From positions 124,001 through 188,000 of the forward strand of contig JACDGL010000006.1 in assembly GCA_013815385.1 (NCBI GenBank): a stretch of DNA of 64,000 nt, written 5' to 3'. The stretch is from Taibaiella sp. Its GTDB lineage: Bacteria > Bacteroidota > Bacteroidia > Chitinophagales > Chitinophagaceae. The stretch's first letter is position 1; every line of letters starts with the position of its first letter. A model generated the notes under the pieces. That model was given only the letters and a program-made list of their open reading frames with translations. It had not been told where the DNA came from and searched no databases. Shown here one piece after another: positions 1-64,000 of this stretch. A program made the translations under genes and the position numbers.

Positions 1-303
1 ATGGTATTCTACAAGCTGCTGATAGAGAACTACCAGGACCGCAACTGGAAGGTAAGCATCGGTATGTTCGACTTTATAGAAAAAGGAAAGCGCAGCAATG
101 AGTACAAGCGTATCAGGGTACCCATGTATGCGCAGGATGAGCTGGTAGTGCGCGCACAGCTAAAAGAAGTATATACCCGTATTATGAATCATGACTTTGA
201 TAAAGGCTGTGGTAAGGAAGAATGCCATTGGTGCAACTTCGCGCGGAAGTACGAGTTGGTAAGGCCTTCAGGAGATATGGTAGTGGAAATAGATGATATT
301 TAA
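1..303 (+). CDS. C-terminal fragment of a PD-(D/E)XK nuclease / helicase-nuclease-like protein (5' end outside window)
   Basis: The reading frame is open from the first base, so the true start probably lies upstream and only the last 100 residues are seen. Near the C-terminus is a cysteine cluster, C-G-K-E-E-C-H-W-C, followed by N-F-A-R. This resembles the last three cysteines of the Fe-S staple that closes AddB-type and related PD-(D/E)XK nuclease domains found at the end of UvrD-like recombination helicases. The nuclease motifs themselves would lie outside the window, so the family call is an inference from the cysteine pattern and from the basic/aromatic tail. The stop codon overlaps the end of a possible convergent ORF by a few bases. 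Confidence 0.5.
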   Translation: MVFYKLLIENYQDRNWKVSIGMFDFIEKGKRSNEYKRIRVPMYAQDELVVRAQLKEVYTRIMNHDFDKGCGKEECHWCNFARKYELVRPSGDMVVEIDDI

Positions 304-668
304 AGGTGCTTATTTTTCCCTTTATTTACTTCCTCATGTTGTTCCTTGTTCCCGTAAAGGAGCGATATCATTATGTTATGGTTATGTATGCAGGCATTCA
401 GCTGGTATTTGATGCCCAGTATTTCATCATACACCAGGTATGTATCCTGTATCTCATAATTGCCATTTACCAGCATCATATGGAATGGGGCAAATGCAGG
501 GCGGTTCGGTATAGTAACGGTATAGAAGGTTTCAGGAGAATAATTAATAGTATCAGGAGTAAAAAGAAAATTAGTGATCTTTCCTGCTACCATTAATTGT
601 TGCGTAAAGTTTGTGCTGGGTGTCCTCATATATATTAACTGGATAGTTAAGGAAAATACCAATTCCAA
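300..668 (-). CDS. Hypothetical protein, 122 aa
   Basis: An uninterrupted minus-strand ORF fills most of the gap between the nuclease fragment and the M2 peptidase. It is convergent with the fragment, and the stop codons overlap. The product has no signal peptide, no membrane segment and no motif I recognise. Its composition, with alternating polar and aromatic residues in the middle, looks more like a folded protein than the hydrophobic plus-strand ORF across the same bases (306-596). An internal Met at residue 14 is an alternative start. It may be a real orphan gene or a chance ORF; no function is proposed. Confidence 0.35.
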   Translation of the reverse strand: MELVFSLTIQLIYMRTPSTNFTQQLMVAGKITNFLFTPDTINYSPETFYTVTIPNRPAFAPFHMMLVNGNYEIQDTYLVYDEILGIKYQLNACIHNHNIMISLLYGNKEQHEEVNKGKNKHL

Positions 669-883
669 AACTATATTTATTTTAAGAAATTATTAAATCC
701 TTTTATCCACATCAGTGGATTGCATGCAATAATACTCAACTGGTTGGTAATAAGCAATAAATAAATATATTTTCTCGCGTATTTTTTCTTACCTCCCTCT
801 ATTGGGGTGAATTATCCTGGAAAGGAAATGTAGTGTAAATATGAAAGTGCATTTTTATACTTTTAGCGCTTACTTCATTTTTT

Positions 884-2686
884 ATGAAAAGATATTTGTT
901 AGCTGCGCTTTGTGTTTTAGCGATCGCCGGATGCCATGACACAGATCCAAAGACAAGTGCGCAGGATTTTATAGACGGCTATACTACTGAGTATGTGAAA
1001 CTATACACGGCCGACCAGGAGGCACAGTGGAAGGCCAACATAGAAATAAAGAAGGGCGATAGCACTAACAGTACTGCCGCACAGAAGGCTGATGAGGCAA
1101 TGGCAGTATTTACCGGCAGCAAGGAAAATATAGAGAAGGCACGCAGCCTCATGGCGCACAAAGAGCAGCTGACCGAGCTGCAACGCAAGCAGCTGGAGTA
1201 CATCTTATACAATGCTGCCAACAACCCGCAGACGGTAGCAGCGGTGGTAAAGCAGCGAATAAAGGCAGAGATAGATCAGACGCAGAAACTATATGGCTTC
1301 CAGTACATGCTGGATGGCAAAAAGGTAAGCACCAACGATCTGGATGATGTACTTAAAAAAGAGACCGATGTGCACAAACGCCTGTTGGCGTGGGAAGCAA
1401 GCAAGGAAGTAGGCAAGACACTGAAGGATGGCCTGCTGAACCTGCGCAGCCTGCGCAACCAGACCGTACAGGCACTGGGCTACCACGATTTCTTTACCTA
1501 TCAGGTGAGCGATTATGGCATGCAGAGCACGGAGATGATGCAGACCATGGATCGCCTGATGAAGGAGTTATACCCACTGTACCGCGAGTTGCATACATGG
1601 ATGCGCTACGAGCTGGCACATAAGTATGGCAATATGGAAGTGCCCGACTACCTGCCTGCGCACTGGCTGCCCAACCGCTGGGGGCAGGATTGGAGTGCTG
1701 AAGTGACCGTAAAGGGCGTCAACCTGGATAGTGTATTGAAAGCCAAAAGCCCGCAATGGATAGTGCATGATGCAGAGGACATGTATGTGAGCCTGGGCTT
1801 TAACAAGCTGCCCGAAACCTTCTGGCAGCGATCCAGCCTGTACCCTTATCCGTCCGATAGTGCGGTGAAGAAGAACAACCATGCATCTGCCTGGCATGTA
1901 GATCTTAATAATGATGTACGCAGCCTGATGAGTGTGGAACCTAATGCCGAATGGTTCGAGACAGCGCACCATGAGCTGGGCCACATATACTACTACATGA
2001 CCTATACTAATAAGGATGTACCCCCACTGTTGCGCCAGGGCGCCAACCGTGCCTATCATGAGGCGCTGGGTACTATGATGGGCTTGGCTGCTATGCAGAA
2101 ACCCTTCCTTGCAGGGCGTGGGCTTATAGATGGAAATGTGAAAACAGACAGTATTCAATCACTGCTGAAGGAGGCGCTTAATTCTGTAGTGTTCATCTTC
2201 TTCTCATCGGGTACCATGAGCAACTTCGAAAAGCTGATGTATGTAGATAGCCTGCCGGCCAACCAGTTCAATAGCAAGTGGTGGGAACTCGCAAAGAAGT
2301 ACCAGGGCATAGTACCCCCTACCGAACGCGGCGAGGAGTATTGCGATGCTGCTACCAAGACGCACATCAATGATGACCCTGCACAGTACTACGACTATGC
2401 GCTATCCTACGTGCTGCTGTACCAGCTGCATAACCACATAGCCAGGGAGATACTGCATCAGGACCCGCGTGCTACAAACTACTATGGCCACAAAGAGATA
2501 GGCGATTTTCTGCGGAAGATCATGTACCCCGGTGCATCGAAAGACTGGAGGCAGGTGCTCAAGGAATCTACAGGCGATGACCTGAACGCGAAGGCTATGC
2601 TGGAGTATTTTGACCCACTTGTCAACTGGCTGAAAGAACAAAACAAAGGCCGCAAATACACCCTGCCCGAGCAGGCAGCTTTTTAA
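884..2686 (+). CDS. M2-family (angiotensin-converting-enzyme-like) zinc peptidyl-dipeptidase, lipoprotein
   Basis: This 600-residue protein belongs to peptidase family M2, whose members remove C-terminal dipeptides. It starts with a lipoprotein signal ending at A-G-C (Cys17), so it is probably anchored in the envelope and acts outside the cytoplasm. The zinc site is clear: H-E-L-G-H at residues 363-367. It is followed, after an I-Y-Y-Y-M-T-Y helix and R-Q-G-A-N, by H-E-A-L-G, in which Glu393 is the third ligand. This order matches animal ACE (HEMGH, then HEA[IL]G), with two extra residues between ligands. Length fits bacterial M2 enzymes. It stands alone, with a possible weak terminator just downstream. 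Physiological substrates in bacteria are largely unknown, probably exogenous peptides. Confidence 0.9.
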   Translation: MKRYLLAALCVLAIAGCHDTDPKTSAQDFIDGYTTEYVKLYTADQEAQWKANIEIKKGDSTNSTAAQKADEAMAVFTGSKENIEKARSLMAHKEQLTELQRKQLEYILYNAANNPQTVAAVVKQRIKAEIDQTQKLYGFQYMLDGKKVSTNDLDDVLKKETDVHKRLLAWEASKEVGKTLKDGLLNLRSLRNQTVQALGYHDFFTYQVSDYGMQSTEMMQTMDRLMKELYPLYRELHTWMRYELAHKYGNMEVPDYLPAHWLPNRWGQDWSAEVTVKGVNLDSVLKAKSPQWIVHDAEDMYVSLGFNKLPETFWQRSSLYPYPSDSAVKKNNHASAWHVDLNNDVRSLMSVEPNAEWFETAHHELGHIYYYMTYTNKDVPPLLRQGANRAYHEALGTMMGLAAMQKPFLAGRGLIDGNVKTDSIQSLLKEALNSVVFIFFSSGTMSNFEKLMYVDSLPANQFNSKWWELAKKYQGIVPPTERGEEYCDAATKTHINDDPAQYYDYALSYVLLYQLHNHIAREILHQDPRATNYYGHKEIGDFLRKIMYPGASKDWRQVLKESTGDDLNAKAMLEYFDPLVNWLKEQNKGRKYTLPEQAAF

Positions 2687-2694
2687 TTAAGTAA

Positions 2695-2716
2695 GCCGTA
2701 ACGGCGCCCTTTTTTG
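2695..2716 (+). terminator. Weak candidate terminator after the M2 peptidase gene
   Basis: A short GCCG-TAA-CGGC hairpin is followed after GCCC by six T residues, nine bases past the stop codon. The stem is only four base pairs, so this is tentative. Confidence 0.3.
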
Positions 2717-3076
2717 TTACCTTTTTAGGTACGCAATAAGCAAGAAACTGCACAGTGCTAAGCCAACTTAGTATCCTTATGATTGTATGTGGATATCATT
2801 ATTTGGAAACCCCTATTCCTGTATCGTATCTTGCGCCTGGCCCTTAGGGCATAGATATTTGAAAATATATAAATACGCTCTGTGGCTATCACCCCGCATG
2901 AGGTGATAGTAGGGTCGTGATGGGGTAATCGTAGGGTCATCACGGGGCGTATCAGAAATGAACGGGATCGGCTGTAACGCAGCATCCGCAGGCCACAGGG
3001 ATCGGGATAGATACTTCTATCACCCCATTTTACCCGGAATAATAAAGTAGGGTCAGCAGCTAAGATTCCCCTCATG
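2717..3076. other. Gene-free stretch with nested short inverted repeats
   Basis: No convincing gene is present; a 105-codon minus-strand ORF here has a non-protein-like composition. The stretch holds two consecutive perfect 7-bp inverted repeats: TATCACC/GGTGATA at 2887-2893 and 2902-2908, and CGTGATG/CATCACG at 2916-2922 and 2938-2944. It also has three copies of GTAGGGTC (2909, 2931, 3047) and a second TATCACCCC at 3018. It may be a degenerate repeat element or a structured transcript. Confidence 0.4.
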
Positions 3077-4189
3077 CTAATTATCGTCCCTATGTATTCG
3101 CCGGAATATCCTGTCCCATCGGTTTTGCCACTTCACCCCTGAGTGTTCTATAGGTACCGTAGTGCCCATCAGCACTCCCCAGGGCTTAAGTCCATCTACA
3201 CGGTCAAAGATTATTTTGAGCACGGCTACAAATGGGATGGAGAGGAACATGCCGCCTATACCCCATAGCAGGCCACCCATCAGTACCACCAGGATAGATA
3301 TAAGGGCATTGATCTGTACTTTGGAAGATATGATGCGGGGCACCAGTATATTATTGTCTATGAACTGTATAAGGAGGTAGAGGCCTACAACCGCTAGCTG
3401 GGTGGTGTATCCATCTTTTACAACTGTAGCCATAAGCACGGGCAGCGCTATGGCAACCAGGCCGCCTATGTAGGGCAGCATATTCAGGATACCGCCTATT
3501 ATCCCTATTAGCAGCGCATTGGGTACGCCCAGGACCAGCAATGCCAGGCAGTTAAGGGTGGCAACTATGGTAGTTTCTATCAGCAGGCCTATGATGTAAG
3601 CCTGGATGGCATGCTTGGTCTCGCTTAATATCTCTGCTACGCGTAGTGAATTCTTCTCGGAAAATACGCGGAACAGGAAATCAAGGATCAATGGCTTGTA
3701 AAAAAGGAGCAGGTATAGATAGATAGGCATCAGGAACACCACGCCAACGGTACTGATGATCCGGTTAAGGGTACTGCCAACCAGCGCCTGGCTACCTTGC
3801 AGTGTTTGCTTCATCATCGCCATCTGTTTATCCATGGATACACCAAAGGTGGCATTGATCCAATGCTGCAGCTCGGTGATGAGGTAGAAGAATTTGAGCT
3901 TAATAGCAGGCATCATTTCGGTGAACGTAGCTATCTGGGTGGAAAGAAAATAAAGCAGGGTGCCGAAGACAGCCAGGGCCAAAACGAGCGATATAAGTAC
4001 AGCTGGCAGGCGGGGTATTCGCTTTTCGAGCCACGATGTTAGGGGATTGAGCAACACAGCTATAAGGCCCGAAATAAAGAACGGTACCAGTATGCTGCCT
4101 AACGCACCTAATATATGCGCGCACAGCACCAGACCCAGCAACGATACTGTAGCCTTAATGAAAAACGGGTAAGTCTTAAGAGTGGTCAT
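3077..4189 (-). CDS. AI-2E family transporter (PerM/YdiK-like permease)
   Basis: This is a 370-residue integral membrane protein of the AI-2E/PerM family, polytopic inner-membrane proteins with about eight helices. Some members export the AI-2 signal or act as Na+/H+ antiporters; most have no assigned substrate. Visible family features are the hydrophobic pair at residues 10-60, a less hydrophobic amphipathic middle (90-150), and the C-terminal half with G-G-I-L-N-M-L-P-Y-I-G and the I-D-N-N-I-L-V-P-R-I motif near residues 290-300. The gene is monocistronic, with a 216-bp gap to the divergent M36-like peptidase gene. A second paralogue lies at 37219-38283. Confidence 0.85.
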   Translation of the reverse strand: MTTLKTYPFFIKATVSLLGLVLCAHILGALGSILVPFFISGLIAVLLNPLTSWLEKRIPRLPAVLISLVLALAVFGTLLYFLSTQIATFTEMMPAIKLKFFYLITELQHWINATFGVSMDKQMAMMKQTLQGSQALVGSTLNRIISTVGVVFLMPIYLYLLLFYKPLILDFLFRVFSEKNSLRVAEILSETKHAIQAYIIGLLIETTIVATLNCLALLVLGVPNALLIGIIGGILNMLPYIGGLVAIALPVLMATVVKDGYTTQLAVVGLYLLIQFIDNNILVPRIISSKVQINALISILVVLMGGLLWGIGGMFLSIPFVAVLKIIFDRVDGLKPWGVLMGTTVPIEHSGVKWQNRWDRIFRRIHRDDN

Positions 4190-4405
4190 AGCTTAGTCGA
4201 AAGTAGGTAGTTTAGCAGTTACTGATCAGATTGTAATTAATATACTAACAAACTGTGCCATGTGTATGCCAGCGCCATTTTATCATATAGAAATCCCAAT
4301 TTGTACTCAGAAATTCAATATTCATCACTGTTGCGAATGTACGCATTCGGAAAATCATTACATTTAACATTCGCATAATATCTGATTATCAATAAAATAT
4401 TATCA

Positions 4406-7312
4406 ATGAACCGTTTATTGCTGCTTGCAGGGATAATGACCCTGAGTGTATGTACCTATGCCCAACACGCACAGGATCCCTATAGTATCTCCGTCTTTAA
4501 TACCAGGGCCACCACCCGCCCCAATACTGTGAAAATTGCAGGTACATTAAGTAAGGTACACGAAAGCTTTGCCGGATGGAGCGCAGAGACCGATATAGCT
4601 ACAGGCGATTTTAAAGACCTGTATGGCCCGGCCATAGCAATAAGCGGCAGCACTATAGATGAAAGGGTAAGCAATGTAATAGAAGCAAAGCTGGGTAAGC
4701 TGGATGTGCGCAGCGCAGAATGGCGGCAGACCAATACCCGTATCGCGGGCAATGCGCAATATGCAGACTATGTACAATCTTTCGGGGGGCATGATGTGGT
4801 ATTCTCCCGCCTCAGCTTCCGGTTTACCACAGACGGCAGGCTGGTGCGTGTGCAGATGCGCAACTATGGGCAACCCACAGATGGGGGAGTAGTACCTAAA
4901 GCCGATATAAGCAGCGTAACGCAGGATCTTGGCAGCCTGCATATTACCAGCAGCAAAACCGATGATAGCTGGGTATGGTTCCCCATACCTGCTACTGATG
5001 GCTACGTGCTGCATGCTGCCTGGCATTATATAATAGAAGGCACTTCCCAGGATAATATGCCTGTGAAGCTGACGGGGTTTGTAGATGCTACAGACAACAG
5101 CGTACTATACAGGAACAACGAGATAAAAGACGCCTACAACACTACCATAAAAGGCAATGTATATAAGGATGGCACTGCCGCACCCGCAACCCTGCAGCCA
5201 CTGCGCAACCTGGCGCTGACAATAGGCGGCAGCACCTATTATACAGATACTGCCGGTGTGTATAACAGCAGTATACTTACGCCTCCGGTTACTACCACAG
5301 TTAACCTGTCAGGAAAATGGAGTAAGGTTGTAGATGTGCCCAGCGGCGCCACCCCAAACTTTGACAGCATAGTTACCCTCACAACCGCAGTTTATACCTT
5401 CCCCACATCGGTAGCGCATGCGAGCAGCAGGCACATCAATGCCTACTACCATGTGAACAGGGTACATGACTTTATGAAGACGCAGTATCCAACCTTTACA
5501 GCGATGGATATACAGCTGCCAACAAATATAGACGTAAGCGGTAGCTGCAATGCCTATTATAATGGCTCTTCCATCAACTTCTTCGCGGCGGGTGGGGGGT
5601 GTATGTCTTTTGCAGAGATAGGCACAGTTGTGTACCATGAGTACGGGCATGGCATATCTGATAAGTATTACAACCTGATAACTGGCGGTACCATATATAA
5701 TGGAGCACTTAACGAAGGCAGCTCGGATGTATGGGCCATGTGTGTATCGCACAGCCCTATTATAGGTGAAAATGCCTATACACCTGGTACCGGCTATATA
5801 CGCAGGTACGATGGGGCACCAGCTGTGTACCCCGTAAACATTACAGGGGAAGTACATAACGACGGGCAGATAATAGCCGGCGCCTGGTGGGATGTAGGCG
5901 TCAACCTGGGCAGCATAGACTCTATGGCAAAGCTGTTTGCCGGCACCTACAATGAAACCCCTGACGGGCCGGCGGGCACCGAAGGTGATGTATACCACCA
6001 GGTGCTGATAGGTGCACTGATCAACGATGATAATGATGCCAATCTTAATAACGGCACCCCCCACTTTGTACAGATTATAAAGGCATTTGCAAAGCATGGC
6101 ATCTACCTGCTGAACAATGCTACGCTGGCGCATACAGAACTTAATCATCAGCCGGCTGCTGCCAGCATACCGGTTATGGCTACGGCTTCTGTCACCTATC
6201 CATTCTTCCTTGGGGGTATCTATATGTATTATAAAGTAAGGGGCACTGCCATATGGGATACCGTGAAAATGGTGAATACAACCGGTTCTGTATATACAGG
6301 GCAGATAGCTGCACAGGGCAAAGGCGCTATAGTGGACTACTACTTTGCCGTAAATGACACAATGAATAACGCTAACATATATTATCCTACCGCTTTCGAC
6401 CCTACCCAGGCATCCAGCCAGACATCTATCCCCTTTCAGTTTGGTGTAGGGATAGTAGCGCGTGATAGCAATACTTTTGAAGGTGCAACCGACGGATGGC
6501 GCATAGGAAATAATCCCGGCGACAATGCAACAAATGGCAAATGGATAAATGCGGTACCGGTAGAATCATCATTGACTGGCGCAACAGGCAAGCTACTGTG
6601 CCAGACAGGCCACGACCATACTACAGGGTCAGGCAAGTGTCTGGTAACAGGAAATGCATTCACTGCATTTGCAGGCGTAGCAGTAGCGGATGTAGATAAT
6701 GGTAAAACTACAGTCCTGACACCAGCTTTTGATCTGACGGCATATACCAACCCTATAATAGAGTACTACCGCTGGTATGGTAACGATAGGGGCACTAATC
6801 CTAAAGAAGATTTGTGGCAGGTGCATGTGCGCGATACTAACTCCGGCTTCTGGGCAGTAGTAGAGCAGACATACCAATCGGACTATAACTGGCGCCGGAA
6901 TATCTTTGCGCTGAAAGAACATTTCGGAGGCAAGGCACGCGTACAGTTCCGCTTTACAGCACAGGATAATATGGAGAGCGGCGTACCATACAGTGGAGCA
7001 AGCATAGTAGAAGCTGCTGTGGATGACTTCTTCATATACGATGTGCCGACCACCGGCGTAGCAGCTACGATACCAGAGAAAGCAAAAATATATCCTAACC
7101 CTGCCAATGATAAAATAACAGTGTACCTGCCCGACATAAGCGAAGGAACTATCACTATCAACGACCTGGCAGGCAGGACAGTAAGCACCCTGAAAATGGG
7201 CAACACTAAACAATACGAAATAGATACGCATACCCTGGCAGCGGGCAACTACCTGCTGGTAATACAGTCTGCAAGCAGCATACAATCACAGGCAATAGTG
7301 GTGAGGCATTAG
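4406..7312 (+). CDS. Secreted M36-like (fungalysin-type) zinc metallopeptidase with T9SS sorting domain
   Basis: The 968-residue protein has a Sec signal peptide (about residues 1-19), an N-terminal propeptide-like region (about 40-230), a metallopeptidase domain, a C-terminal beta-sandwich/MAM-like segment (about 690-885) and a T9SS type A sorting domain from I-Y-P-N-P at 895-899 to the end. The catalytic motif H-E-Y-G-H-G lies at 411-416, and N-E-G-S-S-D with Glu437 supplies the third ligand, as in M36 peptidases. The product is probably carried across the outer membrane by T9SS and anchored or released, where it degrades external protein. It is a single gene followed by a strong hairpin. 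M36 membership rests on the zinc motif; the domain limits are approximate. Confidence 0.85.
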   Translation: MNRLLLLAGIMTLSVCTYAQHAQDPYSISVFNTRATTRPNTVKIAGTLSKVHESFAGWSAETDIATGDFKDLYGPAIAISGSTIDERVSNVIEAKLGKLDVRSAEWRQTNTRIAGNAQYADYVQSFGGHDVVFSRLSFRFTTDGRLVRVQMRNYGQPTDGGVVPKADISSVTQDLGSLHITSSKTDDSWVWFPIPATDGYVLHAAWHYIIEGTSQDNMPVKLTGFVDATDNSVLYRNNEIKDAYNTTIKGNVYKDGTAAPATLQPLRNLALTIGGSTYYTDTAGVYNSSILTPPVTTTVNLSGKWSKVVDVPSGATPNFDSIVTLTTAVYTFPTSVAHASSRHINAYYHVNRVHDFMKTQYPTFTAMDIQLPTNIDVSGSCNAYYNGSSINFFAAGGGCMSFAEIGTVVYHEYGHGISDKYYNLITGGTIYNGALNEGSSDVWAMCVSHSPIIGENAYTPGTGYIRRYDGAPAVYPVNITGEVHNDGQIIAGAWWDVGVNLGSIDSMAKLFAGTYNETPDGPAGTEGDVYHQVLIGALINDDNDANLNNGTPHFVQIIKAFAKHGIYLLNNATLAHTELNHQPAAASIPVMATASVTYPFFLGGIYMYYKVRGTAIWDTVKMVNTTGSVYTGQIAAQGKGAIVDYYFAVNDTMNNANIYYPTAFDPTQASSQTSIPFQFGVGIVARDSNTFEGATDGWRIGNNPGDNATNGKWINAVPVESSLTGATGKLLCQTGHDHTTGSGKCLVTGNAFTAFAGVAVADVDNGKTTVLTPAFDLTAYTNPIIEYYRWYGNDRGTNPKEDLWQVHVRDTNSGFWAVVEQTYQSDYNWRRNIFALKEHFGGKARVQFRFTAQDNMESGVPYSGASIVEAAVDDFFIYDVPTTGVAATIPEKAKIYPNPANDKITVYLPDISEGTITINDLAGRTVSTLKMGNTKQYEIDTHTLAAGNYLLVIQSASSIQSQAIVVRH

Positions 7313-7339
7313 AAAGATGAATGGTTAATATGAAATAGT

Positions 7340-7365
7340 TGATAGGGGCTACAATGCCCCTATCA
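7340..7365. terminator. Hairpin between convergent genes
   Basis: A perfect 10-bp inverted repeat, TGATAGGGGC / GCCCCTATCA, with a six-base loop lies between the M36-like gene and xerD, whose 3' ends face each other. There is no long T-run on either side, so termination is inferred from position and stem strength. Confidence 0.55.
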
Positions 7366-7381
7366 GTTTGCCGCTGATGCC

Positions 7382-8287
7382 CTATGAATGCCCGAACCGC
7401 GGATGATATTTCTCTAATGTCTGCCGAAGATAGGCACGGTCAAGGTGGGTATATATCTCGGTGGTCGTAATGCTTTTGTGGCCCATCATTTCCTGTACAG
7501 CACGCAGATCTGCACCGGCCTGCACCAGGTGTGTAGCAAATGAATGGCGAAAAGTATGCGGGTGGATATTCTTCTTCAGCCCTGCCTTCTCCGTTAGCTC
7601 TTTTAGGATCAGGAATATCATAACACGGGAAAGCGCAGCGCCACGGCGGTTGAGGAACAATATGTCTTCCTGTCCTTTTTTAATGATCAGGTGATTGCGT
7701 ATATGCTCACGGTACAACGCTATGTATTTTATGGCTGTATCGCCTATTGGTACCAGGCGCTCCTTATTTCCCTTTCCTATCACCTTCACAAATCCCACAT
7801 CAAGGTAAAGATTGGATATGGTAAGATTGGTGAGTTCACTGACGCGCAGGCCACAGCTGTAGAGCACCTCTATCATAGCACGGTTGCGTTGGCCCTCGGG
7901 CTTGCTGTGGTCTATGGCGCCGGTTATCATATCTATCTCTTCTATGCTTAGCACCACAGGCAGGCTGCGTTTCAGCTTGGGGGCTTCCAGCAGTTCGGTA
8001 GGGTCTTTTTTTATGATATCCTCCAGCAGTAAATAACCGAAAAAGGATTTTACTCCGCTTAGCACCCGCGCCTGTGTGCCTGCGGCAAATTCAAAGCCAT
8101 TGATGTGTACCACAAATTCCTGTAGGTGCGGTAGCATAATATCCTGCACTTTCAGGTCGGGATGGGTAGCATGTATAAAGTCGCTGAGCAGGGCAGCATC
8201 ATGCAGGTAGGCCTCTACTGTATTATCAGACATAGACCGCTCCAGTTGCAGGTAAGCCTTAAATCCCTTCAGGTATGCATCCCACAT
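7382..8287 (-). CDS. xerD: Tyrosine recombinase XerD
   Basis: This 301-residue protein is a XerC/D-type site-specific recombinase, which with its partner resolves chromosome dimers at dif near the division site. The N-terminal SAM-like core-binding domain covers about residues 1-85 and the catalytic domain the rest. All catalytic residues are present: Arg148 (S-C-G-L-R), Lys172 (G-K-G-N-K-E), His244 and Arg247 (H-T-F-R-H), His270 (M-G-H-K-S) and nucleophile Tyr279 (I-Y-T-H-L). Length and the tail are typical of chromosomal XerD rather than an integron or phage integrase. Standalone context next to aroQ and fmt supports the housekeeping role; assignment to XerD rather than XerC is by overall resemblance. 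Confidence 0.9.
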   Translation of the reverse strand: MWDAYLKGFKAYLQLERSMSDNTVEAYLHDAALLSDFIHATHPDLKVQDIMLPHLQEFVVHINGFEFAAGTQARVLSGVKSFFGYLLLEDIIKKDPTELLEAPKLKRSLPVVLSIEEIDMITGAIDHSKPEGQRNRAMIEVLYSCGLRVSELTNLTISNLYLDVGFVKVIGKGNKERLVPIGDTAIKYIALYREHIRNHLIIKKGQEDILFLNRRGAALSRVMIFLILKELTEKAGLKKNIHPHTFRHSFATHLVQAGADLRAVQEMMGHKSITTTEIYTHLDRAYLRQTLEKYHPRFGHS

Positions 8288-8316
8288 GTAACCAATGAAT
8301 TAATATAGTGTACGGG

Positions 8317-8324
8317 CAAAAATA
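8317..8324 (-). promoter_or_regulatory. -7 promoter box for xerD
   Basis: TATTTTTG on the minus strand exactly fits the Bacteroidota -7 consensus TAnnTTTG, 29 bases before the xerD start codon. No convincing -33 element is seen. Confidence 0.45.
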
Positions 8325-8362
8325 TACATTGTGCGTGCTTATCTTGGTATAAATTATACGCT

Positions 8363-8803
8363 ATGCTGCATATTGCTATTGTTAATGGACCTAACCTGAA
8401 TCTATTAGGCACACGCGAAACAGATATATACGGCGGACAAACATTTGATGATTTTTTTCAGGAGCTGCAAAAAACGTTTCCTGAAATAAAATTCTATTAC
8501 TACCAGAGCAACCTGGAGGGCGAACTGATAAACAACCTGCACGATTGCAGGGGCAAGGCAGATGGCATTATATTCAATGGCGCGGGATACACACACACCA
8601 GTATTTCTATAGCTGATGCAATAGCCGCAATACAGATACCCACCATAGAGGTACATATATCCAACATCTACGTCCGTGAAGAGTTTCGTAAAACTTCCCT
8701 TACAGCATCTAAATGTATAGGATGTATTACCGGCCTGGGTCTTAAAGGATATGCCCTCGCTGCGAAATACCTGCAGGAAACACTAAGCCCTAAAACCACG
8801 TAG
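8363..8803 (+). CDS. aroQ: Type II 3-dehydroquinate dehydratase
   Basis: This 146-residue cytoplasmic enzyme catalyses the third step of the shikimate pathway, dehydration of 3-dehydroquinate to 3-dehydroshikimate. Family signatures are the opening N-G-P-N-L-N-L-L-G-T-R-E, with the catalytic Tyr at residue 23, the N-G-A-G-Y-T-H-T-S segment that forms the anion pocket, and E-V-H-I-S-N carrying the catalytic His. Length matches the dodecameric type II family. It is divergent from xerD, with 75 bp between the start codons, and its last 21 bases overlap the 3' end of the convergent fmt gene. Confidence 0.95.
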   Translation: MLHIAIVNGPNLNLLGTRETDIYGGQTFDDFFQELQKTFPEIKFYYYQSNLEGELINNLHDCRGKADGIIFNGAGYTHTSISIADAIAAIQIPTIEVHISNIYVREEFRKTSLTASKCIGCITGLGLKGYALAAKYLQETLSPKTT

Positions 8804-9715
8804 GAAATCTACTATAGACATACGCTTCTTACCCTCCATCTGCAACTCGTCTATGTAAATCCATCCATCTGCTGCGGCAAAGCGGAAATACGTTTTATGG
8901 TCGGTATCATGTGTCCCTATCTCCTGGGTTGCAGGTGCCGGCTCGTAGTGTGCCTGGTATATCTTCATACTCCTGTCATCAAATAAGGTATATGCAGCGG
9001 GATTGGGTGAAAGCCCCCTGATAAGATCATTGATGGCTTTTACAGGTTGCTGCCAGTGTATAAGGGTATCGTCCTTAAATATTTTGGGTGCATGGCGTAG
9101 GATAGCATCTGTAACATCAGCCTGCGGCACCTCGGTAAGGGTACCATCAGCCAGTCCTTTTACGGTGCTTACCAATAGTTCAGCTCCGGCGTCCATCAGC
9201 TTATCGTGCAGGGTTCCTGCATTGTCTTCAGGCAATATAGGAACTGTTTTTTGGAGCAGGATATTGCCGGTATCTATTTCGTGCTTCAGGCGAAAGGTAG
9301 TGACTCCCGTTTCTGTTTCACCATTAATAATAGCCCAGTTAATAGGCGCCGCGCCACGGTATTGCGGCAACAGGGAAGCATGCACATTCACTGTGCCCAG
9401 GGGCGGCATATCCCATACAGCCACGGGCAGCATGCGGAAAGCAACTACAATATGCAGGTCGGCCTTATAGGAGGCCAGGTCATCTATAAAAGAGGGGTCT
9501 TTTAATTTTAACGGCTGTAGTACCGGTATGCCCTGCTGCATAGCAAATTGCTTTACGGCAGAGGAGTGCATCTGCTGGCCACGGCCGGCGGGCTTATCAG
9601 GCGCAGTAACCACAGCTACCACATTTGCACCTGACTGTACCAACGAGCTAAGCGACCCTACGGCAAAACCCGGTGTACCAAAGAAAACAATGCGCAACTG
9701 CTGAAAAGGAATCAT
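8783..9715 (-). CDS. fmt: Methionyl-tRNA formyltransferase
   Basis: This 310-residue enzyme formylates the methionine on initiator tRNA using 10-formyl-THF. The N-terminal formyltransferase domain has the G-T-P-G-F-A motif near residue 14 and the catalytic set N-V-H-A-S-L-L-P with R-G-A-A-P-I-N-W-A, followed by the Asp of H-E-I-D-T-G. A C-terminal OB-like tRNA-binding domain follows (about 205-310). The start is set by the ATG directly after a -7 promoter box (TAGCTTTG, four bases, ATG), which implies an almost leaderless mRNA. The 3' end overlaps aroQ by 21 bp in convergent orientation. Confidence 0.95.
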   Translation of the reverse strand: MIPFQQLRIVFFGTPGFAVGSLSSLVQSGANVVAVVTAPDKPAGRGQQMHSSAVKQFAMQQGIPVLQPLKLKDPSFIDDLASYKADLHIVVAFRMLPVAVWDMPPLGTVNVHASLLPQYRGAAPINWAIINGETETGVTTFRLKHEIDTGNILLQKTVPILPEDNAGTLHDKLMDAGAELLVSTVKGLADGTLTEVPQADVTDAILRHAPKIFKDDTLIHWQQPVKAINDLIRGLSPNPAAYTLFDDRSMKIYQAHYEPAPATQEIGTHDTDHKTYFRFAAADGWIYIDELQMEGKKRMSIVDFLRGFRA

Positions 9716-9719
9716 AACG

Positions 9720-9727
9720 CAAAGCTA
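9720..9727 (-). promoter_or_regulatory. -7 promoter box of fmt, four bases before the ATG
   Basis: Minus-strand TAGCTTTG exactly matches TAnnTTTG and is separated from the fmt ATG by only CGTT. Transcription would therefore start at or next to the A of the start codon. Confidence 0.55.
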
Positions 9728-9798
9728 AAACACTAAAACTTTCCATACCTGATTAAACCTTAATAACTTTAAGGTGTCCGAATAGAAATAAGGGTAAC

Positions 9799-10371
9799 AT
9801 GCCAGGAGCGGCACCAATAGCAGATGACCATATAATACTGGCGGCTTTCAGAGAGGAAGCTACCAGGGAGCAGGCTTTTACCCAGCTGGTATGTAAATAC
9901 CAGGAACGTCTCTACTGGCATATACGCCGCATGGTAGTAGTGCACGATGATGCAAATGATGTGATACAGAACATGTTCATCAAAGTTTGGAAGAACCTGG
10001 CCGAATTCAGGCAGGAAGCCAATCTGTATACCTGGCTGTATCGTATAGCTACCAATGAAGCCCTTACCTGGATAGACCAGGCTAAACGCCGGAATATTGT
10101 ATCCATAGATTCAGGCGCAGACGAAGAAGGCGGAGGCTATGGGGAAAAGATAGAAGCGGAAAGTGGTTATGATGCCAATAAAATTGAGTGGAAGTTGCAA
10201 AAGGCTATACAAGCGCTGCCCGAAAAACAGCGCGCCGTATTTAACTTACGGTATTATGATGAAATGCCTTATGAACAGATGTCAGAGGTGCTCGATACAT
10301 CGGTAGGGGCGTTGAAGGCATCCTATCACCACGCGGTAAAAAAAGTGGAGGCATTTGTGCTGAACAATTAA
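9799..10371 (+). CDS. ECF-type RNA polymerase sigma factor
   Basis: This 190-residue sigma-70 family member of the extracytoplasmic-function class has region 2 at about residues 25-95 (Q-E-R-L-Y-W-H-I-R-R, D-D-A-N-D-V-I-Q-N-M-F-I-K-V-W) and region 4 at about 130-185 (A-L-P-E-K-Q-R-A-V-F-N-L-R-Y, then the helix-turn-helix). There is no region 3, as expected for ECF factors. It leads a three-gene unit: the next gene encodes a single-pass membrane protein placed like an anti-sigma factor, and the third a Spy/CpxP-like periplasmic protein, suggesting envelope or metal stress sensing. The 10-mer AACTTTAAGG occurs 24 bp before the start and again before the next gene. Confidence 0.9.
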   Translation: MPGAAPIADDHIILAAFREEATREQAFTQLVCKYQERLYWHIRRMVVVHDDANDVIQNMFIKVWKNLAEFRQEANLYTWLYRIATNEALTWIDQAKRRNIVSIDSGADEEGGGYGEKIEAESGYDANKIEWKLQKAIQALPEKQRAVFNLRYYDEMPYEQMSEVLDTSVGALKASYHHAVKKVEAFVLNN

Positions 10372-10413
10372 ACTTTAAGGCCTTTAAAACGTCTTATATA
10401 CAGAGAAAGAACA

Positions 10414-11091
10414 ATGAATGAGCGCAATGACATACTGATAGAACTGGAGAACATGGGTAGCGCGCTGGCTATACTGGACCGTACTATGCCCTATATAATA
10501 CCTACGGGATATTTTGCGGGCCTGGTACATACTGTATTTAACAGGATGGCCATAGAGGATGCAGCAGACCCTGTATTGGTTACTAACAAACAGCTTCCTT
10601 ACTCCGTACCGGCCGGGTATTTTGATCTGCTACCGGGTGAGGTGATGCGAAATGTAGACAGCCTATTTGCAACAACCCTTCCCGATGGCGCTAATTTACT
10701 GGATGTGCCATCAGGCTATTTCGAATCATTACCTGAAAAGATATTAGCGGCAGCAAAAGCATCGGAACAAACAAAAACGAAGATAATACCGCTGCGCAGA
10801 GGGGTATGGAAAAAGGTACGGTTAGCGGCTGCGGCCGTATTATTACTCGGTATTGGCATGGGTATTTACAAAGTGGCAGAAAGGCCTGCACCTATGAATG
10901 TAGCAAACGAATTGGCCATGGTGGATAATGGAGCCATTACGAGCTATATATCTCAAAATATAGATGACTTTGACCAGGATATGATAGCACGTGGCCTTTC
11001 TAAAAAAGATATTGATGCTGCCGCAGAGGAAATAGATGCACAGGATATACAGGAATATCTGGATGAAAATGGCTGGCAGCACACTGAATAA
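10414..11091 (+). CDS. Single-pass membrane protein with three P-x-G-Y-F repeats; candidate anti-sigma factor
   Basis: This 225-residue protein has no signal peptide. It has a presumed cytoplasmic N-terminal part, one membrane helix at about 135-152 and an acidic C-terminal part on the other side. The N-terminal part carries three copies of a repeat centred on P-x-G-Y-F: I-I-P-T-G-Y-F (28-34), S-V-P-A-G-Y-F-D-L-L (64-73) and D-V-P-S-G-Y-F-E-S-L (97-106), spaced by about 35 residues. No classical zinc-binding anti-sigma motif (HxxxCxxC) is visible. Position directly behind an ECF sigma gene (42 bp gap) suggests it binds that sigma factor, with the repeats as likely contact surface; this is inference. 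Confidence 0.7.
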   Translation: MNERNDILIELENMGSALAILDRTMPYIIPTGYFAGLVHTVFNRMAIEDAADPVLVTNKQLPYSVPAGYFDLLPGEVMRNVDSLFATTLPDGANLLDVPSGYFESLPEKILAAAKASEQTKTKIIPLRRGVWKKVRLAAAAVLLLGIGMGIYKVAERPAPMNVANELAMVDNGAITSYISQNIDDFDQDMIARGLSKKDIDAAAEEIDAQDIQEYLDENGWQHTE

Positions 11092-11121
11092 TTATTATTG
11101 TATTTATAAGATGATAGGATC

Positions 11122-11628
11122 ATGAAACGCTTACTGTATATAACCCTTTGTTTAGCGCTTATCGCTAATGCAGCCCCTGCACAGGTACGCAGGCCCGTCC
11201 GCCCGGCCGCGCATCCTGAGCGTGCCGCGATGGCCCACCCTATGCGTGCACGTATAGAACGCATACATGCTATTAAGGTGGCCTATATAACCGACAAGTT
11301 GCATTTTACTTCAGAGCAGTCTGCTAAATTCTGGCCGGTGTATGGTAAGTACGAGGAAGACATAAAGGCAACACGTAAGCAGTTTTTCCAGAAGTACAAG
11401 AATACCAACCCCGACCAGGCAGATGATAATACATCGCGCCAGTTTATAGAAGATAACCTTGATTACCAGCAGGAAGTGCTGAATACAAGAAGACGGTATA
11501 ATGATGAATTCCAGAAGGTGCTTTCTCCTCAGCAGGTTGCTGACCTGTATAAATCTGAACGGGAATTTAATCTGCTACTGATACAGCAATTGAAGAAAAG
11601 GCAGGCGGAAGGTGCCGGAGTGGAATAG
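11122..11628 (+). CDS. Spy/CpxP-like periplasmic protein
   Basis: This 168-residue protein has a Sec signal peptide (cleavage after about residue 20, A-P-A-Q) and a mostly helical, charged mature part. Residues 50-150 show the pattern of Spy/CpxP and CnrX-type heavy-metal resistance proteins: two helices around L-H-F-T-S-E-Q-S-A-K-F-W-P-V-Y and L-S-P-Q-Q-V-A-D-L-Y, resembling the LTxxQ-type repeats. Such proteins act as periplasmic chaperones or stress/metal sensors. It is third in the ECF sigma unit (30 bp after the membrane protein), which fits a sensor/effector role for that pathway. The exact ligand cannot be read from the sequence. Confidence 0.75.
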   Translation: MKRLLYITLCLALIANAAPAQVRRPVRPAAHPERAAMAHPMRARIERIHAIKVAYITDKLHFTSEQSAKFWPVYGKYEEDIKATRKQFFQKYKNTNPDQADDNTSRQFIEDNLDYQQEVLNTRRRYNDEFQKVLSPQQVADLYKSEREFNLLLIQQLKKRQAEGAGVE

Positions 11629-11652
11629 CAAACTAATGGTATAGTGTACTGT

Positions 11653-12399
11653 TTACAAATTCGCCACCGGCGTTTTTACATCGTGATAAAATAAGAATTG
11701 CCAGCCTCCCTTTTTGCCTTGCTGTGCATATTGTTCGCGTAGCTGCATCGACCTTTTCCCATCATAGTCGTACTTGGCTATGTACTTCATTTTTAACTGC
11801 TTTAACTGAGGCGCCTCATCGCCACCAAAGAAAATTTTATCCACTCCATCATCCAGCAGGTAAACAATATGTTGCGGGCAGTGGCCGCCGGAATGGGTGT
11901 AGCCTATATAGCCATCTATCAGGCCATCTTCACCATCCAGCCATTTTACCTGTGTAGAGGATAAAAGAGGTTCCAGCTCAGCAGGATGGTAGGATGGGTA
12001 GCCTGTCTGTAATGCATAGTCGGCCTCGGGTCTGTAGATGTAATAATCGGCATTAGGGAAAGTAGTTTTGATGATGCCGGAGCTATCCTTGTATACCACA
12101 CCGCCTGAATGGTCTTTGTGGAGGTGCGACATTAATACTTTAGTTACATCAGCAGGTTGGTACCCATGATCGCGGATATTGGTGTGTATCATCAGTTCCC
12201 CATCGCTGCCAGTGAAGCCAAGACCCATATCGAACACTACAAGGTCCTTATCTGTTACTACTAAAAAGGGCTGTACTTCTACCAGTAAAGAGCCTGTAGG
12301 GCGGTCGTTCAATTCATCGGACTGCATATTGAAAGGAACAAATTCTTTATCCCTGCCTACAGTAAATACACCTTCTGAAAGGGGAAATATCTTAGCCAT
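11653..12399 (-). CDS. MBL-fold metallohydrolase
   Basis: This 248-residue protein has a metallo-beta-lactamase fold. The metal motif S-H-L-H-K-D-H is at residues 91-97 (His92, His94, Asp96, His97), with further ligands in S-G-G-H-C-P-Q-H-I and F-F-G-G-D-E. It has no signal peptide, so it is cytoplasmic. The overall pattern (V-F-D-M-G-L-G-F, H-S-G-G-V, Y-T-H-S-G-G-H-C-P-Q-H) resembles lactonase/hydrolase-type members rather than true beta-lactamases. The substrate is unknown. It sits just upstream of rodA on the same strand, separated by 12 bases from rodA's stop. A -7 promoter box lies seven bases before its ATG. Confidence 0.8.
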   Translation of the reverse strand: MAKIFPLSEGVFTVGRDKEFVPFNMQSDELNDRPTGSLLVEVQPFLVVTDKDLVVFDMGLGFTGSDGELMIHTNIRDHGYQPADVTKVLMSHLHKDHSGGVVYKDSSGIIKTTFPNADYYIYRPEADYALQTGYPSYHPAELEPLLSSTQVKWLDGEDGLIDGYIGYTHSGGHCPQHIVYLLDDGVDKIFFGGDEAPQLKQLKMKYIAKYDYDGKRSMQLREQYAQQGKKGGWQFLFYHDVKTPVANL

Positions 12400-12406
12400 G
12401 CTGCAG

Positions 12407-12414
12407 CAAAGTTA
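12407..12414 (-). promoter_or_regulatory. -7 promoter box of the MBL hydrolase gene
   Basis: Minus-strand TAACTTTG exactly matches TAnnTTTG and ends seven bases before the ATG, predicting a leader of only a few bases. It overlaps the last codons of rodA. Confidence 0.5.
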
Positions 12415-13731
12415 ACGTATCAGCATCTGCCTGTCCATATCAAGCCGCAGCAGTATGAAAATGAGAATACTGAATGCCAGCAGTGAGGAACCCCCATAGC
12501 TGAGGAATGGCAGCGTAATGCCTATAACAGGGGCAAGACCTATGGTCATAGATATATTTACCGCGAAGTGAAAGAACAGGATACACGCAACACAATAGGC
12601 ATAGATACGGCTGAAAGGAGAACGCTGACGCTCTGCGAGGTATATGATGCGTAGCATTAGCAATACATACAGTGATATTAAGCCCAGGCTGCCGAGAAAG
12701 CCAAACTGCTCGCCAATGGCACAAAAAATAAAGTCGGTTTTCTGCTCAGGTACAAATTCATTCTTGGTAGAGGTGCCATTGAGATACCCTTTGCCTGCAA
12801 AGCCGCCGGAGCCAATGGCTATCTTTGATTGTATCACATTGTAGTCCGAGCTGTTGCCTTTTTTCTCCTCACCATCCTCCAGTTTTCTCTGGTATTCTTC
12901 CGGCACCTGCTGGCCTATAGTAGAAAAGATACGGTCTATCTGGTGTGCCTGCAGCACGTGCTTAAACGCAAAGGGAACGGCCAGCTGCGAAAAGAGCATG
13001 CAAGCTGCCCATATGCCTACCAGCATTATCCACGCCATAAGGTGGCGCTTTAAGGTATCGCGGGTAATGAAGCCAACAACTATTGCAAGCACAGTAAGGA
13101 TAATGAATAATATATGCCGGTCTATAAGCAATGTGGCAAGCACCAGCGCTATCAGCGAAAAGCCAATGACCAGGATACTGTTAGGCAACCCCTCCCGGTA
13201 CATCACCAGGAAGAAACAAAAATAAACAAGCGCCAGGCCTGTTTCTTTTTGCAGGACAATAAGCACTGCAGGTACGAGCGCAATAGCCACGCCTACCAGC
13301 CTGTGCTTGGTGGTCTTAAAATTCGTTTCAGGCAGGGAGATGAACTTGGCAAGGGCCAGCGCAGTAAATATCTTACAAACCTCGCCCGGCTGAAAACGGA
13401 AACTGCCCACCCCCAGCCATGAGCGCGAGCCCTTGACATCAACACCAAGAAAGATAGTTATGAATAGCAGGAACAGGCCACCTGTATAAGACAGAAAAGA
13501 AATATTGGAAAAGAATTTGCTATCGGTAAGGATAATAATAAGCCCCAGGAACAACGCAATACCGAAAAACATAACCTGTTTCATGTAGGCTTTGTTCATC
13601 ATGATGATTGGGTCTGCTGTGCGGTGCTCTACAGAGAATACTGCCAGCAGCCCTACTATTACCAATGTGAGGTATAGCAGAAAAGTGATGGCATCTACCC
13701 GGCTGAATAAAGATTTGTGCGTAGTGCTCAT
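12412..13731 (-). CDS. rodA: Peptidoglycan glycosyltransferase RodA (SEDS family)
   Basis: This 439-residue polytopic membrane protein is of the SEDS family. RodA polymerises lipid II into glycan strands in the elongation machinery together with class B PBP2. Visible family features are about ten membrane helices, G-S-R-S-W-L-G-V-G-S-F-R-F-Q-P-G-E-V-C-K near residues 110-130, Q-S-K-I-A-I-G-S-G-G-F-A-G-K-G-Y-L-N-G-T, and near the C-terminus G-L-A-P-V-I-G-I-T-L-P-F-L-S-Y-G-G-S-S. A long non-membrane loop (about 275-310) holds K-L-E-D-G-E-E-K. It is directly downstream of mrdA (two bases between them), which decides RodA rather than FtsW. Confidence 0.95.
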   Translation of the reverse strand: MSTTHKSLFSRVDAITFLLYLTLVIVGLLAVFSVEHRTADPIIMMNKAYMKQVMFFGIALFLGLIIILTDSKFFSNISFLSYTGGLFLLFITIFLGVDVKGSRSWLGVGSFRFQPGEVCKIFTALALAKFISLPETNFKTTKHRLVGVAIALVPAVLIVLQKETGLALVYFCFFLVMYREGLPNSILVIGFSLIALVLATLLIDRHILFIILTVLAIVVGFITRDTLKRHLMAWIMLVGIWAACMLFSQLAVPFAFKHVLQAHQIDRIFSTIGQQVPEEYQRKLEDGEEKKGNSSDYNVIQSKIAIGSGGFAGKGYLNGTSTKNEFVPEQKTDFIFCAIGEQFGFLGSLGLISLYVLLMLRIIYLAERQRSPFSRIYAYCVACILFFHFAVNISMTIGLAPVIGITLPFLSYGGSSLLAFSILIFILLRLDMDRQMLIR

Positions 13732-13733
13732 AG

Positions 13734-15764
13734 TTATTTAGCCCTGGGTTTCTTTTTTAAATTTTCTCGGAACCATTGTGCTGCCATAGCAGTAGCTTCC
13801 GCACGCATTATACTATCAGTATATTTTTTGTGCGCCACGCGCTCGTTATATACCGTTGCATAGTGCAGGCGCTGTGCAGAATCTATAAGATACACATTGT
13901 GATTAATAAGGTGCGCATTATACATCTTGTCTTCCACTGCTTTGCGCGCCACAGCCACAGAATCTTTAAGATATTTTTCTATCAGCAAACTGGCTATGGG
14001 GGCTGCCCACGTGGCACCAAAGCCCGCATTCTCAACCGATACCGCAATGGCGATCCTCGGATTTTCGCGTGGTGCAAAGGCTACGAACATGGAGTGATTA
14101 GGCATCTTCACTACTTCGCCATTCACAATTGCTTTATTTTCCACCGTTCCCGTTTTAGCACAGATGTTGATGCCTGCTATTTTAGCGCCAGCCGCGGTGC
14201 CGCTCTCCACCACATCCTGCATGGCCTGCTGTATTACGGAGTAGGTGCTGTCTGTGATGTTGGTCACCTTGTGCTTTACGAGATAATCCTTCAGTGCCGG
14301 GTCTTTACTATTGCTATCTATAGACTTTACAAAGTGCGGTGTATAATAAAAGCCCTTGTTGGCAATAATACACATGCCGTTGGCCATCTGTAACGGGGTG
14401 AGGGCCAACTCGCCCTGACCCATGCCCACAAACACAATGGTGCAGGAGTTCCATACGCCGTGGTAACGCTTGTTGTAGTATGTCGAATCAGGCAGCAGGC
14501 CGGTACCTTCAAAAGGTATATCAATACCGGTACGGTGGCCATAGCCAAAATTATAAAAGTAGTCGTGCCATTTTTGCAAGCCGTTCTTTACACCTTTAAA
14601 ATCCTTATCGTCCACTGTAAGCCTGAAGATGTGGGAAAAATAAGAATTGCACGAGTGCGCCAGCGCCAGCCTGAAATTGGCGGCATGTCCTGCATCGTGG
14701 TGCTCGCATGCTATGGGCCTGCCGCAACCATTGTAGCTGCCATAGCAGGCCAGTCCGAATGAAGGCGTGATAGCACCAACATCCAGCGCCACCAGGCCAG
14801 TCATGGGCTTGATTGTAGAGCCCGGCTGGTAGGAGGCCTGCGTAGCATGGTTATACAGTGGATGCGTAGCATCGCGGTAGAGGGCTGCATAGTTCTTAGA
14901 TCGGTCGCGGCCGCGCAGTAAATTCGGATCATAGGTGGGACTGCTGACCAGCGCCAGGATGCCGCCCGTTTTAGGATCTATAGCTACTACACTGCCTATC
15001 TTATTGGTCATCAGCTTTTCGGCATAGGCCTGTAGCTCGGCATCCATGTATAGCTGAAGGCTCCTCCCTGCAACGGCAGGTGTATCCAGCATCCCCTTTT
15101 TGTAAGGATCGCGGGGACGGTTGAAGTTATCACGCTCCAGGAAGTAGGTGCCGCGCTGGCCGCGTAATACCTCCTCATAAGATCGTTCCAGCCCATTCAT
15201 TCCGGTATAATCGCCCTGCTGGTAGGTTGCGTAGCGATCATTCTTCAGCATTTCGGGCGATACCTCGCCTATATACCCCAGCGCTATGCCGGCAGTAGGG
15301 TTAGGATAGGTACGTATGTACCGCTGTATCAGATCATAACCGGTGAAGAGATAATTATTCTCCTGGAAGCGGGCGGTCTGCTCCGGGTTCAGCTCTTCCA
15401 TGAATACGCTCTGGCGCATGCCACCATTGCGGATGCGTACCTTCTGAAATGTTTTGATATACGCCTCGCGGCTGATGCCCAGCGCATTGCAGAACTGTGC
15501 CGTATCAAACGTTTTAGGAACCGTATTAGGGGTTACCATCAGGTCGTACACCACCTGATTGTAGAGCATTACCTTGCCCTTGCGGTCATAGATAACGCCA
15601 CGTGGCGGATACACTATTTTTTTATAGATGGTAATATCATTGGCCATTATCTTGTACTTGCTCTCGAAAAGCTGTAGAAATAACAGCCTCACCAATATCA
15701 CTGCCGCAATACCGATAAAGATGAACCTGACGATGAACTGGCGCGGGTTTGCCGCATTAGGCAT
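13734..15764 (-). CDS. mrdA: Penicillin-binding protein 2 (class B transpeptidase of the elongasome)
   Basis: This 676-residue protein has one N-terminal membrane helix (about 10-33), a PBP dimerisation/pedestal domain (about 50-230) and a C-terminal transpeptidase domain. All three active-site motifs are present: S-T-I-K at 316-319 with nucleophile Ser316, S-C-N at 371-373, and K-T-G at 537-539. It cross-links nascent peptidoglycan at the lateral wall in complex with RodA, encoded immediately downstream. The tail after about residue 620 is basic and longer than in enterobacterial PBP2. It is the first gene of the mrdA-rodA unit, which the MBL hydrolase gene follows. Confidence 0.95.
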   Translation of the reverse strand: MPNAANPRQFIVRFIFIGIAAVILVRLLFLQLFESKYKIMANDITIYKKIVYPPRGVIYDRKGKVMLYNQVVYDLMVTPNTVPKTFDTAQFCNALGISREAYIKTFQKVRIRNGGMRQSVFMEELNPEQTARFQENNYLFTGYDLIQRYIRTYPNPTAGIALGYIGEVSPEMLKNDRYATYQQGDYTGMNGLERSYEEVLRGQRGTYFLERDNFNRPRDPYKKGMLDTPAVAGRSLQLYMDAELQAYAEKLMTNKIGSVVAIDPKTGGILALVSSPTYDPNLLRGRDRSKNYAALYRDATHPLYNHATQASYQPGSTIKPMTGLVALDVGAITPSFGLACYGSYNGCGRPIACEHHDAGHAANFRLALAHSCNSYFSHIFRLTVDDKDFKGVKNGLQKWHDYFYNFGYGHRTGIDIPFEGTGLLPDSTYYNKRYHGVWNSCTIVFVGMGQGELALTPLQMANGMCIIANKGFYYTPHFVKSIDSNSKDPALKDYLVKHKVTNITDSTYSVIQQAMQDVVESGTAAGAKIAGINICAKTGTVENKAIVNGEVVKMPNHSMFVAFAPRENPRIAIAVSVENAGFGATWAAPIASLLIEKYLKDSVAVARKAVEDKMYNAHLINHNVYLIDSAQRLHYATVYNERVAHKKYTDSIMRAEATAMAAQWFRENLKKKPRAK

Positions 15765-15896
15765 GGCTACAAAAATTTAAAAGGGGAACTTACTACAAAC
15801 CTACTGGAAAACGAAGGTAAAAAGAAGTAAGATCAGTAATGGAAGTGAAAAATAAACACTTAGCAGAAGTAGCATGGAAGCTTGTTTTCAGAAATG

Positions 15897-15928
15897 TTTG
15901 GGATTTTTAAAAAGGCAATGTAAATTTG
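15897..15928 (+). promoter_or_regulatory. Complete Bacteroidota promoter for tRNA-Gln
   Basis: A TTTG at 15897-15900 and TAAATTTG at 15921-15928 are separated by exactly 20 bases. This matches the TTTG-N19-21-TAnnTTTG consensus of the Bacteroidota primary sigma factor. Predicted transcription start is near 15932, about 17 bases before the mature tRNA end. Confidence 0.75.
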
Positions 15929-15948
15929 CAGCCCCGTACACGGTGGAG

Positions 15949-16019
15949 AGTCCGATGGTGTAACGGTAGCACAACAGTTTTTGGTACTGTTTGTCCTGGT
16001 TCGAATCCAGGTCGGACTA
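15949..16019 (+). tRNA. tRNA-Gln (anticodon TTG)
   Basis: The sequence folds as a full cloverleaf. The acceptor is AGTCCGA/TCGGACT with discriminator A; the D arm is GTGT/GCAC with an AACGGTA loop. The anticodon stem is ACAGT/ACTGT with loop TTTTGGT, whose positions 34-36 are TTG, reading CAA/CAG glutamine codons. The T arm is CCTGG/CCAGG with loop TTCGAAT. The variable loop has four bases. No CCA is encoded directly; the next base is C and then AGG. It has its own promoter and terminator and no neighbouring tRNA gene. Confidence 0.95.
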
Positions 16020-16027
16020 CAGGAGGG

Positions 16028-16061
16028 AAAAAAGCTACTTTTTGATAAGGTAGCTTTTTTT
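16028..16061 (+). terminator. Terminator of the tRNA-Gln unit
   Basis: An 11-bp stem AAAAAAGCTAC / GTAGCTTTTTT with an 11-base loop and a run of seven T starts nine bases after the tRNA end. It is a classical intrinsic terminator. Confidence 0.9.
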
Positions 16062-16196
16062 ATTCCGCTCAAATAGAAACATTGAAAAGCTGTTTAATAG
16101 GTTAGCTAACCCCTTTCTTGCTTCACGCTCTTATATTCCTGCTTCAGCCATAAGTGTTCAGCGTTATATAAAGTGGTTGCTACTTTTACAAAAACT

Positions 16197-16631
16197 ATGA
16201 ACATGAAAACCATTTTATCAGCCGGACTATTACTTATGGGTGGGGCTATGCTCTTTACAGCGTGCAGCAAAAGCGATAGTACTACTCCTGTAGCAACTAA
16301 CAGCACTAAAATAATAGGAACCTGGAAAAAAATATTTGATGCAACGGATGCTAACAACAATGGCATTCCCGATGCGAGCGAAAAAATAGCACCTGCCTCG
16401 GGCGACTATGAATATCAGACGTACAAAACGGGTGGCGCATTTTTAGATAGCCTGAAAGCGCCGGGTATAGCAGGAACATCGTCAGGCAGCTGGTCTATTA
16501 CAGGAGACTATCGTATTCTTGTATCCCCCAACACCATGATCGGAAAGCTATACCAGCTTGACGCTACCACAATGATAATACTGGATACATCAGTACATCC
16601 GTCACAGTGGGTGGCATATTCCAAACAGTAA
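16197..16631 (+). CDS. Small lipoprotein with lipocalin-like pattern
   Basis: The product is about 144 residues from the chosen ATG at 16197; a GTG 24 bases upstream would add eight residues that do not belong to the signal. An SPII signal ends at F-T-A-C-S. The mature part contains I-I-G-T-W-K-K-I-F and later G-S-W-S-I-T-G-D-Y, the G-x-W pattern of lipocalin-like lipoproteins common in Bacteroidota, plus a Ca-binding-like D-A-N-N-N-G-I-P-D-A-S-E stretch that resembles a dockerin/thrombospondin-3 loop. It is probably exposed on the outer membrane. Function is unknown. A TACTTTTA box close to the -7 consensus precedes it and a strong terminator follows. Confidence 0.75.
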   Translation: MNMKTILSAGLLLMGGAMLFTACSKSDSTTPVATNSTKIIGTWKKIFDATDANNNGIPDASEKIAPASGDYEYQTYKTGGAFLDSLKAPGIAGTSSGSWSITGDYRILVSPNTMIGKLYQLDATTMIILDTSVHPSQWVAYSKQ

Positions 16632-16652
16632 TTTTTTTGAGTAGTATTACGG

Positions 16653-16680
16653 ATACCTGGCTCAGACCAGGTATTTTTTT
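16653..16680 (+). terminator. Terminator after the lipocalin-like lipoprotein gene
   Basis: The stem ATACCTGG / CCAGGTAT with loop CTCAGA is followed directly by seven T. It is a clear intrinsic terminator. Confidence 0.9.
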
Positions 16681-16710
16681 GCGATGTTACTAAGATTTAC
16701 GTTTTCACTA

Positions 16711-16742
16711 AAATAAATAGAGGCCATTTAGTGGCCTCTATT
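16711..16742 (-). terminator. Terminator of the HU gene
   Basis: An 11-bp inverted repeat AATAGAGGCCA / TGGCCTCTATT with a five-base loop is followed on the minus strand by TATTTTAG. It lies 32 bases after the HU stop codon. Confidence 0.8.
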
Positions 16743-16773
16743 AGTAACAATACCGGATATAAAATAATAAAGA

Positions 16774-17064
16774 CTATTTCTTAGGTTTTATTCCTGAGAT
16801 CTTTGTTGCAAAATCTTTACCTGCTTTAAATTTCGGGCTTTTACTTGCCTTGATCTTTATCGTCTCTCCGGTTTGCGGGTTACGGCCATTGCGTGCAGCA
16901 CGCTGTGTTACTGAGAAGGTACCAAAACCAACCAGGGTTACGGTGTCTCCTTTTTTAAGAGTAGAAACGATGGCATCTGTCAGTGCATCTAAAGCACCAT
17001 TAGCTTGTGTTTTGGTTATACCTGAATCTTTTGCGATCTGGTCAACTAATTCTCCTTTATTCAT
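16774..17064 (-). CDS. hup: HU-family DNA-binding protein
   Basis: This 96-residue nucleoid protein starts at [11 protein letters not shown]; an upstream in-frame Met adds 13 residues with no family counterpart, so the ATG at 17064 is chosen. It carries the helical dimerisation part (residues 1-45, [11 protein letters not shown]), the [21 protein letters not shown] arm containing the DNA-intercalating proline, and the [14 protein letters not shown] end. HU binds and bends DNA without strong sequence preference. Length fits canonical HU with a short lysine-rich tail. It is monocistronic. Confidence 0.95.
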
Positions 17065-17179
17065 GTTGTTTATATTTAAGGTGAAATTAAAAACATTTTT
17101 CAATTTATAATAATGTTCCTGGTCATTCTGGGATTAACTTTCTTACCTCCTATATCCTAAGGCAGCACTAATATAAGAA

Positions 17180-19630
17180 CTAAGGATTGTTTTTTGCATT
17201 TTGTCGGAATGGTAGCAGGATATTAAATACTGCGCCATCTTCGTTGCTGCCGGATGCATTTAACCCACCGCCATGGTTTAACGCTATCTTTTTGCACATG
17301 GCCAATCCAATACCGGTACCTTCATATTCTGATTTGCGGTGCAGCCGCTGAAAGATATTGAATATTTTATCAGCATATTCTTCTTTAAACCCAATGCCAT
17401 TGTCCCTCACCTGTATCAAACAATAATCAGTGTCCTGATCCGGATCAAACTCATTTATTTGTGGGGCATTGGGTATAGTAACGGAAATTGTGATCACCGG
17501 CCTTACACCCTGTCTTGAGAACTTGAGTGCATTACTAATTAAATTACTAAATAGCTGCGACATCTGTAGTGGAATGGCCTCTATCACCGGCAGGTCTTTG
17601 TAAATAACAGATGCTTCCTTCTGCGCTATAAGTAATTCATAATCTGTGACGATGGTTTTAAGCACATCATTAAGATCTACCTTTTCGAAGACCTCTGTTT
17701 GTTTAGTAAGTTCTGAATATTTTAATACATCCCGTATCAGCGTGTGCATACGAGTTGATGAAGCATTTATTTTGTGAAGATAATTTTTAGCATCTTCATC
17801 TATATTGTTGCCCAGCCTGTTCTCCAGCATCTGGGAGAAGGTAGTGATCTTTCTTAATGGCTCCTGCAGATCGTGCGATGCGATATAAGCAAACTGTGCC
17901 AGTTCGGCATTTGATCTTTTAAGATCGTTGTTAGTGTTTTCTAATTCCCCTGTGCGTTCTTCGACTATTTCCTCAATCTTCTGGCGGGCAAGCACCTGCG
18001 CAGTAACCTCTATTGCCACCGCCAGTACGCCCGATATACTTCCATCACCTTCGTGGTAGGCTTCATAAACAAAATTAATGTAAACCTGCTCCAACGTATT
18101 GTTACGGGGCAGTGTGATAGGTACATTCTCTGCTACAAAGGTTTTTCCGGTAGTATATACACCATCCAGTAATGCCTCAAACCCCTGGTCCTTTGCTTCA
18201 GGCAAACCTACGAAGATCGGTTTATGTAACAGGACATCAGAAGGTTTACCCCATAATTCAAACATCCGGTCATTAGCAAGCTCTACGATATATTCTGGGC
18301 CTTTTAGAATACACATGGCTACAGGAGCCTGAAGTATTGTTTGCCTCAGATTACGCTCACTCTCCTTTAGCTTTTCTTCTGCATTTTTTCGGTTGGTAAT
18401 GTCAATAGTGGAGCTGATATAACCCGCAAAAGATCCGTCTGGAAGAAAACGGGCAGTACCTGTTGCCAGCAGCCAACGGTATTGCTCGTCTTTATTTAAC
18501 ATCAGGAATTCTTCTTTCCAATTCTCCTTTTTTTCAAAAGCAGCAAGATACTTATCAATGAAATACTGGCGATCATCTTCATGTATCAGGTCGTACCAGC
18601 CATGATGCAATAGCTGTTCCATACTGCGACCCGTTAGTGTGGTCCATTGTTTATTAAAATAGGTAGCGTTACCCGTCTCATCGCTGGTGGCTATAAATAT
18701 ATCTGTGCCCTCTGCCATGGTCCTGAACCGCTCCTCGCTTTCTTTCAGATATTGCTCGGTTTCTATCTGCTCAGTTATATCTGTATTTGTACCGAACCAT
18801 TGTATTATTTTGCCTTCATTATTATGAACGGGTAATATACGGGTGAGGAATTGTCTAAAGCTGCCACTGGCATTTTTTATGGGGAATATCATGTCAAATG
18901 GCTGGCCACTATCAATAGATTTCTGCCATTTTTCGAGCACACGCGGCAATTCCCCTGGGTCATGAACGGATTGCCACCCCCAACCTTCCATCTGGCTCTC
19001 GGTAGTGCCGGTATAATCGTACCACGTTTTATTATACCAGTATATCCAGCCGTCTGCATTGGCCATCCATGCCAGATTGGGAATATTATCAGCCATGGTA
19101 CGGAACCGCTCTTCGCTTTTCTTTAGTGCATCCTCTGCTCTTTTTCGGTTTGTTGTTTCTATAACTGTTACCAGTATGCCACCCACCTCTCTGTTGTCTT
19201 TACGTATAGGGCTGTAAGAGAAATCAAAATAGCACTCTTCCACATAGCTATTTCTATTGAGGGGTAACATGAAGTCAGGAAAGCCTACAGGGTTACCTTC
19301 CATGACCCCATCGAACATTGGTTCGATGATATGCCAGATCTCTGAAAAAGTTTCGCGGGAACTGATACCAACAGCCTGCGGATGTTTTGATTCACCAAGT
19401 ATAGGCCGATAGCTATCATTATACAACTGGGTATATTCTTTCCCCCATGCTATATACATGCCAAACGGATTATCGAGCATTACGGGAACCATTGTTCGCA
19501 GGCTTTGCGGCCAGGTAGATGGGTCGCCCAATGGGGTGACGCTCCAATCAGTTGCTCTTATTAATTCCCCCATTTCTCCGCCACCCTGCAAAAAGTACAA
19601 ATCATTGGGTGTTTTCTCAGTTGTTTTCAT
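17180..19630 (-). CDS. Multi-PAS sensor histidine kinase
   Basis: This 816-residue protein has no membrane helix and is probably cytoplasmic. Four PAS-type domains follow one another (about 30-160, 170-288, 297-412, 425-545), each ending in a PAC-like segment such as G-G-I-L-V-T-V-I-E-T-T-N-R-K-R-A-E. A coiled-coil linker follows (548-580), then HisKA with S-H-D-L-Q-E-P-L-R-K (phospho-acceptor His586), and a HATPase domain with D-N-G-I-G-F-K and G-T-G-I-G-L-A-M-C-K. The S-H-D-L-Q-E-P motif is typical of bacteriophytochrome-like kinases. It lies 18 bp downstream of a single-domain response regulator, its probable partner. The sensed signal is unknown. Confidence 0.9.
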   Translation of the reverse strand: MKTTEKTPNDLYFLQGGGEMGELIRATDWSVTPLGDPSTWPQSLRTMVPVMLDNPFGMYIAWGKEYTQLYNDSYRPILGESKHPQAVGISSRETFSEIWHIIEPMFDGVMEGNPVGFPDFMLPLNRNSYVEECYFDFSYSPIRKDNREVGGILVTVIETTNRKRAEDALKKSEERFRTMADNIPNLAWMANADGWIYWYNKTWYDYTGTTESQMEGWGWQSVHDPGELPRVLEKWQKSIDSGQPFDMIFPIKNASGSFRQFLTRILPVHNNEGKIIQWFGTNTDITEQIETEQYLKESEERFRTMAEGTDIFIATSDETGNATYFNKQWTTLTGRSMEQLLHHGWYDLIHEDDRQYFIDKYLAAFEKKENWKEEFLMLNKDEQYRWLLATGTARFLPDGSFAGYISSTIDITNRKNAEEKLKESERNLRQTILQAPVAMCILKGPEYIVELANDRMFELWGKPSDVLLHKPIFVGLPEAKDQGFEALLDGVYTTGKTFVAENVPITLPRNNTLEQVYINFVYEAYHEGDGSISGVLAVAIEVTAQVLARQKIEEIVEERTGELENTNNDLKRSNAELAQFAYIASHDLQEPLRKITTFSQMLENRLGNNIDEDAKNYLHKINASSTRMHTLIRDVLKYSELTKQTEVFEKVDLNDVLKTIVTDYELLIAQKEASVIYKDLPVIEAIPLQMSQLFSNLISNALKFSRQGVRPVITISVTIPNAPQINEFDPDQDTDYCLIQVRDNGIGFKEEYADKIFNIFQRLHRKSEYEGTGIGLAMCKKIALNHGGGLNASGSNEDGAVFNILLPFRQNAKNNP

Positions 19631-19648
19631 AGTAATACTACCAGGTAC

Positions 19649-20029
19649 TTAATTGACAAAAGAACTTAAAATGGTTATCAGTTCATCATACCTGGGCGGC
19701 TTGGTGATAAAATCAATGGCGCCCATATCTTTTGTAAGCTCTATGGTTTGTGGATGAGCAGAGGTGGATATAATGATAACAGGAATATTTTTCAGATCAT
19801 TTCTTTTTTTTATCTCCATAAGAAATTGCTGGCCATTCATAACAGGCATATTCAGATCAAGGAAAATAACATCGGGGCTTATCTGTTTTGAAGACAGTTT
19901 ATGTAGCGCGTCGGTTGCATCAGGTAATGCCATGCATTGTGCCGAAGTAGATAATTGTGCCACAGCAGAAAGAAATATCTCCTGGTCATCTTCATCGTCA
20001 TCAATTAGGAGAATATTTCTGTATTTCAT
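19649..20029 (-). CDS. Single-domain response regulator (CheY/Rcp1-like)
   Basis: This 126-residue protein is one receiver domain without an output domain. The acidic pocket D-D-D at 10-12, the phospho-acceptor Asp58 (F-L-D-L-N-M-P), the switch Thr/Ser (I-S-T-S) and Lys110 (I-T-K-P-P) are all present. The extended D-D-D-E-D-D start and the N-M-P-V-M-N-G-Q-Q-F segment resemble Rcp1-type receivers that pair with phytochrome-like kinases. The gene directly precedes the PAS kinase on the same strand, so the two probably form one phosphorelay. Output is probably by protein-protein contact or phosphotransfer. Confidence 0.9.
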   Translation of the reverse strand: MKYRNILLIDDDEDDQEIFLSAVAQLSTSAQCMALPDATDALHKLSSKQISPDVIFLDLNMPVMNGQQFLMEIKKRNDLKNIPVIIISTSAHPQTIELTKDMGAIDFITKPPRYDELITILSSFVN

Positions 20030-20256
20030 CTCTGCTATATAATCTTGATTTTTTAGCTAACAAGCACATGCATATACTAGTATAATAGGTAACATTACCG
20101 CAATCAAGAAAGATAAAATTAATAGATAATTAAATTATCTGTAGAAATAATTTTAAAGCAGAATAATTGCTGATCCTAAAACGCCAGCTCATCCTTAAAA
20201 ATAAAATGGCATGATGTTTTTAATATCATAATGAACAAATAAATAAAAAAATCATT

Positions 20257-20787
20257 ATGGAAAACCAAAACCAGGATCAGCATCTAATAACAGGGATGTT
20301 CAGAGACAAAGACAGCGCAGACCGCGCATATACTTCACTGCAGAGCAGGGGATATAACAATAACGATATCCATCTGATCATGTCTGATGATACGCGTAAG
20401 AAACATTTCGCGACGGAAGAACATCATACGGAATTAGGATCGAAAGCTATGGAAGGCGCTAATACTGGCTCTGCGATAGGTGGTACACTGGGTGCTATAG
20501 GCGGTGCAATAGCTGCTATAGGAACATCATTACTGATACCCGGACTGGGGATAGTTGTGGCAGGCCCGCTTGCTGCAGCAGTAGCAGGTCTTGGTGCCGG
20601 CGGACTGACAGGCGGTATAATAGGCGCGCTAGTTGGTTCAGGGATTCCTAAAGAACGTGCTGTAGTTTACGAACAGGGCGTAAAGGAAGGCAACATAGTT
20701 ATGGGCGTACACGCACGTAATGCAGAAGATGCCGACTACCTGGAAAAAGACTGGCGTACAAATAATGTAGAGGAACTTCACCGTTAG
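20257..20787 (+). CDS. General-stress-type protein (YflT/GsiB-like N-terminal domain) with glycine-rich hydrophobic core
   Basis: This 176-residue protein begins with a domain of the heat-induced stress protein YflT type: L-I-T-G-M-F-R-D-K-D-S-A-D-R-A-Y followed by R-G-Y-N-N-N-D-I-H-L-I-M-S. A central stretch (about 75-130) is almost entirely Gly, Ala, Ile and Leu, able to form two membrane-inserted hairpins. The C-terminal part again has a ferredoxin-like pattern (A-V-V-Y-E-Q-G-V-K-E-G-N-I-V-M-G-V-H). Similar proteins are induced by general stress in Bacteroidota and are often membrane associated. It probably shares a transcript with the next tiny lipoprotein gene, 35 bp away. Confidence 0.65.
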   Translation: MENQNQDQHLITGMFRDKDSADRAYTSLQSRGYNNNDIHLIMSDDTRKKHFATEEHHTELGSKAMEGANTGSAIGGTLGAIGGAIAAIGTSLLIPGLGIVVAGPLAAAVAGLGAGGLTGGIIGALVGSGIPKERAVVYEQGVKEGNIVMGVHARNAEDADYLEKDWRTNNVEELHR

Positions 20788-20822
20788 TCTATATTCTTAT
20801 TCATTCTCTCAATAAAACTATT

Positions 20823-20993
20823 ATGAAGAAGATAAAATTTGTTGCCGCTCTATTTTTACTGTGCGGATTAGTATCCTGTACTTCTACTACCAAAGAGGAT
20901 AATTCTACGCAGAGTACCGATACTATGGTAATAAAACAAGATAAGACAGATAGTGCTACACACACTATAACTACTGATACTACCAAGCGGTAG
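20823..20993 (+). CDS. Tiny lipoprotein, 56 aa
   Basis: A 56-residue product starts with M-K-K-I-K-F, a hydrophobic stretch and the lipobox L-V-S-C (Cys19). The mature 38 residues are almost all Thr, Ser, Asp and Lys, a typical disordered tether. It is followed after 21 bp by a strong terminator, so it is probably the last gene of the stress-protein unit. No function can be assigned. Confidence 0.7.
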   Translation: MKKIKFVAALFLLCGLVSCTSTTKEDNSTQSTDTMVIKQDKTDSATHTITTDTTKR

Positions 20994-21289
20994 TAGGTAT
21001 ATAGAGTAATCATGAGCCGCGCAATTGGTTTTGCGCGGCTTTTGATTTTATAATGGCTGCTCTAACACGGACATGCCAATAAAGAAACCTGCAAGTCGAA
21101 TGCGATAGAAACCAAGAAAGGTGCCTGCATAACGACAACTAATACTTAACTAATCAGGGCCGTGCAAGCGGCTGCTACATTAGGGTTAAAACAAGGTATG
21201 TCTTGTTTCATTATACCTTATTCCTCCTTCACCCTGATACATTGTTTATTTTATAGTAGGGTAGCTATTTTTATAAAAACATAGGACAT
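20994..21289. other. Intergenic region with terminator and a perfect inverted repeat
   Basis: Beside the terminator, the region holds a perfect 7-bp inverted repeat AAACAAG / CTTGTTT (21189-21195 and 21202-21208), possibly an operator or weak hairpin, and a GCCG/CGGC hairpin near 21155. A TATTTTTA box lies about 20 bases before the next gene. A short open stretch around 21070-21140 lacks a start codon and is not called. Confidence 0.4.
21015..21045 (+). terminator. Terminator after the tiny lipoprotein gene
   Basis: A 10-bp stem AGCCGCGCAA / TTGCGCGGCT with a six-base loop is followed by TTTTGATTTTA. It is strong and GC-rich. Confidence 0.9.
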
Positions 21290-21991
21290 ATGAAAAAGAT
21301 CTTTTTAATAGCGGGCGGACTAATAACTACATTGTTTTTTGTCGGCTGCAGCAAGAGCGGTTCCACATACGCTACTAATCCATCTGGTACCAGTAACCAG
21401 ATGAGCTACCAGTTAAAGACGACCAATTCTACTGCATCATTGCAAAGAACCACAGCATTAAGCACAATCCAATGGACATCCGGCTTTGCTAATCCGACAT
21501 TGGTAAAATTTGAAGCGAAGCAGGGAACCTCAGAATTGGAATTTAAATCAACCAATACTGCACAGATAGACCTTATGAGCTCTGTTGCTAGTACATTTGG
21601 TGCGTTTACTTTACCAAATGGTATTTATACAGAAGTAGAACTAAAGATAGATCTTAGTGAAAATGGGAGCAACCCATCATTGGAATTGAATGGGCAATTT
21701 GTAAATGCTTCCGGTAATGTACCTGTCAGCTTTCAGGTATATGAAGACCTGGAGCTAAAAACAGAACAGCATACTATAACTGTAGATAGCACTATGGGGT
21801 TTCTTGCTATAACCACTTTTGATCTTGCTAGCCTTACTACTGGAGTTACTGAAACACTTATGCTGGCAGCAACACGATCAGCCGGTGACACCATAGTGAT
21901 CTCGCACTCCTCAAACAAGAACATTTATGATATTATAGTAAACAATTTTAAGGGTAAGGACCATCATTGTGATATAGAACATCACAAATAG
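21290..21991 (+). CDS. Hypothetical lipoprotein, 233 aa
   Basis: An SPII signal with F-V-G-C-S (Cys20) leads a beta-rich, Ser/Thr-rich mature part, so the product is probably an outer-membrane or surface lipoprotein. The region of residues 60-190 (P-N-G-I-Y-T-E-V-E-L-K-I-D-L and G-Q-F-V-N-A-S-G-N-V-P-V-S-F-Q) resembles DUF4382-like immunoglobulin-type domains, but I am not certain. The tail ends in H-H-C-D-I-E-H-H-K, a possible metal-binding His/Cys cluster. It stands alone between a terminator and a convergent gene. No function is assigned. Confidence 0.65.
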   Translation: MKKIFLIAGGLITTLFFVGCSKSGSTYATNPSGTSNQMSYQLKTTNSTASLQRTTALSTIQWTSGFANPTLVKFEAKQGTSELEFKSTNTAQIDLMSSVASTFGAFTLPNGIYTEVELKIDLSENGSNPSLELNGQFVNASGNVPVSFQVYEDLELKTEQHTITVDSTMGFLAITTFDLASLTTGVTETLMLAATRSAGDTIVISHSSNKNIYDIIVNNFKGKDHHCDIEHHK

Positions 21992-22042
21992 ATATAGGTT
22001 CTCTATCAAGAACAGCGCGCTCCTGAAATTTACTTACTTGTA

Positions 22043-23800
22043 TTAATGTACTACCTGCATACTGCGCGTAGCTACAAGGCCTTCCTTATTATTGACAGTT
22101 ACTACATATTGCCCATTGCTAAGTTTACTGAGCGGCAATTGTAATGTATTACTACCACTATGAGTCTGCAATTGCTGCTGTAATATCTGCCGGCCGGTCA
22201 TATCATGTACCTCAATGGTAAGGATTTCCTCTTTTGTATCATCAATACTAAGATTGATGCTGGTTGATGCAGGATTGGGATATAACGAACGTACCTGGGC
22301 TGATGACGCCACTGCCGTAAGCTCTTCCACATTAGTAGGCAGGCAATGCGTGGTTTTTGCAAAGTAAACTTTTGATCCCTGTGTACCACGGCCGTCTTCC
22401 CATAGTGCGAAGGAATTACAAACTGTACGCACCGAGCGGTTATAGTCGCCAAAGAAGTTTGCTCCAGAAGTAGGATCGTACTGTGGGTAGTAGGTAGCTG
22501 CTGACGACAATAATATAGGTGTAGCAAATGTGAGTCCGTTATTGGCAGATACCACCTGGTAGTAGCGTGCTGAATCATCAGTTCGGTTAATGATGGTAAG
22601 GGATATGGATACCCCATCGCCGGCGGCAGCAATAGTGGGCATGAAAGCCTGCTTACCTGCGAACGCAGTGGTAAGCGTCGTAATATCTTTTTTTGTCCAG
22701 GTTACACCCTTGTTGGTAGAGCGGGCGTAATAAGATGTTACATCTCCACTTGCAAAGTCACACCATACTGCATGCAGATTGCCCTTTGCATCTGTAGCAA
22801 GGTTGGGTGCAGCATTTTCGCGGCTATGAACCAAGCCTGTTTTTCCGAAAAGATTAGTTCCATTGTATATAAGATGTGGGGCGGAAAAATTTACACCATC
22901 TGCGGAGGAAACGTGGTATATTTTTTCGGCCTGCACATCACCATAGGTCATGTGGAGCAGGCCATTAATATCTACTTCTACATTGCCAAATTGTGTAGAG
23001 CCGCTGCCCGCCAAATGTATGGTGCTGAATGCAGAGGCGCCGGGAGACTTTATCTTCACGCATTCACCTCCTGTACTAAAGTTTACAAAGCTGCAATACA
23101 GGGTTCCGTTCCTGCTGCCACCTGAGTTATCTACAGCCATCCACTGGCGGTCGCAGATACCATCTTTGTAGGCAAATTGGGTGCTGGTGCTGATACTAAG
23201 TGCGCCTTGGCCTATAAAATGATCCTCCCCGGCGCGTGTTTTCCATGTTTTGCCATTGTCAATAGAGTAGGCCCAGTTAAGGGAAAAAAATGCTGTGTCT
23301 GAAACGCCTGAGCCGGAAAGGTATATCCATGAAAAATAGAGGGAATCAGATTTTTTATCCCATGCAAACGCAGGATCTCCACCACCAAAAGGCTGTTGTC
23401 CTGGGAAATCCGCACTCAGTATAGAATTGCTATTGAATGAGAAGCTGCGTATCCAGGTATTGCCTCCATCCGAAGAATAATAAATCGGGAAAGTAAGGGA
23501 ACTTGTGCCTTCCTGCATGTAGCTTAATACCAGCTTGTTACTATCTGACGGATTTACAGCAATTGATACCTCTGCTTCCTGATAGGCAAATGTGCCGGAT
23601 ATATGCTTGTCTGTAGTAGCGGTAGTACGCAGTAAATTTGATAGCGCACTATTAGCAGGCAGTGCGGTGGTAGGCCGTATCTTTTCCTTTAGTATCTCGC
23701 GTATCCTTTCTTGTTGCTCTTTATTGTCATTTTCCTGTGCCACGGAATGCTGGGCTATAGCTGACAGCATTAAAATAGCAAAGCAGATCTTTTTAAACAT
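22043..23800 (-). CDS. Secreted BNR/Asp-box (sialidase-fold) protein with T9SS sorting domain
   Basis: This 585-residue protein has a signal peptide (about 1-21), a charged helical segment E-R-I-R-E-I-L-K-E-K (31-40), a beta-propeller region and a C-terminal T9SS type A domain beginning L-Y-P-N-P. Three Asp-box motifs are visible: S-S-D-G-G-N-T-W (109-116), S-I-D-N-G-K-T-W (179-186) and S-T-N-K-G-V-T-W (361-368), typical of six-bladed sialidase-like propellers. No catalytic Arg triad could be verified, so exo-sialidase activity is not claimed; it may only bind glycans. It follows a small secreted protein gene by 10 bp, and both share the helical motif. Confidence 0.75.
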   Translation of the reverse strand: MFKKICFAILMLSAIAQHSVAQENDNKEQQERIREILKEKIRPTTALPANSALSNLLRTTATTDKHISGTFAYQEAEVSIAVNPSDSNKLVLSYMQEGTSSLTFPIYYSSDGGNTWIRSFSFNSNSILSADFPGQQPFGGGDPAFAWDKKSDSLYFSWIYLSGSGVSDTAFFSLNWAYSIDNGKTWKTRAGEDHFIGQGALSISTSTQFAYKDGICDRQWMAVDNSGGSRNGTLYCSFVNFSTGGECVKIKSPGASAFSTIHLAGSGSTQFGNVEVDINGLLHMTYGDVQAEKIYHVSSADGVNFSAPHLIYNGTNLFGKTGLVHSRENAAPNLATDAKGNLHAVWCDFASGDVTSYYARSTNKGVTWTKKDITTLTTAFAGKQAFMPTIAAAGDGVSISLTIINRTDDSARYYQVVSANNGLTFATPILLSSAATYYPQYDPTSGANFFGDYNRSVRTVCNSFALWEDGRGTQGSKVYFAKTTHCLPTNVEELTAVASSAQVRSLYPNPASTSINLSIDDTKEEILTIEVHDMTGRQILQQQLQTHSGSNTLQLPLSKLSNGQYVVTVNNKEGLVATRSMQVVH

Positions 23801-23810
23801 AATAGGGTTG

Positions 23811-23999
23811 TTATTTTATTGAATGGTGTATTGTATCCTTTTGATAATGCATTTTTTCCTGTAATATCCTTCTTATCTGTCTCTTCTTTTCTGCTTCTGT
23901 GAGGTGCGGAGGTCTTCTATGTTTATGCAAATGTTTTTTACCGGCCTGCACTATTGTTGTGCAGGATAATAGCAATAATATCACTGCACATTTGTACAT
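23811..23999 (-). CDS. Small secreted basic protein, 62 aa, upstream of the BNR protein
   Basis: Starting at M-Y-K-C-A-V-I-L-L-L-L, a signal peptide ends near V-Q-A-G. The mature part is rich in His, Lys and Arg (K-K-H-L-H-K-H-R-R-P-P-H) and then carries R-Q-I-R-R-I-L-Q-E-K-M (40-50). A longer start (24050) adds a second hydrophobic stretch and is less likely. The R-x-I-L-x-E-K motif recurs right after the signal peptide of the next protein on the same strand, suggesting co-transcription and related function, for example a shared binding partner. No known family is recognised. Confidence 0.55.
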   Translation of the reverse strand: MYKCAVILLLLSCTTIVQAGKKHLHKHRRPPHLTEAEKKRQIRRILQEKMHYQKDTIHHSIK

Positions 24000-24159
24000 A
24001 CCTATAAAAACCGCTCTGTAAGAAATAAAGATAATAAATATCTTATACATACTAACTCAGACTGAACAAACATTATAAAAAAATCAGGAAGCTATTAATT
24101 TTATACAAAGAGAATCGGACATTATTTAATTTTAAACCAACCAAGTTAATTGCAATCTT

Positions 24160-24516
24160 GTGGACAATCAGAAAATTTCAATGGAGGATAAGGTAGCGCT
24201 TTATGAGCTTCTTGTTGCCTCACATCCTGATGCTGTGCTAAAAGGCGATACTATTCCCTATACTTCCCTTAACGGACATATGTATACCATGCTATCTAAA
24301 GACGGTGTAGTGGCGATAAGACTTCCGGATCCTTCGAGAACAGAATTTCTGAAAAAATACAATACACAGCTCGATGTACAATATGGCATAGTACGAAAAG
24401 AATACGTGGTAGTGCCCGATGCGTTATTAAAGAAAACCAAGGAGTTAAAAAAATATTTTGAACTTAGCCATCAATACGTTGCTTCCCTAAAACCTAAGCC
24501 TGGTAAGAAGAAATAA
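24160..24516 (+). CDS. TfoX N-terminal-domain-like protein
   Basis: This is a 118-residue cytoplasmic protein. The order L-N-G-H-M-Y-T-M-L-S-K-D-G-V-V-A-I-R-L, then Y-N-T-Q-L-D-V-Q-Y-G, then E-Y-V-V-V-P-D-A-L-L-K-K-T-K-E-L-K-K-Y-F resembles the TfoX_N fold (glycine-rich entry, surface strand, then a helix after V-P). The start is GTG at 24160; an ATG at 24181 would remove seven residues outside the domain. The lysine-rich tail K-P-K-P-G-K-K-K is notable. TfoX-type proteins regulate competence in Proteobacteria, but Bacteroidota single-domain versions are uncharacterised, so no role is claimed. Confidence 0.55.
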   Translation: MDNQKISMEDKVALYELLVASHPDAVLKGDTIPYTSLNGHMYTMLSKDGVVAIRLPDPSRTEFLKKYNTQLDVQYGIVRKEYVVVPDALLKKTKELKKYFELSHQYVASLKPKPGKKK

Positions 24517-24552
24517 TATCCTTCCTGCTTTGTTTATAAACTACTTCTCTTA

Positions 24553-25644
24553 ATGCTTCGCCTTGTTTATTTGTTTGTATTAATATTTTCCTGCGTTACC
24601 ACTAATGCACAAGTTGGTGAAGCATTACCGGTAGCAACTGCGGAGAGCCGGGGATATAGTGCCCAGTTTCTAAAAAATATAGGTAACGAAGCTGCCAAAG
24701 AAGTGCCTGACCTTGGCGCATTTCTGGTATGGAAGCATGACGCTCTTATTTACGAAGGATATTTTCATGGCACCGACCGGAGTAGCGTCTTTAATATAAA
24801 ATCAGCCTCCAAAAGTATATTATCTGCTATTGCAGGCGCTGCACAGATGCGGGGGTTACTACCTGATGTGAACGCAACTATACTCAGTATACTGCCGGAG
24901 TATACGAAGCCAGATCGCCATGCTGCAGGTGTATGGTTTGCAGAAGATGTTGCAGAAGATGATAGCATAGCCCGAACCCTTACACTACGTCATCTCCTTA
25001 CAATGCAGACAGGCTGGGAATGGAACGACTTCGGCCCCATATGCCAGGCATTTATTTATTCATCAGACCCTGTGCGCTTTGCACTGGATCTTGAATATGC
25101 TGAAACTCCGGGTACCAGGTTTAATTATTGTACAGCGGGGACGCATGTATTTGCTGTAGCCCTTGCTAAACTAATTCATACAGACCTGAAGCGGTTTGCC
25201 GATAGCACTATCTTTACTCCTGCGGGTATAACACTTCGAAGATGGAATACAGATGCTATGAGTCGATACATAGGGGGCTGCGATATGTTCCTGACACCGC
25301 AGGATATGATGCGCTTTGGGTTGCTGTACTTAAAAAAGGGCAAACTGAACGGCCGGCAAATATTGTCTGAATCCTGGATAAAAGAATCGCTGGCTAAACA
25401 CGCAGAATTAAAATACTGGGATGTGCTGCCGGGAGCCAATGGGTACGGATACTATTGGTGGAGAAGAATATCGAATGGTCATCAGGTATATGTAGCGAGC
25501 GGTGTATGCGGACAACTGATCTGCATCATTCCCGATGTTGATATGGTGATAACCACTGCAAGTGGTTGTACTGAACGAGGTGGAAGGAGCGAGATAAAGA
25601 AGTTGCATCTGCTGATGGATAAAATAATAGTAGCTGCAAAATAA
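24553..25644 (+). CDS. Secreted beta-lactamase-fold serine hydrolase (class C/NylB-like)
   Basis: This 363-residue protein has a Sec signal peptide (cleaved after about N-A-Q, residue 20). The catalytic motif S-A-S-K at 84-87 (Ser84, Lys87) is present, with F-N-Y-C-T about 110 residues later as the Tyr motif (YxN in class C enzymes, Y-C-x in 6-aminohexanoate-dimer hydrolase), and a C-terminal strand carrying the third motif. The L-L-T-M-Q-T-G-W-E-W block between them is typical of esterase/NylB-like members. It is probably a periplasmic esterase, amidase or peptidase; antibiotic resistance cannot be inferred. It faces the polysaccharide operon convergently. Confidence 0.85.
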   Translation: MLRLVYLFVLIFSCVTTNAQVGEALPVATAESRGYSAQFLKNIGNEAAKEVPDLGAFLVWKHDALIYEGYFHGTDRSSVFNIKSASKSILSAIAGAAQMRGLLPDVNATILSILPEYTKPDRHAAGVWFAEDVAEDDSIARTLTLRHLLTMQTGWEWNDFGPICQAFIYSSDPVRFALDLEYAETPGTRFNYCTAGTHVFAVALAKLIHTDLKRFADSTIFTPAGITLRRWNTDAMSRYIGGCDMFLTPQDMMRFGLLYLKKGKLNGRQILSESWIKESLAKHAELKYWDVLPGANGYGYYWWRRISNGHQVYVASGVCGQLICIIPDVDMVITTASGCTERGGRSEIKKLHLLMDKIIVAAK

Positions 25645-25667
25645 ACTGCGATACCCCCACAGCTGAT

Positions 25668-26762
25668 CTACCTTCTTAAGAACAATTCTTCATACTTATC
25701 GGTAACGGCAGGCCAGTTATAGATGGTTTTTATTTTGGCAATATTATTCTCTATGCAGGTCGCATATTGGCTCTTATCTGTAACATTGTTTATGCATAAA
25801 CATACTTCGGTTGGGTCTGAAAAATAGAATGCATCATTGCCCAGCACTGCTTTATTAAATGGGTTGTTATGCGCCACTATGAGGGCGCTGCATCCCATAG
25901 CCTCCAGCAGCGATGGATTGGTGCCCCCCACAGAATGCCCATGGAAATACAGGAGTGAATGGTACCGTAGGTCATTAATGATATCTGTATTGTAGATGCC
26001 GCCGGGGAAAATTATATTTTGTGTCCCGTAGGTTTTCCTCAACCAGGCACCATATACATTTGCTGTGTTGCCAACTATTACAAGTGGGTTCTTAGACTCA
26101 CTCTTCAAATATCCCAGTATTATAGTCTCAATATTATTCTCAGGCTCCATTCTCGCTATGGCAAGGTAATATCCCTGCCTGCGTAGGTGGTTTTCTTTTA
26201 GTCCCCGCTCTTCAGGTTCAGTAATTATCTCTGCACCATAAGGTATAAAGACTGATTTTTTGCCGTACTTATCTGCCAGATAAGACTGTATACCGGGTGA
26301 GTCCGCAACCAAAATATCAGCATGCAGGGCAGCTAACTTTTCTGCATATTGAAGAAACCGTTGCACCTTTTTGCTGTACTTGCTTCTCTTCCACTCCAGC
26401 CCGTCCATATTTACAATATTCAGGCTTTTGCCCGGCCACCGCCAGTACCATACACTGCTGCTGGTATAGCCAAGGTGTAATACAATATCAAAGTTGCGTT
26501 TACGCGCATCGGTAATGCAATTCCAGTCGTAGATAAACTGGCCTGCTGTACCCATCCAGCTTTCCGGATCCAGGCAATGAACAATATTTACTCCCTGCCA
26601 GGTATCCTCCTGGTATTCATGCTGGTGAGAATTGTATGCCCATACGCTGTGCCCTTTGTTAACTAAGCCGGTGGCAAGATGTTGAGCGCACTCCTCGAAG
26701 CCACCATAGCGGTTGGGTATGCCGCGCGTGCCAAGTATACCTATTTTAAGTGAAGGGGGCAT
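25668..26762 (-). CDS. DUF1972-type glycosyltransferase (rhamnosyltransferase-like)
   Basis: This product of 364 residues begins at M-P-P-S-L-K-I-G-I-L-G-T-R-G-I-P, where the DUF1972 nucleotide-sugar transferase domain starts. The longer ORF start would add 46 residues overlapping the upstream gene deeply. Signature stretches are R-G-I-P-N-R-Y-G-G-F-E-E, the G-Y-T-S-S-S-V-W-Y-W segment and the GT-B donor-site region with H-S-V-G-G-T-N-P-S-L-L-E-A-M-G. It probably adds a deoxyhexose to the lipid-linked repeat unit at the cytoplasmic face. It is the last gene of the leftward polysaccharide operon and overlaps the previous gene by 17 bp. Confidence 0.85.
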   Translation of the reverse strand: MPPSLKIGILGTRGIPNRYGGFEECAQHLATGLVNKGHSVWAYNSHQHEYQEDTWQGVNIVHCLDPESWMGTAGQFIYDWNCITDARKRNFDIVLHLGYTSSSVWYWRWPGKSLNIVNMDGLEWKRSKYSKKVQRFLQYAEKLAALHADILVADSPGIQSYLADKYGKKSVFIPYGAEIITEPEERGLKENHLRRQGYYLAIARMEPENNIETIILGYLKSESKNPLVIVGNTANVYGAWLRKTYGTQNIIFPGGIYNTDIINDLRYHSLLYFHGHSVGGTNPSLLEAMGCSALIVAHNNPFNKAVLGNDAFYFSDPTEVCLCINNVTDKSQYATCIENNIAKIKTIYNWPAVTDKYEELFLRR

Positions 26763-27861
26763 CTGGTGTTTTAATAGAGTTATGGTTGGGCAATACTTTT
26801 GAATAAGCTTCCAGTGTTTTTTTGGCAGCCTTTTCCCATGTATAGTGTTGCAATATATAGTTTTGAAATTCTTTATTACAGGGTGCCTGCCAGGCAGCAT
26901 CCACAGCCGCCTTTATTGAGGCCGGGTCATCCGGGTCGCAATACCATGCATTATCTCCAAAGTAATCCCGTACATCCCCCTTGTCTGTCACCACTACATT
27001 GCAGCCCATTACTGCCGCCTCCAGTGATGATAGTCCTGTGGTTTCGAAGTAGCTTGGGAGCACATGCACCCTGGCGTGCTGGTATGCAGCATATAGGTCG
27101 TCACTCTCCAGGAAGCCACCGACCGTTACATTACTTGCAGCTGTAATTTTACACTGCTCATAATATTTATAATGATTGGCAGCAGGTTTGCCATATAGTT
27201 GCAGTTGATAGGAAGTATCATTTAGTGCCTGTATCAGACGCAATTGATTTTTAATAGGCTCGTAACGCGCCATACAAACCACCGTGGTACGATTGCCCCT
27301 GTCATAGGAGACAGGGATGTCAATATCTGGATCTATGCCATTTGGTACTACTACATATGGCGGCGTCAGGTCGTAGTTGTTGCGAAAACGTTTTATCTCA
27401 CTTTCTGAATTGGGAAGCAGGCAGGCCGAGCGGTCCGTAATCCACTGAACAGCTTTTTTCTGCCCCAGTAACAGATATTTTGGGCTAACTATTTTTTCCC
27501 CATTCTTCAACCAGCGCGCTATTGTTTTAAGGTAAGCAATGCTATCTACTGGAAGGATGTTTGTAACTGTGCGTAGCAGCCACCCCTTCCCTTGTTCATT
27601 TGCCCGTGTGTGCTCTATATATATAGGCGATACAACAAAGAGTTTTCCGCTTCTCTGCACATGAGTTATAATATCTGCGGGGCGGGTAATATTGAAAAAA
27701 TGTAAAAGGTCGTATTCCTCATAGGGTATGGCCGCATCGCACCGGTATATATCTGCATACACGCCTAGCATTTCCAGCCACTTTGCTGTTTGTACCATCT
27801 GCCGGGTATCGCCACCAGGTACGGTAAATAATGTAGCGCGGGAAATAAATGCGACCTTCAT
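26746..27861 (-). CDS. Glycosyltransferase family 4
   Basis: This 371-residue GT-B enzyme is taken from M-K-V-A-F-I-S-R-A-T-L-F-T-V-P-G-G-D-T-R-Q, the usual N-terminal strand and glycine loop. The upstream ORF extension would reach into the preceding gene's 3' part. The donor half shows C-M-A-R-Y-E-P-I-K-N, then L-P-S-Y-F-E-T-T-G-L-S-S-L-E-A-A-V-M-G, the E-x7-E motif that contacts the nucleotide sugar. The acceptor is unknown; it is presumed to extend the polysaccharide repeat unit. It is embedded in the operon, with 19 bp from the preceding GT2 gene and 17 bp overlap with the next. Confidence 0.85.
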   Translation of the reverse strand: MKVAFISRATLFTVPGGDTRQMVQTAKWLEMLGVYADIYRCDAAIPYEEYDLLHFFNITRPADIITHVQRSGKLFVVSPIYIEHTRANEQGKGWLLRTVTNILPVDSIAYLKTIARWLKNGEKIVSPKYLLLGQKKAVQWITDRSACLLPNSESEIKRFRNNYDLTPPYVVVPNGIDPDIDIPVSYDRGNRTTVVCMARYEPIKNQLRLIQALNDTSYQLQLYGKPAANHYKYYEQCKITAASNVTVGGFLESDDLYAAYQHARVHVLPSYFETTGLSSLEAAVMGCNVVVTDKGDVRDYFGDNAWYCDPDDPASIKAAVDAAWQAPCNKEFQNYILQHYTWEKAAKKTLEAYSKVLPNHNSIKTPDAPFT

Positions 27862-27880
27862 ATGCCAAGTAACGATGCAA

Positions 27881-28837
27881 TCACGTTTTTTTAAAGTTTT
27901 TATAAACACTGCTAATAATACCTGCGGGCAACCAGGACATTGCATACAATAAATAAGGTTCCAGCCGCGATGGCATTATAGATATAGCTTTGCGTAGATG
28001 TTGCCTTGCCTTAGCAGGGTCGTACTGGTTCCAGAGATATTTTTTACCGATCATACTATTGTATGCAGCATCTTTAAATTTCTTAAAATCCTGCGATGTA
28101 ATAATTTCCCTTAGCCTTTCAGCATCAACTGCTGTAACGCTTCCATTGGCTATAGATCGCTGCTTGATCTCATTAAATTCTTTTCCTCTCCACTTTTCAT
28201 CAACAGTTGCAGATTCTGCATTGAAATGCACTTTTATTAGCGGCTGGTGTACATTCTTTATTTTTCCGAATGCAGCCAGATTGTGCCACAATAGATGATC
28301 TTCAAATGTCAGCGCCCCGGGATTATAACCCCCTGCTTCTATTACTATATCCTTCAGGTACATGACAGAGGAATGTATAACCGGGCACATCCGAAAATGA
28401 GAACGCCGTATCTGCTCGTCCTCATAATTTCTGAATTTGTGGGTAAACAGGTACTGTCCATCTCCATCTGCATAATCTGCCTCACTTCCTACCAGAATAT
28501 ATTCCGGATGCATTGTCAAAAAATCTACTTGTGTAAGGAGACGCTCCGGGTAGCACACATCATCTGCATCAAAGCGGGCGATCCATTTTCCCTTTGCTAA
28601 CTGTAACCCCATATTAAGAGACGTTACCAGTCCTTTGTTTTCCTGTGTCACTACCCGTATCCTGCTATCAGTATAAGAATTAATGATTGCTGCGGTAGCA
28701 TCTGTAGATCCATCATTTATGATCAGGAATTCGAAATCAGTAAATGTTTGTGCCAGCACACTATCTATAGCCTCTCGAATATATTGCTCCGCATTGTAGG
28801 CAGGCATCAGCACCGTAACAGGAGGGATATTTGTCAT
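27881..28837 (-). CDS. Glycosyltransferase family 2
   Basis: This 318-residue GT-A enzyme starts with P-P-V-T-V-L-M-P-A-Y-N-A-E-Q-Y-I, followed by I-N-D-G-S-T-D-A-T near residue 45 and the metal/nucleotide motif A-R-F-D-A-D-D at about 90. It inverts configuration while transferring a sugar from a nucleotide donor in the cytoplasm. The C-terminal 100 residues have no membrane helix, unlike processive synthases. The start overlaps the end of the upstream polymerase-like gene by four bases (ATGA type), indicating translational coupling. Confidence 0.9.
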   Translation of the reverse strand: MTNIPPVTVLMPAYNAEQYIREAIDSVLAQTFTDFEFLIINDGSTDATAAIINSYTDSRIRVVTQENKGLVTSLNMGLQLAKGKWIARFDADDVCYPERLLTQVDFLTMHPEYILVGSEADYADGDGQYLFTHKFRNYEDEQIRRSHFRMCPVIHSSVMYLKDIVIEAGGYNPGALTFEDHLLWHNLAAFGKIKNVHQPLIKVHFNAESATVDEKWRGKEFNEIKQRSIANGSVTAVDAERLREIITSQDFKKFKDAAYNSMIGKKYLWNQYDPAKARQHLRKAISIMPSRLEPYLLYAMSWLPAGIISSVYKNFKKT

Positions 28838-30360
28838 GTTATCGTTTCCTGTTTACGCGTCAGCATGTCTGTTTCCATCAGCATTTCAAAAAATACCATA
28901 ACGCACAGTGGCTCAAAAAGATAACTGAGCCAGGCAAAAGGTACCATAGCCACACATAACCAAAGGCTATAAGACCACTTACCTGCACGGCGTATAAAAT
29001 AACCTGCATAGAAAATCAGGAACAGAAGCGTACCCAATGCGCCATATTCACCTAATAACTGATTATAAAAGCTATCGGGCCAGTTGATGCTGGCGCGGTA
29101 TTGGGGATCATCGTCACGGATCCTAACTAATATCAGCATGCCATGGTTATCATAATACTCGTCATTGGTATAATTAGGTAATATAGTTCTGAATAATCTG
29201 CTGGAGTCCATGCCCCCCATGCGCTGGGCAATAAGTGAAGAAAAACGCACGGGTCCTGCGCCTAATAAAAAATTACTGGTACTGGAAGTAAGAAATAATT
29301 CCGTCTCCCAAAAGGATAATTTCTTTCCCTGAAAATGACGAAGGTATTCCCGTGTCAGTAGTACTCTGTTACGGGTTGCTTCTGTATCCTGTTCATAAAC
29401 CAGGTGGTGTATGGCATTTGGTTTTTTAAGCGGTGTATTATCGGGTAGTGATAGGTGAGTTGCGGCTGCACCATTTGCGAATTTGTAACTAAGATTTTCA
29501 ACAGTATAGCGCAGATTGGCAGGGGATACGATGGCATATATTATTATTACAAACAAAAAAATTGCCAGAACAAAAAAAGATTTTCTTACCGGTAAGGTTA
29601 TCTGCTCGATCCACCGAAGTAATTTATTGGCATTTCGTGCATCTTTTTTTATTATCAGTTTACGCAGCAGGCTGGCTATAAATATCATAGCCACTACAAC
29701 TACAAAGATAAGAGTACCCATATTGCCGAAAACCAACAGCATGCAGAATACATTAAGCATGCAGAAGAGGCGGTTGTTCCTGAACAGAAAATAGATGGCC
29801 AGCAAAGAGCTGATCATAATATTGTAATAGGAATTTTGTAAGAGCACACCATATACATTATCTCCTGTAGATATACCATATGGAAACGGCAGATTAGTAT
29901 TGTATGGGTTCAGCGAATGCGTGACGTACATGATGTGCAATACTTGCCATACACATGCTACTAAATTAATAAGGCAGTATAGTTGTAATGTGCGATGCAT
30001 GGTTTGCGGGCCGTAACGCTCCAGGCTCAATTTTACCTGGTGATAACCCAGCATGCACATGAACCAAAAAGCATTGGCCACACCAAAAGCAATAAGATAT
30101 TTGTTAGAATGGTCTGGTATGTGCACTAGCAGGTTAATGCACGACAACAATATAATCAGCACATAAAATAACGGCATACGGTTTTTACGAAGCCCAAACC
30201 TGACGTTGAAGCGTAGCAGGTATATAAATAATAACCCTGCCAGCTTTAAAGTGATGACAGATTGATTAGTAAACAATAACAGAAATACAAGCAGGGGAAT
30301 ATCTGCCTCCTGGAGAAGCTTGCGAAATGAACTAAAATGTTTCGACAAGGATATGGGCAT
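28834..30360 (-). CDS. O-antigen polymerase/ligase-like membrane protein (Wzy type)
   Basis: This 508-residue polytopic protein has about eleven to twelve hydrophobic segments and a long soluble loop between about residues 285 and 410. The arrangement is characteristic of Wzy polymerases and WaaL-like ligases, which have little sequence conservation. The loop contains V-Y-E-Q-D-T-E-A-T-R-N-R and N-F-L-L-G-A-G-P-V-R-F-S, the latter like the Wzy_C region. Its place inside a glycosyltransferase operon, next to a flippase, favours polymerisation of the repeat unit in the periplasm. A second such protein is encoded divergently at 33056, so one may be polymerase and the other ligase. Confidence 0.7.
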   Translation of the reverse strand: MPISLSKHFSSFRKLLQEADIPLLVFLLLFTNQSVITLKLAGLLFIYLLRFNVRFGLRKNRMPLFYVLIILLSCINLLVHIPDHSNKYLIAFGVANAFWFMCMLGYHQVKLSLERYGPQTMHRTLQLYCLINLVACVWQVLHIMYVTHSLNPYNTNLPFPYGISTGDNVYGVLLQNSYYNIMISSLLAIYFLFRNNRLFCMLNVFCMLLVFGNMGTLIFVVVVAMIFIASLLRKLIIKKDARNANKLLRWIEQITLPVRKSFFVLAIFLFVIIIYAIVSPANLRYTVENLSYKFANGAAATHLSLPDNTPLKKPNAIHHLVYEQDTEATRNRVLLTREYLRHFQGKKLSFWETELFLTSSTSNFLLGAGPVRFSSLIAQRMGGMDSSRLFRTILPNYTNDEYYDNHGMLILVRIRDDDPQYRASINWPDSFYNQLLGEYGALGTLLFLIFYAGYFIRRAGKWSYSLWLCVAMVPFAWLSYLFEPLCVMVFFEMLMETDMLTRKQETIT

Positions 30361-31586
30361 TATATGCTATAAATTTTTTCAAAAGTATTATTGATCACCG
30401 ATCTATAAAAAGCAATATTTTTTTCTATAACATTGTTGATGTCAAAATGTGTAATTACAAAATCCTGTCCGGCCTTTGCAAGTCGTTGTTGCAATGTTAA
30501 GTCCTTTAGTAGTAAGATGATGTTATCAGCTATCTCTTCTGTGTCTAAAGGGTCTACAAGTATCCCTGTTTCGCCATCATTTACTATTTCGGGTCCTACA
30601 GTCTTTTTTGTATAGATAGTGGCAGTGCCGTTGGCCATAGCCTCTATTGGCCCTAATCCGAAACTTTCCGCCATGGAGGGGAATACCGCCACTTCTGCAG
30701 TTGACAAATATTTATTAACGTCTGAATGCGATACATGTCCGGTAAAGTGAACAGTTCGCACTGATCGTTTATCTAGTAGTTTTTCTATTTTTTTAATAGG
30801 GCCTTTCCCAAGTATATAAAGGCTGGCCTGAGGTAATTGAGCATGTACCAGGTTCCACGCTTTCACGAGTTGATAAATACCCTTATTCTCTGATAATGCA
30901 CCGGTAAATACCACCCGTCCTTTAATTTTTTGACCTTTCTGATTAGCTACAGTCGTATCAATGCCATTATATAATATAGTTACAGGTTTTTTATACTCAA
31001 GATAGGCGGCCGTTTTTTGGGCAGTGTATTTGCTCACGCTAGCTACCGCTGTCGCCTGCTTCAGCAGGTCGTGTTCCATTTGCCATATATGCTCTGGCAG
31101 TGGTAGGTTGTTCTCTTTAGAGGAATAGGTTATATTGCCATGTAACTTTACAATAACCGGCACTGGTAGAACCGGGAATGGAATGTATTTTCTTGTATAA
31201 CGCATATAGTCGTTATAATCGGGCATTTCTACCAGTTCTATTTTGTGTTTTATTATCAGGTTTTCCAGGAAAGCACGGTACTTTATCATACCGTTCTTTA
31301 TATCCCGCTCATACAAGCCTGTTGATTTTAAAATTTTATTGGTCGCATTTATCCCGAAACTGTTTACATTTTTCACCCCGTTTACTGCAAGGCGCCTCCT
31401 GTATCGGTAAACGATCACGCCGTTATCATTCAGTTCATTTTCTCCTCCGTACCACCAATCATAATATCCGGCTACTACCACATGGTGTCCTTTGCGCACA
31501 AGGGCACGCGCCTGTTGACGCACTATGGTGCCTATGCCGCCATGTGGCCCGGGAGGGTATTCATCGCATAGGTATAATATATTCAT
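30360..31586 (-). CDS. Glycosyltransferase family 4
   Basis: This 408-residue GT-B glycosyltransferase begins with M-N-I-L-Y-L-C-D-E-Y-P-P-G-P-H-G-G-I-G-T, the acceptor-side glycine loop. In the C-terminal half are V-F-T-G-A-L-S-E-N-K-G, a nucleotide-binding segment, and F-P-S-M-A-E-S-F-G-L-G-P-I-E-A-M-A-N-G with the conserved E-x7-E. It is predicted to be retaining and cytoplasmic. It shares one base with the downstream gene and four with the upstream flippase gene. It probably adds one sugar of the repeat unit; donor specificity cannot be read. Confidence 0.9.
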   Translation of the reverse strand: MNILYLCDEYPPGPHGGIGTIVRQQARALVRKGHHVVVAGYYDWWYGGENELNDNGVIVYRYRRRLAVNGVKNVNSFGINATNKILKSTGLYERDIKNGMIKYRAFLENLIIKHKIELVEMPDYNDYMRYTRKYIPFPVLPVPVIVKLHGNITYSSKENNLPLPEHIWQMEHDLLKQATAVASVSKYTAQKTAAYLEYKKPVTILYNGIDTTVANQKGQKIKGRVVFTGALSENKGIYQLVKAWNLVHAQLPQASLYILGKGPIKKIEKLLDKRSVRTVHFTGHVSHSDVNKYLSTAEVAVFPSMAESFGLGPIEAMANGTATIYTKKTVGPEIVNDGETGILVDPLDTEEIADNIILLLKDLTLQQRLAKAGQDFVITHFDINNVIEKNIAFYRSVINNTFEKIYSI

Positions 31587-32998
31587 CGCAGAAAGGTTCT
31601 TAGCACCACAAGATGCTTTTTATTTATAAAACGCAGCAGCACTGATAACAGGACATAGATACATAAGGAAACGGTGAGATGCATTAGTATCGTATGAGTA
31701 AGATATCGCCCCGCATAATAGGCACCTATAGAAAGTGCGCTGAATGTTACTAATGGGGTAAGTGAAAACTGTAGGATTTTCTGCCTGCTTATCAAAAAAT
31801 AAACGATCACCTGTGCTATATTACTTGCAAGATAGGCAATGGCCGCACCAGTGCCTCCATACTTGGGTATCAGTATTAGGTTTAGCACCAGGTTAATAAT
31901 AGCCGAAGCAATAGTGTTATACAGGACAGCCTTGTACATGCGGCGCGAAAAGCACAGTGTCCACAACAGGTTAATAATAAATTGTAGCGGTACACATAGG
32001 GAAAGGATAAGCAGCTGCAGGCTGTTGGATGCGCCATACTTGCCCTGGGTAAGGGTGCCAACCCAGCTGGCCCACACTATATTCATGCATAAGGGGATGC
32101 ATGCTGCTACAAACATTTGTATTGCAAACACCTGGTTTACAAACAAAGTTTTGGCCGCATCTATCCTGTTTTCGTAGGCCAATAATCTTGCAAAACGGGG
32201 CAGTATCACCGGTGCAATAATAATGACAGGCAAGCGGGCTATCTCGTATGCTTTATAGGCAAAACTATAATCGGCTGTGGCGGCAGCCGTGCTGATAAGG
32301 CCCAACAGTATCCAGTCCATACGGGACAAGCTCGTGTCAAAAATAACTGCGGCAAACTGCGGCAATGATTCCTTCACCAGTTTTTTATAGGCGATCAATT
32401 TAAAACGGAATGTAAATGCTGTTTTACGTAGCACATAAAAAAGCAAGGCGGCTACTTCTAAAGCTGCGCATATCAGCAGGATGGTTATTACAGTGGGGAT
32501 GGTGAGCACCTTTGTTTTTACCACCATATACACCAGCAATATCTTCAGCAGGTTGCTGATCACAGATATGATGCCGTAGGGAGTAAACTTTTCCCGGGCA
32601 TTGAGGTACTGGCGTAGAGGCGAGCCTATATACATTATTGCCTGCGCTGTAAAGAACCACGGAAGATATTTAAATTCTGTATTGTCTTTTATGATATACC
32701 CGATTGTAAAAAGGATAGCTGATGTAATGACCGAACCTGCAATTGCATGAAAAAAATAGGCTGCGGCCGGCCATTGCGAGGAGGTAGATGCCGCTACCCT
32801 GCGTACCATAACCTGCTCCATGCCAAAGCTGAGCAAGGTGGTAAGAAATAATGCTACCGCATTGCTCCAGTTAATGATACCAAAGCCTGATTTATCAAGA
32901 TATAAGGAGGTTATATAAAAGAATACTGCCCCTAATACCTGTACGGCTATAGCCTGTAAGCCGGAAGAAAAAAAGTGAGCAAGCAGTTTATTTTTCAA
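31583..32998 (-). CDS. Oligosaccharide flippase (Wzx/MATE-like)
   Basis: This 471-residue membrane protein has about twelve to fourteen helices, a polysaccharide_synt (MOP exporter superfamily) pattern. It opens K-L-L-A-H-F-F-S-S-G-L-Q-A-I-A and has F-G-I-I-N-W-S-N-A near residue 40. Wzx flippases move lipid-linked repeat units across the inner membrane. It is the first gene of the leftward operon and has a TTG start at 32998, the only start that keeps the first helix; a TAAATTTG box lies 23 bases upstream. It overlaps the next gene by four bases. Confidence 0.85.
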   Translation of the reverse strand: MKNKLLAHFFSSGLQAIAVQVLGAVFFYITSLYLDKSGFGIINWSNAVALFLTTLLSFGMEQVMVRRVAASTSSQWPAAAYFFHAIAGSVITSAILFTIGYIIKDNTEFKYLPWFFTAQAIMYIGSPLRQYLNAREKFTPYGIISVISNLLKILLVYMVVKTKVLTIPTVITILLICAALEVAALLFYVLRKTAFTFRFKLIAYKKLVKESLPQFAAVIFDTSLSRMDWILLGLISTAAATADYSFAYKAYEIARLPVIIIAPVILPRFARLLAYENRIDAAKTLFVNQVFAIQMFVAACIPLCMNIVWASWVGTLTQGKYGASNSLQLLILSLCVPLQFIINLLWTLCFSRRMYKAVLYNTIASAIINLVLNLILIPKYGGTGAAIAYLASNIAQVIVYFLISRQKILQFSLTPLVTFSALSIGAYYAGRYLTHTILMHLTVSLCIYVLLSVLLRFINKKHLVVLRTFLR

Positions 32999-33021
32999 AT
33001 TGGATATGGCTATGGTGCTGA

Positions 33022-33029
33022 CAAATTTA
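33022..33029 (-). promoter_or_regulatory. -7 promoter box for the leftward polysaccharide operon
   Basis: Minus-strand TAAATTTG exactly matches TAnnTTTG, 23 bases before the flippase TTG start. It lies back-to-back with the box for the rightward gene. Confidence 0.45.
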
Positions 33030-33042
33030 CTCTTAAAACAAC

Positions 33043-33050
33043 TACATTTG
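33043..33050 (+). promoter_or_regulatory. -7 promoter box of the rightward polymerase/ligase gene
   Basis: TACATTTG matches TAnnTTTG and ends five bases before the ATG at 33056, implying an almost leaderless transcript. This supports the internal ATG as the real start. Confidence 0.45.
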
Positions 33051-33055
33051 TCAAC

Positions 33056-34345
33056 ATGCTGAAGGCAAAATGGTTATCGCAGACGCTACAGTATGCACTG
33101 TGCATAGTAGCATTCGCTATACCATTTCCATTTATCTGCAGCACTTTGGCGCTGCTGCTTTTATGTGCTGTATGGCTTTTGCAATGCCGGCCTGCTGCTA
33201 CGCTCGCTAACCTTGGTAAACGAAAAGCTTTGTGGCCGTGGCTCTTGTATTATATCCTTCTTGCGGTCAGCTATACCTACAGCATTAATAAGTACGATTC
33301 TTTATTTGACCTGCAATCCAAGCTAAGCCTTTTTGTACTCCCTGTTATTATAGGTGCAGGTATGGTTATAGAGAAGGCTGTTTTTAGAAAGGTATTGCTC
33401 TCTTTTACTATAGGTGTGGGGGTAATAGCCATCTATTGTCTGCTGCGCAGTACGTGGATATGGCAGCAAACCCAACAGACCCAGCAGTTTTTTTACCACG
33501 ATCTGATAGGCCCCCTTGATGCTAATGCGGTGTACCAGGCATGGTATGCAATATTCTCCTTGTCTATTCTTTTGCTTTACCCACGCGAAGTACGCAATAA
33601 CAGGACAAAGATTTTCCGTATTGTATTTTTCTTTATCCAATTCCTGTTCTTTGTATTGTTATCATCTAAAACTTTGATCCTGCTTTTTTGTTTAGTAGTG
33701 ATACCTGTGTATATACGGCAATTGTATAAAAAAGGCAAACTCTCCATTGCCCCGATCCTAGCTATTGTAAGCGGCGTTCTATTAATGGCCTTATTACTTG
33801 TAAAAACCCATAATCCTATAAAACAACGCTATGAAGATATATTAGACAAAAACATACAAGATGCGCTCCGTAAAGACTATCACCAAAATTCTCCGTTTTT
33901 CAGCAATCTAACTCTTCGGTTGTTTGTATGGAGGGTAGCTATAGAAAATATAAAAGAGCATAAACTGTGGTTAAAAGGCTCTGGCAATGGTAGCGTAAAG
34001 GAATTACAGAATAAGAAAATATCAGAATACGGTATTTATGATATTTATAACTACAAACATCCCTCCCCAATTAGAAACATGAATATACATAATATGTATC
34101 TTCAGTCTTTGTTTATGGTCGGCGTCGGCGGATTAATTTGTTTCCTTTTAATTTTATTCCTGCCTCTCTTTCTTCCTGTTACCCGAGCTACGGGTAGTAT
34201 ATTTTTCTGTTTTTTTGTAATATCCATCTTCTTTATGGCGCAGGAGTCTGCATTACAAACGCAAGCGGGTATTGTATTCTTCTCCTTTTTCAGCGCTCTT
34301 GGATGGAATATATATTATGAAAATAAAAAATTACAATTACCTTAA
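33056..34345 (+). CDS. O-antigen ligase/polymerase-family membrane protein
   Basis: From the ATG at 33056 the product has about 429 residues; a longer ORF reaching back to 32975 would overlap the divergent flippase gene and swallow the promoter box. It shows about ten to twelve hydrophobic segments and a periplasmic loop (about 250-330) with N-L-T-L-R-L-F-V-W-R-V-A-I-E-N-I and W-L-K-G-S-G-N-G-S-V, typical of the Wzy_C/O-antigen ligase family, then an H-N-M-Y-L-Q segment resembling the catalytic His region of ligases. It probably transfers the finished glycan to its lipid or protein acceptor. The sugar transferase gene follows after 104 bp. Confidence 0.75.
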   Translation: MLKAKWLSQTLQYALCIVAFAIPFPFICSTLALLLLCAVWLLQCRPAATLANLGKRKALWPWLLYYILLAVSYTYSINKYDSLFDLQSKLSLFVLPVIIGAGMVIEKAVFRKVLLSFTIGVGVIAIYCLLRSTWIWQQTQQTQQFFYHDLIGPLDANAVYQAWYAIFSLSILLLYPREVRNNRTKIFRIVFFFIQFLFFVLLSSKTLILLFCLVVIPVYIRQLYKKGKLSIAPILAIVSGVLLMALLLVKTHNPIKQRYEDILDKNIQDALRKDYHQNSPFFSNLTLRLFVWRVAIENIKEHKLWLKGSGNGSVKELQNKKISEYGIYDIYNYKHPSPIRNMNIHNMYLQSLFMVGVGGLICFLLILFLPLFLPVTRATGSIFFCFFVISIFFMAQESALQTQAGIVFFSFFSALGWNIYYENKKLQLP

Positions 34346-34449
34346 ATGCTTTGTCTTTTCTAGGTAAAATAAATTTCACATCTTTGCATTCTCAAATTTT
34401 TGACACGGTTTTTGCTGTAAATAGTTAATCAGCAGACTATTATCAATTA

Positions 34450-35187
34450 ATGGAACACCCTTTTGTAATTAATTTTCCGAAGGAGCAGCGACAGGAAAGC
34501 GCTTCGTCGGAAATAACAGAAATGCGTACGCTCTTGAGTGAGCTAGATCACCGCTATATGATGTATGAGCCTTCCTCATACTATTATACGGCCAAAAGAG
34601 CTATGGATATTACCATATCCTTATTTTTTATGGCCTTAATAATGTCATGGTTGTTACCTATAGTTGCGTTGCTGATAAAAATTACATCAAAAGGCCCTGT
34701 ATTCTTCAAACAAAAACGTACTGGTTATAAAGGGATCGAATTCGATTGTTTCAAATTCAGGACAATGTATGTAAATGCCGATGCTGATATAAAGCAAGCA
34801 GTAGCCGATGACAAAAGGATTACTCCTATCGGGAGGTTTTTGCGCATAACACATATAGATGAAGTTCCGCAATTCTTAAATGTATTAATAGGCGATATGA
34901 GCATTGTAGGCCCGCGTCCGCACATGCTCTATCACACTAGTTATTATGCAGAGCACATTCCTTACTATAACCTGAGGCATGAAACACCCCCTGGTATGAC
35001 GGGTATGGCGCAGGTGAAAGGGTATATAGGAGAGATAAATATGACCCGTGAACTGCGTAAGCGTGTGCAATGGGATATTTATTACCTGAAGCACAGGAGC
35101 GTATGGATGGATATAAAGATCATCATGACTACTTTTGCTCATGTAGCGCTTAAGATGGTAGGCCTGCAGCCTAAGCGCAACGCCTAA
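34450..35187 (+). CDS. Initiating sugar-phosphate transferase (bacterial sugar transferase, PglC/WcaJ C-domain type)
   Basis: This 245-residue protein transfers a sugar-1-phosphate to undecaprenyl phosphate, the first step of repeat-unit assembly. It has a single re-entrant hydrophobic segment (about 55-80), then K-G-P-V-F-F-K-Q-K-R-T-G-Y, F-K-F-R-T-M, D-E-V-P-Q-F-L-N-V-L-I-G-D-M-S-I-V-G-P-R-P, and P-G-M-T-G-M-A-Q-V-K-G. The D-E dyad of the family is present. It lacks the N-terminal four-helix CoA-binding-like domain of WcaJ/WbaP, so it is the short monotopic form. A CATCTTTG box at about 34377 may be its promoter. Its place beside Wzx/Wzy genes supports the role. Confidence 0.9.
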   Translation: MEHPFVINFPKEQRQESASSEITEMRTLLSELDHRYMMYEPSSYYYTAKRAMDITISLFFMALIMSWLLPIVALLIKITSKGPVFFKQKRTGYKGIEFDCFKFRTMYVNADADIKQAVADDKRITPIGRFLRITHIDEVPQFLNVLIGDMSIVGPRPHMLYHTSYYAEHIPYYNLRHETPPGMTGMAQVKGYIGEINMTRELRKRVQWDIYYLKHRSVWMDIKIIMTTFAHVALKMVGLQPKRNA

Positions 35188-35260
35188 CTGTATTTGTATT
35201 CTTTCTGCAATTTTTGGTGGTTAGCGTATTTTCTGCTACTTTTTCGTGAAATACTCCACC

Positions 35261-36097
35261 ATGCCACTTATTATCACCGCTACAGATTTTTCTGATATCG
35301 CCGGTAAAGCAGTTGATTATGCCTGCCGGTTAGCTACAGATATGGGCATAGGCGTTACTGTCCTGCATTCATTTGTTATTCCTGTCAATTTCAGCGATGC
35401 GACTATGCCGGTACTACCACTTGATGAAATCCAGAAGATAGCTGAGGAGAAGATGGCCGAAGTGATAAGCGGGCTAAAAGATACATATCCGGTCACAGAG
35501 ATAAAAGGAAAGATACTGTATGGCGATATACTTGATTGCCTGCAGGAATATACAGATAAAGAGGAGCAGCCATGGGCTATAGTACTAGGCAATGATTCCG
35601 GTACTGATAGCGACATGTGGCTGGGCAGTACATTGCTAACAGCTATGAGATCACTTGACTATCCTGTAATAGCAGTACCCCCTGTTGCTTCTTATAATCC
35701 TGTACATAAGATCTGTTTTGCCTGCGATTATAATGATAATAATACTGTTGCCACAGCCCAGGCTATAGCCGATATGGTACTGCCTGCCGGAGCGGAGCTA
35801 CATGTGCTGCACGTAGGCGATAGTAAAGAAATAAACAATGAGTATGTAAGTACCTGGCAACAGCATCTGGAGCCACTAAGCCCGCAGTATCACTTTACAG
35901 ATAACAGGGAAACAGATAAGGCAATAGATAAGTTTGCCGAAGATAATAGTATGGACTGGTTGATGATAGCACCCCATCATCATTCTTTTCTACAAGGCTT
36001 GTTTCAGCACGATCATACCAAAGCACTGGCACGCATTACACATCTGCCGATAGTAGCAGTGCATGGCAGAGCAGAAAACAGGAGAGAAAAGGAGTGA
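35261..36097 (+). CDS. Tandem universal stress protein
   Basis: The product is about 278 residues, starting at M-P-L-I-I-T-A-T-D-F-S-D; a GTG five codons upstream is less likely. It consists of two USP domains (about 1-145 and 150-278). The first has the A-T-D-F-S start and the second a K-I-C-F-A-C-D-Y-N-D start; the ends carry weak versions of the ATP-binding G-x2-G-x9-G-S. The second has A-P-H-H-H-S-F-L-Q-G-L-F-Q-H-D-H-T-K-A-L-A. Such proteins help survival in stress or stationary phase. It is monocistronic, preceded by a TACTTTTT near-consensus box. Confidence 0.8.
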   Translation: MPLIITATDFSDIAGKAVDYACRLATDMGIGVTVLHSFVIPVNFSDATMPVLPLDEIQKIAEEKMAEVISGLKDTYPVTEIKGKILYGDILDCLQEYTDKEEQPWAIVLGNDSGTDSDMWLGSTLLTAMRSLDYPVIAVPPVASYNPVHKICFACDYNDNNTVATAQAIADMVLPAGAELHVLHVGDSKEINNEYVSTWQQHLEPLSPQYHFTDNRETDKAIDKFAEDNSMDWLMIAPHHHSFLQGLFQHDHTKALARITHLPIVAVHGRAENRREKE

Positions 36098-36508
36098 TCA
36101 GAGTGTATTGGGCTTTCTGGAACGGAAATAATTCCTGATCCCTTTGTAGCCAAATTCTACAGCTTTCCATTTCAGGTAACCGCCTAATACTTCAAAAGCT
36201 ACCTTGAATAATAAATTGCCAGACTGTTTAGGCCTGCTGTATGTTTCGCGTTTGGAGTTACCAAATAAACGGATGATGGAAGGTGCAAATTTCAGAATGG
36301 CGCCTATGCGTGATTCGGCACCTATTAGCGATAAGGCAATTTTTAAAGGACCTGATTCATTTGCTGTTCCCTTCTCTTCTTCCTTATCATCACTTTTCCC
36401 GAAAGAAAAAATATCTTCCAGCGTATTCTTTTTTGCAGCGCGTTTCAGCATCTGCTTTTCTAGTTGCAATTGCTTTATGCTGCTAATGTTTTTAGGGTAG
36501 AGTTTCAT
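36098..36508 (-). CDS. Hypothetical protein of the YtxH/holin-like operon, 136 aa
   Basis: This basic, soluble-looking protein has no clear signal peptide. It has an amphipathic, Leu/Ile-rich part (about 60-85) and a K-W-K-A-V-E-F-G-Y-K-G-I-R-N-Y-F-R-S-R-K tail, which could bind membranes electrostatically. It overlaps the holin-like gene by four bases, so the two are translationally coupled. I do not recognise a family. Context suggests an envelope-associated function. Confidence 0.6.
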   Translation of the reverse strand: MKLYPKNISSIKQLQLEKQMLKRAAKKNTLEDIFSFGKSDDKEEEKGTANESGPLKIALSLIGAESRIGAILKFAPSIIRLFGNSKRETYSRPKQSGNLLFKVAFEVLGGYLKWKAVEFGYKGIRNYFRSRKPNTL

Positions 36509-36891
36509 CGTGGAAATTCTTTATCCTCGTCATAATTATCACCCTCGCCTGTGTTCTTAATTACATCATCGGTAATTGACCTTACAAAAATGCTGGAGAA
36601 GAAATTGATCACAGAGCGTTTGCAGGCAATGCACACGATCATTAATACGAGGTAAACGCCTACAGTAAGAAAGCGGCCTGCTACACGGCTGTTCAGCAAG
36701 TCTGTAAAATACTCTGACAGGGCGAAGCCAACAAATAGGAGCATCGCAAAGCCACAGAATAGTATTACAAGCAAAAAGGCAAAATTGCCCAATATGCTGG
36801 ATACACGCTCTACAATATCGAGTTGCAATAAACGGAGGTGTACCTGTAAATACCGGGCAATTTTTTCTTTTATTTCCTTGATAACATTCAT
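36505..36891 (-). CDS. Holin-X-like (phage_holin_3_6) membrane protein
   Basis: This 128-residue protein has a charged amphipathic N-terminal helix (1-30), two membrane helices (about 38-60 and 72-98) and an acidic tail. This is the pattern of the phage holin superfamily III / Holin-X proteins, which in chromosomal Bacteroidota copies are not linked to phage lysis. It sits between a YtxH-domain gene (nine bp upstream) and a basic hypothetical gene (overlap of four). No phage genes are near, so a role in envelope stress or membrane organisation is more likely than lysis. Confidence 0.75.
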   Translation of the reverse strand: MNVIKEIKEKIARYLQVHLRLLQLDIVERVSSILGNFAFLLVILFCGFAMLLFVGFALSEYFTDLLNSRVAGRFLTVGVYLVLMIVCIACKRSVINFFSSIFVRSITDDVIKNTGEGDNYDEDKEFPR

Positions 36892-36900
36892 GCTACTTGC

Positions 36901-37095
36901 TTAAGCATTATAAATTTCGTGTTCAAGGTCCTGACCTTTCTTAGCGAATTTTGTTTTCAGGCTGCTAAGGTTGTCTTTCAGCTTGTCAATAGTTTCCTGA
37001 CGTTTGTCTTTGTCGGTAGCAAGTATGTAACCAACAGCAGCGCCTACGGCAGCGCCGATCAGTAATGTAGCAACAGTTTTTCCGGTGTTTGCCAT
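36901..37095 (-). CDS. YtxH-domain protein, 64 aa
   Basis: This small protein has an N-terminal glycine/alanine-rich membrane helix (A-T-L-L-I-G-A-A-V-G-A-A-V-G-Y-I-L-A) followed by a charged coiled-coil segment (D-K-R-Q-E-T-I-D-K-L-K-D-N-L-S-S-L-K). This is the YtxH/YtxG general-stress pattern: anchored by the N-terminus with a cytoplasmic helix. It leads a three-gene operon with the holin-like and basic proteins. In Firmicutes, relatives are under general stress control; here regulation is unknown. Confidence 0.8.
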   Translation of the reverse strand: MANTGKTVATLLIGAAVGAAVGYILATDKDKRQETIDKLKDNLSSLKTKFAKKGQDLEHEIYNA

Positions 37096-37218
37096 GATGA
37101 AAATATTTAAGATGTATGTAAATGGTATTTCAGGATAAAATTAATAAATATCATGCCATTGTCATGCCGTGGCAGGATTTTAATACTTAGATAATACCAT
37201 AATTACCGGCGCAGATAC

Positions 37219-38283
37219 ATGCTCAATATCATCAGGATCAAACAGTTTATCTTTCTGGCGCTTATCATCGGGTTGGCCTGTACGCTTGCCTGGCAGATAA
37301 GGAACTACATGCCGGGTGTGCTTGGTGCCATCACGCTCTATATCCTTATGCGCTCCTATTACTTCAAGCTAACTGTAATAAAGAACTGGAAAAAGTGGCT
37401 TGCTGCTATTGTATTCATCATCATCACTATCATCATATTTGTAGTGCCCATTACACTGCTCATACAGCTGCTGCTGCCAAAACTGCAAGCCATAGCAGGC
37501 AACCCCGAGAAGATAGATGGCACATTGCGGGTACTTACCGGCAAGCTGCAACATTATGTGCCCGGAGTAGATACCCATTCTTTAAGAATGCAGGAACTTA
37601 CGAAAAAAGCTGCATCGGCCATACCGACAGTGCTGGGCGCCACGCTGGATCTTGTTATCAATACCTTGCTTGCTTTTTTCCTGCTGTATTTTATGCTCAT
37701 AGATGGGCGTAAAATGGAGCGGAACATACACAGCTTCCTGCCGCTGAACGGGGAAAATGTGGAACACATATGGGAGGCTACAAGGGTAATGGTAGTATCT
37801 AACGCTATTGGTATACCGGTGCTGGCAGCGGCACAGGCGTTTACGGCAGCCGTTGGGTACTTCATATTTGGTGTGGAAGATCCTTTGCTGTGGGCAGTGA
37901 TAACGGGTATGTTCTCCTTATTCCCGGTAGTAGGCACCACGCTTATATGGGTGCCCATATCATTGCTACTATTCTCCCAGGGGCATACGTGGCAGGGCAT
38001 AGGGCTGCTGCTGTATGGCGGCATAGTGATCGTAAACTTTGACCATATACTGCGCTTCACGCTGCTGAAAAAAATAGGTAATGTGCATCCGGTCATTACT
38101 ATAATGGGTGTGTTTGTGGGGGTACCCCTGTTTGGTTTTATGGGCTTTATTTTCGGGCCATTGCTTATCTCTTACCTGCTATTGCTGGTAGAGATATACA
38201 GAGTGGAATTTTCGCGGGGAAATAATAATAATGAGCAGATCGTAAGCAGTACACCCCCCTCATCCCAAACTCCCGGCGAGTAG
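37219..38283 (+). CDS. AI-2E family transporter (second copy)
   Basis: This 354-residue polytopic protein of the AI-2E/PerM family has helices at about 10-45 and 60-88, an amphipathic central region (95-145), and in the C-terminal half P-V-L-A-A-A-Q-A-F-T-A-A-V-G-Y-F-I-F-G-V-E-D-P, followed by S-L-F-P-V-V-G-T-T-L-I-W-V-P and V-N-F-D-H-I-L-R-F-T. Sequence differs clearly from the copy at 3077-4189, so the two are distant paralogues. It is monocistronic and its stop codon abuts that of the convergent nadD. The substrate is unknown. Confidence 0.85.
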   Translation: MLNIIRIKQFIFLALIIGLACTLAWQIRNYMPGVLGAITLYILMRSYYFKLTVIKNWKKWLAAIVFIIITIIIFVVPITLLIQLLLPKLQAIAGNPEKIDGTLRVLTGKLQHYVPGVDTHSLRMQELTKKAASAIPTVLGATLDLVINTLLAFFLLYFMLIDGRKMERNIHSFLPLNGENVEHIWEATRVMVVSNAIGIPVLAAAQAFTAAVGYFIFGVEDPLLWAVITGMFSLFPVVGTTLIWVPISLLLFSQGHTWQGIGLLLYGGIVIVNFDHILRFTLLKKIGNVHPVITIMGVFVGVPLFGFMGFIFGPLLISYLLLLVEIYRVEFSRGNNNNEQIVSSTPPSSQTPGE

Positions 38284-38856
38284 CTATTTTTTGTAGTACC
38301 GGCTGCCTTCCAGGTATTCCTGCACCGCATCGGGCACTATATATTTTATAGACTTTTTCTGCTTTAGCTGTTCGCGTATGTAGGTAGCCGATATCTGCAG
38401 CTGTGGGGCATCCAGCACCTTTATATCAGCGCCGTATGTTTCTGTTATTTCGAACCCGGGGCGCATATATATGATAAAGGAGTATTGCTTTATCAGCGCT
38501 TCGTAATTCTTCCACCGGTGTATATTCTGAAAGCTATCGGAGCCCATGATGACTGAAAAACGCTCAAGCGGAAATTTTTCTGTGAGGTAGGTAAGCGTAT
38601 CTATAGTATAGGATGGCTTGGGCAGGTGAAACTCCACATTGCTGGCACGGAAACCTGGATTGCCTTCTATAGCAAGGTTTACCAGGTGCAGTCGGTCGTA
38701 CTCATTAAGCAGCGAGTGGGAATCCTTCAGCGGGTTGTGCGGCGACAGCACAAACCATATCTTATCAATATCGCTGTGTTCAATAACGTAATTAGCAACT
38801 ATAAGGTGGCCTGTGTGTATAGGATTGAAGCTGCCGAAATATAACCCGATGTGCAT
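38284..38856 (-). CDS. nadD: Nicotinate-nucleotide adenylyltransferase
   Basis: This 190-residue enzyme joins nicotinate mononucleotide and ATP to make deamido-NAD in NAD synthesis. The nucleotidyltransferase signature G-S-F-N-P-I-H-T-G-H is at residues 8-17 and the second motif appears as S-A-T-Y-I-R-E-Q-L near 160, equivalent to I-S-S-T-x-I-R. Substrate-loop W and the M-G-S-D-S-F-Q-N-I-H-R-W segment are typical. Length matches the family. The ATG follows a TAGTTTTG promoter box by four bases, so the mRNA is probably leaderless. Confidence 0.95.
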   Translation of the reverse strand: MHIGLYFGSFNPIHTGHLIVANYVIEHSDIDKIWFVLSPHNPLKDSHSLLNEYDRLHLVNLAIEGNPGFRASNVEFHLPKPSYTIDTLTYLTEKFPLERFSVIMGSDSFQNIHRWKNYEALIKQYSFIIYMRPGFEITETYGADIKVLDAPQLQISATYIREQLKQKKSIKYIVPDAVQEYLEGSRYYKK

Positions 38857-39275
38857 GTGGCAAAACTATGTGGATTTATGATTGGAGGGCTATGATTTTT
38901 GAGTTAAGGGTAAATGTTACATTCTGCATAAAATAAAGTAGGAGAGTTTTTGGGTGGTGGTGAGCTGGGAGCTATGCCTGTAAGCATTATTTCATTTTTT
39001 TAAAATGTTACATAATGTCGCATTACCTCCCATTGATGATTTTGGTATAGGCTCTATATTGTTGTGGGTTTTTAGTTAATAATTATAGGGTTAGTATTCA
39101 TCTTTATGCCGGGTGCAAAGTACTAACGGAAAAAGATTACAGCAACTAAAAAAAGCATGGTACCACAGAAAAGCGTAGTATGGTAAATAGTTTATGAAAT
39201 GAAGATTTCCTGTGTTGAAGGCGAGAGAAGGGGCCCTTTATTAAATGTGTATATTCATATTCCTTGTAAAAAACC
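38857..39275. other. AT-rich gene-free stretch
   Basis: No ORF with coding character was found. The region includes the nadD promoter, two direct copies of AAATGTTACAT (38912-38922, 39003-39013) and an inverted GTTAGTA/TACTAAC pair (39090-39096, 39121-39127). Nothing more can be assigned. Confidence 0.35.
38861..38868 (-). promoter_or_regulatory. -7 promoter box of nadD, four bases before the ATG
   Basis: Minus-strand TAGTTTTG fits TAnnTTTG and is followed by CCAC and the ATG, giving the same spacing as at fmt, feoA and kdsD. Confidence 0.55.
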
Positions 39276-39524
39276 TCAAATAGTCAGCTCCACCCATATT
39301 TTATCCGCGTCTTTTTTGCGGATGCTGAGGTAGTAGCCTGCTATCTGTATGGCCATTGGGTCGCCCATGGGGGCTATCATCTGTACCGATACCGGTTCGC
39401 CCGGTATGCAGCCCATCTCCATTAGTGTCAGTTGAAAATCGCTCTCCTCATGGTTCCTTATTATGGCCTGCCTGCCTGCCGGTAACTGAGACAGCCGTAC
39501 TACACCCTCTGCTTGCGCATTCAT
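39276..39524 (-). CDS. feoA: FeoA-domain protein
   Basis: This 82-residue SH3-like protein begins M-N-A-Q-A-E-G-V-V-R-L-S-Q-L-P-A-G; the much longer ORF on this strand runs antisense through ybeY and is spurious before this Met. The L-M-E-M-G-C-I-P-G-E-P-V-S-V-Q-M-I-A-P-M-G-D-P block and the final I-A-G-Y-Y-L-S-I-R-K are the FeoA signature. FeoA assists the ferrous iron permease FeoB. Here it is alone; feoB lies about 20 kb away without its own FeoA domain. The ATG is four bases behind a TATTTTTG box. Confidence 0.9.
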   Translation of the reverse strand: MNAQAEGVVRLSQLPAGRQAIIRNHEESDFQLTLMEMGCIPGEPVSVQMIAPMGDPMAIQIAGYYLSIRKKDADKIWVELTI

Positions 39525-39528
39525 ACCA

Positions 39529-39536
39529 CAAAAATA
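39529..39536 (-). promoter_or_regulatory. -7 promoter box of feoA, four bases before the ATG
   Basis: Minus-strand TATTTTTG matches TAnnTTTG, followed by TGGT and the ATG. This decides the feoA start and predicts a leaderless mRNA. Confidence 0.55.
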
Positions 39537-39590
39537 CGACGAATACCACCACCGAAAAAATATGCGACCTTTGCGCCTTAGATAAACAGA

Positions 39591-40022
39591 ATGCCTGCAA
39601 GGTTTTATGAACAGGAAGTAAAGGCCGGACTGAAGTACCGCAGAAAACTTTCTGCCTTTCTTGATGCGCTGGTGCATAATGTGGCAGATGGCGTGGACAG
39701 GGCCACACTCACCTATATATTTTGTAACGATGCGTACCTGCTGCAAATGAACCAGCAATACCTGGACCATGATACATTTACCGATATCATTACATTTGAT
39801 ATGAGTGATGCAAAGAATGTACTGACGGGAGAGATATACATCAGCACCGATCGGGTGGCTGATAATGCCGTAAAGTACAGTACCACTTATGAGGCAGAAC
39901 TGCACCGGGTTATATTTCATGGGGCACTGCACCTGTGCGGCTATAAAGACAAGAAAGAAAGTGATAAAAAGGAAATGCGCAGGATGGAAGATGAATGCCT
40001 GCAAATGTATTTTAAAGACTGA
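39591..40022 (+). CDS. ybeY: Endoribonuclease YbeY
   Basis: This 143-residue single-domain metalloprotein processes 16S rRNA 3' ends and takes part in ribosome quality control. The family motif H-G-x-L-H-L-x-G-Y is at residues 110-118 (His110, His114). The third ligand, normally His six residues after the second, is here Asp120 in Y-K-D-K. The upstream T-D-I-I-T-F-D (about 64-70) and G-E-I-Y-I-S motifs are typical. It forms a unit with the pseudouridine synthase gene three bases downstream. A box GACCTTTG upstream is close to the -7 consensus. Confidence 0.9.
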   Translation: MPARFYEQEVKAGLKYRRKLSAFLDALVHNVADGVDRATLTYIFCNDAYLLQMNQQYLDHDTFTDIITFDMSDAKNVLTGEIYISTDRVADNAVKYSTTYEAELHRVIFHGALHLCGYKDKKESDKKEMRRMEDECLQMYFKD

Positions 40023-40025
40023 AGT

Positions 40026-40745
40026 ATGCAGATAGAGATACTATATGAAGACGCTGACCTGGTAATTGTGAACAAGCCCGCAGGAGTACTGGTAATACCC
40101 GACCGCTTTGACAGCACCCTGCCATCTATGGATAAGCTGGTGGCTGCAAAGATAAAACACCCGATATGGATAGTACACCGCATAGACCGCGATACGAGCG
40201 GCGCACTATGCTTTGCTAAAAACGAAGCGGCGCATAAATACCTTTCGGGCCTCTTCCAGGATCGGCATATGAATAAATATTATGTAGGCCTGGTAAATGG
40301 CCGTGTGGTGCCCGAGGAGGGAACTATAGACAAACCCATAATAGAGCACCCGGTAATAAAGGGCAAGATGATAACTGCCAAAAAAGGGAAGGCATCGGTT
40401 ACAGACTACAAGGTACTAGAGCAATGGCCGCTGTATTCGTTAGTGGAGTTCAGGCTGCATACGGGGCGCACCCACCAGATACGCGTACACATGCAATCGA
40501 TAGGCAACTCACTGGTTGGCGATGAGCTTTATGGCGATGGCGTACCATTTTTTCTTTCGTCCATAAAAAGAAAATACAATCTGTCTGATAAAAAGGAAAC
40601 GGAAAAACCATTGCTAAGCAGGCTGGCGCTACATGCCTACCGATTGGAATTTACCAAAGAGGATGGTACCGAAATAAAAGTACAGGCCCCCCTGCCCAAA
40701 GATATAGCCGCCTGTGTGAACCAGCTGAATAAATGGAGCAAGTAG
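40026..40745 (+). CDS. RluA-family pseudouridine synthase
   Basis: This 239-residue enzyme isomerises uridine to pseudouridine in RNA, probably rRNA. The catalytic motif H-R-I-D-R-D-T-S-G has Asp54; L-V-I-V-N-K-P-A-G-V-L near residue 15 and R-T-H-Q-I-R-V-H-M near 150 complete the RluA signature. It lacks the N-terminal S4 domain of RluC/RluD, so it is the short form. The insertion around K-R-K-Y-N-L-S-D-K-K-E-T-E-K lies in the catalytic domain and is unusually charged. It is co-transcribed with ybeY. The exact target base is unknown. Confidence 0.9.
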   Translation: MQIEILYEDADLVIVNKPAGVLVIPDRFDSTLPSMDKLVAAKIKHPIWIVHRIDRDTSGALCFAKNEAAHKYLSGLFQDRHMNKYYVGLVNGRVVPEEGTIDKPIIEHPVIKGKMITAKKGKASVTDYKVLEQWPLYSLVEFRLHTGRTHQIRVHMQSIGNSLVGDELYGDGVPFFLSSIKRKYNLSDKKETEKPLLSRLALHAYRLEFTKEDGTEIKVQAPLPKDIAACVNQLNKWSK

Positions 40746-40755
40746 TGCTCATTAC

Positions 40756-40863
40756 TCACTTTTTCTTATGGATGGCATCTTTAAGTTTATCCCTGTCCGA
40801 CTTAGGCGTACATGCATACAACTGAAGTAGCATAATAATGAGAATAAAGGATAAAAATTTCAT
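40756..40863 (-). CDS. Tiny lipoprotein, 35 aa
   Basis: A complete minus-strand ORF of 35 codons encodes M-K-F-L-S-F, a hydrophobic core and the lipobox L-Y-A-C (Cys18), then 17 residues ending in K-D-A-I-H-K-K-K. The size and charge resemble entericidin-type peptides. It lies between the pseudouridine synthase gene and a bidirectional terminator. It could belong to a unit with the 91-aa lipoprotein gene only by read-through. No function is assigned. Confidence 0.55.
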   Translation of the reverse strand: MKFLSFILIIMLLQLYACTPKSDRDKLKDAIHKKK

Positions 40864-40911
40864 AACCTATCTATTGTAGCAATATCACGGAGGCAGACCT
40901 AAAATTAAAAA

Positions 40912-40938
40912 AGCCATCCTGAAAAGGATGGCTTTTTC
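40912..40938. terminator. Hairpin terminator after the 91-aa lipoprotein gene
   Basis: A 9-bp stem AGCCATCCT / AGGATGGCT with loop GAAA has an A-run before it and a T-run after it, so it can work in both directions. It most clearly ends the minus-strand lipoprotein transcript. Confidence 0.85.
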
Positions 40939-40957
40939 TCAAAAAGTTGAGCTAAAA

Positions 40958-41233
40958 CTATTTCTTCATTTTAGTTTCAGTAGTAATAGTTGTTTTGGTC
41001 ACCATTTTCTTGGCAGTATCTTTAGTAGAAGCCATAGTCTTAGATGTATCCGCCATAGCAGGAGCTGCAGGAGCTGCAGGAGCTGCTGTCATAGTGTCAG
41101 CAGGTGCTGGTGCTGGTGTAGCCATAGTTGCTGTAGAATCAGTAGTGCTGGTGTTTTCAGAACTGCTGCTACCACATGATGCAACGAAAAGGCCCATAGA
41201 AAGAGCAAGGATGCTAATTTTAATGAATTTCAT
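40958..41233 (-). CDS. Ala/Pro/Thr-rich small lipoprotein, 91 aa
   Basis: The lipobox V-A-S-C (Cys20) follows a clear signal. The mature region is low in complexity: Ser/Thr (21-40), then A-P-A-P-A-P and A-A-P-A-A-P-A-M, then a Lys/Thr-rich tail with K-D-T-A-K-K-M-V-T-K. It is probably a disordered, surface-linked spacer. The Ala/Pro part is encoded by three perfect tandem copies of the 9-mer GCAGGAGCT (41058-41084, plus-strand sense), which could change length in frame. No enzymatic domain is visible. Confidence 0.75.
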   Translation of the reverse strand: MKFIKISILALSMGLFVASCGSSSSENTSTTDSTATMATPAPAPADTMTAAPAAPAAPAMADTSKTMASTKDTAKKMVTKTTITTETKMKK

Positions 41234-41455
41234 AAAATTTCTTTTTTTAGATTGTTAATTACCCATTTATACCAGGAACAAGAAAAGGTAACCCTGTAAT
41301 GAGAAATATTTTCTAAAAAAGTTGCACCGTACAATTTATCTGCTTTTATAAGCCATAAATAGATGGGTATTTATTAAATTTGATGACCCGGTGAGCACAG
41401 TCTCATAATTCTTTAGGAATAAGGGTTACTTTTTGACTGAAAAAGGATTAATATT

Positions 41456-42031
41456 TTGAGTGTTATTGCGCTACATAGTGAAGAGTATATGCTTGCCGCC
41501 CTCGCAAAGGGTGAGCGGGTAGCTACAGAGGAGATATATAACCGGCATGCAGATACAATTTGCAGGTGGGTAAAAAAGAATGGCGGCGACAGCACAGATG
41601 CGGATGATATATACCAGGAAGCAATGGTAGTGCTCTTTGAAAAGGCCCAGAACGAAGACTTCAGGCTGACGTGTAAAATAGGTACTTACCTGTTTGCCGT
41701 AAGCAAGCACCTGTGGTACAAGAAACTACAGCAGCGCCAGAACCAGCCTTCTGAATTATCGGGCGATAGTGATGAATGGCACGATAAGGGGTATGAAGAC
41801 GATGTAAATACCCACCATGAACGGGAAGCGCACTACGAACAGATGGATGCGGCGCTGGACCAGCTTGGTGAACCATGCAGTTCTTTATTAAAAGCTTTTT
41901 ATCACAGGGATAGAAGCATGACGGAGATAGCGGCAGAATTCGGGTACACCAACCCGGAGAATGCCAAGACACAAAAATATAAATGCCTTACGCGCCTTAG
42001 AAAGATATTCTACGGTGTACAGGCCAAATAA
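41456..42031 (+). CDS. ECF-type RNA polymerase sigma factor (second)
   Basis: This 191-residue sigma-70 family protein has region 2 at about 20-95 (E-E-I-Y-N-R-H-A-D-T-I-C-R-W, D-A-D-D-I-Y-Q-E-A-M-V-V-L-F) and region 4 at about 125-185 (A-L-D-Q-L-G-E-P-C-S-S-L-L-K-A-F-Y, T-E-I-A-A-E-F-G-Y). The start is TTG at 41456 with AAAAGGA a few bases upstream; an ATG at 41489 would cut the N-terminal helix. The next gene (8 bp away) encodes a membrane protein with an anti-sigma-like N-terminus fused to a protease, its likely regulator. Confidence 0.85.
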   Translation: MSVIALHSEEYMLAALAKGERVATEEIYNRHADTICRWVKKNGGDSTDADDIYQEAMVVLFEKAQNEDFRLTCKIGTYLFAVSKHLWYKKLQQRQNQPSELSGDSDEWHDKGYEDDVNTHHEREAHYEQMDAALDQLGEPCSSLLKAFYHRDRSMTEIAAEFGYTNPENAKTQKYKCLTRLRKIFYGVQAK

Positions 42032-42039
42032 CAAAGACA

Positions 42040-43107
42040 ATGCAGGACGGAAATCATATATGGGCGATTGCGGAGGAGTATGTAGCGGGAACAATAACGG
42101 AGGCTGCCGGTGCAGAGCTGAGCAACCGCCTGCAAACCGATGTGGAATTTGCTGCATCATTTAACGAATGTGTGAACCTGCTACGCTCTATGAAGGGTGC
42201 AGCTACACAGGCGCACTTCAGGGGCACGCTGAAGGATGCCGCGCAAAAGCATAACGCTGCCCGCAAAACCATACCGCTGCGTACCCACTACTGGCGTACC
42301 GGTGCCATAGCGGCAGGGGTAGCCTTGCTTACATCGGCCTGCGCGTTTCTTTCATTCAGCACACACAACAAGAGCAATACCAACCAATACAGTGTACTGC
42401 GCCACGAGATAGAAAATATAAAACGCTCGCAGACGCAGATCATCAGGAACATCAACAGGCAGAATGCTGCCGGTAATACACCCACTGCTGCGGTAAAATA
42501 CAGTGGTACGGGCTTTGCACTAAATAACGAAGGCTATCTTGTTACCAACTATCATGTGGTAGATGGTGCAGATTCTGTATACATACAAAACCAGAAGGGC
42601 GATTACTACAAGGCTATTGTAAAAGCCTTTGACCCTAATACTGATATTGCAGTGCTGAAAGTAGAAGATGAGCATTTCCGGTTTGCCAAAGGGGATGTAC
42701 CCTACACCTTTACCCAGGGTAAAACAGGCCTGGGCGCACATATATATACTGTAGGCTATCCTGATGACGACATGGTGTATAATGAAGGCTATATAAGTGC
42801 CAACAATGGCTACCAGGAAGATTCTATGCAATACAGGATGGAACTGCCTGCTGATCCCGGACAGAGCGGTGCGCCTGTGCTGGATGCTAGTGGCAACGTA
42901 ATGGCCATAGTAACTGCCAAAGGCAACCAGAGCGGGGGCAGCACATATGCTGTTAGCTCTAAGGCATTACTACAGTTGTTGCATTCCATGCCCGCCGACG
43001 AGCGCATCAGCCTGCCGCATACCAACAGGATGGGTAGACTGGACCGTGAAATGCAGATACAGAAGCTGGCACAATATACCTGCTCTGTGAAGGTGTATAA
43101 AAAATAA
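42040..43107 (+). CDS. Membrane-anchored trypsin-like serine protease with anti-sigma-like N-terminal domain
   Basis: This 355-residue protein has a predicted cytoplasmic part (1-85), one membrane helix (about 87-106), a short coiled coil (115-142) and a periplasmic S1C/trypsin-like domain (about 150-345). The catalytic triad is complete: His172 (T-N-Y-H-V-V), Asp202 (P-N-T-D-I-A-V-L) and Ser276 (P-G-Q-S-G-A-P-V). No PDZ domain follows, unlike HtrA. The N-terminal part (Y-V-A-G-T-I-T-E-A-A-G-A-E-L, T-D-V-E-F) resembles the start of FecR-like anti-sigma factors. Placed eight bp behind an ECF sigma gene, it looks like a fused anti-sigma/protease; binding is inferred. Confidence 0.85.
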   Translation: MQDGNHIWAIAEEYVAGTITEAAGAELSNRLQTDVEFAASFNECVNLLRSMKGAATQAHFRGTLKDAAQKHNAARKTIPLRTHYWRTGAIAAGVALLTSACAFLSFSTHNKSNTNQYSVLRHEIENIKRSQTQIIRNINRQNAAGNTPTAAVKYSGTGFALNNEGYLVTNYHVVDGADSVYIQNQKGDYYKAIVKAFDPNTDIAVLKVEDEHFRFAKGDVPYTFTQGKTGLGAHIYTVGYPDDDMVYNEGYISANNGYQEDSMQYRMELPADPGQSGAPVLDASGNVMAIVTAKGNQSGGSTYAVSSKALLQLLHSMPADERISLPHTNRMGRLDREMQIQKLAQYTCSVKVYKK

Positions 43108-43128
43108 CTTGTATTTAAATACTGATAT

Positions 43129-43157
43129 AAAAGCAGCATTGGTATGCTGCTTTTTTT
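43129..43157 (+). terminator. Terminator of the sigma/protease operon
   Basis: A 10-bp stem AAAAGCAGCA / TGCTGCTTTT with a six-base loop is followed by a run of seven T in all. It lies 22 bases after the protease stop codon and closes the two-gene unit. Confidence 0.9.
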
Positions 43158-43224
43158 ATTATGAGTAATTGGCCCAGCTAGGGTATAGCAGCAATCCGCT
43201 TTTATATTGTGTTCGTAATTAATT

Positions 43225-43232
43225 TACCTTTG
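43225..43232 (+). promoter_or_regulatory. -7 promoter box of tatC
   Basis: TACCTTTG exactly fits TAnnTTTG, 20 bases before the GTG start; predicted leader about 16 bases. Confidence 0.55.
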
Positions 43233-43252
43233 CGCCCTGCAACTGAAGAACC

Positions 43253-44116
43253 GTGAGCTTTATAAAGAACCTGATTGCCAGTAGAAAAGACCCGCAGGCC
43301 CGTATGGCCTTCACAGATCATATAGAAGATCTGCGCTGGCATATAGTCCGCTCGCTGGCAGTGGTAATAGTTGCGGCCATTGCAGTTTTTATAAAAATAG
43401 AGTGGATTTTCGAGCACATCATACTAGGCCCTGTACATCCTTATTTTATCTCTTACAAATGGTTTTGCGAGCTGGGCCATTTATTGCACATAGATGCCCT
43501 TTGCCTGAAGGATGTAAAAATAAAATTCCAGAATACAGAGCTTGCAGGGCAGTTCGTAATGAGCCTCTCTGTATCCATGGCGCTGGGCTTTATCATGGCT
43601 TTCCCCTATGTGCTGTGGGAATTCTGGCGCTTTATAAAACCTGCACTGAAACCTAGAGAAGTAAAGTACGCACGGGGTATGGTGTTCTGGTGCTCGCTGC
43701 TTTTCTTTTCGGGTGTATTGTTCTCCTATTACATCATAGCCCCTTACACAATCAATTTCTTCGGCAGCTACCAGCTAAGCCCCGAATTCCAGAATATCAT
43801 TACCATGGACAATTATTATGATACCATGAGTGACCTTATTTTGGGTATGGGTATCGTATTTGAGCTGCCAATGATCGTTTACTTCCTGTCGCGCATTGGT
43901 ATCCTTACCCCTATGCTCATGCGCTCTAAACGCAGGTACGCTATACTGATACTGCTGATACTGGCAGAGGTGATAACCCCGCCCGACTGGTTCAGTTGTT
44001 TCCTTGTATTTATACCTTTGTATATACTTTACGAACTGTCCGTTATTATAAGTGCGCGCGCGTACAACGAACGCAAGAGAAAACAAGCACTGAAAGACGC
44101 GGATGCAAATGATTAA
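43253..44116 (+). CDS. tatC: Sec-independent protein translocase TatC
   Basis: This 287-residue polytopic protein is the receptor subunit of the Tat pathway, which exports folded proteins with twin-arginine signals. The conserved N-terminal M-A-F-T-D-H-I-E-D-L-R-W segment (with the signal-binding Glu) precedes the first of six helices. Later come F-P-Y-V-L-W-E-F-W-R-F-I-K-P-A-L-K, F-E-L-P-M-I-V-Y-F-L and the E-V-I-T-P-P-D stretch, all family signatures. The start is GTG at 43253 behind a promoter box. tatA/B are not in the window. It shares a transcript with rpiB, whose start lies at its stop. Confidence 0.95.
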   Translation: MSFIKNLIASRKDPQARMAFTDHIEDLRWHIVRSLAVVIVAAIAVFIKIEWIFEHIILGPVHPYFISYKWFCELGHLLHIDALCLKDVKIKFQNTELAGQFVMSLSVSMALGFIMAFPYVLWEFWRFIKPALKPREVKYARGMVFWCSLLFFSGVLFSYYIIAPYTINFFGSYQLSPEFQNIITMDNYYDTMSDLILGMGIVFELPMIVYFLSRIGILTPMLMRSKRRYAILILLILAEVITPPDWFSCFLVFIPLYILYELSVIISARAYNERKRKQALKDADAND

Positions 44117-44117
44117 T

Positions 44118-44570
44118 ATGCAAACGACCTTTGATAACAGCCAGCCCCTGGCAATAGGGGCAGACCATGCGGGGTTTGAATATAAAGAAGCCCTGAAAAA
44201 AATGCTGGCAGATGCCGGGTGGAATGTTGTGGATAAGGGAACCTATAGTACAGACAGTACAGACTATCCTGACTACGCACACCCGGTGGCACAAATGGTA
44301 GCGGAAGGCAATGCCGCAGTGGGCGTGCTGATATGTGGAAGTGGCGAAGGCGTATGTATGACGGCCAACAAGCACGAAGGTGTACGGGCTGCACTCTGCT
44401 GGAATGAAGAGGTGGCATCGCTTACCCGCCAGCATAATAACGCCAATATCATTTGTCTGCCTGCACGCTTTGTAAGCATAGAGCTGGCGGAGAAGATGGT
44501 AAATATTTTTCTATCTACTGCATTTGAAGGCGGGCGCCATGAGCGCAGGGTAGAGAAGATGGCGCTGTAG
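44118..44570 (+). CDS. rpiB: Ribose-5-phosphate isomerase B
   Basis: This 150-residue enzyme interconverts ribose 5-phosphate and ribulose 5-phosphate. Signatures are I-G-A-D-H-A-G-F near the start, V-L-I-C-G-S-G-E-G-V-C with the catalytic Cys, A-N-K-H-E-G-V-R-A-A-L, and R-Q-H-N-N-A-N-I with the ring-opening His. The Met at 44118, one base after the tatC stop, gives the usual N-terminal length; an upstream ATG at 44103 overlapping tatC is the alternative. It is an ordinary housekeeping gene co-transcribed with tatC. Confidence 0.92.
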   Translation: MQTTFDNSQPLAIGADHAGFEYKEALKKMLADAGWNVVDKGTYSTDSTDYPDYAHPVAQMVAEGNAAVGVLICGSGEGVCMTANKHEGVRAALCWNEEVASLTRQHNNANIICLPARFVSIELAEKMVNIFLSTAFEGGRHERRVEKMAL

Positions 44571-44576
44571 GAAGGA

Positions 44577-45095
44577 CTATGGCTGTGAAAGGTCGAACCT
44601 GCCCTCTGTTATATGTACAACGTTTCCTGTAGAATTGACAGCATCAAAAGCAAAGGTGCCGGAAAGGACACTTTTAGTAAAATATTCTACTGATACATAT
44701 CCGGAATGGGTTGAGTCGCAAACAAAAGTATTATCGCCACTTGGTATGGTGCCATTGGTATAATCTGAAAAACTTGCTGCGTTGGGATAGTTAAAGGTGA
44801 ACGTATAGCTTCCCGTAATAGTTGGATAATTTTTTACTGCCTGTTCGATATCGATCCTATAGTGAGGATGCTCACTATGGCTTGCTATTACGAGATCGGT
44901 ATCATAAAATAAAATCCCATATGAGCCCTCTCCCCAGCTTCTTGCATCACCATCTACAATAACAGCTTTACCATTAACCTTGAACGCAACTATGTTAGTG
45001 CCATTGTGCGTAACTGCAGGATACGGAATGCCAGATGATTTGAAACAGCCATTGGCTATCAGTAAAATACCAGTTAATACCAACAGATTTTTCAT
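44577..45095 (-). CDS. Hypothetical lipoprotein (DUF6252-like), 172 aa
   Basis: A signal peptide ends with A-N-G-C (Cys17). The mature part is beta-rich, with I-V-A-F-K-V-N-G-K-A-V-I-V-D-G-D early and G-T-F-A-F-D-A-V-N-S-T-G-N-V-V-H-I-T-E-G-R-F-D at the end. These are the hallmarks of DUF6252 lipoproteins (V-N-G-K... and S-G-T-F-S-F... I-T-x-G-x-F). Such proteins are common surface lipoproteins in Bacteroidota without known function. It is convergent with rpiB (six bp between stops). Confidence 0.7.
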   Translation of the reverse strand: MKNLLVLTGILLIANGCFKSSGIPYPAVTHNGTNIVAFKVNGKAVIVDGDARSWGEGSYGILFYDTDLVIASHSEHPHYRIDIEQAVKNYPTITGSYTFTFNYPNAASFSDYTNGTIPSGDNTFVCDSTHSGYVSVEYFTKSVLSGTFAFDAVNSTGNVVHITEGRFDLSQP

Positions 45096-45223
45096 AAGAC
45101 AAAAGTGGTCTTATGAAATGAAAGTTTTATTGACAATTATCAAGATTTCTGTCTTTACAGGTAATTAACTAAGATTAAGTTTGTTTAAGTTTTCCTTCTT
45201 AGGAAACGATGGAAGCAATGAAT

Positions 45224-45231
45224 AAATTTGG
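45224..45231 (+). promoter_or_regulatory. -7 promoter box of the 325-aa secreted protein gene
   Basis: TAAATTTG matches TAnnTTTG and lies 18 bases before the ATG. Confidence 0.4.
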
Positions 45232-45249
45232 AATTACAATTCATTTACC

Positions 45250-46227
45250 ATGAAAAAAAGTATTCCTGTTTTCCTGTTCCTTTTTGTCATTACGCTGAGC
45301 GCATTTGGTAATAGTTACTATCTTTTCCAACGTACCACTGGTACCTATGCAGAGTTGAACGGAGATACTGCTGTCAATCCCATCACCACCTCACCCGGTA
45401 CGAGCTATCAGTATAGCGTCCTAAATGGCGATATATTCACTTTGTTCAATATCAGCTACCCACTCGATGGTGTGCATAACTCGCTTATCTTCTCTACAGA
45501 TGGATCCATTGGCCTGGAGACCGATACCTCTTTCATCATATTTGATGGCATGTTCACGTACCTCGATTCCATAGATAATACATCAAAGGTTTCTTACAAG
45601 GTAGAAGGATCTGGCAATAATAAAATATTGAAAGTGCAATGGAAGAACCTTGGTCTGCGCGGCGGCCCTACAGGCAATTATGTAAATGTGCAAATGTGGC
45701 TCTATAAGGCTACAGGCGTACTCGAGGTACACTATGGCCCCTCATCTGCAAACAATGCTACCGGTTATGATGATGCTACCGGACCTAATGTAGGTGTCTT
45801 CCACAGCAACGAAGATTTTTCGGTGATGTATGAAAAAATATGGCTGAACGGTACCCCATCTGCCATAACTATCGACTCGATGCATAATACCAGTTTTGCC
45901 GCACTGCATGGTGTGCCTGCCAATGGTGAGGTATATGTTTTCAGCCCGCGTAATCTGGCAGTAGAACAAACATCCATAGCTCATACATTCAGTATTTATC
46001 CTAATCCTGCGTCAAATGAATTGACCCTAAAAAAAATAAACTCCTATACAGGACCTATCAACCTCACACTCTCTGATATTACAGGCAGGGTACTTAGCAC
46101 TACGGTATTGAGCGCCGCAGATAATTCAGTAAGCATTAATACTACTGCTATTACCAGTGGCCTGTACATTCTTACCGCTACCACCTTAGGCAGTAGTGAG
46201 TCACAGGCCATAATTGTAGGACATTGA
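45250..46227 (+). CDS. T9SS-exported protein with lectin-like beta-sandwich domain
   Basis: This 325-residue protein has a signal peptide (about 1-20), a beta-rich domain (about 25-235) and a C-terminal T9SS type A sorting domain beginning I-Y-P-N-P. The middle contains V-S-Y-K-V-E-G-S-G, L-K-V-Q-W-K-N-L-G and V-N-V-Q-M-W-L-Y-K-A-T-G-V-L-E-V-H-Y-G. This block recurs in the 335-aa protein at 57589, so both are members of one family. No enzymatic motif is seen; a binding or adhesive role is likely. Its stop abuts that of asd. Confidence 0.8.
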   Translation: MKKSIPVFLFLFVITLSAFGNSYYLFQRTTGTYAELNGDTAVNPITTSPGTSYQYSVLNGDIFTLFNISYPLDGVHNSLIFSTDGSIGLETDTSFIIFDGMFTYLDSIDNTSKVSYKVEGSGNNKILKVQWKNLGLRGGPTGNYVNVQMWLYKATGVLEVHYGPSSANNATGYDDATGPNVGVFHSNEDFSVMYEKIWLNGTPSAITIDSMHNTSFAALHGVPANGEVYVFSPRNLAVEQTSIAHTFSIYPNPASNELTLKKINSYTGPINLTLSDITGRVLSTTVLSAADNSVSINTTAITSGLYILTATTLGSSESQAIIVGH

Positions 46228-47223
46228 TTATTCCTCTATAAACCCAGCATTCAATATATGCTTGGCTATCTGCACGGCATTGGTGGCGGCACCTTTGCGC
46301 AGGTTATCGGCTACTATCCAGCAGTTGAGCGTATTAGGCTGTGAGTAGTCGCGGCGTATGCGGCCGACGAATACTTCGTCCTTACCTGCTGCATCCAGCG
46401 GCATGGGGTAGGCATTCATTTTGGGGTTATCTATCACTATTACACCGGGGAAGTTAGAGAGTATCTCGCGCACGTCATTCTCTACAAAGTTTTTTGCGAA
46501 CTCTATATTCACGCTTTCGCTGTGGCCGCCCATTACCGGTACACGTACAGTAGTAGCCGTAACCCGTATACTGTCATCACCCATTATCTTACAGGTCTCC
46601 AGCACCATTTTCATTTCTTCCTTAGTGTAGCCGTTCTCCTGGAATACATCTATATGCGGTATCACATTCAGGTCTATACGGTGCGGGTATACGCCATGCC
46701 CATTGCCACCGGCGCGCTCATCCATCAGTTCGCCTACCGCTTTTTGTCCTGTGCCGGTTACCGATTGGTAAGTGCTTACTACTACGCGGCGTATGCCATA
46801 CTCCAGGTGCAGGGGTTGTAATACCATTACCATTTGTATAGTAGAGCAGTTAGGGTTGGCAATGATGAGGTCATCTCTGGTTAGTACATTCCCGTTTACT
46901 TCAGGTACTATCAGTTTCTTGGTTGGGTCCATACGCCATGCAGAGGAATTATCTACAACATAGCAGCCCACCTCAGCAAACTTAGGTGCCAGTTCTAATG
47001 ATATGCTGCCCCCTGCCGAGAACAAGGCTATGTGCGGCTTACGTGCTATGGCTTCGTCGGCCGATACCACAGCAAATTCCTTACCCTTGTACTTAACCTT
47101 CGTGCCTACGGAGCGTGCAGACGCTACAGGTATCAATTCGGTAAGGGGAAAGTTACGTTCCTCCAGTATTTGCAACATGGCACTTCCCACCAGTCCGGTG
47201 GCGCCAACTACAGCTACGCGCAT
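46228..47223 (-). CDS. asd: Aspartate-semialdehyde dehydrogenase
   Basis: This 331-residue NADP-dependent enzyme reduces aspartyl phosphate to aspartate semialdehyde for lysine/diaminopimelate, threonine and methionine synthesis. The Rossmann start G-A-T-G-L-V-G (7-13), the catalytic Cys126 in N-P-N-C-S-T-I-Q, and the R-V-P-V-M-G-G-H-S-E segment with the acid/base His are complete. Length is typical for the Bacteroidota/Gram-positive-type enzyme. It is monocistronic with a TACCTTTG promoter box 21 bases upstream of its ATG. Confidence 0.96.
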   Translation of the reverse strand: MRVAVVGATGLVGSAMLQILEERNFPLTELIPVASARSVGTKVKYKGKEFAVVSADEAIARKPHIALFSAGGSISLELAPKFAEVGCYVVDNSSAWRMDPTKKLIVPEVNGNVLTRDDLIIANPNCSTIQMVMVLQPLHLEYGIRRVVVSTYQSVTGTGQKAVGELMDERAGGNGHGVYPHRIDLNVIPHIDVFQENGYTKEEMKMVLETCKIMGDDSIRVTATTVRVPVMGGHSESVNIEFAKNFVENDVREILSNFPGVIVIDNPKMNAYPMPLDAAGKDEVFVGRIRRDYSQPNTLNCWIVADNLRKGAATNAVQIAKHILNAGFIEE

Positions 47224-47244
47224 ATCAGGTAATTACAATTTGCG

Positions 47245-47252
47245 CAAAGGTA
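47245..47252 (-). promoter_or_regulatory. -7 promoter box of asd
   Basis: Minus-strand TACCTTTG matches TAnnTTTG, 21 bases upstream of the asd ATG. Confidence 0.5.
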
Positions 47253-47301
47253 AGCGATAGAAAATAAATTGAATGAACGACTAACGATTATGATGACTCG
47301 A

Positions 47302-47661
47302 TCAGGCACTCCTGGTGTACAGCCATGCCCACCAGATAAGTGGTATTTGCAACGGCAGGCGAACTATTGCAATCCATAGTCGTTTGTCATGATTGTGATA
47401 TTGGTCTACCGCCATTTGTACATTAGCAGGGAAGATCGCTATGAGTAATACAATTAGCCCCCAGGCTGCAATAACACGGGTACCAGATGGTAGCAGCAGT
47501 AATCCAAGTAATATCTCCAGCACACCGCTCCCGTAAACAATTTGTAAATGCCAGGGAAGATAACGTGGCATAATGCGGGTATAGACAACCGGGTGCACAA
47601 AATGATTGATGCCCGCCGCTACATACAGGGCTGCCATCAGGTAAAGAAAAAATAAACGCAT
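47302..47661 (-). CDS. DoxX-family membrane protein
   Basis: This 119-residue protein has four membrane helices and the DoxX-like features A-G-I-N-H-F-V-H-P, Y-G-S-G-V-L-E-I-L-L-G-L-L-L and F-P-A-N-V-Q-M-A. Members are linked to redox or electron-transfer processes, but this short group is uncharacterised. It is co-oriented with the LRR gene 21 bp upstream and may share its transcript. The A-N-V-Q-M-A block is typical of the DoxX-like subfamily. Confidence 0.75.
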   Translation of the reverse strand: MRLFFLYLMAALYVAAGINHFVHPVVYTRIMPRYLPWHLQIVYGSGVLEILLGLLLLPSGTRVIAAWGLIVLLIAIFPANVQMAVDQYHNHDKRLWIAIVRLPLQIPLIWWAWLYTRSA

Positions 47662-47682
47662 AGGCCAGGGGTAAAGATCACC

Positions 47683-48534
47683 TTATTGTGTAGAACGATA
47701 AGGTAGTACGGTGTTATCAACTATAATTATATGCTGCCGGAAAGTAAATCTTGGATTTTGATAAAAGGGCTGCGTATGGTTATCTATATATACCTGTTCC
47801 AGTTTTTGTATCTCCGAAAGGCTGGCCGGCAGGTAGAGTGCGCCGCAATAGGCTACATCCAGTTCCTGCAGGTTGATGCAGTTACCGATAGACTCCGGTA
47901 TCTCTGTAAGACTGTTGTGTGCAAGGTAAAAGAAATGAAGATTTTGAAGTGCCCCTAAATTACGAGGTATGGAGGTTAGCCTGTTTTCGCATACATCCAA
48001 CAGGCTTAGTTTACTCAGCGAGGTTACCTGGTCAGGTAAAGTTTCCAGCTTATTAAATGAGATACGCAAGCGCTCCAGTTTTTGCAGACGGCCTATAGCT
48101 GATGGCAGCATGGCTAATTTATTGCCTGCTACATCCAGCTCGCGAATGGCGGAAAGATAAAAAAGGGAATCAGGCAGCTCCGTTAACCTATTATAACTGA
48201 TGGAAAGCCATTCCAAGCTGTGCAGGCTGACTATTGCAGCAGGTATTTCGGTAAGGCGGTTCTGGAAAAGGTTCAGCTTTTTCAGCTTTGCGCAGCGAAA
48301 GAGTGAGGGCGGCAGATGCGTGATGTAGTTATTGCTAAGGTTCAGTTCCTCCAGGTTAGGGAACTTATCCAGTATGTCGGGTATAGAATCTACCCCGCTG
48401 AAGGTAAGGTTGATGATCCGTACATGATAACGTTCTTTAAGGGCGCGGTCCCAGTTCTTATACACACCATCGGCCTGCGCACTGCTTTGTATCAGCAGCA
48501 GGCAAAAAACCAGAATATAACCGGAACGGCGCAT
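47683..48534 (-). CDS. Secreted leucine-rich-repeat protein
   Basis: This 283-residue protein has a signal peptide (1-21) and about nine tandem 23-residue leucine-rich repeats (about 45-255). The consensus is L-x-x-L-P-x-x-I-x-x-L-x-x-L-x-x-L-x-[IL]-x-x-N-x-[IL], the bacterial/plant-type short LRR. Each repeat carries the N that forms the ladder. The last part breaks the pattern and caps the solenoid. Such proteins mediate protein-protein contacts; the partner is unknown. No T9SS domain or lipobox is present, so the protein is probably periplasmic. Confidence 0.85.
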   Translation of the reverse strand: MRRSGYILVFCLLLIQSSAQADGVYKNWDRALKERYHVRIINLTFSGVDSIPDILDKFPNLEELNLSNNYITHLPPSLFRCAKLKKLNLFQNRLTEIPAAIVSLHSLEWLSISYNRLTELPDSLFYLSAIRELDVAGNKLAMLPSAIGRLQKLERLRISFNKLETLPDQVTSLSKLSLLDVCENRLTSIPRNLGALQNLHFFYLAHNSLTEIPESIGNCINLQELDVAYCGALYLPASLSEIQKLEQVYIDNHTQPFYQNPRFTFRQHIIIVDNTVLPYRSTQ

Positions 48535-48565
48535 ACCTAAATATACGAAAATGGAATAGGATATA

Positions 48566-49216
48566 CTACCTGTTCATTTCTTTGTATTCCGCATTGGTCA
48601 TTATCTTATAGTCGGCGGGGATACGGAAAAGGGAATTTTCTATAGGCGCATCCAGAATCTTGACTAACGTAAAAGATAGTGTTGTACCATCTGCGTTGGT
48701 GTAGGTAAAAGCCAGCGGCAGATGTTTGATACCAGGGAAACGCTCATAAATACGAGGGTTGGTAAGCAGCCATTTCCGGGTATAGATCACGGTACCCTTG
48801 CTGCCGTCTTTGTAAGTGATCTTAGCCCGCTCACCCGGCAGGCCATTGATGGTGCTATCGCCTGCTACATCATCAAGGTCGTAATTTTCGTACACCCTGT
48901 TCTTTTTTGCCAGGTCGGCATTGTTCAGTTGTATGGCATACTTCTTATCAGGCGTTATTTTCAGGGAGTACACACTGTTGTCGTTGCCGTTGTACACAAG
49001 CACATCATCATAGCCCTTATTCAGCTTCAGCTCCTGGCGCATTTCCTTGTCCTTTATATTAATGGTGTATATGCCGTAATACCTTTCCATAGCCTTACCT
49101 GCTTTGGCTTCAATGCTTACATCGTATACTATGGTGCCCTCGGTAAATTGCTTTTGGGCCAGTGCTTTACCGGTAATTAATAGCAGGAAGAAACAGGGGA
49201 ACAGGTAGGATCTCAT
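48566..49216 (-). CDS. Hypothetical secreted protein (GLPGLI/DUF4412-like), 216 aa
   Basis: A Sec signal peptide (1-20, ending K-A-L-A-Q) is followed by a mature part with F-T-E-G-T-I-V-Y-D-V-S, repeated antiparallel-looking strands and N-G-L-P-G-E-R-A-K-I-T-Y. This layout resembles the GLPGLI and DUF4412 families of periplasmic proteins in Bacteroidota, related to lipoprotein carriers in fold, but I am not sure of the family. It stands alone. No function is claimed. Confidence 0.6.
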   Translation of the reverse strand: MRSYLFPCFFLLLITGKALAQKQFTEGTIVYDVSIEAKAGKAMERYYGIYTINIKDKEMRQELKLNKGYDDVLVYNGNDNSVYSLKITPDKKYAIQLNNADLAKKNRVYENYDLDDVAGDSTINGLPGERAKITYKDGSKGTVIYTRKWLLTNPRIYERFPGIKHLPLAFTYTNADGTTLSFTLVKILDAPIENSLFRIPADYKIMTNAEYKEMNR

Positions 49217-49263
49217 GATCTAATTTACTAACAATATTGCTAATGGTAAAATGAAGTGCCGGC

Positions 49264-49297
49264 AAAAAAAATCCCTTCCGCTTAGGACGGAAGGGAT
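49264..49297 (-). terminator. Terminator of the 250-aa T9SS protein gene
   Basis: A 10-bp stem ATCCCTTCCG / CGGAAGGGAT with a seven-base loop is followed on the minus strand by a run of seven T or more. It lies 19 bases past the stop codon. Confidence 0.9.
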
Positions 49298-49316
49298 GTA
49301 TAAAATAAATAAAAGA

Positions 49317-50069
49317 TTACTGGTGCGTGAATTTGCGCGTAGCTATTACATTGCCATCCACATCTACAAGGCGCATAAAGTAGATACCTGAAGGCATTGT
49401 ACTGATATCAATACCTGCACTGTTGCCAACTACTTTGTACACACTTACTATACGGCCTATCATATTGTAAAGAGATATGGTCTTCACATTAGATTCTGCG
49501 CTGAACACTACATTTACCTGGTTGCGGGCAGGATTTGGATATAAGCTAATCTCGTCATTGCCATTAACATTGTAAACAGCTGCAGGAGCCCTTGTTACCA
49601 CGAAAGTAACTTTTTTGGTATAACCGGATACCGCATCTGTGAGTTTAGCGGTCAGAAAATGTGTACCTGTTGATGTAGCATTAGTTAGGTTGATTCCCAT
49701 ATGGTAATCAGCCGCAACATGGTAGTGATAAGGTGCAGAAACATAAGTATTGCGTGAAGAACCACCCCACATAGGAAAGCTGGGTGGAGGGTTAAAATAA
49801 CAAATATTATTATCACAAATACTCAGATTGCTTACAGAGCCCGTAGCCAGCCAGTCAGTAGGAAAATCACATGTATCAACTGTCCATGTTACTCGTACAC
49901 TATCCCCTATTTTATTACCAGTGATATGGTCGGGTATTAGTAAATCTGAGCTACTGGAAGTGGTTGAGGCCCATACTGTATCTGCCGTAGTAGTAAAAGT
50001 AGCCTGCGCATACCCTTTTATCGAAAACATTCCGCAAAATCCTAAGGCAATGAGTAAAAACTTTTTCAT
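49317..50069 (-). CDS. T9SS-exported protein with Ig-like domain, 250 aa
   Basis: The start is M-K-K-F-L-L-I-A-L-G-F; the longer ORF adds a non-signal leader. A signal peptide (about 1-23) precedes a beta-sandwich region (25-165), with C-D-F-P-T-D-W and C-D-N-N-I-C-Y-F containing three Cys that might form disulphides. The C-terminal part I-S-L-Y-P-N-P-A-R-N-Q to the end is a T9SS type A sorting domain with T-I-S-L-Y-N-M-I-G-R. The N-terminal domain is not recognised. It is probably a surface or secreted protein. Confidence 0.75.
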   Translation of the reverse strand: MKKFLLIALGFCGMFSIKGYAQATFTTTADTVWASTTSSSSDLLIPDHITGNKIGDSVRVTWTVDTCDFPTDWLATGSVSNLSICDNNICYFNPPPSFPMWGGSSRNTYVSAPYHYHVAADYHMGINLTNATSTGTHFLTAKLTDAVSGYTKKVTFVVTRAPAAVYNVNGNDEISLYPNPARNQVNVVFSAESNVKTISLYNMIGRIVSVYKVVGNSAGIDISTMPSGIYFMRLVDVDGNVIATRKFTHQ

Positions 50070-50162
50070 CTTCACAATTATAGTTATCTGCAAATTAATG
50101 CTTATTTTAAAACATACCAAATCCTATTTATTCGCGTTTACACAAATAAATATTAAGATTTT

Positions 50163-50414
50163 TTAATGGGTATTGGTGGTCGTATTCACATTGGTGGTAT
50201 GGGTAGTGCTGTGAGCCACGTGTACCGTTGTATTATGACTGGTAGTTCTATAGCCCCTGGGCTTGTGATGATGGGTAGTGGTGGTATGCGTTACAGTGGC
50301 TTTAGGTGTGGTGGTATGGGTACCTGTACTATAGGTAGTGGTTGTTTGGGTGGTTTGTGCACTCAATGCAAGCGCTGTAAACGCAAATAAGCTGGTAACG
50401 ATCGTCTTTTTCAT
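50163..50414 (-). CDS. Thr/His-rich small secreted protein, 83 aa
   Basis: A clean signal peptide (M-K-K-T-I-V-T-S-L-F-A, cleaved after L-S-A-Q) precedes 64 residues made mostly of Thr and His: T-H-T-T-T-P-K-A-T-V-T-H, H-H-H-K-P-R-G-Y and so on, ending N-T-T-T-N-T-H. The plus-strand ORF over the same DNA is Gly-rich with no signal peptide, and is its shadow. The His clusters could bind metal ions. The low-complexity sequence gives no homology information. It lies upstream of, and divergent from, kdsD. Confidence 0.65.
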   Translation of the reverse strand: MKKTIVTSLFAFTALALSAQTTQTTTTYSTGTHTTTPKATVTHTTTTHHHKPRGYRTTSHNTTVHVAHSTTHTTNVNTTTNTH

Positions 50415-50510
50415 GTTTCCTGTTTTAGTTTCCTACATACAGTAAAATTATACCAGTGTTTATTGTTGAGCTTTATATCAGCGCGTAGGGCAGTGTTTGA
50501 GCAGAGCGTT

Positions 50511-50518
50511 TATCTTTG
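50511..50518 (+). promoter_or_regulatory. -7 promoter box of kdsD, four bases before the ATG
   Basis: TATCTTTG fits TAnnTTTG; only CACC separates it from the ATG at 50523. This favours that start and predicts a leaderless mRNA. Confidence 0.6.
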
Positions 50519-50522
50519 CACC

Positions 50523-51491
50523 ATGTTTGCTACCAACACAGTACTAACAAATGCCCTGGAGACCATACAGCTGGAAGCGCAGTCTGTAATAAAGCTGATG
50601 CAGTTTGTGAACGGTTCATTTGCCCGTGCAGTGCGGATCATTCACGAAAGCAAGGGGCGGGTGGTAGTATCCGGTATTGGCAAAAGCGCAGTAATTGCCC
50701 AGAAGATCGTGGCTACTTTTAACTCTACCGGTACCCCTTCGTTATTTATGCACGCGGCAGATGCCATACACGGCGACCTGGGCATGATACAGCCCGATGA
50801 TACAGTGATCATCATATCTAAAAGCGGCGAAAGCCCGGAGATAAAAGTGCTGGTGCCTTTCATAAAGAATTTTGGCAACCCGGTTATAGCTATATGCGGT
50901 AGCGAAACTTCTTATCTGGCTACCCATGCTGATGTTTTTGTGAACAGCACAGTAGATAAAGAGGCATGCCCTAATAACCTGGCACCCACCACCAGCACCA
51001 CCGCACAGCTGGTAATGGGCGATGCGCTTGCTGTGTGTCTGCTGAAACTGAAGGGGTTTACCTCTAAGGATTTTGCACGGTTCCACCCGGGCGGAGCCCT
51101 GGGTAAGCGGCTGTACCTGCGAGTGGCAGATGTAAATAAGGCAAATGAGAAGCCCCACGTATCGCCCGGTAGTAATATACGGGAGATAATTTATGATATA
51201 TCAAGCAAGCGGATGGGTGCCACCGTAGTATTAAATAAAGAAGGGGGCATAGAAGGCATAATAACGGATGGCGATATACGCCGCATGCTGGAAAAGCACG
51301 AGACCTATGCACACCTGCTGGCAAGCGACATACTGACCCCGGCGCCAAAAACCATAGACGCAGGTGAGTTGGCCGCCTCAGCGCTGGAGCTGATGCAGCA
51401 ATACGATATTGCACAACTGGTAGTAACGGATAATGGCACCTATGCAGGTATGCTGCACCTGCACGATCTGTTGAGAGAAGGACTGTACTGA
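50523..51491 (+). CDS. kdsD: D-arabinose-5-phosphate isomerase
   Basis: This 322-residue enzyme makes arabinose 5-phosphate from ribulose 5-phosphate, the first step to Kdo of lipopolysaccharide. The SIS domain (about 30-180) shows V-V-V-S-G-I-G-K-S and S-K-S-G-E-S-P-E; F-H-P-G-G-A-L-G-K-R carries the conserved His. Two CBS domains follow (about 200-320), with G-I-I-T-D-G-D-I-R-R in the first. The ATG at 50523 is chosen over an upstream one at 50463 because of the promoter box directly before it and family length. Confidence 0.95.
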   Translation: MFATNTVLTNALETIQLEAQSVIKLMQFVNGSFARAVRIIHESKGRVVVSGIGKSAVIAQKIVATFNSTGTPSLFMHAADAIHGDLGMIQPDDTVIIISKSGESPEIKVLVPFIKNFGNPVIAICGSETSYLATHADVFVNSTVDKEACPNNLAPTTSTTAQLVMGDALAVCLLKLKGFTSKDFARFHPGGALGKRLYLRVADVNKANEKPHVSPGSNIREIIYDISSKRMGATVVLNKEGGIEGIITDGDIRRMLEKHETYAHLLASDILTPAPKTIDAGELAASALELMQQYDIAQLVVTDNGTYAGMLHLHDLLREGLY

Positions 51492-51513
51492 TTTATTTTA
51501 TCCTGTCGGGGTC

Positions 51514-51550
51514 CCGCCCTTGTTGGTGTCCTCACCAACAAGCTCACGAA
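51514..51550 (-). repeat. REP palindrome upstream of the RAYT gene (inverted copy)
   Basis: The core is a perfect 9-bp stem TTGTTGGTG / CACCAACAA with loop TCCT (51520-51541). Read on the minus strand, 37 bases align with the downstream copy at 52091-52127 with only a few mismatches, so the two form an inverted pair around the transposase gene. Confidence 0.8.
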
Positions 51551-51571
51551 TATTCTTATCTTAGGTTACCA

Positions 51572-52087
51572 ATGTTGATCAAATACGACTGCACCTTCTT
51601 CACTGCCACAATATTAGAATGGAAACATGCTTTGGCAGAGGCTGAGGGCAAACAAATCATTACCGACAGCCTGAGCTTTTTGGTAAATGATGGCAGAGCA
51701 TATGTGAATGCATTTGTAATAATGGATAACCATATCCATTTGATATGGCATATACGTGAACCGCATAACCGTGAAGTAGTACAGAGGGATTTTTTGAGAT
51801 ACACTGCGAGTGAGATAATAAAGCGAATACGGCAGTTAGCCCCTGAGCGGCTTAATGAATATAGGGTAAATGCCGCGGACAGAAAATATCAGATATGGGA
51901 ACGGAATGCACTGAGTATAGCATTATGGAGCGAAGAGGTGCTTTTGCAAAAAATTAATTACCTTCATCAAAACCCGGTAAGAAAGGGTTTTTGTGAAAGA
52001 CCTGAAGACTATAAGTATAGCAGTGCCGGGTATTATCTGACTGGCGATAAGAGGTATTCATTTTTAACCCATTTCAGATATGCCTAA
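51572..52087 (+). mobile_element. REP-associated tyrosine transposase (RAYT, IS200/IS605-like Y1 family)
   Basis: This 171-residue single-domain Y1 transposase has the HUH motif H-I-H at 54-56 (M-D-N-H-I-H-L-I-W-H) and the catalytic Tyr130 in K-I-N-Y-L-H-Q-N-P-V-R-K-G, the diagnostic RAYT Y-x-H-x-N-P signature. It nicks and joins single-stranded DNA at REP hairpins. Unlike IS200 it is usually a single chromosomal copy that mobilises REP/REPIN sequences in trans. Oppositely oriented palindromes flank the gene at 51514-51550 and 52091-52127. The ORF is intact, so the enzyme may be active. Confidence 0.9.
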
Positions 52088-52090
52088 CCC

Positions 52091-52127
52091 TTCGCGAGCC
52101 TGTTGGTGAGGACACCAACAGTGGCGA
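52091..52127 (+). repeat. REP palindrome downstream of the RAYT gene
   Basis: The core stem TGTTGGTG / CACCAACA with loop AGGA (52101-52120) is flanked by an outer TTCGC ... GCGAA pair. The loop AGGA is the complement of the upstream loop TCCT, which shows the copies are inverted relative to each other. Confidence 0.8.
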
Positions 52128-52231
52128 AAAAAATATTTTAAAGCATTCGCTATCTCTTTAGTAAGAGCAGCCTAGTCCTGAAGCAGAGACTCCGCTGGGG
52201 CGATATTATTGACTCTAATCAACATGAATTT

Positions 52232-52831
52232 TCAAAAATACTCAGCCTTTAATTCTTGAACTTCCCGATATGATAAATTTAACATGGTAATCAGGTCATG
52301 GAAACCAATTAAACCTGACTTACAATATTCAATCAACAGCGGTTTAATTAATACAATGTCATCTGATTTTTTGCGTTGAAAAAATACTTTTCTTTCGCCA
52401 CCATTTACGAAGTAAATAGTAATACTATTATCGATACCGTTAGACAATAATCCATTTAAGCTGCGAAAGGAGATACCAGTCTCCTGTCCGTCCCAATCAT
52501 AGAAATAAAATTTGAGTGTTTTTATATCAGTAATTGGAATTGTTTTACTATCAAAAATAATTTTTTCTGGTTTCAGCTGTATTTCTCCTTGAATATAACC
52601 TTTTAGCATTTTATGGGTTGAATACCTTGTGAATAGTCTATAAATAAAGTGAATAAAAAATATAAACGCTAAAGACAATCTTAGCACCAAATTAAGTTGC
52701 TCGCCAATGGGTAATACTATGACCAAACAGATCGCGCCCATCAGTGTAAAATTAATAGCATCCGGAGTCCAATAAAATTTCTTTACTGGATAGAAAATCG
52801 GATATGATATTGCAATTTCAACATTCTCCAC
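52232..52831 (-). CDS. Hypothetical two-helix membrane protein, AT-rich orphan
   Basis: The product is about 199 residues from the GTG at 52831; an ORF start at 52909 would overlap ruvC. Residues about 25-45 and 50-70 are two adjacent membrane helices, followed by a cytoplasmic or periplasmic domain of alternating charged and aromatic residues ending K-A-E-Y-F. It resembles PH-like bacterial domains behind a membrane anchor, but I do not recognise it. The DNA is visibly richer in A and T than neighbouring genes and lies beside the RAYT element, suggesting recent acquisition. Confidence 0.6.
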   Translation of the reverse strand: MENVEIAISYPIFYPVKKFYWTPDAINFTLMGAICLVIVLPIGEQLNLVLRLSLAFIFFIHFIYRLFTRYSTHKMLKGYIQGEIQLKPEKIIFDSKTIPITDIKTLKFYFYDWDGQETGISFRSLNGLLSNGIDNSITIYFVNGGERKVFFQRKKSDDIVLIKPLLIEYCKSGLIGFHDLITMLNLSYREVQELKAEYF

Positions 52832-52868
52832 GTTATCTCCAATATAACATTTTTCACGGTTTTGTTTC

Positions 52869-53459
52869 CTACTTCTGCACCCGCTCCGGATTAGCCGATA
52901 TAAACGCATCCCAAGATGATGCCTTTTTAGCCGACTTCTTCGCGGCCGTTGGTAACTCGCTCTTCAACTCCGGATTACGGTTCTGGTAATGATGGCACAG
53001 CGCTACCGCCACGGCATCGGAGGCATCCATAAAGCGTATGTCTTCTGTGAACTTTAAGGTATGCTGCAGCATTACCCACACTTGCTCCTTAGTGGCATTA
53101 CCCCGGCCGGTAACTGATTGCTTTATTTTACGCGGTGCATATTCGGTTGCCTGCAGCCCGCACATCATGGCAGCAGCCATAGCCACACCCTGCGCGCGGC
53201 CCAGCTTTAGCATACTCTGTACATTCTTCCCGAAGAAAGGCGCCTCTATTGCTACGGCAACAGGCATGTGCAGTTTTATCAGGCTATCCATCTTATTGAA
53301 TATCGCTTCCAGCCGTTCGGCGTGGTCCTTATTCTTCGAAAGTTGCAATACCCCCATTTCTACCAGTGAAACATTACTTTTGTTCACTGCTATAAGGCCG
53401 TAGCCCATTACTAAAGTGCCTGGATCTATACCGAGTATGATGTGTGGATGCGGGTGCAA
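52869..53459 (-). CDS. ruvC: Holliday junction resolvase RuvC
   Basis: This enzyme of about 196 residues cuts Holliday junctions with RuvAB. It begins with I-I-L-G-I-D-P-G-T (catalytic Asp), followed by A-I-E-A-P-F-F-G-K-N (second acidic residue), then K-Q-S-V-T-G-R-G and D-A-S-D-A-V-A-V-A-L-C-H with the final Asp pair. I choose the TTG at 53459 because a longer ORF (ATG 53501) would overlap the divergent gene's start and include a TACTTTTG promoter box. The C-terminal 40-residue extension is basic. All family residues are present. Confidence 0.92.
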   Translation of the reverse strand: MHPHPHIILGIDPGTLVMGYGLIAVNKSNVSLVEMGVLQLSKNKDHAERLEAIFNKMDSLIKLHMPVAVAIEAPFFGKNVQSMLKLGRAQGVAMAAAMMCGLQATEYAPRKIKQSVTGRGNATKEQVWVMLQHTLKFTEDIRFMDASDAVAVALCHHYQNRNPELKSELPTAAKKSAKKASSWDAFISANPERVQK

Positions 53460-53463
53460 ATGA

Positions 53464-54414
53464 TTGATATTCTTGAACAAAAGTACCAAAATATGGCTCA
53501 ATTACAGTATTGGCGCTGCCCTCTCGGTATTGCTGCTCTGGGGTATTTACCTGCAGGTAGCCAGCCAGCTCCATAGTATCAATGCCGATAGCTGGAAGCA
53601 TACCGGCGATCGTGTTTTCATTTATGCCTGCCTTTTGCTGATGCCGGTAAATATATGCCTCGAAGCATGGAAATGGCAAAAGCTGGCCAGTTCGGCTACA
53701 CCCATATCTTTCGGCTATGCCTTACAAAGCTACATGGCAGGGCTGGCCTTCTCTATGGTTACACCCAACAGGATAGGGGAATACCCCGGCCGTATCCTCT
53801 ACATGAAGCGAAAGAATACTTTTCGCCTCATAAGTGTTTCCATACTTGGCGCTATGGCACAGATGCTGGCTCTTTTTGTATTCGGTACTATGGGTCTGAT
53901 ATATTATAATATCGCTTTCCCCGGTACTATTTGGCTCATCCTGCTCGGTGGTTGTATTGTGGTTACACTGTTTATAGTGTGGCTATACCTGCACATAGAA
54001 ACATGGTTGCCATTGCTGGGAAGATTTAAATGGGCGAGGAAATATAATATATATGCGCAATTGCTGAAAAGGTTCCAGCGTAAGGAACAATTACAGATAT
54101 TCCTTATATCGCTGCTGCGATTTGGGGTATTTACGGCACAGTATTTGTTTTTTCTAAGGTGGATGAATGTTGAAATGCCGCTTGCGCAGGGCTATTGTAT
54201 GGCATCCCTGTTTTTCTGGGCTATAGCTATTATTCCCTCTATAGCGCTTGCAGAGCTTGGGGAAAGGGGGCAGGTAAGCTTATTTATTTTTCATCATTTC
54301 TCTGCTAATACGCTTGGTATACTGGGCGCTACCATGGGGATATGGTTCCTCAACCTGATAATACCTTCAATTATTGGCAGTATATTGTTGTTGAGGATGA
54401 GGGTATTGCGGTGA
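53464..54414 (+). CDS. LPG-synthase-TM-type (flippase-like) membrane protein
   Basis: This 316-residue protein has about eight membrane helices and belongs to the lysylphosphatidylglycerol synthase transmembrane-region family (UPF0104/AglD-like). The family motif appears as P-N-R-I-G-E-Y-P-G-R near residue 105, where others have T-P-G-x-x-G-E. No soluble synthase domain follows, so it is the membrane part only, thought to flip lipids or lipid-linked substrates. It is divergent from ruvC and followed after 28 bp by the DUF3108 gene. Confidence 0.8.
   Translation: MIFLNKSTKIWLNYSIGAALSVLLLWGIYLQVASQLHSINADSWKHTGDRVFIYACLLLMPVNICLEAWKWQKLASSATPISFGYALQSYMAGLAFSMVTPNRIGEYPGRILYMKRKNTFRLISVSILGAMAQMLALFVFGTMGLIYYNIAFPGTIWLILLGGCIVVTLFIVWLYLHIETWLPLLGRFKWARKYNIYAQLLKRFQRKEQLQIFLISLLRFGVFTAQYLFFLRWMNVEMPLAQGYCMASLFFWAIAIIPSIALAELGERGQVSLFIFHHFSANTLGILGATMGIWFLNLIIPSIIGSILLLRMRVLR
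53478..53485 (-). promoter_or_regulatory. -7 promoter box of ruvC inside the divergent gene's start
   Basis: Minus-strand TACTTTTG matches TAnnTTTG, 18 bases upstream of the ruvC TTG start, and lies within the first codons of the flippase-like gene, so transcription of the two may interfere. Confidence 0.45.
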
Positions 54415-54442
54415 TAATCGTTTTAAACTGTATTAATAATTT

Positions 54443-55246
54443 ATGAATTTGCTCACAAGGACAGGATACTTATTTACGATAGGATTATTAATAGTTCAGG
54501 GTGCCTGGGCGCAGAATGATTTTTGCGGCATCAGGAACACCAGCTTCCAGGAGGGCGAGCGAATGCACTTCAAAGTGTATTACAATGTGAGCAAGCTATG
54601 GATAGGCGCAGGCGATGCGGTATTCACTACTGCTCTGGAAGAGTTGAATGGTAGAAAGGTGTACCATATCACGGGTGATGGACGCACATCAAAATCTTAC
54701 GAGATGTTTTACAAGGTGCGTGATAATTACGAATCCTTTATAGATGTGGAAACTATGTTGCCGGTTAAGTTCATCCGTAATGTGAACGAAGGCGGGTTTA
54801 AGATCTACAACAATGTAACTTTCAACCAGAAGATTGGGCAGGCTGTATCTACCAAGGGGATATATACAGTACCAAGATGTGTGCAGGATGTGCTATCTAC
54901 CATCTACTACGCCCGCAATATAGATTACAATAAATATAAGCCCGGAGACAAGATACCCTTCAGCATGTTCCTCGATGACCAGGTGTACCATCTGTATATA
55001 CGATACATGGGTAAGGAAGAAGTAACCACACGCTATGGGAAATTCAATGCCATTAAGATAGTACCCTTGCTGATAGAAGGGACCATATTTAAAGGGGGAG
55101 AAAAAATGCAGGTTTGGGTGAGTGATGATAACAACCATCTGCCCCTGCGTATAGAAAGCCCGATACTGATAGGCAGCGTAAAGGTGGACCTAATGGGATA
55201 CGATAATCTTAGAAATCCGGTTACCAGCCTTATAAAAAAGAAATAA
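54443..55246 (+). CDS. DUF3108-domain periplasmic protein
   Basis: This 267-residue protein has a Sec signal peptide (cleaved after W-A-Q). The mature part follows the DUF3108 pattern: F-Q-E-G-E-R-M-H-F-K-V-Y-Y-N, W-I-G-A-G-D-A-V-F, then V-Y-H-I-T-G-D-G-R-T-S-K-S-Y-E-M-F-Y-K-V-R-D and P-F-S-M-F-L-D-D-Q-V-Y. It is probably a beta-barrel-like lipid- or glycan-handling protein. It sits between a flippase-like gene and an ammonia-lyase/FabG pair. Function is unknown. Confidence 0.8.
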   Translation: MNLLTRTGYLFTIGLLIVQGAWAQNDFCGIRNTSFQEGERMHFKVYYNVSKLWIGAGDAVFTTALEELNGRKVYHITGDGRTSKSYEMFYKVRDNYESFIDVETMLPVKFIRNVNEGGFKIYNNVTFNQKIGQAVSTKGIYTVPRCVQDVLSTIYYARNIDYNKYKPGDKIPFSMFLDDQVYHLYIRYMGKEEVTTRYGKFNAIKIVPLLIEGTIFKGGEKMQVWVSDDNNHLPLRIESPILIGSVKVDLMGYDNLRNPVTSLIKKK

Positions 55247-55288
55247 GCCCTTATTTTTACACGCACACACATACTTCTCTAATTTATC

Positions 55289-56842
55289 ATGATATCTATC
55301 GGGGGCAGAAAGCTTGACATACAACTGTTTGAACAGATCATTATAGGGCAACAAGAATTTACAGTATCCCCGGCAGCTATTAAGGAAGTCTCGCGTAGCT
55401 ATCAGTTCCTTACCACTTTTTCTAAAGACAAGCTTATTTACGGCATCAATACCGGCTTCGGGCCTATGGTGCAGTACCGTATAGATGATGCTGACCGCAG
55501 GCAGCTGCAATACAACCTGGTGCGCAGCCATAGTTCCGGCATGGGACAATTGCTTTCACCGTTGCATAGCAGGGCGTTAATGCTGGCGCGTATGCATACA
55601 TTGTTGCTGGGCTATTCGGGCATACATGCAGATGCTGCAATACTGATGGCTACCCTTATCAATAACCGGGCTTATCCATGCGTATATGCGCATGGCGGTG
55701 TAGGTGCCAGTGGCGACCTGGTACAACTGGCACACCTGGCGCTGGGCCTGATAGGCGAGGGAGACTTTTGGTATAATGGTAAAATAGTACCAGCCGTACA
55801 GGTATTTAAGAAGTTGGGTATAGAACCCATGCAGATACACATACGCGAGGGGCTGGCTATACTTAATGGCACATCTGCCATGACGGGTATAGGGGCTCTG
55901 AATGTGATAATGGCGCGGCGCCTGGTGCAGCTGAGCACATTATTTTCCCTGATGGTAAATGAGGTGATGGAAGCATTTGATGACCATTTTTCTGAAGAAC
56001 TGAATGCCGTAAAAAAACATCGCGGCCAGCAGCAGGTGGCAGCGTGGATGCGGAGCAATGGTAAAAAAAGCAAACTGCTGTGCAAGCGCGATGCGTTGTA
56101 CAATAAAAAAATAACTGACCAGGTAGTAGATGAGCGCGTACAGGAATCCTACTCTATACGTTGTGTTCCGCAGATATTGGGCGCTATACTTGATACTGTT
56201 ACCAATGCCATAACTGTGGTAGAGGATGAGTTGAATTCAGTAAACGACAATCCGGTAATAGACAGGAAGAATGGAAATATTTTTCATGGCGGTAATTTTC
56301 ATGGCGACTATGTAGCGCTGGAGATGGATAAGGTAAAGATAGCAGTCACCAAGCTGTCTATGCTGGCAGAGCGGCAATTGAATTTTTTGCTCAATCCTGC
56401 GATCAACCAAAAGCTACCAGCTTTTGTAAATGCAGGCAAGCTGGGCCTCAACTTTGGCATGCAGGGCATGCAATACCCTGCTACATCTACTGTTGCGGAG
56501 AATCAGGCTTTGAGCACACCCATGTATATCCACAGTATTCCCAACAACAATGACAACCAGGATATTGTAAGCATGGGCACTAATGCCGCTATGATGTGCG
56601 ACAGGGTGATAGATAATACATTTGAAGTGCTGGCAGTAGAGTTGGCTGCACTGATGCAGGCGGTGGATGTGACCAATGCCGCAGGCAAACTATCGCCTGC
56701 TAATAAATGGATATACCAGCAGGGGCGTAAATTGTTTCCGTATTTTGAGGAAGATATAACCCCCTCTAAAAAATTACAGGCGCTGAAGCAATGGCTGATG
56801 GGTACAGACGTTGCAACACACCTGGGTAAAGAACTAAACTAA
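55289..56842 (+). CDS. MIO-type aromatic amino acid / histidine ammonia-lyase
   Basis: This 517-residue enzyme belongs to the HAL/PAL/TAL family. The prosthetic group forms from A-S-G at 140-142 (G-V-G-A-S-G-D-L-V-Q). Other signatures are N-T-G-F-G-P near 53, R-S-H-S-S-G near 75, L-N-G-T-S-A-M and S-V-N-D-N-P-V. The S-H pair at the selectivity position resembles histidine lyases, but the segment N-D-N-Q-D-I-V-S-M-G differs from typical HutH. With fabG six bases downstream, this favours the tyrosine lyases of flexirubin/aryl polyene pathways. Without hutU/hutI nearby, histidine degradation is not supported by context. Confidence 0.85.
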   Translation: MISIGGRKLDIQLFEQIIIGQQEFTVSPAAIKEVSRSYQFLTTFSKDKLIYGINTGFGPMVQYRIDDADRRQLQYNLVRSHSSGMGQLLSPLHSRALMLARMHTLLLGYSGIHADAAILMATLINNRAYPCVYAHGGVGASGDLVQLAHLALGLIGEGDFWYNGKIVPAVQVFKKLGIEPMQIHIREGLAILNGTSAMTGIGALNVIMARRLVQLSTLFSLMVNEVMEAFDDHFSEELNAVKKHRGQQQVAAWMRSNGKKSKLLCKRDALYNKKITDQVVDERVQESYSIRCVPQILGAILDTVTNAITVVEDELNSVNDNPVIDRKNGNIFHGGNFHGDYVALEMDKVKIAVTKLSMLAERQLNFLLNPAINQKLPAFVNAGKLGLNFGMQGMQYPATSTVAENQALSTPMYIHSIPNNNDNQDIVSMGTNAAMMCDRVIDNTFEVLAVELAALMQAVDVTNAAGKLSPANKWIYQQGRKLFPYFEEDITPSKKLQALKQWLMGTDVATHLGKELN

Positions 56843-56848
56843 GGCCTG

Positions 56849-57586
56849 GTGGAAAAGAAAAGATACGCACTGGTTACCGGTGGCTCGCGCGGCATAGGGC
56901 GTGCTATATGCGTAGCGCTTGCTGCAAATGGTTACCATATCCTCATCAACTACAAGGGCAATAAAGAAGCCGCAGAAGAGACCGCAAGACTGGTAGCAGA
57001 GCAGGGTACATTGGCTACGTTGCTGTGTTTTGATGTAGCTGCACGCGATGGCGTGCGGAAAGTTTTGACCCAGTGGGCAGAGGATAATAAAGATGCCGTT
57101 ATAGAAATACTGGTCAACAACGCAGGTATACGCAACGATACATTACTCCCCATGATGGCCGATGACCAGTGGGACACTGTGCTGGATACCAACCTGCAGG
57201 GAATGTACAATGTTACAAAGCAGGTGCTTACCCCTATGCTGCTCCACCGCTATGGGCGCATCATCAATATTGTATCGCTGAGTGGTATCAAAGGCATGCC
57301 AGGGCAGGTAAACTACTCTGCTGCCAAGGCAGGCGTAATAGGCGCTACCAAGGCGCTGGCCCAGGAAGTAGGTAAGCGTAATATAACCGTTAATGCAATA
57401 GCACCCGGCTTTATAAAAACAGACATGACCGGTGAGCTCAATGAGCAGGAATTATCAGCAATGATACCCGTAAAGCGTTTCGGAACTCCTGAAGAAGTAG
57501 CCGCACTGGCGGCATTTCTCGCATCAGCACAGGCTGGCTATATCACCGGGCAGGTGATATCAGTAAACGGCGGCCTCTATACCTGA
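56849..57586 (+). CDS. fabG: 3-oxoacyl-ACP reductase (FabG-type SDR)
   Basis: This 245-residue short-chain dehydrogenase has a GTG start. The NADPH-binding T-G-G-S-R-G-I-G (9-16), N-N-A-G near 92, the catalytic Ser in I-V-S-L-S-G, the Y-S-A-A-K motif and a P-G-F-I-K-T-D-M loop match FabG. It reduces beta-ketoacyl-ACP. It overlaps functionally with the ammonia-lyase gene six bases upstream, a pairing seen in flexirubin/aryl-polyene clusters, so it may serve polyene rather than general fatty-acid synthesis. A genome-level search for a second fabG near acpP would settle this. Confidence 0.9.
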   Translation: MEKKRYALVTGGSRGIGRAICVALAANGYHILINYKGNKEAAEETARLVAEQGTLATLLCFDVAARDGVRKVLTQWAEDNKDAVIEILVNNAGIRNDTLLPMMADDQWDTVLDTNLQGMYNVTKQVLTPMLLHRYGRIINIVSLSGIKGMPGQVNYSAAKAGVIGATKALAQEVGKRNITVNAIAPGFIKTDMTGELNEQELSAMIPVKRFGTPEEVAALAAFLASAQAGYITGQVISVNGGLYT

Positions 57587-57588
57587 TC

Positions 57589-58596
57589 TTATTGCTTTAT
57601 AAATTGGTACACCTGTTTATTGCCTTGCGCGCTAAGCTGTAGCAGGTACATACCTGTTGGCAATGCTATAGTGTTTATGTGTGTACTGTTGCCTGTTATA
57701 GAACCGCTCACCCCGGTTGTTTTGCCGCTTACGGATATTACTTCGTAAGTAGTGCCGGCAGCGTTATCAACTATTATTTCATTGCGGCTGGTAGTAGGGT
57801 ACACGGCAATATTTTTCATCGTTGTATTGCCTATTCCCAAACGTATAGGAGAGAAACGGATGGTCAGGTTATCAAGTGATCCAAGCACCGTCTGTCCGGT
57901 ATGGGTAACGTTATAAAAATGGTAATTGATGCTATCAAGGGTGATAGATGTAGGGAAGCCCGCCGGCATATAAAGGGTGCCATCGCCATACCTGTTCTGG
58001 CGGTAAGAATAGCCCAGCACAGGTGACCCGCCTGTAGCTGGAAAATATAAAGATTCATTACCGGAGGTAATGTGAGAGGTGCCGTAGTGCATCTCTATCA
58101 CATTGGTACCCTCGTACAGCCATATCTGGAAGTTGACAAAATCGTTCAGTGTGCTGAAGTTCGCATACTCTTTGGCAAAGCCTGCGTTGGCGACCTGCAC
58201 TTTAAATATGCGGCTGGGTGCAGTGCCTTCTGTTTTATAAGTAATAGGAGATGCGCTGGTACCTGCTGCTATGCCCCTGTCTACAAGAGCGGCGCTGTAC
58301 ATCAGGAAGCCATGCAGCAGTGCATTGGTGGAAGTATCTACAGAAAAACCATTTTCCTTATGCAGGTAAAATACAGGAGTAGTAGTCACATCTACCTGGA
58401 AGGTAAAAGGTATGGAGGCTGAAAAACTCTGTGTGCTATCCCAGGGCGTACTGCTGTTCATAGCAGTGGCGCCTGTTAAAGAAGTGTAGGGGCTGCCCGT
58501 TACATTGCTGGGCATATAGATAACGCGCTGTGCTACGGCAGGCACAGATGCAGATAGGGCTGCAATGAGCAGGGAGTTAAGTAAAAGGTTCTTCAT
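57589..58596 (-). CDS. Secreted beta-sandwich protein with degenerate T9SS sorting domain
   Basis: This 335-residue protein starts at M-K-N-L-L-L-N (the longer ORF adds no signal features), with a signal peptide to about V-A-Q. The core (about 30-255) shares I-T-Y-K-T-E-G-T, K-V-Q-V-A-N-A-G and V-N-F-Q-I-W-L-Y-E-G-T-N-V-I-E-M-H-Y-G with the protein at 45250-46227. The C-terminal part has the T9SS type A outline (I-A-V-Y-P-T-T-S, then L-P-T-G-M-Y-L-L-Q) but lacks the usual Y-P-N-P. It is convergent with fabG, two bases between stops. Probably a surface-exposed protein of unknown function. Confidence 0.75.
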   Translation of the reverse strand: MKNLLLNSLLIAALSASVPAVAQRVIYMPSNVTGSPYTSLTGATAMNSSTPWDSTQSFSASIPFTFQVDVTTTPVFYLHKENGFSVDTSTNALLHGFLMYSAALVDRGIAAGTSASPITYKTEGTAPSRIFKVQVANAGFAKEYANFSTLNDFVNFQIWLYEGTNVIEMHYGTSHITSGNESLYFPATGGSPVLGYSYRQNRYGDGTLYMPAGFPTSITLDSINYHFYNVTHTGQTVLGSLDNLTIRFSPIRLGIGNTTMKNIAVYPTTSRNEIIVDNAAGTTYEVISVSGKTTGVSGSITGNSTHINTIALPTGMYLLQLSAQGNKQVYQFIKQ

Positions 58597-58736
58597 AGGT
58601 TGATTATTATTGATGGAAATATACAGAAAAAACAGCAAAATGATTAATCCAAAGCCCTATTGATACAATATCCCAATTCAGAAAGCAGATGTTGAGGCAC
58701 GGAATTATTACCAACTTATATAAAGAGTAAAAAATA

Positions 58737-59285
58737 ATGGAAAAATTGCTGAATGTCCGCGTTGCCATCCTTACAGAAGAGGGTTTTGAAGAAGTGGAGC
58801 TGACCAGCCCCAAAGAGGCTTTGGAAAAGGCGGGCGCAAGAGTGGAGATCATATCCACCAAAACCGGAAAAATAAAAGCCTGGGATAAAACCAACTGGGG
58901 AATAGAAATAAAAGTGGATAAAGCATTGGCTGATGTGAAAATTGAAGACTATGATGCCCTGGTACTGCCCGGTGGCGTGATGAACCCCGATAAGCTGCGC
59001 CTGAATAAGGATGCGGTGAAGTTTGCAGGTGATTTTTTAATGTCTGGCAAGCCGCTGGCGGCCATATGCCACGGCCCGCAAACCCTTATAGAAACAGGTA
59101 TGCTGGAAGGAAGGAAGATGACCTCTTTCCCCTCTTTAAAAACAGACCTTACCAACGCCGGAGCTAAATGGGCAGACAAGGAAATGGTGCAGGACGATAA
59201 CCTGATCACCAGTCGCAAGCCCGCCGATCTTCCTGCTTTCAATAAAGCGCTGATAGGAGCACTGACCCTGCAGCACCACCAATAA
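58737..59285 (+). CDS. DJ-1/PfpI-type protein
   Basis: This 182-residue protein of the class I glutamine-amidotransferase-like fold has the nucleophile elbow A-A-I-C-H-G-P-Q with Cys111 and His112, and the acidic residue from E-E-G-F-E-E-V-E near residue 15. Together these match PfpI/YhbO-type proteins, which act as glyoxalases/deglycases or stress chaperones. The G-K-I-K-A-W-D-K-T-N-W-G segment is typical of the YhbO group. It is monocistronic, ended by a hairpin terminator. Confidence 0.9.
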   Translation: MEKLLNVRVAILTEEGFEEVELTSPKEALEKAGARVEIISTKTGKIKAWDKTNWGIEIKVDKALADVKIEDYDALVLPGGVMNPDKLRLNKDAVKFAGDFLMSGKPLAAICHGPQTLIETGMLEGRKMTSFPSLKTDLTNAGAKWADKEMVQDDNLITSRKPADLPAFNKALIGALTLQHHQ

Positions 59286-59304
59286 AAACCTTTCACTCTT
59301 TTGC

Positions 59305-59337
59305 CTGATTGCCATTGAGCAATCAGCATTCTGTTTT
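59305..59337 (+). terminator. Terminator after the PfpI gene
   Basis: An 8-bp stem CTGATTGC / GCAATCAG with loop CATTGA is followed by CATTCTGTTTTC, a T-rich but interrupted tail. It starts 19 bases after the stop codon. Confidence 0.6.
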
Positions 59338-59399
59338 CATTTTCGGGAAAATCTGAATGTTTCCTGCACGTTTTCAACCCGTTACGTGCTATCTATTGG

Positions 59400-59407
59400 T
59401 AACTTTG
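59400..59407 (+). promoter_or_regulatory. -7 promoter box of feoB
   Basis: TAACTTTG matches TAnnTTTG, 10 bases before the ATG; predicted leader about six bases. Confidence 0.5.
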
Positions 59408-59417
59408 CGGCCTGCAC

Positions 59418-61535
59418 ATGCAACGCCCATACACAATTGCTTTGGTGGGCAACCCGAACAGTGGTAAAAGTTCGCTTTTTAACGCACTCACGGGGCTTCA
59501 CCAGAGCGTAGGCAATTTTCCGGGAGTAACGGTTGATAAAAAAACCGGTACGGCACGTATCACCGACACGCTTGCCGTGCATGTCATAGATCTGCCCGGT
59601 ACGTACAGCCTGTACCCTAAAAGTGCAGATGAGCAGGTAACCTACGAGGTGCTGCTGAATGCCAAAAGTGAAGACAAACCCGACCTGATAATAGTTATTG
59701 CAGATGCCGCCAACCTGAAGCGCAACCTGCTTTTCTGCTCGCAGATAATGGACCTGCAAACCCCTGTAGTGGTAGCGCTAACCATGATGGATATAGCGCA
59801 GAAGAAAGGCATAGTGATAGATGTAGACGAGTTGCAGCGCATGATGGGGGTGCCTATAGTGCCCATCAACCCCAGGAAGAACAAGGGCCTGCCGCAGCTG
59901 AAGCGCACTATAGCCGAGGTGCAGCAGAAGAATTATAAAAGCATAGCCTCAGAGTTTATAGATACCACACAACTGGTAGGCAGCTGGCTGGAAGAGATAA
60001 AAACACTTTGCGAGCTGCAAAGCAGCTATGGCGCATTGCATATAGCCTGCAACTACCAGGAGCTGCGCTACCTGAATGCAGCGCAGCGCATCCGCATAGC
60101 CGCCCTGCTCGATGAAATGAAATTTCAGAAATCGAAGGTGCAGGCCGAGGAGATAATGCAGCGCTACCGGAAGATAGGCAAGGTAATGCAGCTATGTGTA
60201 AAGGAAGAGACCCCGCAGCAACGCCTGATGCGCAGCGAGCGGATAGATAAGATTCTGTTGCAGCCCATATGGGGCAATCTGATATTGCTGACCGTGCTGT
60301 TCCTGTTGTTCCAGAGCATCTTCTGGTTGGCAAAGTACCCTATGGACTGGGTAGAGCATGGCTTTAGCTATGTAAGCAACTGGCTGAATATACACCTCCC
60401 GGCCGGCTTTCTGAAAGATATGTTCATCAATGGGCTGCTGGCAGGCATTAGTGGTATAGCGGTTTTTATACCGCAGATAATGATACTGTTCGGCTTTATC
60501 ACCATACTGGAAGATACCGGCTACATGGCCCGTATCAGCTTTCTTACTGATAGGTTGATGCGCAGTGTTGGGCTCAATGGCCGCTCGGTAATGCCCCTCA
60601 TCAGCGGCATGGCATGTGCCGTGCCCGCTATCATGGCTGCCCGTACTATACAGAACCGTAAGGAACGCCTGATAACCATAATGGTCACCCCGCTTATGAG
60701 TTGCTCTGCGCGGCTGCCGGTATACACGATCCTTATAGGGCTGGTAATACCCTCCCGGCACCTCGGTATCTTTAATTTGCAGGGGTTGGTGCTCATGGGC
60801 CTGTACCTGCTGGGGTTTGTAATGGCGCTGGTGGTATCAAAGGTGATGAGCTTTATAATAAAGGCGAAGGAACGTACCTACTTCCTCATGGAGCTGCCGG
60901 TATACCGTGCCCCCCGCTGGAAGAATGTGGGCATCACCATGATCGAGAAGGCAAAGATCTTTGTGCGCGATGCCGGTAAGGTCATCATGGTCATATCTCT
61001 TTTGCTGTGGGGGCTTGCCACATTCGGCCTGCCATCGCGCATGCACCAAGTAGACGCGCGCTATGCTGCCCTGGAGCAGCAGCACCCCGGCCAAAAGAAA
61101 GCGTTGGAAAGCGCCCGCGCCACTGCCCGCCTGGAACATTCATTTGCCGGTATGATGGGCCATGCGTTTGAGCCCGTTATACGCCCACTGGGTTTCGATT
61201 GGAAGATAGGCATCGCGCTCATTACCTCTTTTGCCGCACGCGAAGTTTTTGTAGGCACTATGGCTACCCTGTACAGTGTAGGCGACGCAGCCGCACCGCA
61301 AGAAACGCTGCACGAAAAGATGGCCGCGGCTCGCAGGGAAGATGGCACGCCGGTATATACTCTGGCTACGGGATTGTCCTTACTTATTTTCTACGTATTT
61401 GCCATGCAGTGCATGAGCACCCTTGCCATAGTAAAGCGCGAAACAGGTAGCTGGAAGTATTCTGCCATACAGTTCGTGTACATGTTTTGCATAGCATACC
61501 TTTCTTCGCTGGTTGTGTATCAGCTATTCAAATAG
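59418..61535 (+). CDS. feoB: Ferrous iron transporter FeoB
   Basis: This 705-residue inner-membrane Fe2+ permease has a cytoplasmic G domain (1-165) with G1 G-N-P-N-S-G-K-S (11-18), the G2 segment N-F-P-G-V-T-V-D, G3 D-L-P-G-T-Y (58-63) and a G4 that reads T-M-M-D (122-125) instead of N-x-x-D. Then come a helical GDI-like domain (170-265) and the membrane part with the two Gate motifs, including G-M-A-C-A-V-P-A-I-M and S-C-S-A-R-L-P-V-Y. No FeoA domain is fused, and feoA is about 20 kb away. The G4 substitution might weaken guanine selectivity. Confidence 0.95.
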   Translation: MQRPYTIALVGNPNSGKSSLFNALTGLHQSVGNFPGVTVDKKTGTARITDTLAVHVIDLPGTYSLYPKSADEQVTYEVLLNAKSEDKPDLIIVIADAANLKRNLLFCSQIMDLQTPVVVALTMMDIAQKKGIVIDVDELQRMMGVPIVPINPRKNKGLPQLKRTIAEVQQKNYKSIASEFIDTTQLVGSWLEEIKTLCELQSSYGALHIACNYQELRYLNAAQRIRIAALLDEMKFQKSKVQAEEIMQRYRKIGKVMQLCVKEETPQQRLMRSERIDKILLQPIWGNLILLTVLFLLFQSIFWLAKYPMDWVEHGFSYVSNWLNIHLPAGFLKDMFINGLLAGISGIAVFIPQIMILFGFITILEDTGYMARISFLTDRLMRSVGLNGRSVMPLISGMACAVPAIMAARTIQNRKERLITIMVTPLMSCSARLPVYTILIGLVIPSRHLGIFNLQGLVLMGLYLLGFVMALVVSKVMSFIIKAKERTYFLMELPVYRAPRWKNVGITMIEKAKIFVRDAGKVIMVISLLLWGLATFGLPSRMHQVDARYAALEQQHPGQKKALESARATARLEHSFAGMMGHAFEPVIRPLGFDWKIGIALITSFAAREVFVGTMATLYSVGDAAAPQETLHEKMAAARREDGTPVYTLATGLSLLIFYVFAMQCMSTLAIVKRETGSWKYSAIQFVYMFCIAYLSSLVVYQLFK

Positions 61536-61599
61536 TAATTTCTTCTTCCCATTGTATAATTTGGCCTGAGGTTTGCATTGCGTTCAACAAAATAGGCTC

Positions 61600-61743
61600 A
61601 TGAATCGTAGAATTATTTTGCTGGTTGTTGTGTTTGCGCTGCTGGTAGGCCTAAGTTCTTGTTATTTAGCTGGCCCGGGATATAATAGCAGTCCTATGCG
61701 TCATGGACTGGTGTATGGGGGAAATCGGTTCTATTATAAATAG
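61600..61743 (+). CDS. Tiny lipoprotein, 47 aa
   Basis: A 47-codon ORF encodes M-N-R-R-I-I-L-L-V-V-V, then the lipobox L-S-S-C (Cys21) and a 26-residue tail containing A-G-P-G-Y and Y-G-G-N-R-F-Y-Y-K. The signal and the S-C-x-x-A-x-P-G-Y start of the mature part are shared with the next protein at 61893, so they are paralogues. Both tails are rich in Gly and Tyr. No function is known. Confidence 0.65.
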   Translation: MNRRIILLVVVFALLVGLSSCYLAGPGYNSSPMRHGLVYGGNRFYYK

Positions 61744-61892
61744 CTGTGCAGGTAGCAATAACTAAAATGCCATTGACCACGAGTGCTATTCCTCTCTTCT
61801 CTTTGCTGTATATCAGCCGTTTAAATAATTAATTTTGTTTCCTTTAACAATGTTTGGAGCATGCTTTGCCTTACATAGGCAAATAAAGCATT

Positions 61893-62078
61893 ATGAAAAA
61901 CAAATTGTTGGCGTTGGGGGCAGTGTTTATGCTGCTATTAGGCCTTAACTCTTGCATAATAGCAGAGCCGGGCTATGGTTGTTATCGTGGCCACGGGTAT
62001 GGCGGTTACGGATACGGACATGTACATGAGGGTGGCGGGTATAGTTACGGTCATCGCGGTGGTGGTTACTACAGGTAA
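61893..62078 (+). CDS. Gly/Tyr/His-rich small lipoprotein, 61 aa
   Basis: The signal ends at L-N-S-C (Cys21), followed by I-I-A-E-P-G-Y-G-C-Y and then repeats of G-Y-G, G-H and G-G-G-Y, with six His. The composition suggests a flexible surface peptide that may bind metal or stick to surfaces. Its signal and first mature residues match the 47-aa protein upstream. It is the second of three tiny lipoprotein genes in a row. Confidence 0.7.
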   Translation: MKNKLLALGAVFMLLLGLNSCIIAEPGYGCYRGHGYGGYGYGHVHEGGGYSYGHRGGGYYR

Positions 62079-62209
62079 GATCGGGAAAGATTTTTAGCGG
62101 AATATTTTATTACTGGTAAAATTTAATTGCATTAAAAGATGCGGGATATTATTTTTATATCTTAATTTGACCCGTTGTATAGTATTCCAAGTATAAAGAA
62201 TAATAGAAA

Positions 62210-62332
62210 ATGAAAAAAGCCATCGTATTGTTTTGTGCCATTATGGTTGTGGTAGCTTCTCTAACTTCCTGCAAGGTCAAGTCACGTTCTTACATCAAGT
62301 ACAGGGAACATCCACGCTACAGGGTTAACTAA
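62210..62332 (+). CDS. Tiny lipoprotein, 40 aa
   Basis: A 40-codon ORF encodes M-K-K-A-I-V-L-F, a hydrophobic core, lipobox L-T-S-C (Cys21) and a 19-residue basic tail K-V-K-S-R-S-Y-I-K-Y-R-E-H-P-R-Y-R-V-N. Basic lipopeptides of this size are unusual and could bind anionic envelope components. It ends the tiny-lipoprotein run and is followed by a strong terminator. Confidence 0.6.
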   Translation: MKKAIVLFCAIMVVVASLTSCKVKSRSYIKYREHPRYRVN

Positions 62333-62347
62333 AATTGTATTTATTAC

Positions 62348-62386
62348 AAAGCCACTGCATTGCTGATGCGGTGGCTTTGCGTTTCT
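62348..62386. terminator. Terminator between the tiny lipoproteins and the GSCFA gene
   Basis: A 13-bp stem (62348-62360 and 62366-62378, one G-T type mismatch) with loop TGCTG lies between convergent genes; T-rich tails on both sides are short. It probably serves both directions. Confidence 0.75.
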
Positions 62387-62391
62387 ATATA

Positions 62392-63363
62392 TTAGCCAAA
62401 GTAGCTTATCTCTTCCTTCAGGTTCAGGTAAGGGTGGCGCTCCTGCAGGTCCTTGATCTTTGCGCTGTACATCTTCATAAAATTCCGGTGCCCCTCTGTT
62501 TCCGGAAAGCGTGGCTTATGGTGGTATGCGGTAACTATATCCTGCACCTCCTTCATAATATTTATTGTTTGCGCATCTATGCAGGCCTTCTCAAATTGGT
62601 GCCATACATAGCTGGTAGCCGCATAGTTTGGGTGCACCAGGTCTATATCATAATACCGGTGGTCTCTCAATATATCTATCACCAGCTCGTACGATGGGAA
62701 ATAGTATGTGTTGGGGTACGTGCTGCACAGCGTATGTACTGCTTCTACCAGCCTTGCCTTGCTCCGGTTGTTTTCTATCACGCCATCGCGCACATGCCGT
62801 ACCGGGCTTATGGTAAATATTACTGTAGCATACGGGTTGGCAGTTGATAGCTTTTGCAGCGTGTTGCCGAGCGCATTTACAATAGTATCTATGCTCAGCA
62901 ATGTTTTATGGAACCACTGCGCAGGCCCGCGGTGGTTATTGGCCACGCCCTTATTGCCTTCCTTCAGGTAATACTGGAATGCTGAACCGAGTGTAATGAT
63001 TATTTTATCGGCACTTTTTACAAATGCCGCTGCTTCCTTTTGTGCTGTGTTTATGTTATTGAGCGCTTCTGTCTTATCTATGTGCGAGAACCGCGTATGG
63101 TGCTGCCAGCTATTCCACAATTCATTCAGCGGAAAAAGATCCTGCGGTTCATACACCCGCCCATCCAGATAGCTATCTATGCTCTCGGCCACACTCATCG
63201 GGTTGAACAGGATGCCGTTAGGGTTGGCCAGTACATTAAATTTATATTGCGCCAGCCGCCCCGATATATGTTCTGTAAAGCACGAGCCCGTAAGCAGTAT
63301 CTTATCCTTATAAGTGATGGGCGTGGGCAGCCGTTCTATATCTAGTGGTAGTTGGAATTGCAT
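62392..63363 (-). CDS. GSCFA-domain protein
   Basis: This 323-residue protein carries the name-giving motif G-S-C-F near the N-terminus (residues 26-29, L-T-G-S-C-F-T-E-H-I) with P-N-G-I-L-F-N-P following, and later V-I-F-T-I-S-P-V-R-H-V-R-D-G. GSCFA proteins are SGNH-hydrolase related, with the Ser of G-S-C-F as presumed nucleophile; the D-x-x-H pair appears as D-L-V-H-P-N-Y-A. It is probably cytoplasmic. The substrate is unknown. The gene is two bases downstream of the DUF1801 gene, so the two form one unit. Confidence 0.85.
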   Translation of the reverse strand: MQFQLPLDIERLPTPITYKDKILLTGSCFTEHISGRLAQYKFNVLANPNGILFNPMSVAESIDSYLDGRVYEPQDLFPLNELWNSWQHHTRFSHIDKTEALNNINTAQKEAAAFVKSADKIIITLGSAFQYYLKEGNKGVANNHRGPAQWFHKTLLSIDTIVNALGNTLQKLSTANPYATVIFTISPVRHVRDGVIENNRSKARLVEAVHTLCSTYPNTYYFPSYELVIDILRDHRYYDIDLVHPNYAATSYVWHQFEKACIDAQTINIMKEVQDIVTAYHHKPRFPETEGHRNFMKMYSAKIKDLQERHPYLNLKEEISYFG

Positions 63364-63365
63364 AG

Positions 63366-63776
63366 TTATTTTGCGCCCAGCGGTTTTTTTATCCAGCCCA
63401 TCTTTTTATATGCCTCGTAGCCTATCTTCATCGCATCGCGTACCTGCTTTATTACGTCTTTGTCTACATGCTTTATATGGAAGCATGCTTTGCCTTTCAG
63501 CAGTTTCAGAAATTCAGGGTCCAGCTTTTCACGCACGCTTTCGTTGCCGTATATAGGCATGTAGTAAAAGCCTACATAGCTGCTCTGCACTATTATGGTG
63601 CAGAAGCCTAACTCAGGGTATTGCCGTCCGTATGCCTCCACCTTCCCTACCGCCCATAGGTCGTACTTGCCTTGTATATCCATCTTGGCCACCACGTTCT
63701 CCTTTTCGTACGGCTTCATTTCTTTTTTCAGCGCGTCAAATATTTCCAGTAGTTGTTCCTGGTTCAGCTTAGGCAT
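63366..63776 (-). CDS. DUF1801-like protein
   Basis: This 136-residue cytoplasmic protein has I-I-V-Q-S-S-Y-V-G-F-Y-Y-M-P-I-Y, then L-L-K-G-K-A-C-F-H-I-K and a final helical part, the YdhG/DUF1801 order of strand, glycine-lysine turn and helix. The fold is related to frataxin-like/YdhG iron-chaperone proteins, but function is not established. It is first in a two-gene unit with the GSCFA gene. The minus-strand sequence before its start contains GCCTTTG, close to a -7 box. Confidence 0.7.
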   Translation of the reverse strand: MPKLNQEQLLEIFDALKKEMKPYEKENVVAKMDIQGKYDLWAVGKVEAYGRQYPELGFCTIIVQSSYVGFYYMPIYGNESVREKLDPEFLKLLKGKACFHIKHVDKDVIKQVRDAMKIGYEAYKKMGWIKKPLGAK

Positions 63777-63958
63777 AGCATAATAATTTAATGTGGCAAA
63801 GGCTGCTGCGTAAAAGTAATGGTTAAAACAGATTTTATTGATTAAAATGATGCCCCCATTGTCTATTTGGCTATGACTGTATGACGTAATGGCATTATAT
63901 TTACTATGGATTGAAAATTGTTTACCAATCTAAAGCACAAAAAAACTTTTCAAAAAAT
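63777..63958. promoter_or_regulatory. Divergent intergenic region
   Basis: The 182-bp AT-rich region separates the DUF1801 gene (leftward) and a rightward ORF cut by the window end. No exact TAnnTTTG box was found for the rightward gene. Confidence 0.3.
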
Positions 63959-64000
63959 ATGATGCACCAGAACGAATTTAGAAAATACGCTATCAAACAG
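63959..64000 (+). CDS. Start of a truncated CDS (14 codons visible)
   Basis: Two adjacent ATG codons open a frame reading M-M-H-Q-N-E-F-R-K-Y-A-I-K-Q to the end of the window without a stop. The rest lies outside, so neither family nor function can be stated. Confidence 0.4.
   Translation, partial: MMHQNEFRKYAIKQ

Follow-up and report, generated by a model that had tools for sequence, protein, structure and literature searches.

An ECF sigma factor gene of a Taibaiella genome is conserved with a neighbour predicted to join an anti-sigma domain and an HtrA-like protease in one chain

In the sigma-E pathway of Escherichia coli, DegS is the site-1 protease, and the anti-sigma factor RseA is processed in much the same manner as the RsgI anti-sigma factors. 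For the latter, according to the sections of PMC12203970 used here, RseP cleaves within the membrane helix, leaving XAA ends for ClpXP to recognise, anti-sigma fragments ending in VAA or IAA being degraded and one ending in FAA not. In Bacteroidetes, a class I anti-sigma domain has been reported near 6% of ECF sigma factors, compared with an average of 32%, and the part of PMC7406223 cited here leaves undecided whether this reflects disrupted gene order or the prevalence of other kinds of control in this group.

We analysed a window of 64,000 nucleotides, the whole stretch of a Taibaiella contig under study. Its plus strand carries, at positions 41456-42031, a gene with a TTG start for a protein of 191 aa, which passed the curated cut-offs of both TIGR02937, sigma70-ECF (68.5 bits over residues 24-183; cut-off 42.9), and PF04542, region 2 (34.6 bits; cut-off 24), and which matched no Pfam region-4 model at E values up to 1. 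By these profile scores the product is an ECF sigma factor, as a preliminary description of this DNA had proposed. Its stop codon is separated by 8 nt, the spacing given in that description, from the ATG of a second plus-strand gene (42040-43107), predicted to encode a membrane protein of 355 aa in which an anti-sigma part and a protease are combined in one piece. The description also took a terminator to close the two genes off as a unit. A terminator-like hairpin does lie at the operon end (43129-43154, plus strand), although it is weak evidence when taken alone, the hairpin scan of the 2.9-kb region having given 4 sites against 2.3 expected from shuffles; the unit, however, exceeds two genes, since a divergent gene for a lipoprotein (40958-41233) and its mirrored promoter belong to it as well. 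Farther downstream (43253-44570), two genes resembling TatC and RpiB by eye have ORFs that overlap by 14 nt.

We found the sigma and protease genes to be a near-obligate two-gene unit. A search with the sigma gene alone yielded 280 loci, a set that includes one copy of the window and 80 named loci (the best 80 of 583 candidates); in 279 of them a protease gene lies directly behind the sigma gene on the same strand, and the contig ends at the sole exception (L339). When protease-found loci and the window's own two copies are included, the pair is present in 406 of 407 fetched loci; the possibility that homologues of the protease would usually stand apart from a sigma gene, which the preliminary description had named as evidence against its reading, is thus not borne out. 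Some genomes are counted more than once in these figures, and the 406 pairs reduce to 352 distinct ones, which together with the window form the 353 rows aligned below. Rows were dropped for L029, on a contig that stops short of the sigma position, and for L115, which has a broken sigma frame (score 137); L164 and L212, cut by contig ends, were removed from the structure alignment. Loci more than 90% alike were dropped as well, with 60 of the 80 named loci present in alignment A3 and 59 in A4. Both the pair and the catalytic triad persist although the proteins have a median identity of 35% (taken over 800 random pairs drawn from the 353 rows), which is more than chance would give. Gaps between the genes, with starts picked by script, ranged from -17 to +23 nt in 118 of 127 cases, -1 being the commonest. 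Readthrough of the stop codon joining both genes was also considered, since some sigma genes run on in frame, and was rejected, in-frame run-on being found in 49 of 344 loci, as chance frames can give.

In the family of the window, f1, a search at E 1e-55 detected the sigma subfamily in 363 of the 394 genomes, and in 97 of the 101 genera; the corresponding figures were 135 of 151 genomes in family f3, all 100 in f9 and 29 of 101 in f10. Across a phylum sample of 395 genomes, sigma scores dropped from 247 to 170 bits with none between. A protease match at E 1e-5 was present in 145 of 147 genomes of f1, with other HtrA proteins counted too. Among the best 80 of 583, the nearest named sigma matches came from Flavipsychrobacter, Taibaiella and bins labelled Chitinophagaceae, followed by Niabella, Terrimonas and Flavihumibacter, and on the closest ones f1 is most likely Chitinophagaceae. 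One contig labelled Azovibrio restrictus (L149) carries the pair with 63% sigma identity and is probably mis-binned.

The protease domain, supported by profile, alignment and fold match, spans residues 153-310 (42496-42969, plus strand). The 355-aa protein matched Trypsin_2 at E 1e-21 over residues 156-290, and the full triad that had been described, His172 (codon at 42553-42555), Asp202 (42643-42645) and Ser276 (42865-42867), all on the plus strand, was confirmed across the 353 rows, with H in 351, D in 350, S in 350 and gaps in the remainder. The absence of PDZ was likewise upheld, there being no PDZ match in the 355-aa protein at E values up to 1 and merely a 45-residue tail after residue 310. 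The last part of this tail, residues 336-355 (43045-43104, plus strand), is conserved, with R336 and Q339 nearly invariant, and forms a final beta strand. An AlphaFold2 model of the whole protein (mean pLDDT 87) placed a beta-rich protease domain, including the conserved tail, at the C-terminus. In a fold search with the protease domain, DegS-deltaPDZ (3lgi_B) came first (E 1.3e-11), with HtrA1 and MucD just behind (3e-11), so that the modelled fold is that of an HtrA-like domain, slightly closer to DegS than to the others. Sequence comparison put MucD/DegP-like proteins, and not DegS, first among solved proteases, and the best NCBIfam match of the protein, below cut-off, was the MarP family. 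In the stretches viewed of protease relatives that lack a sigma gene (L052-L056, L519-L524), no anti-sigma part was seen; L052-L056 and L519-L521 are secreted or lipoprotein-like, and L522-L524 are HtrA-like.

Judged by the alignment, the protease is under selection as an enzyme, and catalytic activity is predicted. This bears on an alternative in which the domain would act mainly as a ligand-binding sensor while another protease, or autocleavage, makes the first cut. A precedent exists in RsgI9, whose S1C-like ectodomain binds polysaccharide while a separate periplasmic domain cuts itself, as stated in the sections used of PMC12203970. However, no row covering these columns has lost any of the triad or the GxSG motif, a constancy that pure binding would not demand, and we regard a sensor of this kind as quite improbable.

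The N-terminal part, residues 1-86 (42040-42297, plus strand), is predicted to form three helices (residues 4-16, 21-33 and 35-72 in the AlphaFold2 model) and is an anti-sigma domain by profile homology, the evidence coming from hhalign, the NCBIfam family antisigma and the model. A profile of residues 1-85 built from the 353 rows was compared by hhalign with 12 of the 14 anti-sigma-like partner proteins of sister sigma factors described below; 9 were matched with probabilities of 88-97%, a tenth reached 45%, and the other two gave no match. The null was clean: among 250 random neighbour ORFs, 2 exceeded 50%, both of them partners of sister sigma factors, and the other 248 reached at most 33%. 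Standard family models responded less clearly. Residues 1-87 alone matched no Pfam family at E values up to 1, and NCBIfam antisigma was not listed for them at that threshold, whereas for residues 1-110 of the window protein antisigma was the sole NCBIfam match at E<=0.1 (E 0.038), which indicates that the membrane helix contributes to the match. With the helix included, antisigma was matched by 18 of 60 members (best 6.8e-5), the next NCBIfam family being SoxR (9 of 60). Among Pfam matches of the 60, none strong, DUF883_C and Hemerythrin (5 each) ranked ahead of zf-HC2 (4) and RskA_N (3). The proposal that residues 1-85 are anti-sigma-like is thus supported by profile-profile comparison and not by a family match of residues 1-87 on their own, and its FecR component fell away: no FecR family was found in the 355-aa protein at E values up to 1, and FecR membership was rejected. 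Zinc (zf-HC2) membership was rejected as well, residues 1-85 having one Cys and no zf-HC2 match, with weak zf-HC2 matches in 4 of 60 relatives. No RsgI model appeared among the families at E values up to 1, and the partner here is an ECF sigma factor.

Sister loci gave a similar picture. At 21 consecutive next-best sigma loci the family profile met no protease domain, but it matched 10 partner proteins, all in their N-terminal part (best L265, 34.4 bits). By eye, 14 of these 21 loci have an anti-sigma-like partner at the same gene position, of which 11 combine a membrane helix with a different ectodomain, one (L250) is truncated at the end of its contig and two (L261 and L266) are short; the remaining 7 loci lack such a partner. 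Among 10 sister partners scanned, 4 matched zf-HC2 above cut-off and 7 matched NCBIfam antisigma at E 1e-4 or better, below cut-off. Five of the partnerless sister sigma genes (L251, L255, L257, L259 and L262) precede thioredoxin-like or YceI-like secreted genes by eye.

Structure and coevolution contributed less. A PDB sequence search with the N-terminal profile returned nothing significant, the best matches being designed coiled coils and PPAR helices. Foldseek gave 6 matches to the N-terminal model at E<=10, none significant, of which 2 were RslA chains (E 7-9), and the top VIA match was RslA (Z 4.5), level with an unrelated spliceosome chain (4.2). Mean-field DCA of sigma and protease, judged underpowered (350 pairs, effective number 243, 536 columns), gave no enrichment for the N-terminal part, which with 24% of the columns took up 20 of the 100 top inter-protein couplings, while the single strongest pair, R21-T63, does involve this part. 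The N-terminus is moreover shortened in some relatives: in 16 of 28 rows of family f10/Fibrivirga algicola (L188 and L038 among them), half or more of residues 8-45 are missing, and in the twelve such rows viewed mainly residues ~43-80 are left before the membrane helix. These rows keep the pair, the protease and the promoter, so that a minimal anti-sigma element may be enough, unless the function has changed there.

On these grounds one might suppose that the N-terminal part is no anti-sigma factor, and that sigma and protease are merely co-transcribed, the protease being a regulon member. The negative DCA result, the weak fold match, the lack of an anti-sigma family match for residues 1-87 alone and the 16 shortened rows would all suit such a reading. 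Against it stand the hhalign homology to anti-sigma factors with its clean null, the sister partners at the same gene position, the restriction of the family profile to their N-termini and the matches to the family named antisigma; taken together, these make mere co-transcription very unlikely. The earlier suggestion that a sigma-binding part and a protease share one molecule keeps the support of anti-sigma homology and of the conserved triad, but receives none from coevolution.

Between the two domains lies a single transmembrane helix, residues 87-107 (42298-42360, plus strand) by model and alignment. This agrees with the helix at 87-106 in the preliminary description, the AlphaFold2 model having a helix at 82-107 over the membrane segment. 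Within it, residues 90-92 (42307-42315, plus strand) form a [VIAML]AA motif present in 353 of 353 rows (VAA 176, IAA 152, AAA 14, MAA 7, LAA 4), a candidate ClpXP tag exposed after intramembrane cleavage. Apart from the two alanines, no position of the membrane helix is invariant, and AA was read by eye in the same segment in 10 of 12 outgroup partners. A candidate M50 site-2 protease, with one PF02163 match, is encoded in the same genome. On the periplasmic side, the model has a long helix at residues 114-143 (42379-42468, plus strand), which bears out the helix of the coiled coil described previously and leaves the coiled coil itself possible.

The invariant motif is informative about another alternative, in which an anti-sigma factor is present but the protease is an output or quality-control enzyme for misfolded envelope proteins, and its occupancy by substrate, with no self-cleavage, alters the anti-sigma domain. 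Degrading misfolded proteins is the classical task of HtrA enzymes, and the conserved triad, the HtrA-like domain and the sequence proximity to MucD/DegP-like enzymes would fit such a role, as would the fact that no cleavage site was identified in the linker of the protease chain. The invariant [VIAML]AA nevertheless points to proteolytic release, which in known cases follows a first cut outside the membrane, and we consider the quality-control reading unlikely, if still worth keeping in mind.

The preliminary description had reported neither a promoter motif nor a mirrored lipoprotein promoter, and we found both. A motif search located the sequence GGGTTAC-N15-GGATTAA at 41423-41451 (plus strand), a putative promoter of the sigma-protease operon, and a mirrored copy, GGGTTAC-N15-GTATAAA, at 41266-41294 (minus strand), each with one mismatch to GGGTTAC-N15/16-GTATTAA. 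This motif, which was derived from the same 349 upstream regions on which it was scored, occurs with at most one mismatch in 14 positions at 345 of the 349 loci and with none at 293, compared with 1 of 349 shuffled upstream regions reaching the same level. It sits a few bases before the sigma start, and the operon promoter may be autoregulated by its own sigma factor. Here (41445-41460) and in the relatives, the first in-frame sigma start, mostly GTG or TTG, is often 2-4 nt behind the -10 element, and given this distance the sigma mRNA may be leaderless.

The mirrored copy faces a divergent gene for a small lipoprotein (40958-41233, minus strand; 91 aa, lipobox VASC), which begins 32 nt behind it. 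With up to 2 mismatches, a mirrored copy is present at 304 of 353 loci and missing from 49, and 301 of the 304 are followed, at a median distance of 37 nt, by an ORF with a lipoprotein-like signal, compared with 105 of 1056 random starts under the same permissive lipobox-ORF test. These divergent lipoproteins have a median length of 67 aa and are rich in Thr, Ala, Asp, Ser and Lys; Lys is the terminal residue in 171 of 290 complete ones. The one in the window (40958-41233) and its relatives are of low complexity. In terminal lysine and low complexity they may resemble Braun's lipoprotein.

In the 3.25-Mb genome of the window itself, no sites other than the two in the window match with a 15-nt spacer and one mismatch or fewer, and at up to three mismatches with this spacer the motif is no more frequent than its reversed control (323 sites versus 326). 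With a 16-nt spacer, 5 further one-mismatch sites were found (contig:position in this genome, G000, C5:6002, C16:17148, C31:90948, C39:54980 and C39:117771), compared with 2 in the reversed control. In 117 genomes of the family, the exact motif occurs 177 times, distributed over 96 genomes, while the reversed motif, counted by hand, occurs 16 times. We examined 20 sites outside the locus, selected mostly for T-rich spacers. Of the downstream ORFs, 7 encode a conserved protein of 141-146 aa with a signal-like N-terminus (L498-L502, L504, L509) and another 7 a small glycogen-binding-like protein (L503, L511-L514, L516, L517), AMPK1_CBM being above cut-off in both 96-aa members scanned and just below it in the 201-aa one; 2 encode a protein of 48-49 aa, 1 another small lipoprotein, which was single in clustering and named by its sequence, and 3 are single. 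That unrelated gene families recur downstream of the motif speaks for a real promoter.

From these data we propose, with moderate confidence, that the locus encodes an ECF sigma switch under its own control, in which the membrane anti-sigma factor and the site-1 protease are a single protein. Our confidence in the one-chain reading is no higher because the protease is nearest to MucD by sequence and the antisigma match needs the membrane helix. At rest, to judge from homology, the cytoplasmic N-terminal helices would hold the sigma factor at the membrane. On an envelope signal, the HtrA/DegS-like domain would cleave its own chain, or that of a neighbouring copy, in the periplasmic segment. As the motif and the RsgI and RseA precedents suggest, an M50 site-2 protease would then cut the membrane helix and expose the [V/I]AA end, and ClpXP would destroy the fragment, so that the sigma factor is freed. 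The free sigma factor, if the promoter match is a guide, would fire both mirrored promoters, yielding its own operon as feedback and the small lipoprotein, which is the most constant output found. Our fullest version of this scheme is tentative and could readily prove wrong in part: a one-molecule switch cuts itself or its neighbour on an envelope signal, the mirrored promoters make both the switch and the lipoprotein, and the lipoprotein could be the sensed signal or a brake, the loop reporting lipoprotein transport or the state of the envelope in f1 and three further families.

The unit provides a conserved example, near-universal in one family, of an anti-sigma domain that standard models miss. 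If the mechanism is true, the textbook cascade of three proteases is shortened here by one separate protein; the shared promoter, in turn, makes part of the regulon readable from the sequence. Our literature search found no description of the architecture, although the 2021 re-classification of ECF sigma factors (10.1093/nar/gkaa1229), which lay outside its scope, may list the group; the one-chain arrangement is not mentioned in the portions of PMC8103513, PMC7406223 and PMC8999054 on which we draw.

The locus may be compared with several known systems. It shares with the E. coli sigmaE-RseA-DegS-RseP pathway an ECF sigma factor, a single-pass anti-sigma factor and a trypsin-fold HtrA protease, and RseA, like the window protein, has a cytoplasmic N-terminus and an xAA motif in its membrane helix. 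In E. coli, however, anti-sigma factor and site-1 protease are separate proteins, whereas here they are one chain; DegS has a PDZ sensor and the window protein has none; and the window system has few promoter sites per genome. With the HtrA family (DegS-deltaPDZ, 3lgi/2qf0, by fold; MucD, 8k2y, by sequence) the protein has the fold and triad in common, but it lacks PDZ and has gained an N-terminal anti-sigma domain. The zf-HC2 anti-sigma factors of sister loci (L249, L252, L253, L258) share its gene order, N-terminal helices and AA in the membrane helix, but have a His/Cys zinc motif and non-protease ectodomains in place of a protease without zinc motif. The FecR/FoxR regulators of cell-surface signalling also combine an anti-sigma role with proteolytic release, but they have a FecR domain, none of which was detected here at E values up to 1. 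RsgI9 of Clostridium thermocellum, as presented in the sections of PMC12203970 used here, is likewise an anti-sigma factor with an S1C protease-like ectodomain and a membrane-helix XAA tag, and in RsgI proteins the first cut is made by the molecule itself, as we propose for the window protein. According to the same sections, however, the partner of RsgI is SigI and not an ECF sigma factor, the self-cleavage of RsgI takes place in a distinct periplasmic domain, polysaccharide binding being the role described for the S1C-like domain of RsgI9, and RsgI9 is an orphan without a paired sigma factor, whereas the window protein is paired. Anti-sigma factors with protease-like ectodomains (RsgI9), self-cutting anti-sigma factors and the DegS-RseA route are thus already known; what differs here is the predicted union, in one chain, of an ECF anti-sigma domain with a triad-complete HtrA-like protease, nearly fixed in a family and accompanied by mirrored putative promoters and a lipoprotein.
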